Source: Rodentolepis nana
Taxonomy: Eukaryota; Platyhelminthes; Cestoda; Cyclophyllidea; Hymenolepididae
DNA: 17,227 nt
Direction: 5' to 3'
Assembly (NCBI GenBank): GCA_900617975.1
Contig: UZAE01013525.1
Coordinates: forward strand, 1 to 17,227
In this document: positions 1-17,227 of the stretch, in pieces
How positions within the stretch are numbered: position 1 is the stretch's first letter
Layout: every line of letters starts with the position of its first letter
Position numbers and translations under genes: made by a program
Notes under the pieces: model-generated
What the model saw: only the letters and a program-made list of their open reading frames with translations
Databases searched by the model: none
Told to the model about the DNA's origin: nothing

Positions 1-786
1 TTTACTCAAGACTTGAGGGAACCTGAGCACATTATTTGACCTTCCTTGACGGTAAATCAATGGAGAGACACCATATCCGACTACCTCCTGTCAGTAGAAG
101 CAATTAGTTGTGAAGTTGCCCTATATTGAGGGGTTAAAAGCAAATCAATAATTCCTCACTCAATTGAGTGCATTACAATCCCTGGGAATGAATTATTCGA
201 CAGGAAAATACTCCCCTCTTACCACACTTTGGTCAGTTAGAATAGGCATGATTGTCCATCCCAATCACTAGTACCACAAAGAAAAGTTTCGAAGTTTAGT
301 TCTATGAATTTGCAGATGCGCTATACAGGCAAGTAAATTTTATCGCCTGCGATGAAATTATAAATTGTGCATTTATTACTGCAAGATAAAAGTCATTCCG
401 CTAAAATTGTCTTCCTTTTGGAAGCATTAAATCGACTTTTTTACTGTTCAATCAATTCTATTAATCCACCAAGAATTTCAGATATGAGCTAACTGTTTCT
501 AGCCCACTTTATCAACCATGCAATTGATCAAACATCATCAGCGGGGTTGATAATGAAAAAATTGATAGTTGTAGCGAATTGCTGCGCTAGTTAAGCCTTG
601 ACTGGCTCAGAAATCTCTTTGTCTGTTTCTCCTTTATTTGGCTAGACTCTCAGAACTAGTTAAGCTACAGCCCAGCTATAGAGAAACAGGCATATTACAC
701 GGAACATGTTTATTCAAGAAGCATACTGAGGATGAAGTGCTCGTCCTAGGCAAAATGGAGGATTCGCTTGAACAAACGCAGGCTTC

Positions 787-838
787 TGATTGGCCACTGG
801 GTGCGCGCGATTGCGATCACGCATAGACGATGACGTGT
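787..838. promoter_or_regulatory. CpG-rich promoter-like patch
   Basis: This patch has TGATTGGCC at 787-795, several CpGs (GTGCGCGCGATTGCGATCACGC region) and TGACGTGT at 831-838. The same two words occur upstream of gene A. No convincing coding exon follows on either strand, so the target gene, if any, is unknown. Confidence 0.25.
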
Positions 839-3514
839 CCCCCATAGTGAATCTGTAACCATGTTGTCAATAATCCTTCTCATCTATTGAAGCAGTCTGT
901 CTGGGCCGGAAGTTCGACCACTGTTCCTTTCGCTGGTTATTGAGTTCCCATGTTTCGCCATAATGTGTCCTCAAAGCAATTTCCCTATAGGTTGCTCTCT
1001 GGACTGTTCGATTACTCCAGTAGATGTGGGTGTGGAAACTAAGTTGCTCATGCTTGGCCAAATGTCCATTAGATTTACGTTAATAATTAAAAAAATAGTT
1101 TCCTAGCGCGTGGGCGTTTGCTCTCTGTTTTCCCATTCACGGCATGAAAATAATAAGCAAAGAATGATTTCATTCTTTATAAGCAGATTATAAAATAATG
1201 AGATCATTAAAATCAAAAGAAACAATTGAAAATGTGTATTACAAGACAATACAATTTTATCAGGCGTATTAGTTATACTCGATAGCAAACCCATGTTTTA
1301 TAAAGTTTATAAACATCATAACTTTTCCATTTATTTAACATACCATAAGACTCCTCCAATGCTATCCCGCAAAGAAACTTATCTCTTATCAACTTCAGAT
1401 AAACAGTACCATAATGCCTTCCTTTTGAATTGTCAAGTAAAAGACACCTCCTACATCATCCATTCATTTCCTTTCTTCCGCAGTTCAGGGATTCGTGTAA
1501 GTAAATGGAGAATTCAAGTTGGACCTATGGAGCAATAAGCATTCAATCAAACAAAATAAAAAGTGTCCCTGTGTTGTCATGTGGATGATGTGCGTATTAT
1601 ATTATTTCCCAAATCTATATATTTCCTATTATGTATTTCTAGGGAAAGAACTTGGAAAATAATGTCAGGAGTATTGAAAGAGCACCACGAAAATTGGTGG
1701 CACACCTCTCTACTGCTTCGATGAGTCTGTATTCGATTTTCGGGGTGTGCGATATACTTACCTTCACGTGGTGCATCTTGAGCAATGTTTGCACATACGC
1801 CAAAGTAGTCTGTTATTCTGCTGTTGACTTCTGACTTCAAACTACTATGACCCTACTCTATGTCGACCCGACCCCTTTCATAGTACTCAACTCGCCTTTT
1901 TCCCTGCCTTTATCTGTCTCTTTTACACTGTGAATCATTATTCTGTCCCCCATCTCAACTTTTTGTCCTTTGATGTTCCTCCATCTCTCTGTGAAGCCCG
2001 AAGTCACCTATGAGCTAGTGATGACTATCAAAACGCCTGCTACTTGGAAAAGAATATATTCCATTTTTAAATCTCACAATATTAACACTTCAGGATTTCC
2101 CATTATATTTCCGGAACGAATCCAATGTTTCCCCAACCCGTTGACCATATTTACTTCAGTCACATTCTTCTTCCAAAGAAGCTAACTTGAATTATTAAAC
2201 CGAAACATCCCGTTTTCGCAAATGTTATTTCATTAAGATGGAATTTACCATAACGTTCTTCATTGTACTGATGTGAGTACTGCTTATCCACCTCAGAAAA
2301 TGCAGGCATTCTGTCATTTGGTTTTCTTATGGGGACACAACAATAGCACGGTTGAACCAAGTAACTTCATGCGTACTCGAACACCCTGTGATTCACTGAT
2401 CGCTTTAGAGAACAACCCTGTGGCAGAGAGTGCAGAGACCTCACAGCCAATCAGCAATCAACAGTCACATTGCGGTTAGCGTAGTCATAAGTGCATTTCA
2501 ATGACTGAGCTCTGCACCAATGACACAACCCCCAGTAAATGCGTCTTCGATAACATTGAGGCAACTTAGCTTATTTTGGGGAGCAATTTCACAATAGCTA
2601 ATTTCGCTATTGAGATTTCTGACGTTTGGACACGCCTTTTTTTTCTAACATCCACTAAATCTTTCACTTGTCACTCATTACAGTTTAATCACCCAAATTA
2701 TTAATACCCTGAAAGCGCAGCTTTTGTTATTAATTAAACAAGTAATCGAATTGCTTATTTCATCCGTCCTAATTTGATTTATTATAAAGCTTTAAAGTAA
2801 TGTACTTGATGGAGTTCTGATTACTTCACTCTTGAAACAAAGCAAAGAATGGGTAGGAAAGTGGATGTCCAGGATCTGCATGACTTCAAAATTGGATTTG
2901 CTTAAAGTGAAGAGTAAATTATAAGAGAACAAGGTTTTTTCAAACTAAAATGGCTAAACTCAATTTGCTTGTCGGTTTATATTAATTGATTCCTTTGAAA
3001 ATTAGTAAATAGAATATTGTTTACGTGAACTACCAGATTGGCTTTGTATTTAGGGCATACAACTAATTTAAGCCCCCTAACTATTTAATTAATTTAAATA
3101 CTAATGACAATTTTGTGCACTTTGAAAACCACTTTTGGTGCTTCCTTAACTCCATTTTATTGATCAATTTACAGTCAAGACTATCAGCTGATTGGAGGAC
3201 AATTGGCAATTGGGAGTAATTTAGCTATTCATTAAGCGATTGATTAAAAAGCTACTGAGATTTAGGGGAGTTCGCTTTGCTATAATTCATTATTGTTTCG
3301 CCATATGTGGGGAAGTAATTCTGTGGGGGTATTTTGGCAATTAATAACCCTTGAGTTGATCTCATCAATTGAGGTAATTCAGTAAAAAATAGTGTTCATA
3401 AATTGATCTATTCCATTAAATAATGGCAACTAGTGCTTTTCAGGGGGAAATATGGCCCTCTGAAGAAAGGTTAACTCAAAGTACAACCCGAATTGAAAGT
3501 TGTGAGCATTTTGA

Positions 3515-3540
3515 AAATGTTCATCTTTAAATGAACATTT
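3515..3540. repeat. perfect 10-bp hairpin
   Basis: AAATGTTCAT at 3515-3524 and its exact reverse complement ATGAACATTT at 3531-3540 are separated by CTTTAA. The sequence is AT-rich, and the hairpin ends 10 bases before the ATG of a 76-codon ORF. Confidence 0.75.
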
Positions 3541-3550
3541 ACTGTTAAGA

Positions 3551-3781
3551 ATGAAGTTATCGAAGACAAATCAGTCTAACCTCACCAGTTTCATCAGTGA
3601 TGAAATATATACGAGCACGAATCTCATTAAGAATGGGAGTCATGTAGAAGACAATTCAGTCAGGGTGCTGAATACGTCACTTTCTCAAAAAAGGCTACAA
3701 TTCACTATGAAAGGCTCCAACTCTTTTAAAGTTCAAATTTTAAAAGTTAACGCCTATGATGTTCCTATTTGCCATATTTAG
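3551..3781 (+). CDS. doubtful 76-codon ORF
   Basis: An ATG-started ORF encodes a polar, Ser/Asn-rich 76-residue protein with no signal peptide, membrane segment or motif I know. ORFs of this length are expected by chance in this composition. It is listed only because it has a true ATG and follows a hairpin; no polyA signal is close. Confidence 0.12.
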   Translation: MKLSKTNQSNLTSFISDEIYTSTNLIKNGSHVEDNSVRVLNTSLSQKRLQFTMKGSNSFKVQILKVNAYDVPICHI

Positions 3782-3902
3782 GTCCTAACAACCAGTTGAC
3801 TGAATTGTAACTTCTTTTGGAAAGTTAATTAAACGAGTGTGACTACTTCAGCTTAGCAAGGGTTACTAAAACACCCTTCCTATGAATTGGCTTGGCACCC
3901 AT

Positions 3903-3907
<5 letters not shown>

Positions 3908-3935
<28 letters not shown>
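3908..3935. repeat. (CA)14 microsatellite
   Basis: Fourteen uninterrupted CA units, preceded by an imperfect CACG extension. Confidence 0.97.
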
Positions 3936-3938
<3 letters not shown>

Positions 3939-4304
3939 ATCTGAGCTTTCATTGTATAACACCTAAAATACCCGAGCCTATTTTACAACTCTGTTCAGGC
4001 CCCAGATGCGCATTTAAGTAGTTATGTGGTTAGTCATCGCGTTTAAATCAAACTATAACTTTTTTCACATAAATTTCCAATGAAAATGTTATTTCAATAC
4101 CACTTTTTAGTGGTGTAACTTTCTGATGCGAACTCTCTGAATAGTTCGTTTTTTTGGCATTTTCTGCTGCCCAATTTCGCCTAAATTTGAACGTGATTGT
4201 TAAATTCCACTGTGTTTAAGTAGTAGACAGAATGTGCTATTGTTTACATGAAGGTTACTATTGTAACAGCATTTTCATGAAAATTTTTCACTTACCTAAT
4301 TATG

Positions 4305-4318
4305 CACACACACACACA
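4305..4318. repeat. (CA)7 microsatellite
   Basis: Seven CA units followed by an imperfect CGTGTACACACA extension, about 370 bases from the longer CA array. Confidence 0.9.
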
Positions 4319-4629
4319 CGTGTACACACATGTTTACTTGTCCACATGGAAACAATGACAAGATGGCTTCATTTTTTCCCTCGAATTGGATGGTTTCTAG
4401 TAGCTCTATCGATGCTTCCCAAATTACCTTAATTGTACTTTACATATGCCTCGTAGCGCTAACTTTACACTAGTCTCAAAGGTATGTACTGGCTTTTTAC
4501 ACTAGATCACCTCAAATGCGTGTGCTATGGCGAGTCAGTGTGCCTAAGCTTTTCACAATGTGCGTTGAGGCACAATTTTGTACAGAATATGCACTTTGTC
4601 ACTTATTCTTTCTTCCCCTCCCACCCCCA

Positions 4630-4644
4630 CCCCCCCCCCCCCCC
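4630..4644. repeat. 15-base C homopolymer
   Basis: A run of 15 C preceded by CCCTCCCACCCCCA. The minus strand is G-rich and could form a G-quadruplex. Run length may be affected by sequencing error. Confidence 0.9.
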
Positions 4645-4999
4645 TATTTCACTGATTTGGTGTTCCGTGAGTCCGATTAGAGTAAGGAGCTTTGATGCGT
4701 AATTCGAGGTAAGATGAGGCTTCACCTTCATTTAACGCAGTTTACGAAACTGTATCGACTCATTTTTTTCCCATCTCATCTCTCCTACGGGAATATAAAA
4801 GGAATTGACGCGGACTGGTCGGTAAATATTGGTTTAATAAGTAGCCCAATAAGACTTTAATGCGATTGAATGAATAAACCATGAATTTCGAAATGTGAAG
4901 TGCCCATTTAGTAAATAATACACAAACCAAATTTTAAAAAATGAACCGGGGAATTTGATACCTTGGAGTTGATCTAGGCATCCTCTTGTTCCGATATCC

Positions 5000-5005
5000 T
5001 TTATT
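5000..5005 (-). terminator. possible polyA signal of the ZSWIM-like gene
   Basis: TTTATT on the plus strand reads AATAAA on the minus strand, about 600 bases after the stop. It is the first canonical hexamer I find in that flank. Confidence 0.3.
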
Positions 5006-5409
5006 ATCTGCCGGACTTTCAGCTGTTTCCTATTGCGAAAGAAGTAGTAAATATGAGCTTTAAAACACCTCTAACCTGAAGTGCATCACTTCATTCAGAC
5101 TTTTGAGTCCGCGCACTGAACTTGAAGGAACAGTTTAGATGATACCCCTGCACCCATACTCCCCTCCCACAAAAGTTCAAATTTCGTGTTTGCCATTAAA
5201 AATTAACAACCGTTTTACCAGCCAATTACAGTGTCTCTATATATTCTCAATCACACTTTTGTTTCATTGCTTGCATAATCTTTTTCCGCCCTTTCTTGCT
5301 CTGCATCAGAAGAAAACAATGAGTGAAACATATAAAAATTGTATTTCAAGTGCCATACATAGACAGGTATTAATACAGTTATGGAGAGAAGCCAAGTAAG
5401 GTGAAGGAT

Positions 5410-5434
5410 GGGGTGGGGTGGGGTTGGGCTGGGG
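5410..5434 (+). repeat. G-quadruplex-type repeat
   Basis: Five G blocks of 4, 4, 4, 3 and 4 bases are separated by one- or two-base linkers, a perfect G4 consensus on the plus strand. It lies in the 3' flank of the ZSWIM-like gene, so the transcript would carry the C-rich complement. Confidence 0.85.
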
Positions 5435-5565
5435 CTAATTATTATAAGCTTTTCAAAATTCCCAGAAGATGCATTGCACTTAAATTCGTTCGACGTTTTA
5501 GTAAGAAGGAATTCCAAAGTAGGAAAATGGCGCTAAGACAAATATATACACAAGTAGATGGTAGT

Positions 5566-5603
5566 GAGGGGAGGAGGGGTGGGGGGGGTGGGGGGAGGGA
5601 GGG
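5566..5603 (+). repeat. G-rich purine tract abutting the ZSWIM-like stop codon
   Basis: About 38 bases of nearly pure G/A with a few T end three bases from the stop codon (5607-5609). In the ZSWIM-like mRNA this reads as a C-rich pyrimidine tract at the very start of the 3' UTR. Confidence 0.9.
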
Positions 5604-5606
5604 AAG

Positions 5607-5908
5607 TTAGCTAAGCTGAGAATGGAATCGTTCATTCAAAAGAGTGACAAGTTTTCTCTTGCCACGGTAGGAATGACACAAAGAGGTGACAAGCTGATGG
5701 AATTGTCTAAGACCGTCGGGTTTGAGCAGACTAAAGACCTCGTGAGCTCGTGCAAGAAAATCTACAAAATCGCCGTATTGTCGTGGTGAAATGCTTGCTA
5801 GTCGGGAATGAGTTGTCATGATATAGGCGTTTATTGTGGCATCCAGTAGAGCTTTCAAGGGAGGAACATCAACAGAGAGACGCTGTTTGTAGCTGTTGCA
5901 GAAGAAAG
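5607..5908 (-). CDS. ZSWIM-like gene, terminal exon with stop codon
   Basis: A long T tract followed by TTTAAAG gives the acceptor. The first two bases complete the codon left open by the previous exon, and this phase match rules out the alternative CAACAG acceptor 16 bases downstream. The exon encodes 99 full residues plus TAA. The C-terminal domain holds PPLKALLDATINAYI, THSRLASISPRQYGDF and a YRGKRKLVTLLNERF ending, all close to the end of vertebrate ZSWIM5/6, with five extra residues (HSQLS) after the usual RF end. This region overlaps what has been called the Sin3-like domain of ZSWIM6. Confidence 0.93.
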
Positions 5909-8900
5909 CTTTAAAAAAAAACAAAAAAAAGATTGAAAGAGGAAATTAAATTATACAGAAGAAGGCCAGCTAAGACACTTTCATGGGCACAACGATTTAT
6001 CACGAATATATGATGACTAAACGGATTCAGTCAACTTACGGTGATTCATTTGCGGATGAAGAGGAAAATGTGGTCGAAGTCCATAAGGAAGTGGTGCTCG
6101 ACACCTGTGAAGAATCTCCGTCAAGACTGCTGGACAGTGGACATTGGAGATAACCACCTTAAGGAAATCTGACAGCTTGGTAAGTCCTAGACGATGAGCA
6201 AGTTGGCATGACCATAGGACATCTTGAGCGATTGGATGATTGTCCTCAAAAGATTTAAAGACACAATATCGTATAAAAAATAAATAGATTGAAGTTAAAA
6301 TTTGCATCACAATGACTATTCAGACAAGTGATTGAGAAACTTAGAACGCTAAGGGGATATGAAAGTCACTAATGCTATTATTCAATCCAAGTATTACAAT
6401 TTTTTTGTTTCTGCTATATACCGCGTTTGATCTCTTTTTAGATTTCCCCAAATAGATGTAAATTCCGACCTAAGGAAAGTTTAAACGAAATTGAGCAAGA
6501 CCTTCCATACTGCTCCACTACCCCCATCAACGACTCATAAAGTTTGAGAGTCTTATGAACGATGTAAAATTGTTTAGTATGCAATAACAAAATTATTAAT
6601 CATGTCAAATTGTGGTTTCAATATCCTTTTTCTTATTGGATGCAAGAATTCTACCTTATCCAATTGAAATTTGTCATCTGTTTTGATGACCGGAGTTTCT
6701 TTTATTTACATCTTTACTTTCCCCCCTGGTTTTCCATAAATAACATTTAAAAATCTAAGTATTTATTTACACCCAGGGATGAATCATCGTGCGTATTATT
6801 TAGATGTCCTGACAACCAACTGTGCCATGGAAATCTGGAAAAAAACAGGGTGCAAGCCAGACGCCAGTATTGAAGCATAAATTCGAACCTTAAACTCTTT
6901 AAAACCTGAACATTCTTACATAAGTTAACCCAATTATAGCATCCTTATGCGATAGCCCTATTATGTGATCGAAAATGATATCTTTTTTTCATAATAACAC
7001 GAATGCCATTTATTAGGACCCTCGGACTATGTCGAAAAAATTGCAAGATGAAGTTCTTCACCATTTGTTCGGTCTAATTTCTATTAAGTGGTAAATGTCA
7101 TATTACTCTGACTTCAGAAAAAAAAGATAGACCATTGGAGTAAAGGCATTCCAAAAACAGAAGGAGCCTTTAACTATTAAGTCACAATTCATAATTGGCT
7201 ATAGATTTAAAGTAATAGGATTTCGACTCCGGTGCGTTGTGTCCTTTGCTTCCACGTCAAACGAACATATCGAAATGCTTGACCTTGGATTTGCCTTCAA
7301 ATTATGTGGGTGTAAAACACGTATAATTTGATGAATTACCTCCAGCAGCCGACACCACCACCAAAATTGCGGGGTCAAAGCAAACCTCTGCCACTAAATA
7401 AATGGTAAGAGACTGATTTTTATAATGTCAGGCTTAAGAGTTGAAGTGGCGTAAAAGTAAGGAATGTGGTTTAATGGTGTTTCAACAAGTCACGGCTTGA
7501 CAAATTCGGCCACTTGAGGGGTGTGAAATATACTAGTGAACAATCGAACGGGGAGGGGAGGGGGGGGGAGCACGAATTGAAGGAGTATTGAGGCGTGCTA
7601 TGGCAAGCTAATCACCGGAAGCAGTTAGACTGAGTAATTTATCCACATTCAGAGACGAAATAGGGAAAAAAACTATCAAAACTACTCTAACACAGTACTG
7701 TAGCAAATGTATATTATATATTACTTGGAGTCCAGTTAGAACGAACTGACGAATAGCCTGAACTGTGAAAGGAAATGCTTGTTCGGAGAAACCTCGAGAA
7801 TCGAGGTACTTAGCCGCTGTGAAGAGTGTACTTGGTCGAAGTCTCCCAGAATAGACTGCATTCAAAACCAGAGGGTAGATAGCTTGAAAACTCGCAGGAT
7901 CCATTTCAGTTAATTGAAGAGCAGCCAGCGCACAACTCACGGGATCCTTACTTGTCGCCTAAAACAAAAAAATTATTTCAAAATTGTTTCCATGTCTTAA
8001 ATGCTAAAAAAGTTCCCGTTATTATACGAGTTAGTTTGCATAACGTGCTTGAAATTTACCCCTGGATTGGTATTTAGGTAGTTTGGAAAAGATTAACAGT
8101 TGGCCAAATCGTAATAGTCAGCGATTTAGAGTTCATTTAGCGAAACAAAACGAAAGTAAACAAATTTTTACTGCGTGAATGTTAGAGACTGTTGTTTTCA
8201 GTTCACATTATCATATTTGAAATGAGTTGAAGTAGGAGAATTCGTTCAAACGTTTCTTTCAGAAGAGAGAGAGGGGGGGGGCGCGAAATTGTCAGAATTC
8301 TTTTGTCGTGCAGTGAATTCTTCGACAACAGACAATGTCAACGTAATAGGGGAAAATAGGAACATTAAAATAAAAATAATACGAAACAGGTGCTTATTTT
8401 TATGCTTATAAAATCAGACGACACAAATTCGAAACCAATCAATTCACATAAGATATTTTAAATGTCAATCCAAATTAGCTTGAATCTGGCCGTGGGAGAA
8501 CAATTTATTAAATTTAAATTACTTTTTCCTTGTTAAAACAAAGGAATAAAAAGGAGCTGAATGTTTAACAGTTGACTCAGAACCTAGAACAAATTCCAAA
8601 TGTGTGATTTTCTTTGTTTTAATGCCTTTTTTTCGTTTCACACAAAACAAACAAAGGGGAAACCACACTAACTCCACTCTGAAATCACCCGAGACAACTA
8701 AACGAATGCACAAAAAATGAATGACTTATGCGGTTGAAAAGACGTATTTTTTGTTTCAAAAAGGAAATCCTGAAGTAGCTTGTCAAATACATATTTTTAG
8801 ACAAAAGATAAACGTCCATAACACAGTTCGAAGATTGCCAAGATGGCGATAGTCCCCACAATAAAACACAAAAACAGGTGGATGCGAAAGATCACAACGA

Positions 8901-11900
8901 TCTGACCAGCTTTGGAAACTTCAGACGACTGTTCTTCTTGTTGTATAATTCTCGATAGTACCCATGGATTTTGAAATAAAGTCCCGATTAACACTGGAAG
9001 GATTTATTGACTGCAAAAGGGAGTTTCTTCCCAATTACCCTGCTCCTCAAATAAATTGGAAGTTATTTGCAGAGAGAAATACCTCTGTTCACTTCAAGCG
9101 TATCCAAATCAAACGTCACCCAATCTAAAAATTTTACTTTTTACATTGATTGGCATATGTCGAGGCTTGGGGTATTCGCAATAGAATTTCCTTTTGATAG
9201 GGCCTTAAAAAGAGCCGATTGATTCCCATTGTTTTCTACTAAATCACAAGCCACTAGTTTCACATACGAACCTGAGACAGTGTAGCATGATTAATGTTCT
9301 AACACAAAGAGAGTTAGAGAATAAAGCCAGTTAATGTATGCAGATGTGCATTTGCAAAACTTAATAAGCCGACAGGGTATTTGTTGGCTAAGCGTTACTT
9401 TACTTGTGTGTCACGTGATTATCTGAACAACCACAGGCGAGGCAAATTAGAAGCTATCCAAATTATGTTAAGAAATGTGAAGAATCGTGGGACGCACTCA
9501 GTAATGGCTTAATTCGAATACAGGGAGGGATAATAGAATGGGCAGCGCAGGCTTAACGTTCTCCTTTATCAAGCCAGAGGTTACATGATTGAAGGTCATC
9601 TGATCACATTCAGTAAGCAAGTGGAATCCGAGTTTCTCACATGGTTGTTTTCATGCCCCTAATCCTCTGCCTAAGATGATTTTTCTAAACTGCTCTCCAT
9701 TACGGGGTTAGGAGTAACGTTTATTAACCAGGAATTACTCGGCCTTGACAATAAGACACTGAATTCTGGAGAGGTTTGATTCGTCGAGGTTGAAGAGATG
9801 AGCTTGATTCCCACTTAACCATTTTTCCTGATTTATTTCCAAAAAGCAACACCTAGGATGTTCAACGCAAAATCATGGTACTGTGTAGGTGTAGATTTTC
9901 TTATACGTACTTCTAATCAATTGGAGACCATGCAATCGATTCTAATTGGAATGTTCGATAACAGTAAATAAGTCTGATCAGCAAATGGGGGGGGGGAGGA
10001 AAAGATTACGATCTTCTAAATTGGACAATTCCATGGTGCCATCCCACCTCTTAATTATTTTTCACAAAATCTCCTTCCTCATCAACTTCGTGGGGAAGTA
10101 TGAACAACTCCACTCAGAAAAAGGCACGCTAGCACAGTCCCACTTTTTATTTTACTGGGAAGGCTTGTTGGTGTCGTCACTGCCAAGTAGATTTATTTGT
10201 TACGAACACCTTCCACTATGTGCTACTTCACTTTACTTATATTTGAGCCCTTTATCAACTTATTTTAATGAAGTGATAAGGGATTAAATAAAAAAGGTAA
10301 ATAAATACAAAAGTTGTAAACTAGTGTGTAAAGCAAACTGTCGAGATCAATAAAGCTAAGAACTACGGCTACAATATTTACACACTGGAACGTATGAAGA
10401 AGCATCTAGTCATTGGTAAGCGACCGTGGAAACACGCGCCAATGAGATGCGTCGATTACACATGGCGTACCAGCAACTATCCACTAGGAGATAAGTGTTT
10501 ATCCCCCTGTCATAATGCAAGGTCGATAGTAGGATAGGCAAACTGCGCTATTGTCTCACGCGTGATTGGCCTAACTGCGTCAGCCAATGGAAATCGAGAA
10601 TTATGCTGGTCGTATGTGCAACGTCGTGGTAACGCGAGAATCGACACGAGAAGTAGATTTGGACGAGCTAAGTTAGTTGACTGACGTGTTCTAGTACCTT
10701 ATCTTCTTCTTAACATATCACCATGGAAATGCGAAAGCTTACTGTTGCCCTCCTGGGGATCGCCATCGCTATGATCATCATTGCTTTAGCTATTTCCGAC
10801 TGGCGAAATGGTCTGGCTTTCGGTGGATCTAGCTACGATAAAGAAGCCATGGTTGCAGTCACATTTTTGATTATCATCGGTTTAATTTGTTTAATAATTG
10901 TATTTATCCTCGACATCGTCATGCTCTGCCAAAGTACTGTCCCCGCAGGAATGATGACAGCCAGATTTGTGATTCTTTACATCGGGGTAGCTCTTATTAT
11001 GATCGGTGTCTTGGTGTACACTTCAAAACGCGGAGGTCTCTGGCCTTACTTCCTTGTTGTTGTCGGAATGGTCTTCGCTTCTCTCGTCGCAATTTTGGCC
11101 GCAGTTTACTCCAGATGTGTTTCCTCTGAACGTGTCGTTGTGGTGCGTTCGGCGCGTTAAATTGGTAAAGGTTGCAAACGCAGAATTCGGACTAAACCGC
11201 ATGAAAGTTAACCACTAGAAAACTAAGACGCCTCTTTTAATACACCCCACTGCTTATGCTCTCATTGTTCACTCCATATAATTTTTTTCATCATCGCCTT
11301 ATAACTGCTACACTCTGTTGAATGCAGATAACCCGGATTTAACAATAGACCTTCACCCGTTTTCTGCTGCTTTTCCGTCCATTCTCTTCGGTTCTTCCCC
11401 CCTAGGATTTGTGTTTGTTGATAAATATTTCAAATTGTAAGAAACAGTCACCCACAAGCAACGCTAAAATGTTATATTCATTGAATGGGATAATTGAATA
11501 AAACTCCGATTGAATCGCTGCACATACTGGCTTGTTCCTCTTTCTTTTGTGGGCTAAGAAATTGGGAGGGTGACTTTCGGATCCTCAGGCGGATACTGGA
11601 ATGTGGGGGGAAGCTACTGATGTGCTTCATAGTAATAAAAACTTATTTTGAGTTTCAGGATGAGGATTTAGGTAATAGAAAAAAGAGAATTTCATGGAGT
11701 TCATTGTAATAAAATAGTCAGGAAACTGAGCATCGTTACGAATATTGGGATGCATCCCCTTTTTCGCAAATAAATACATTGATTTAATGAATCAAACACC
11801 AAGGGAACAAATTTCAATTTTTGAAATAATTTGCAGAATTCATTTTAGAACTGGTTTCTTCCTTGTATCCCAACGCCAGGAAAAAAAATGAAAGGCATAA

Positions 11901-14900
11901 ACCCATAACTACTAACAGAAAATAAGTAAACAACCTCTAGGTTATACTTTCAAATTGACAAACTTGTTAATTAAAAATGACATAAAAATAATAGCTATAC
12001 CTCTCATGACGCAAACTTATAATCTGATAATTGAAAATGAGGGTAGATGACTCGATGAGTCAATCAGAAATTACCTAGGAAAATTTGTGGGGGTCTTCAG
12101 CATAGTTAAAAATTACATAAATTTAAAAGGGAGATTCACAACGATGGTATGAGCTCATAAGTAAAGCATACATTTAGTTTTTAGAAAATAGATAGAGTGA
12201 TGGTTTCATCATCACGGCAAACAGACAATAAGCATGAATTCGGAATCGGTGGTCAAATTTCGAAGAAAATTCCATTAGTAGAACAAAATAATGAGAACTT
12301 AAAATTAAAACAAATGCAGTTAAACTAGAATGCAATATATTTAAGCAGTATCTGTTTATTATATAACAATAATAGCACTACTTATATAGCAAAAGTAGTA
12401 AACAATATACCACGATAGAGCCACGTTAAAACAGTTGATCAATTAAGTGTCAAATCGATTTTCCACTCTAAAAGTCAAGAATGAAGTACCAGCCGAGAAA
12501 GGAAACTAAATCGGCGATGATTTTAATTTCGATTATTATCTGCATCTCAGTTAGTCTGTATTTCACAACGAACAGCTTCATACATCCCCAGTATAGAATT
12601 GGAAGTACTAAACACTTCTTCAACGCATTTTATGGGATGCAAATCATCGGTATAATGTTCATCATTGGAGGTTTACTTATTACCCTCTGTTATTGCATTA
12701 GCTTACTTACCGACGCCCAATTTGTCGTTTTCCTTTATGCGGCGCTAATTCTGTCTGTGTCAGCAATATCATTTGGGATTCTTCTGGATGTGCTATTTCG
12801 GGTTGCATTCGACTACATTTTTGCCTACAGTGGAGTTGTCTTGACAGTTGCTTCCCTCGCTAGCACAAAATTGGATCTCTGATAAAAATACAAAGTTCTA
12901 TAGAAATTGAGTGTTTTTTTTTCGTTTCCAGCGTTGGTGTTATATTTAGGAGACTTATCTAAGAAAGAGACTGATGCATACGGTGCTGAAGAGTCTAGAT
13001 CATAGCGGTATCCCAAATACCCGATTGGCAATATTATTAGTTTAAGATCAATGCTATATTAACCTGGGAAATTACTTTAGATAAACACGAGGATTCCACA
13101 ATTTAAACGAAGCTTTGACCTTGGTATTGATTTTCGCAGGGATGAACAATGTGGAAATTGGCCAGGAAGAGGTAAAAGTTGACAAGCGAACTATACAGCT
13201 ATTAATTTTTGCAACAATTCTGCTCGCATTGTCTTTAATAATAACAAGCACTAAACCCGAAAATCTAGGCAGAAAGCCAATACTTTTGGAGATTTTTCTT
13301 GCATTTGGAGTGCTTTTCTTGGTGCTAACGCTAGCCCTCCTTCCATTTGCATTGCCTGGATGTAAAATCAGCAAAACCTTTCTAAAGAAAGTACAACTTG
13401 CCTTTCAAATCGCTGGAACAATTCTGGTATTACTGGCGATCTTATTAAGCGCAATTATGACCAATAATAGACTTCAGTTTTGGCTATACACCGCAGCACT
13501 ACTCAATATCATCGGATTACTCGTTATGAAACCAGAACTTGAAAAAATAACCACTGCCATAGAAATGTCCAATGTTGAAGGATAATAAATGAACCTCAAA
13601 CCCTACATAAAAGATAATTATTGTAATTTTATCAACCACGGTTAGTACCAACGTGTATAATCATTGCAACAAGTTAAAATGAACCAATAATTTATTCCAT
13701 TCTAAATTTAGGGAAATTAGGATTAAAATCAGTTATTACCTAAGTAAAATTTATCATCTCATAAGACAATAAGTGGTCAACGTAGATCTTATATATATAC
13801 ATCGTAAGTAGGTCTTTAAAGAGCATTGTTGATTTACACGTGTCTTGGTGATTAAATTATGCAACTTAACTAACAGTTTGTGATAATAATCGAGAGGAAG
13901 GAGAGTGAGAATAAGAAGAAAAGACATGTAAACCAGTTGAATTAATACATTTTTTTGTAAGCCACTTGAATTTAAGTAAAGCCAACGAAATATTTTACTC
14001 CTAATCGCGTGCAAGGTCACTTGAAAAAAAAGGTTATGAAAGATCAAGAGTTTTAATACACCTCCATATCTGGATGTCTCAAGTGTCATAAACAAGAAGG
14101 GCAATTGAAATTGTTGTAGCAGTACGTCAGTCACTGCCAACCAATTATTTTACGCAATTCATTTACCATATATTGACTTTCACTCAGGTCTAAATATGAT
14201 TCGATTTGTATAAATTATCTGCATCCTGGATATTTGCTTACCCCAGATATTACACCAAACTGTCTCTTTTCTCAATTCTGCTTGTATTAAAGTTCATAGA
14301 AGTTTAGCACTTACACTTCTAAAGATGATTAGTCTCAACTAAAAAATTAGTCCTTTGAAGGTCATCTCATATATATTGAAATTACCAAAACGAAATACCC
14401 CCCGCCCCCACATATCAAAAAATCAGAAAAAAGTTGTAACCCATTGCCCCCAAAATAGCCCAAATTAGGAAGAAGAGATTTCGAATTCTACTCACTATAT
14501 CCCATCTTTGGCCATTTCCATAGCTTAGTTAGTAGAGTAAAAGGGTTGGCATCATATAACCATTAAGACTAACCTGAACAATCATGGCCCTGACAGCAGC
14601 ACGAATTTGATCCAGATTTGTAAGGGAGAAGGAATGAAAGCTGTAGACTCTTGGTGAGCTCGGACACATGGGATCCAAACTCCCATCACGTCCAACACCA
14701 CTTCGACCACCAGTTCTTCCACTAGTGTTCAAGCCACTTCCACTTGTCACAGTACCCACGTTTTGGAGATAACTCAGACAATTAAGCATTGTTGGTGCCA
14801 GCATCGTTATACCCTCTATAGTAGAAACATACGAACTCCACGACTGCACTAGGTGTTTTAGCGCAAACGGTCCTGCAAGGATACCCGTGGATACCATCCA

Positions 14901-15836
14901 ACCGAGGAACTCCTGTCGACGAAAATGATGTTTCGGCCATAATGTCCGAACAGCTACACAGAGGGCCAAATGGAATGATGTTGTAACCAATGCGGTACGC
15001 TCCTATTTAATCAAACGCATGGAAAACACGATAAGATAATGATGTCACAACAAATTGAAGGTCATGCAGGTTAGGGTCAAACGCACTTGTATACTACTGG
15101 AAGGTAGAGGGGAAGTCTCAAAATTGATTGGAAGCATAATAGATGAATCCTGACCCCTTGTGGGAGTGGGACTGGCAGCTGAAGTGGCGATATTCGCTAC
15201 AGCGTTCATCAATAAAACGGGCTCATCGATAGTAAATGCATTAGAGGATGTGTGTAGACGATGTCCTATCGCTTCAGCCATTACCTATAGTGAAATATTA
15301 TTAAATAGGATAAATAAATACTAGTGAATATATAGATAGACGAAAAAAACTTTGTTAATATGAGGTTATTTAAATTCATTAAACATTAAATTATTTTAAA
15401 AATAAAGACAACAATCACCTCACGAGAAACCGTGAAAAGACTAAGGGCGGAATGTATATGGCGATCACAAATGCGTAAGAAGTGGTCAATACGAGCGGAG
15501 GGTTGACGAGATGCAAGGATCAAACTGATGGTCAAACGAGCTTGTCGACCTTCCATAGCAGCTAAATCACGTCGATAGGCTGCTGAGGCGGCATCATTAA
15601 GAGCTGGATGTTGCCTTGTTCGAGACCAAGTTGATCTGGACCCATCTTGGGTCCGAGATATGGCACCTGTTGGTGATGTGCTTGGACTTGTTAGAGTTTT
15701 CTCGTACATTCCATGGAAATATGATGGGGGTGGGGGGAGGCGTCGAGAGACTGGAATCTCTGAGCTTCTTGGATTCGTCGAGTTGCTATCATTAGCAATC
15801 TGAATGCTATCTGAAGTTAACTCGAGAATGGGAAAC
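5607..15836 (-). CDS. ZSWIM4/5/6-like protein, C-terminal six exons (partial gene)
   Basis: This is the 3' part of a spliced minus-strand gene. Exons, in transcript order, are 15836-15419, 15284-15087, 15002-14574, 7958-7725, 6244-6040 and 5908-5607. The joined frame runs 594 residues to a TAA at 5609-5607. Every intron is GT-AG, with phases 0,0,0,0,1, and the first exon enters in phase 2. Recognition rests on C-terminal blocks remembered from vertebrate ZSWIM5/6: a block near HPxxxDVLWxCxLxHxLG, then LLDATINAYI, THSRL, ISPRxYG, and a YxGKxKLxxLxxERF ending. The family has an N-terminal SWIM zinc finger and is thought to act as substrate receptors of cullin-RING ubiquitin ligases. That half lies outside the window, so neither zinc binding nor ligase role can be seen here. 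The exact paralogue (4, 5 or 6) cannot be chosen; invertebrates may have a single ancestral copy. Confidence 0.9.
6040..6244 (-). CDS. ZSWIM-like gene, fifth exon in window (68 residues)
   Basis: The exon begins GACAATCAT after a TCTTTTGAG acceptor (phase 0) and ends one base into a codon before a consensus GTAAGT donor (phase 1). It holds the most recognisable family block: HPIAQDVLWSCQLAHRLG, then a helix ending CPAVLTEILHRC, equivalent to vertebrate HPAINDVLWACALSHSLG and CATVLSDILRRC. The last 20 residues are a Pro/His-rich linker that varies in the family. Confidence 0.93.
6245..7724 (-). other. ZSWIM-like intron, 1480 bp
   Basis: GTAATA donor and TTTTGAG acceptor. AT-rich, with one G/C tract near the donor. 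I see no ORF, RNA gene or repeat family inside. Confidence 0.85.
7550..7570 (+). repeat. G-rich tract in intron
   Basis: Nearly pure G with three A, about 155 bases downstream of the donor of exon 7958-7725 in transcript sense, where it reads as a C tract. Confidence 0.85.
7725..7958 (-). CDS. ZSWIM-like gene, fourth exon in window (78 residues)
   Basis: The exon starts at GCG after a TTTTGTTTTAG acceptor and ends at CAA before GTAATA, phase 0 at both ends. The opening KDPVSCALAAL matches KDPQNCALPAL of vertebrate ZSWIM5/6. The following helices contain FQAIYPLVLNA and TAAKYLDSRGFSEQA, which correspond to the FEAAYQIVLDA and IARYMEHRGYPLRA blocks. The junctions on both sides reproduce continuous conserved sequence across the introns, so the splice sites are well supported even though the upstream intron is 6.6 kb long. 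Confidence 0.93.
8264..8281 (+). repeat. GA/G purine tract
   Basis: Four to five GA units lead into nine G, within the 6.6-kb intron. Simple-sequence DNA. Confidence 0.8.
9987..9996 (+). repeat. 10-base G homopolymer
   Basis: Ten consecutive G in the 6.6-kb intron, inside an ORF that starts at TTG and is probably not coding. Confidence 0.85.
10412..10694 (+). promoter_or_regulatory. CCAAT/CRE-like promoter region of gene A
   Basis: The 300 bases before gene A are richer in G+C and CpG than their surroundings. They hold ATTGG at 10412-10416, CCAAT at 10439-10443, ATTGG at 10565-10569 and CCAAT at 10584-10588. A CRE-like TGACGTGT is at 10682-10689. There is no TATA box near the start. A TTCTAG at 10689-10694 could be a trans-splice acceptor. 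Binding-site density plus position just upstream of an ORF is the basis; activity is inferred. Confidence 0.5.
10723..11160 (+). CDS. small four-helix membrane protein A (145 aa), nested in ZSWIM-like intron
   Basis: This ORF has an ATG in a strong context (CACCATGG) and ends at TAA 11158-11160. The protein is almost all membrane: predicted helices at about 7-25, 43-67, 82-99 and 108-129. Loops are short, with WRNGL directly after helix 1, a charged DKE before helix 2, SKRGG between helices 3 and 4, and a 16-residue basic tail ending SAR. The shape resembles claudin/MARVEL-type tetraspan proteins, but the claudin loop cysteines are missing, and Cys lies only at 56, 69 and 132. I do not recognise the family, so function is unknown; plasma or internal membrane is an inference. 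It lies antisense inside the 6.6-kb intron of the ZSWIM-like gene, has a CCAAT-rich upstream region, and a polyA signal 337 bases after the stop. No intron is needed. Confidence 0.88.
   Translation: MEMRKLTVALLGIAIAMIIIALAISDWRNGLAFGGSSYDKEAMVAVTFLIIIGLICLIIVFILDIVMLCQSTVPAGMMTARFVILYIGVALIMIGVLVYTSKRGGLWPYFLVVVGMVFASLVAILAAVYSRCVSSERVVVVRSAR
11497..11502 (+). terminator. polyA signal of gene A
   Basis: A canonical AATAAA lies 337 bases after the stop of gene A and is the first one in this 3' flank. It is followed by a mixed TG-rich stretch. Confidence 0.5.
11503..12470. other. spacer between nested genes A and B
   Basis: Very AT-rich and ORF-poor. Apart from TATA-like words at 12360-12366, I see nothing. 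It probably holds the promoter of gene B. Confidence 0.6.
12481..12882 (+). CDS. small four-helix membrane protein B (133 aa), nested in ZSWIM-like intron
   Basis: The ORF runs from ATG to TGA. A basic N-terminus (KYQPRKETK) suggests it is cytosolic. Predicted helices lie at about 12-29, 51-74, 81-103 and 110-127, and the tail after the last helix is only a few residues (TKLDL). The loop between helices 1 and 2 is about 20 residues with no cysteine; Cys 70 and 72 sit in helix 2. Helix 3 opens AQFVVFLY, resembling ARFVILY at the same place in protein A, which hints at common ancestry. The stretch before the ATG (a C/T run, then AAAAGTCAAG) could be a splice or trans-splice acceptor; a TATATAA lies at 12360-12366. 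Function unknown. The next gene C starts 259 bases after its stop. Confidence 0.8.
   Translation: MKYQPRKETKSAMILISIIICISVSLYFTTNSFIHPQYRIGSTKHFFNAFYGMQIIGIMFIIGGLLITLCYCISLLTDAQFVVFLYAALILSVSAISFGILLDVLFRVAFDYIFAYSGVVLTVASLASTKLDL
12911..12931 (+). other. candidate splice or trans-splice acceptor between B and C
   Basis: A run of nine T followed by CGTTTCCAG gives a near-ideal polypyrimidine tract and CAG acceptor, ending 49 bases after the stop of gene B and on the same strand. No coding exon of B needs it, so it may receive a spliced leader or a 5' untranslated exon for gene C. Confidence 0.45.
12974..13007 (+). CDS. possible short first coding exon of gene C
   Basis: An ATG followed by 11 open codons ends in a single base before a GTATCC donor-like site. 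Joining that base to the GG after the acceptor at 13139 restores a codon and reads straight into the gene C ATG frame. The implied intron, 13008-13139, is 132 bp, close to two ZSWIM introns here (131 and 134). The donor is weak and a frame match happens one time in three by chance, so this is only a candidate. Confidence 0.3.
13126..13139 (+). other. acceptor site immediately before gene C start
   Basis: ATTGATTTTCGCAG ends two bases before the ATG of gene C. It is a good 3' splice site by composition. It could take a cis exon (see 12974-13007) or a spliced leader. Confidence 0.5.
13142..13585 (+). CDS. small four-helix membrane protein C (147 aa), nested in ZSWIM-like intron
   Basis: The ATG at 13142 is the first in this open frame and sits two bases after a strong acceptor (TTTTCGCAG); the nine open codons before it have no ATG. 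The protein has a 19-residue charged N-terminus, predicted helices at about 20-36, 47-71, 84-106 and 113-129, and an acidic tail of about 18 residues (KPELEKITTAIE). Inter-helix loops are short and basic (GRKP; PGCKISK). The build matches proteins A and B, but identity is too low to be sure of homology by eye. A possible extra first exon at 12974-13007 would add an in-frame start and about 12 residues. AATAAA overlaps the stop codon. Function unknown. Confidence 0.78.
   Translation: MNNVEIGQEEVKVDKRTIQLLIFATILLALSLIITSTKPENLGRKPILLEIFLAFGVLFLVLTLALLPFALPGCKISKTFLKKVQLAFQIAGTILVLLAILLSAIMTNNRLQFWLYTAALLNIIGLLVMKPELEKITTAIEMSNVEG
13584..13589 (+). terminator. polyA signal of gene C overlapping its stop codon
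   Basis: AATAAA begins at the second base of the TAA stop of gene C. If used, the 3' UTR would be only a couple of dozen bases. A further AATAAT near 13685 is a weaker alternative. Confidence 0.45.
13590..14573 (-). other. donor-proximal part of the 6.6-kb intron
   Basis: AT-rich DNA between gene C and the ZSWIM-like donor. It contains a 128-codon minus-strand open frame (13754-14140) starting at TTG, with an internal ATG at codon 18. Composition is hydrophobic but matches that of the AT-rich background, and I judge it probably chance. Confidence 0.55.
14574..15002 (-). CDS. ZSWIM-like gene, third exon in window (143 residues)
   Basis: The exon begins after a TTAAATAG acceptor and ends at CAG before a GTTAGT donor, phase 0 at both ends. 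Residues about 10-80 align with the vertebrate block holding the RRREMVRWLVS-type helix, a motif with a conserved Trp (here VQSWSSYVSTIEG, compare the vertebrate QNWYSLFTPVEA), and a following Leu-rich helix. Residues 81-118 are a Gly/Ser-rich insertion that I do not remember in vertebrate proteins. The last 20 residues (LDQIRAAVRAMIVQ) match the position of the vertebrate LWACARTLALQ helix. The donor begins the 6.6-kb intron that hosts the opposite-strand genes. Confidence 0.88.
15087..15284 (-). CDS. ZSWIM-like gene, second exon in window (66 residues)
   Basis: The exon starts in phase 0 after a TTTCACTATAG acceptor and ends at CAA before a GTGCGT donor, phase 0. It codes for a helical N-terminal part that continues the previous exon's helix, then a low-complexity Ser/Thr/Pro linker. 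Conservation to vertebrates is weak. Its assignment rests on perfect phase agreement with both neighbours, on two short flanking introns (134 and 84 bp), and on its position between two clearly conserved exons. Confidence 0.8.
15419..15836 (-). CDS. ZSWIM-like gene, first exon in window (139 residues)
   Basis: The exon opens after a TTTTAG acceptor with one base completing a split codon, and ends at GAG before a GTGATT donor. The first residues (FPILE) resemble the LPVLE region of vertebrate ZSWIM5/6. Residues about 7-85 are a Ser/Thr/Pro-rich stretch with four prolines at 34-37 and have no clear vertebrate counterpart. Conserved sequence resumes near residue 88 with a short block containing EGRQARL, corresponding to the LETRQCEL region of the vertebrate proteins, and a helical segment ending FTVSRE. 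No in-frame stop occurs. The upstream exon contributes two bases of the first codon and lies beyond 17227, or was too short for me to see. Confidence 0.85.
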
Positions 15837-16373
15837 CTAAAATTTTCACCAAAAATCAGTTGATATTTAGAGAAATCGATAGTAGGGGAAAATCTCGTGC
15901 TTTTTGGAGCTTCTTTTAATGGCGCTTATTGTATGGATTAGATACGTATGAATTCATGTCTTTTTACAGGAATTTTGTACAAATTATCCACGAATAGATT
16001 GGGGAATTCTTTCGATGATTCTGGCATCATGTACCGCCAATGGTCACACACGTATTTGATGGAATTTGTCTATCCACATTTATTTACATGTACACCTTTA
16101 AGGGTACATCTCTATTTCCAAATGGACAGGAGCATTTCATAGGTAGCATCAATCATTCGAATACCTTAAAGTCAACGCCGATTTTACGAAACGCGGAACA
16201 AATATGTTCGCCAAAGCTAATGTATTTGAAATTGCTGCAAGTTTCAAGTTTGAGACCAATCACACCTTTCCTCAAATTAAGATTTATTCATTTGATTGGA
16301 GCTCATTAAATTACCTTCTGAAAGGTAAGTAAATGTTTGATGAGTTGTAGTTCTGTGTCTTAAAACATTAGGA

Positions 16374-16394
16374 TGACTCACTTTCAGATGAGTC
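16374..16394. repeat. AP-1-like inverted repeat
   Basis: TGACTCA at 16374-16380 is followed eight bases later by TGAGTC at 16389-16394, giving a 6-bp stem. Each arm is an AP-1-type core. It lies 20 bases from the CCAAT cluster. Confidence 0.4.
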
Positions 16395-16413
16395 GTTCGT
16401 CTAAAAATCTTAG

Positions 16414-16462
16414 CCAATCACATCCCCCTCTTAAAATTGGAACTCATTATGATTGGCCAATC
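16414..16462. promoter_or_regulatory. cluster of four CCAAT boxes with palindrome
   Basis: CCAAT occurs at 16414-16418, ATTGG at 16436-16440, and the perfect 12-bp palindrome GATTGGCCAATC at 16451-16462 holds one of each. Four NF-Y-type cores in 49 bases is unusual for AT-rich intron sequence. It lies in the ZSWIM-like intron just upstream of exon 15836-15419. Confidence 0.35.
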
Positions 16463-17227
16463 TTCAAGGCCCATCTTCTAATTTACTTTCAGAGATGTTC
16501 AATTGCTTTTAAAAGTACAACAGCATGATTAAACTTAATGTCTCATTCTTATGGTTGTCTTAGTTAGAAAAAGAATGCATGCACTTAATTTATTAGAAGG
16601 ACAGAGTATGATAATTCCAATAAACATTTTCAAGGCCGTTGAAAGAGATTGTCCCCCCTCCTTTTCCATTTTCCCATTTGATTGAGGAACGTGAATTCAT
16701 ATCCGTCTTTGTATGCATACCGATAAATAAGGAGCTCATTTTTACATTGTTCTTATGCCAAATCTCGTTTTCCGAAATACTTTTAAATGGACGAAGGTAT
16801 AATTATCACTTCCTCCGATTATACTTATTGCCACAATAGAAATAAAAGAACTACACTTTTAATTGTGGAAAGCAGCTGATATCAAATAGCAGAAAGTCCA
16901 AAAAGACTCAGAAGGCTAACGCCAAGTTGTTAGGGGGGAAAAGAAGATGCGAAACCATGAGACCTGAAATAGTTCCCAGCTATAAACGATGACTTCGAGA
17001 AAAATGGTCCTCGAAGTTCAAATTCTCCATTGTTAACTAAGTAGATGGTCAATTTGAGGCTATTTTAGCCTTGACCATAAAGCCCACAATGACTACTAAA
17101 TAATGCTCAAAAATAGGCAGGCCGACGACTGGAAACGATGAGTGCATTCGTAGGGGAAGTGAGTGAAGACTCGCATGAGTGCATACCACCATTCCACCCG
17201 CTGCCATTCTTTGAGGCAGTCCCTCCC

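What the first reader, a model, noticed from the sequence alone, without database searches (positions are those of the whole stretch)
10723..13585. Cluster of three intron-nested, opposite-strand four-helix membrane genes
Seen: three single-ORF genes on the plus strand, of 145, 133 and about 147 aa, each with four hydrophobic helices and tiny loops, all inside one 6615-bp intron of the minus-strand ZSWIM-like gene. Inference: tandem duplication and fast divergence inside a host intron, giving an unnamed tetraspan-like family. Proteins A and B share ARFVILY/AQFVVFLY at the start of helix 3, and all have the same helix spacing. Antisense nesting raises the chance of transcriptional interference with the host gene. 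I do not recognise the family.
Basis: partly seen in the sequence, partly recalled or inferred. Interest (0 to 1): 0.75.

Follow-up and report, generated by a model that had tools for sequence, protein, structure and literature searches.

The report
Tapeworm membrane genes inside an intron
In a dwarf tapeworm genome, one intron of a larger gene holds three small genes for membrane proteins on the opposite strand: the first belongs to a tapeworm family whose predicted shape looks claudin-like, and the other two are constrained genes of unknown origin.

Summary
Three single-ORF plus-strand genes, A (145 aa), B (133 aa) and C (147 aa), each with four hydrophobic helices, lie in a 6615-bp GT-AG intron of a minus-strand ZSWIM4-8-type gene. 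1000 shuffles of the intron gave a mean of 0.047 ORFs of at least 130 aa and none with four helices. The genome is Rodentolepis (Hymenolepis) nana.

A belongs to a family of intronless tetraspan genes: eight further members here, and all 17 of 31 database homologs that show a species name are cestodes. A's model resembles the PMP22/claudin/TARP/MP20 fold, one paralog falls just under Pfam's Claudin_3 cut-off, and 15 of 30 members keep W-x-C-G-x-[FL]-F-x-x-C. Claudin membership is probable, not proven; the barrier loop is missing.

B and C are real coding genes: each has one full-length homolog of identical length (65%, 67%), with conservative replacements. No sequence relation to A or to each other was detectable, so tandem duplication is unsupported though not excluded.

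B and C, 259 bp apart, fit a published flatworm operon threshold; transcription was not testable. Overall: a new member of a known kind (A) plus two unannotated orphans.

The parts
10723..11160 (+). Gene A: 145-aa single-ORF tetraspan protein, member of a cestode intronless family with a claudin/PMP22/TARP-like predicted fold
   Evidence: ORF; seven paralogs in own genome (E 1.0e-21 to 8.6e-4); A orthogroup, 69-96% identity; model pLDDT 77.1, pTM 0.69; fold matches
12481..12882 (+). Gene B: 133-aa single-ORF tetraspan protein, orphan
   Evidence: single homolog P0032, 65% over 133 of 133 aa; neutral simulation; no significant relation to A
13142..13585 (+). Gene C: 147-aa single-ORF tetraspan protein, orphan; its ATG lies 259 bp after B's stop codon
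   Evidence: single homolog P0033, 67% over 147 columns (69% in BLAST over 98%); no significant relation to A or B
7959..14573 (-). 6615-bp intron of the host ZSWIM4-8-type gene, GT..AG, phase 0, holding A, B and C
14574..15002 (-). Host exon upstream of the large intron (inferred)
   Evidence: open frame and splice sites; outside the Pfam match
15087..15284 (-). Host exon (inferred)
   Evidence: open frame and splice sites
15419..15836 (-). Host exon (inferred; nothing further upstream was modelled)
   Evidence: open frame and splice sites
7725..7958 (-). Host exon downstream of the large intron, its later part inside the ZSWIM4-8_C match
6040..6244 (-). Host exon, ZSWIM4-8_C
5607..5908 (-). 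Last host coding exon with stop codon
12926..12931 (+). TTCCAG after a run of T, 49 bp past B's stop codon: exact match to the flatworm spliced-leader acceptor motif UUNYAG; function not shown
   Evidence: 12 such sites on the plus strand of the intron, so about 0.5 expected by chance in the 259-bp gap
13131..13139 (+). Acceptor-like TTTTCGCAG two bases before the ATG of gene C: second candidate trans-splice or cis acceptor; function not shown
   Evidence: its last six bases differ at one place from UUNYAG (motif: PMC12582326 passages)

Best explanation
The intron holds three functional, intronless protein genes antisense to their host. A is a member of a cestode family of miniature claudin-superfamily-like proteins: four helices, a W..G..F signature after helix 1, a conserved W at the start of helix 4, and a first extracellular loop too short to build the claudin barrier sheet. 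It therefore most likely works as a membrane-organising or auxiliary subunit (in the manner of EMP/PMP22, TARP or LHFPL proteins) rather than as a paracellular seal. B and C are two further small tetraspan genes under purifying selection. They may be expressed together, because C starts 259 bp after B with acceptor-like sites in between, which would fit a two-gene operon resolved by spliced-leader trans-splicing. Shown: the ORFs, nesting, A's family and the constraint on B and C. Supported by prediction only: A's fold. Inferred: expression, operon (about one in three), auxiliary role.
Confidence: 0.64

Rival explanations
1. All three are one family, born by tandem duplication of A inside the intron, with B and C diverged beyond sequence recognition.
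For: Same strand, same intron, similar four-helix spacing. B aligns colinearly with the A-family HMM over residues 15-123 at 4.1 bits, a score reached by 27 of 1000 shuffles. Recognised A-family members in the same genome are themselves down to 25% identity to A.
Against: Homolog P0032 scores -2.0 bits; C and P0033 are indistinguishable from shuffles; hhalign probabilities are under 1%. The family's W at helix 1 and helix 4 is not seen in the aligned places of B or C. The B model is too poor to compare (pLDDT 60.0); C was not modelled.
Confidence: 0.25
2. A's family is a MARVEL-type rather than a claudin-type tetraspan family.
For: UniProt names several members 'MARVEL domain-containing protein'; L012 matches Pfam MARVEL at E 0.2, 12.1 bits.
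Against: That match is far under the cut-off of 32.8 bits. The stronger profile match in the family is Claudin_3, and the best fold matches are TARP, MP20 and claudin entries. MARVEL structures are not in the rows shown, which does not exclude them.
Confidence: 0.2
3. B and C are not genes but long chance ORFs or decaying copies in an intron.
For: Searches list no self match for the R. nana copies, while A has one (P0002), so B and C seem unannotated in this species.
Against: Full-length, ungapped homologs of identical length at 65% and 67% identity, with shares of conservative replacements beyond 500 neutral simulations each; 0 ORFs of 130 aa or more with four helices in 1000 shuffles.
Confidence: 0.04

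Closest known systems
PMP22/EMP/MP20/claudin superfamily (claudins, TARPs, LHFPL, GSG1L, MP20)
   Same: Predicted four-helix arrangement; W..G..F, in half of the members followed by ..C, after helix 1; conserved W at the start of helix 4
   Different: Only about 13 residues between modelled helices 1 and 2 of A, so the barrier-forming sheet of true claudins (recalled, about 50 residues) is missing; A lacks the cysteines; no significant Pfam match for A
Pfam Claudin_3 (PF06653)
   Same: One paralog, L011, matches profile positions 1-114 of 163 at E 9.8e-6
   Different: Under the curated cut-off; no other of 30 members matches at E 0.1 or better; at genome scale it is the only hit, E 7.9e-4
Cestode 'expressed conserved protein' / 'MARVEL domain-containing protein' entries
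   Same: They are members of A's family, e.g. in Echinococcus, Taenia, Hydatigera, Mesocestoides
   Different: Names are automatic and inconsistent (MARVEL, GPCR, TctB); B and C found no named entries
Flatworm spliced-leader operons (PMC12582326, PMC7653826; passages read)
   Same: B and C lie on one strand 259 bp apart, within the 300-bp threshold used there; acceptor-like sites stand in the gap and two bases before C's ATG
   Different: No RNA evidence; the exact motif lies 210 bp upstream of C's ATG and the adjacent site misses the motif by one base; nested inside another gene's intron

Membership tests
Claudin/PMP22 superfamily (protein A) | Four-helix fold of claudin/TARP/MP20 type | tested here: inconclusive
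Claudin/PMP22 superfamily (protein A) | Significant match to a Pfam model of the superfamily | tested here: not met
   A: none; best of the family is L011 to Claudin_3, 26.1 bits against 28.7
Claudin/PMP22 superfamily (protein A) | W...GLW..C signature in the first extracellular loop (signature recalled) | tested here: inconclusive
   W27 in 30 of 30, F33 in 29, the following C in 15; A itself lacks the cysteines
True claudins | First extracellular loop of about 50 residues with the barrier sheet (recalled) | tested here: not met
   About 13 residues between modelled helices 2-23 and 37-69 of A
MARVEL | Match to Pfam MARVEL over cut-off | tested here: not met
   Best seen in the family 12.1 bits against 32.8; none of 30 at E 0.1 or better
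A's cestode tetraspan family (B and C) | Sequence homology to the family HMM | tested here: not met
   Scores within the shuffle range (B 27, P0032 205, C 296, P0033 246 of 1000), hhalign under 1%
Spliced-leader operon (B-C) | Same strand and 300 bp or less apart | tested here: met
   259 bp; threshold in PMC12582326 (passages)
Spliced-leader operon (B-C) | UUNYAG acceptor for the downstream gene | tested here: inconclusive
   An exact motif ends at 12931 in the gap, about what chance gives; the site next to the ATG, TCGCAG, misses by one base
Spliced-leader operon (B-C) | Spliced-leader reads on C | not testable with these tools
   no RNA-seq available

The most novel reading that the evidence does not exclude
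A cestode intron houses an antisense nest of mini-claudin-fold genes: one slowly evolving member (A) and a fast-evolving, spliced-leader-resolved operon (B-C) of the same deep origin, forming a Hymenolepis-lineage set of tegument or junction proteins that annotation has missed.
Probability: 0.12. Interest if true: 0.6.

Novelty: new member of a known kind. Interest (0 to 1): 0.4.

Why it matters
If A's family is claudin-like, cestodes carry a set of small, intronless, barrier-less relatives of claudins under misleading automatic names, a lead on how a syncytial tegument organises its membranes. B and C indicate that constrained small membrane genes inside introns can be missing from tapeworm annotation, and the B-C pair is a concrete test case for an operon nested inside another gene.

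Tried and rejected
Tandem duplication of A, B and C: no sequence support. B's structure: pLDDT 60.0, no residue at 70 or above, so no fold search was run with it. Genome paralogs of B and C: only weak short matches at E 0.004 or worse; open frames around two weak B matches were listed and not studied further. PDB sequence searches with two family alignments and one paralog: nothing relevant. MARVEL chains were not among the VIA rows shown, which proves nothing. Host protein against PDB sequences: none. No Rfam family at gathering score and no tRNA in the window. Whether the paralogs also lie in introns was not worked out; seven flanking stretches were fetched and used only for their contig lengths. 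Paper searches for a published account: tapeworm/single-exon/transmembrane/claudin, Hymenolepis+claudin, tapeworm+MARVEL domain (58, none), Hymenolepis+trans-splicing+genome, cestode/septate junction/claudin/flatworm, Echinococcus/intronless/four transmembrane/lineage-specific, nested gene/intron/opposite strand/Platyhelminthes, claudin+Schmidtea+septate. No title or abstract start shown in those listings describes this family or cluster; the listings were capped, and beyond them only passages of two papers were seen.

Rows dropped. The family HMM had 32 sequences: A, L010-L014 and 26 of the 33 database proteins; left out were P0001, P0002, P0016, P0026, P0031 (fusion, self copy, extended entries, fragment) and the test sequences P0032, P0033. 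Alignment A2 had 30 sequences, without P0001, P0002, P0016, P0019, P0022, P0026 and P0031. L035, found later, is in neither; it is in the tree (35 rows, P0016 and P0026 trimmed).

Full report
Source. The window is the whole of contig C3676 (17227 bp) of a 107-Mb assembly in 4701 contigs. Two A-family ORFs from this genome, in L015 and L016, read letter for letter as proteins recorded for Rodentolepis nana (P0004, P0005), and their contigs have the same lengths, 14244 and 24802 bp, as listed for those entries. The organism is therefore the dwarf tapeworm R. (Hymenolepis) nana.

Observation. The three ORFs stand exactly where stated, each with four hydrophobic helices in similar spacing. The host intron runs from 14573 to 7959 on the minus strand, 6615 bp, with GT and AG ends and phase 0 on both sides. 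Six exons joined give a 594-aa open frame whose residues 393-581 match ZSWIM4-8_C at E 2.6e-48. That match covers the three exons after the intron; that the exons before it belong to the same gene is inferred from splice sites and frame. Shuffled versions of this intron give 0.047 ORFs of 130 aa or more on average and none with four helices in 1000 shuffles.

Protein A. Searching the own genome with A found seven further open frames at E 1.0e-21 to 8.6e-4, without stops inside the match; a search with paralog L012 added an eighth, L035. A database search with eight family members gave 31 proteins; 17 of the 31 show a species name and all 17 are cestodes (genera Rodentolepis, Hymenolepis, Anoplocephala, Taenia, Hydatigera, Echinococcus, Mesocestoides and Spirometra; that these are cestodes is general knowledge). 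Only the 7993 candidates sharing most words were scored, so absence elsewhere is not shown. A falls in a group of nine rows (support 93/90, just under the tool's star threshold) with 69-96% identity to A.

Proteins B and C. Each has one homolog at E 1 or better in the searched database, P0032 (65%, 133 aa) and P0033 (67% over all columns, 69% by BLAST; 147 aa), both without a species name and both listed with a longest contig of 36371 bases, so probably neighbours there too. The R. nana copies themselves are not listed, while A's is (P0002). Under simulated neutral drift to the same identity, only 34 of 500 (B) and 15 of 500 (C) simulations stay free of stops, about eight indels would be expected where none is seen (assuming 1 indel per 10 substitutions), and the observed share of conservative replacements (0.468 and 0.562) exceeds the maximum of all simulations (0.455 and 0.489). 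Hydropathy change per replacement is below every simulation for C (1.47 against a minimum of 1.85); for B (2.40) it lies within the simulated range (minimum 2.10, mean 2.93). I take both as real, constrained genes.

Relation of A to B and C. Family HMM scores for B, P0032, C and P0033 are 4.1, -2.0, -0.2 and -0.7 bits, reached by 27, 205, 296 and 246 of 1000 shuffles that keep helices and loops in place; B and P0032 together by 42 of 1000; local hhalign gives under 1% for every pair. The shared look of helix 3 in A and B is thus not evidence of descent, and B's weak signal vanishes in its homolog. B's model is too poor to use (pLDDT 60.0).

Expression. Passages of PMC12582326 define flatworm operon candidates as same-strand genes 300 bp or less apart and give UUNYAG as the SL acceptor motif; passages of PMC7653826 report SL trans-splicing in H. 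microstoma. B's stop and C's start are 259 bp apart. An exact UUNYAG with a run of T before it ends at 12931 in the gap, 210 bp before C's ATG, and TTTTCGCAG ends two bases before the ATG but misses the motif by one base; 12 exact motifs occur on the plus strand of the whole intron, so one in the gap is near chance. A B-C operon is a fair hypothesis, about one in three in my judgement, not a result.

Verdict. Three real nested genes, correctly described; A belongs to a family found in cestodes, with a probable claudin-like fold; B and C are orphans; one-family tandem duplication remains unproven. On checking, one acceptor row was changed from 'not met' to 'inconclusive' because the exact motif lies inside the gap, further results against the claudin reading were added, and confidence went from 0.66 to 0.64 for these.

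Noticed in passing
L013/L014 (contig C960, 670-1059 minus and 2539-2901 plus): Two A-family genes lie head to head about 1.5 kb apart, a second cluster of the family in this genome.
   Followed up: no
P0001 (Hydatigera taeniaeformis): A 229-aa entry holds two A-family units in tandem, perhaps two neighbouring genes fused by annotation; Mesocestoides (P0013/P0021) and Spirometra (P0029/P0030) pairs also share a listed contig length.
   Followed up: no
names: Members of one family are auto-named MARVEL, G-protein receptor and TctB transporter in UniProt, so these names are unreliable.
   Followed up: partly
window 10689-10694: A TTNYAG acceptor-like site ends 28 bp before A's ATG, a possible spliced-leader site for A as well; 12 such sites occur on the plus strand of the intron.
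   Followed up: partly
L035 (contig C2281): A very divergent A-family gene (136 aa) on a long branch (2.96 changes per column), found through paralog L012 and not with A.
   Followed up: partly
P0002: The database copy of A is listed with a longest contig of 21574 bases, while the window's contig is 17227, so another assembly probably extends this locus.
   Followed up: no
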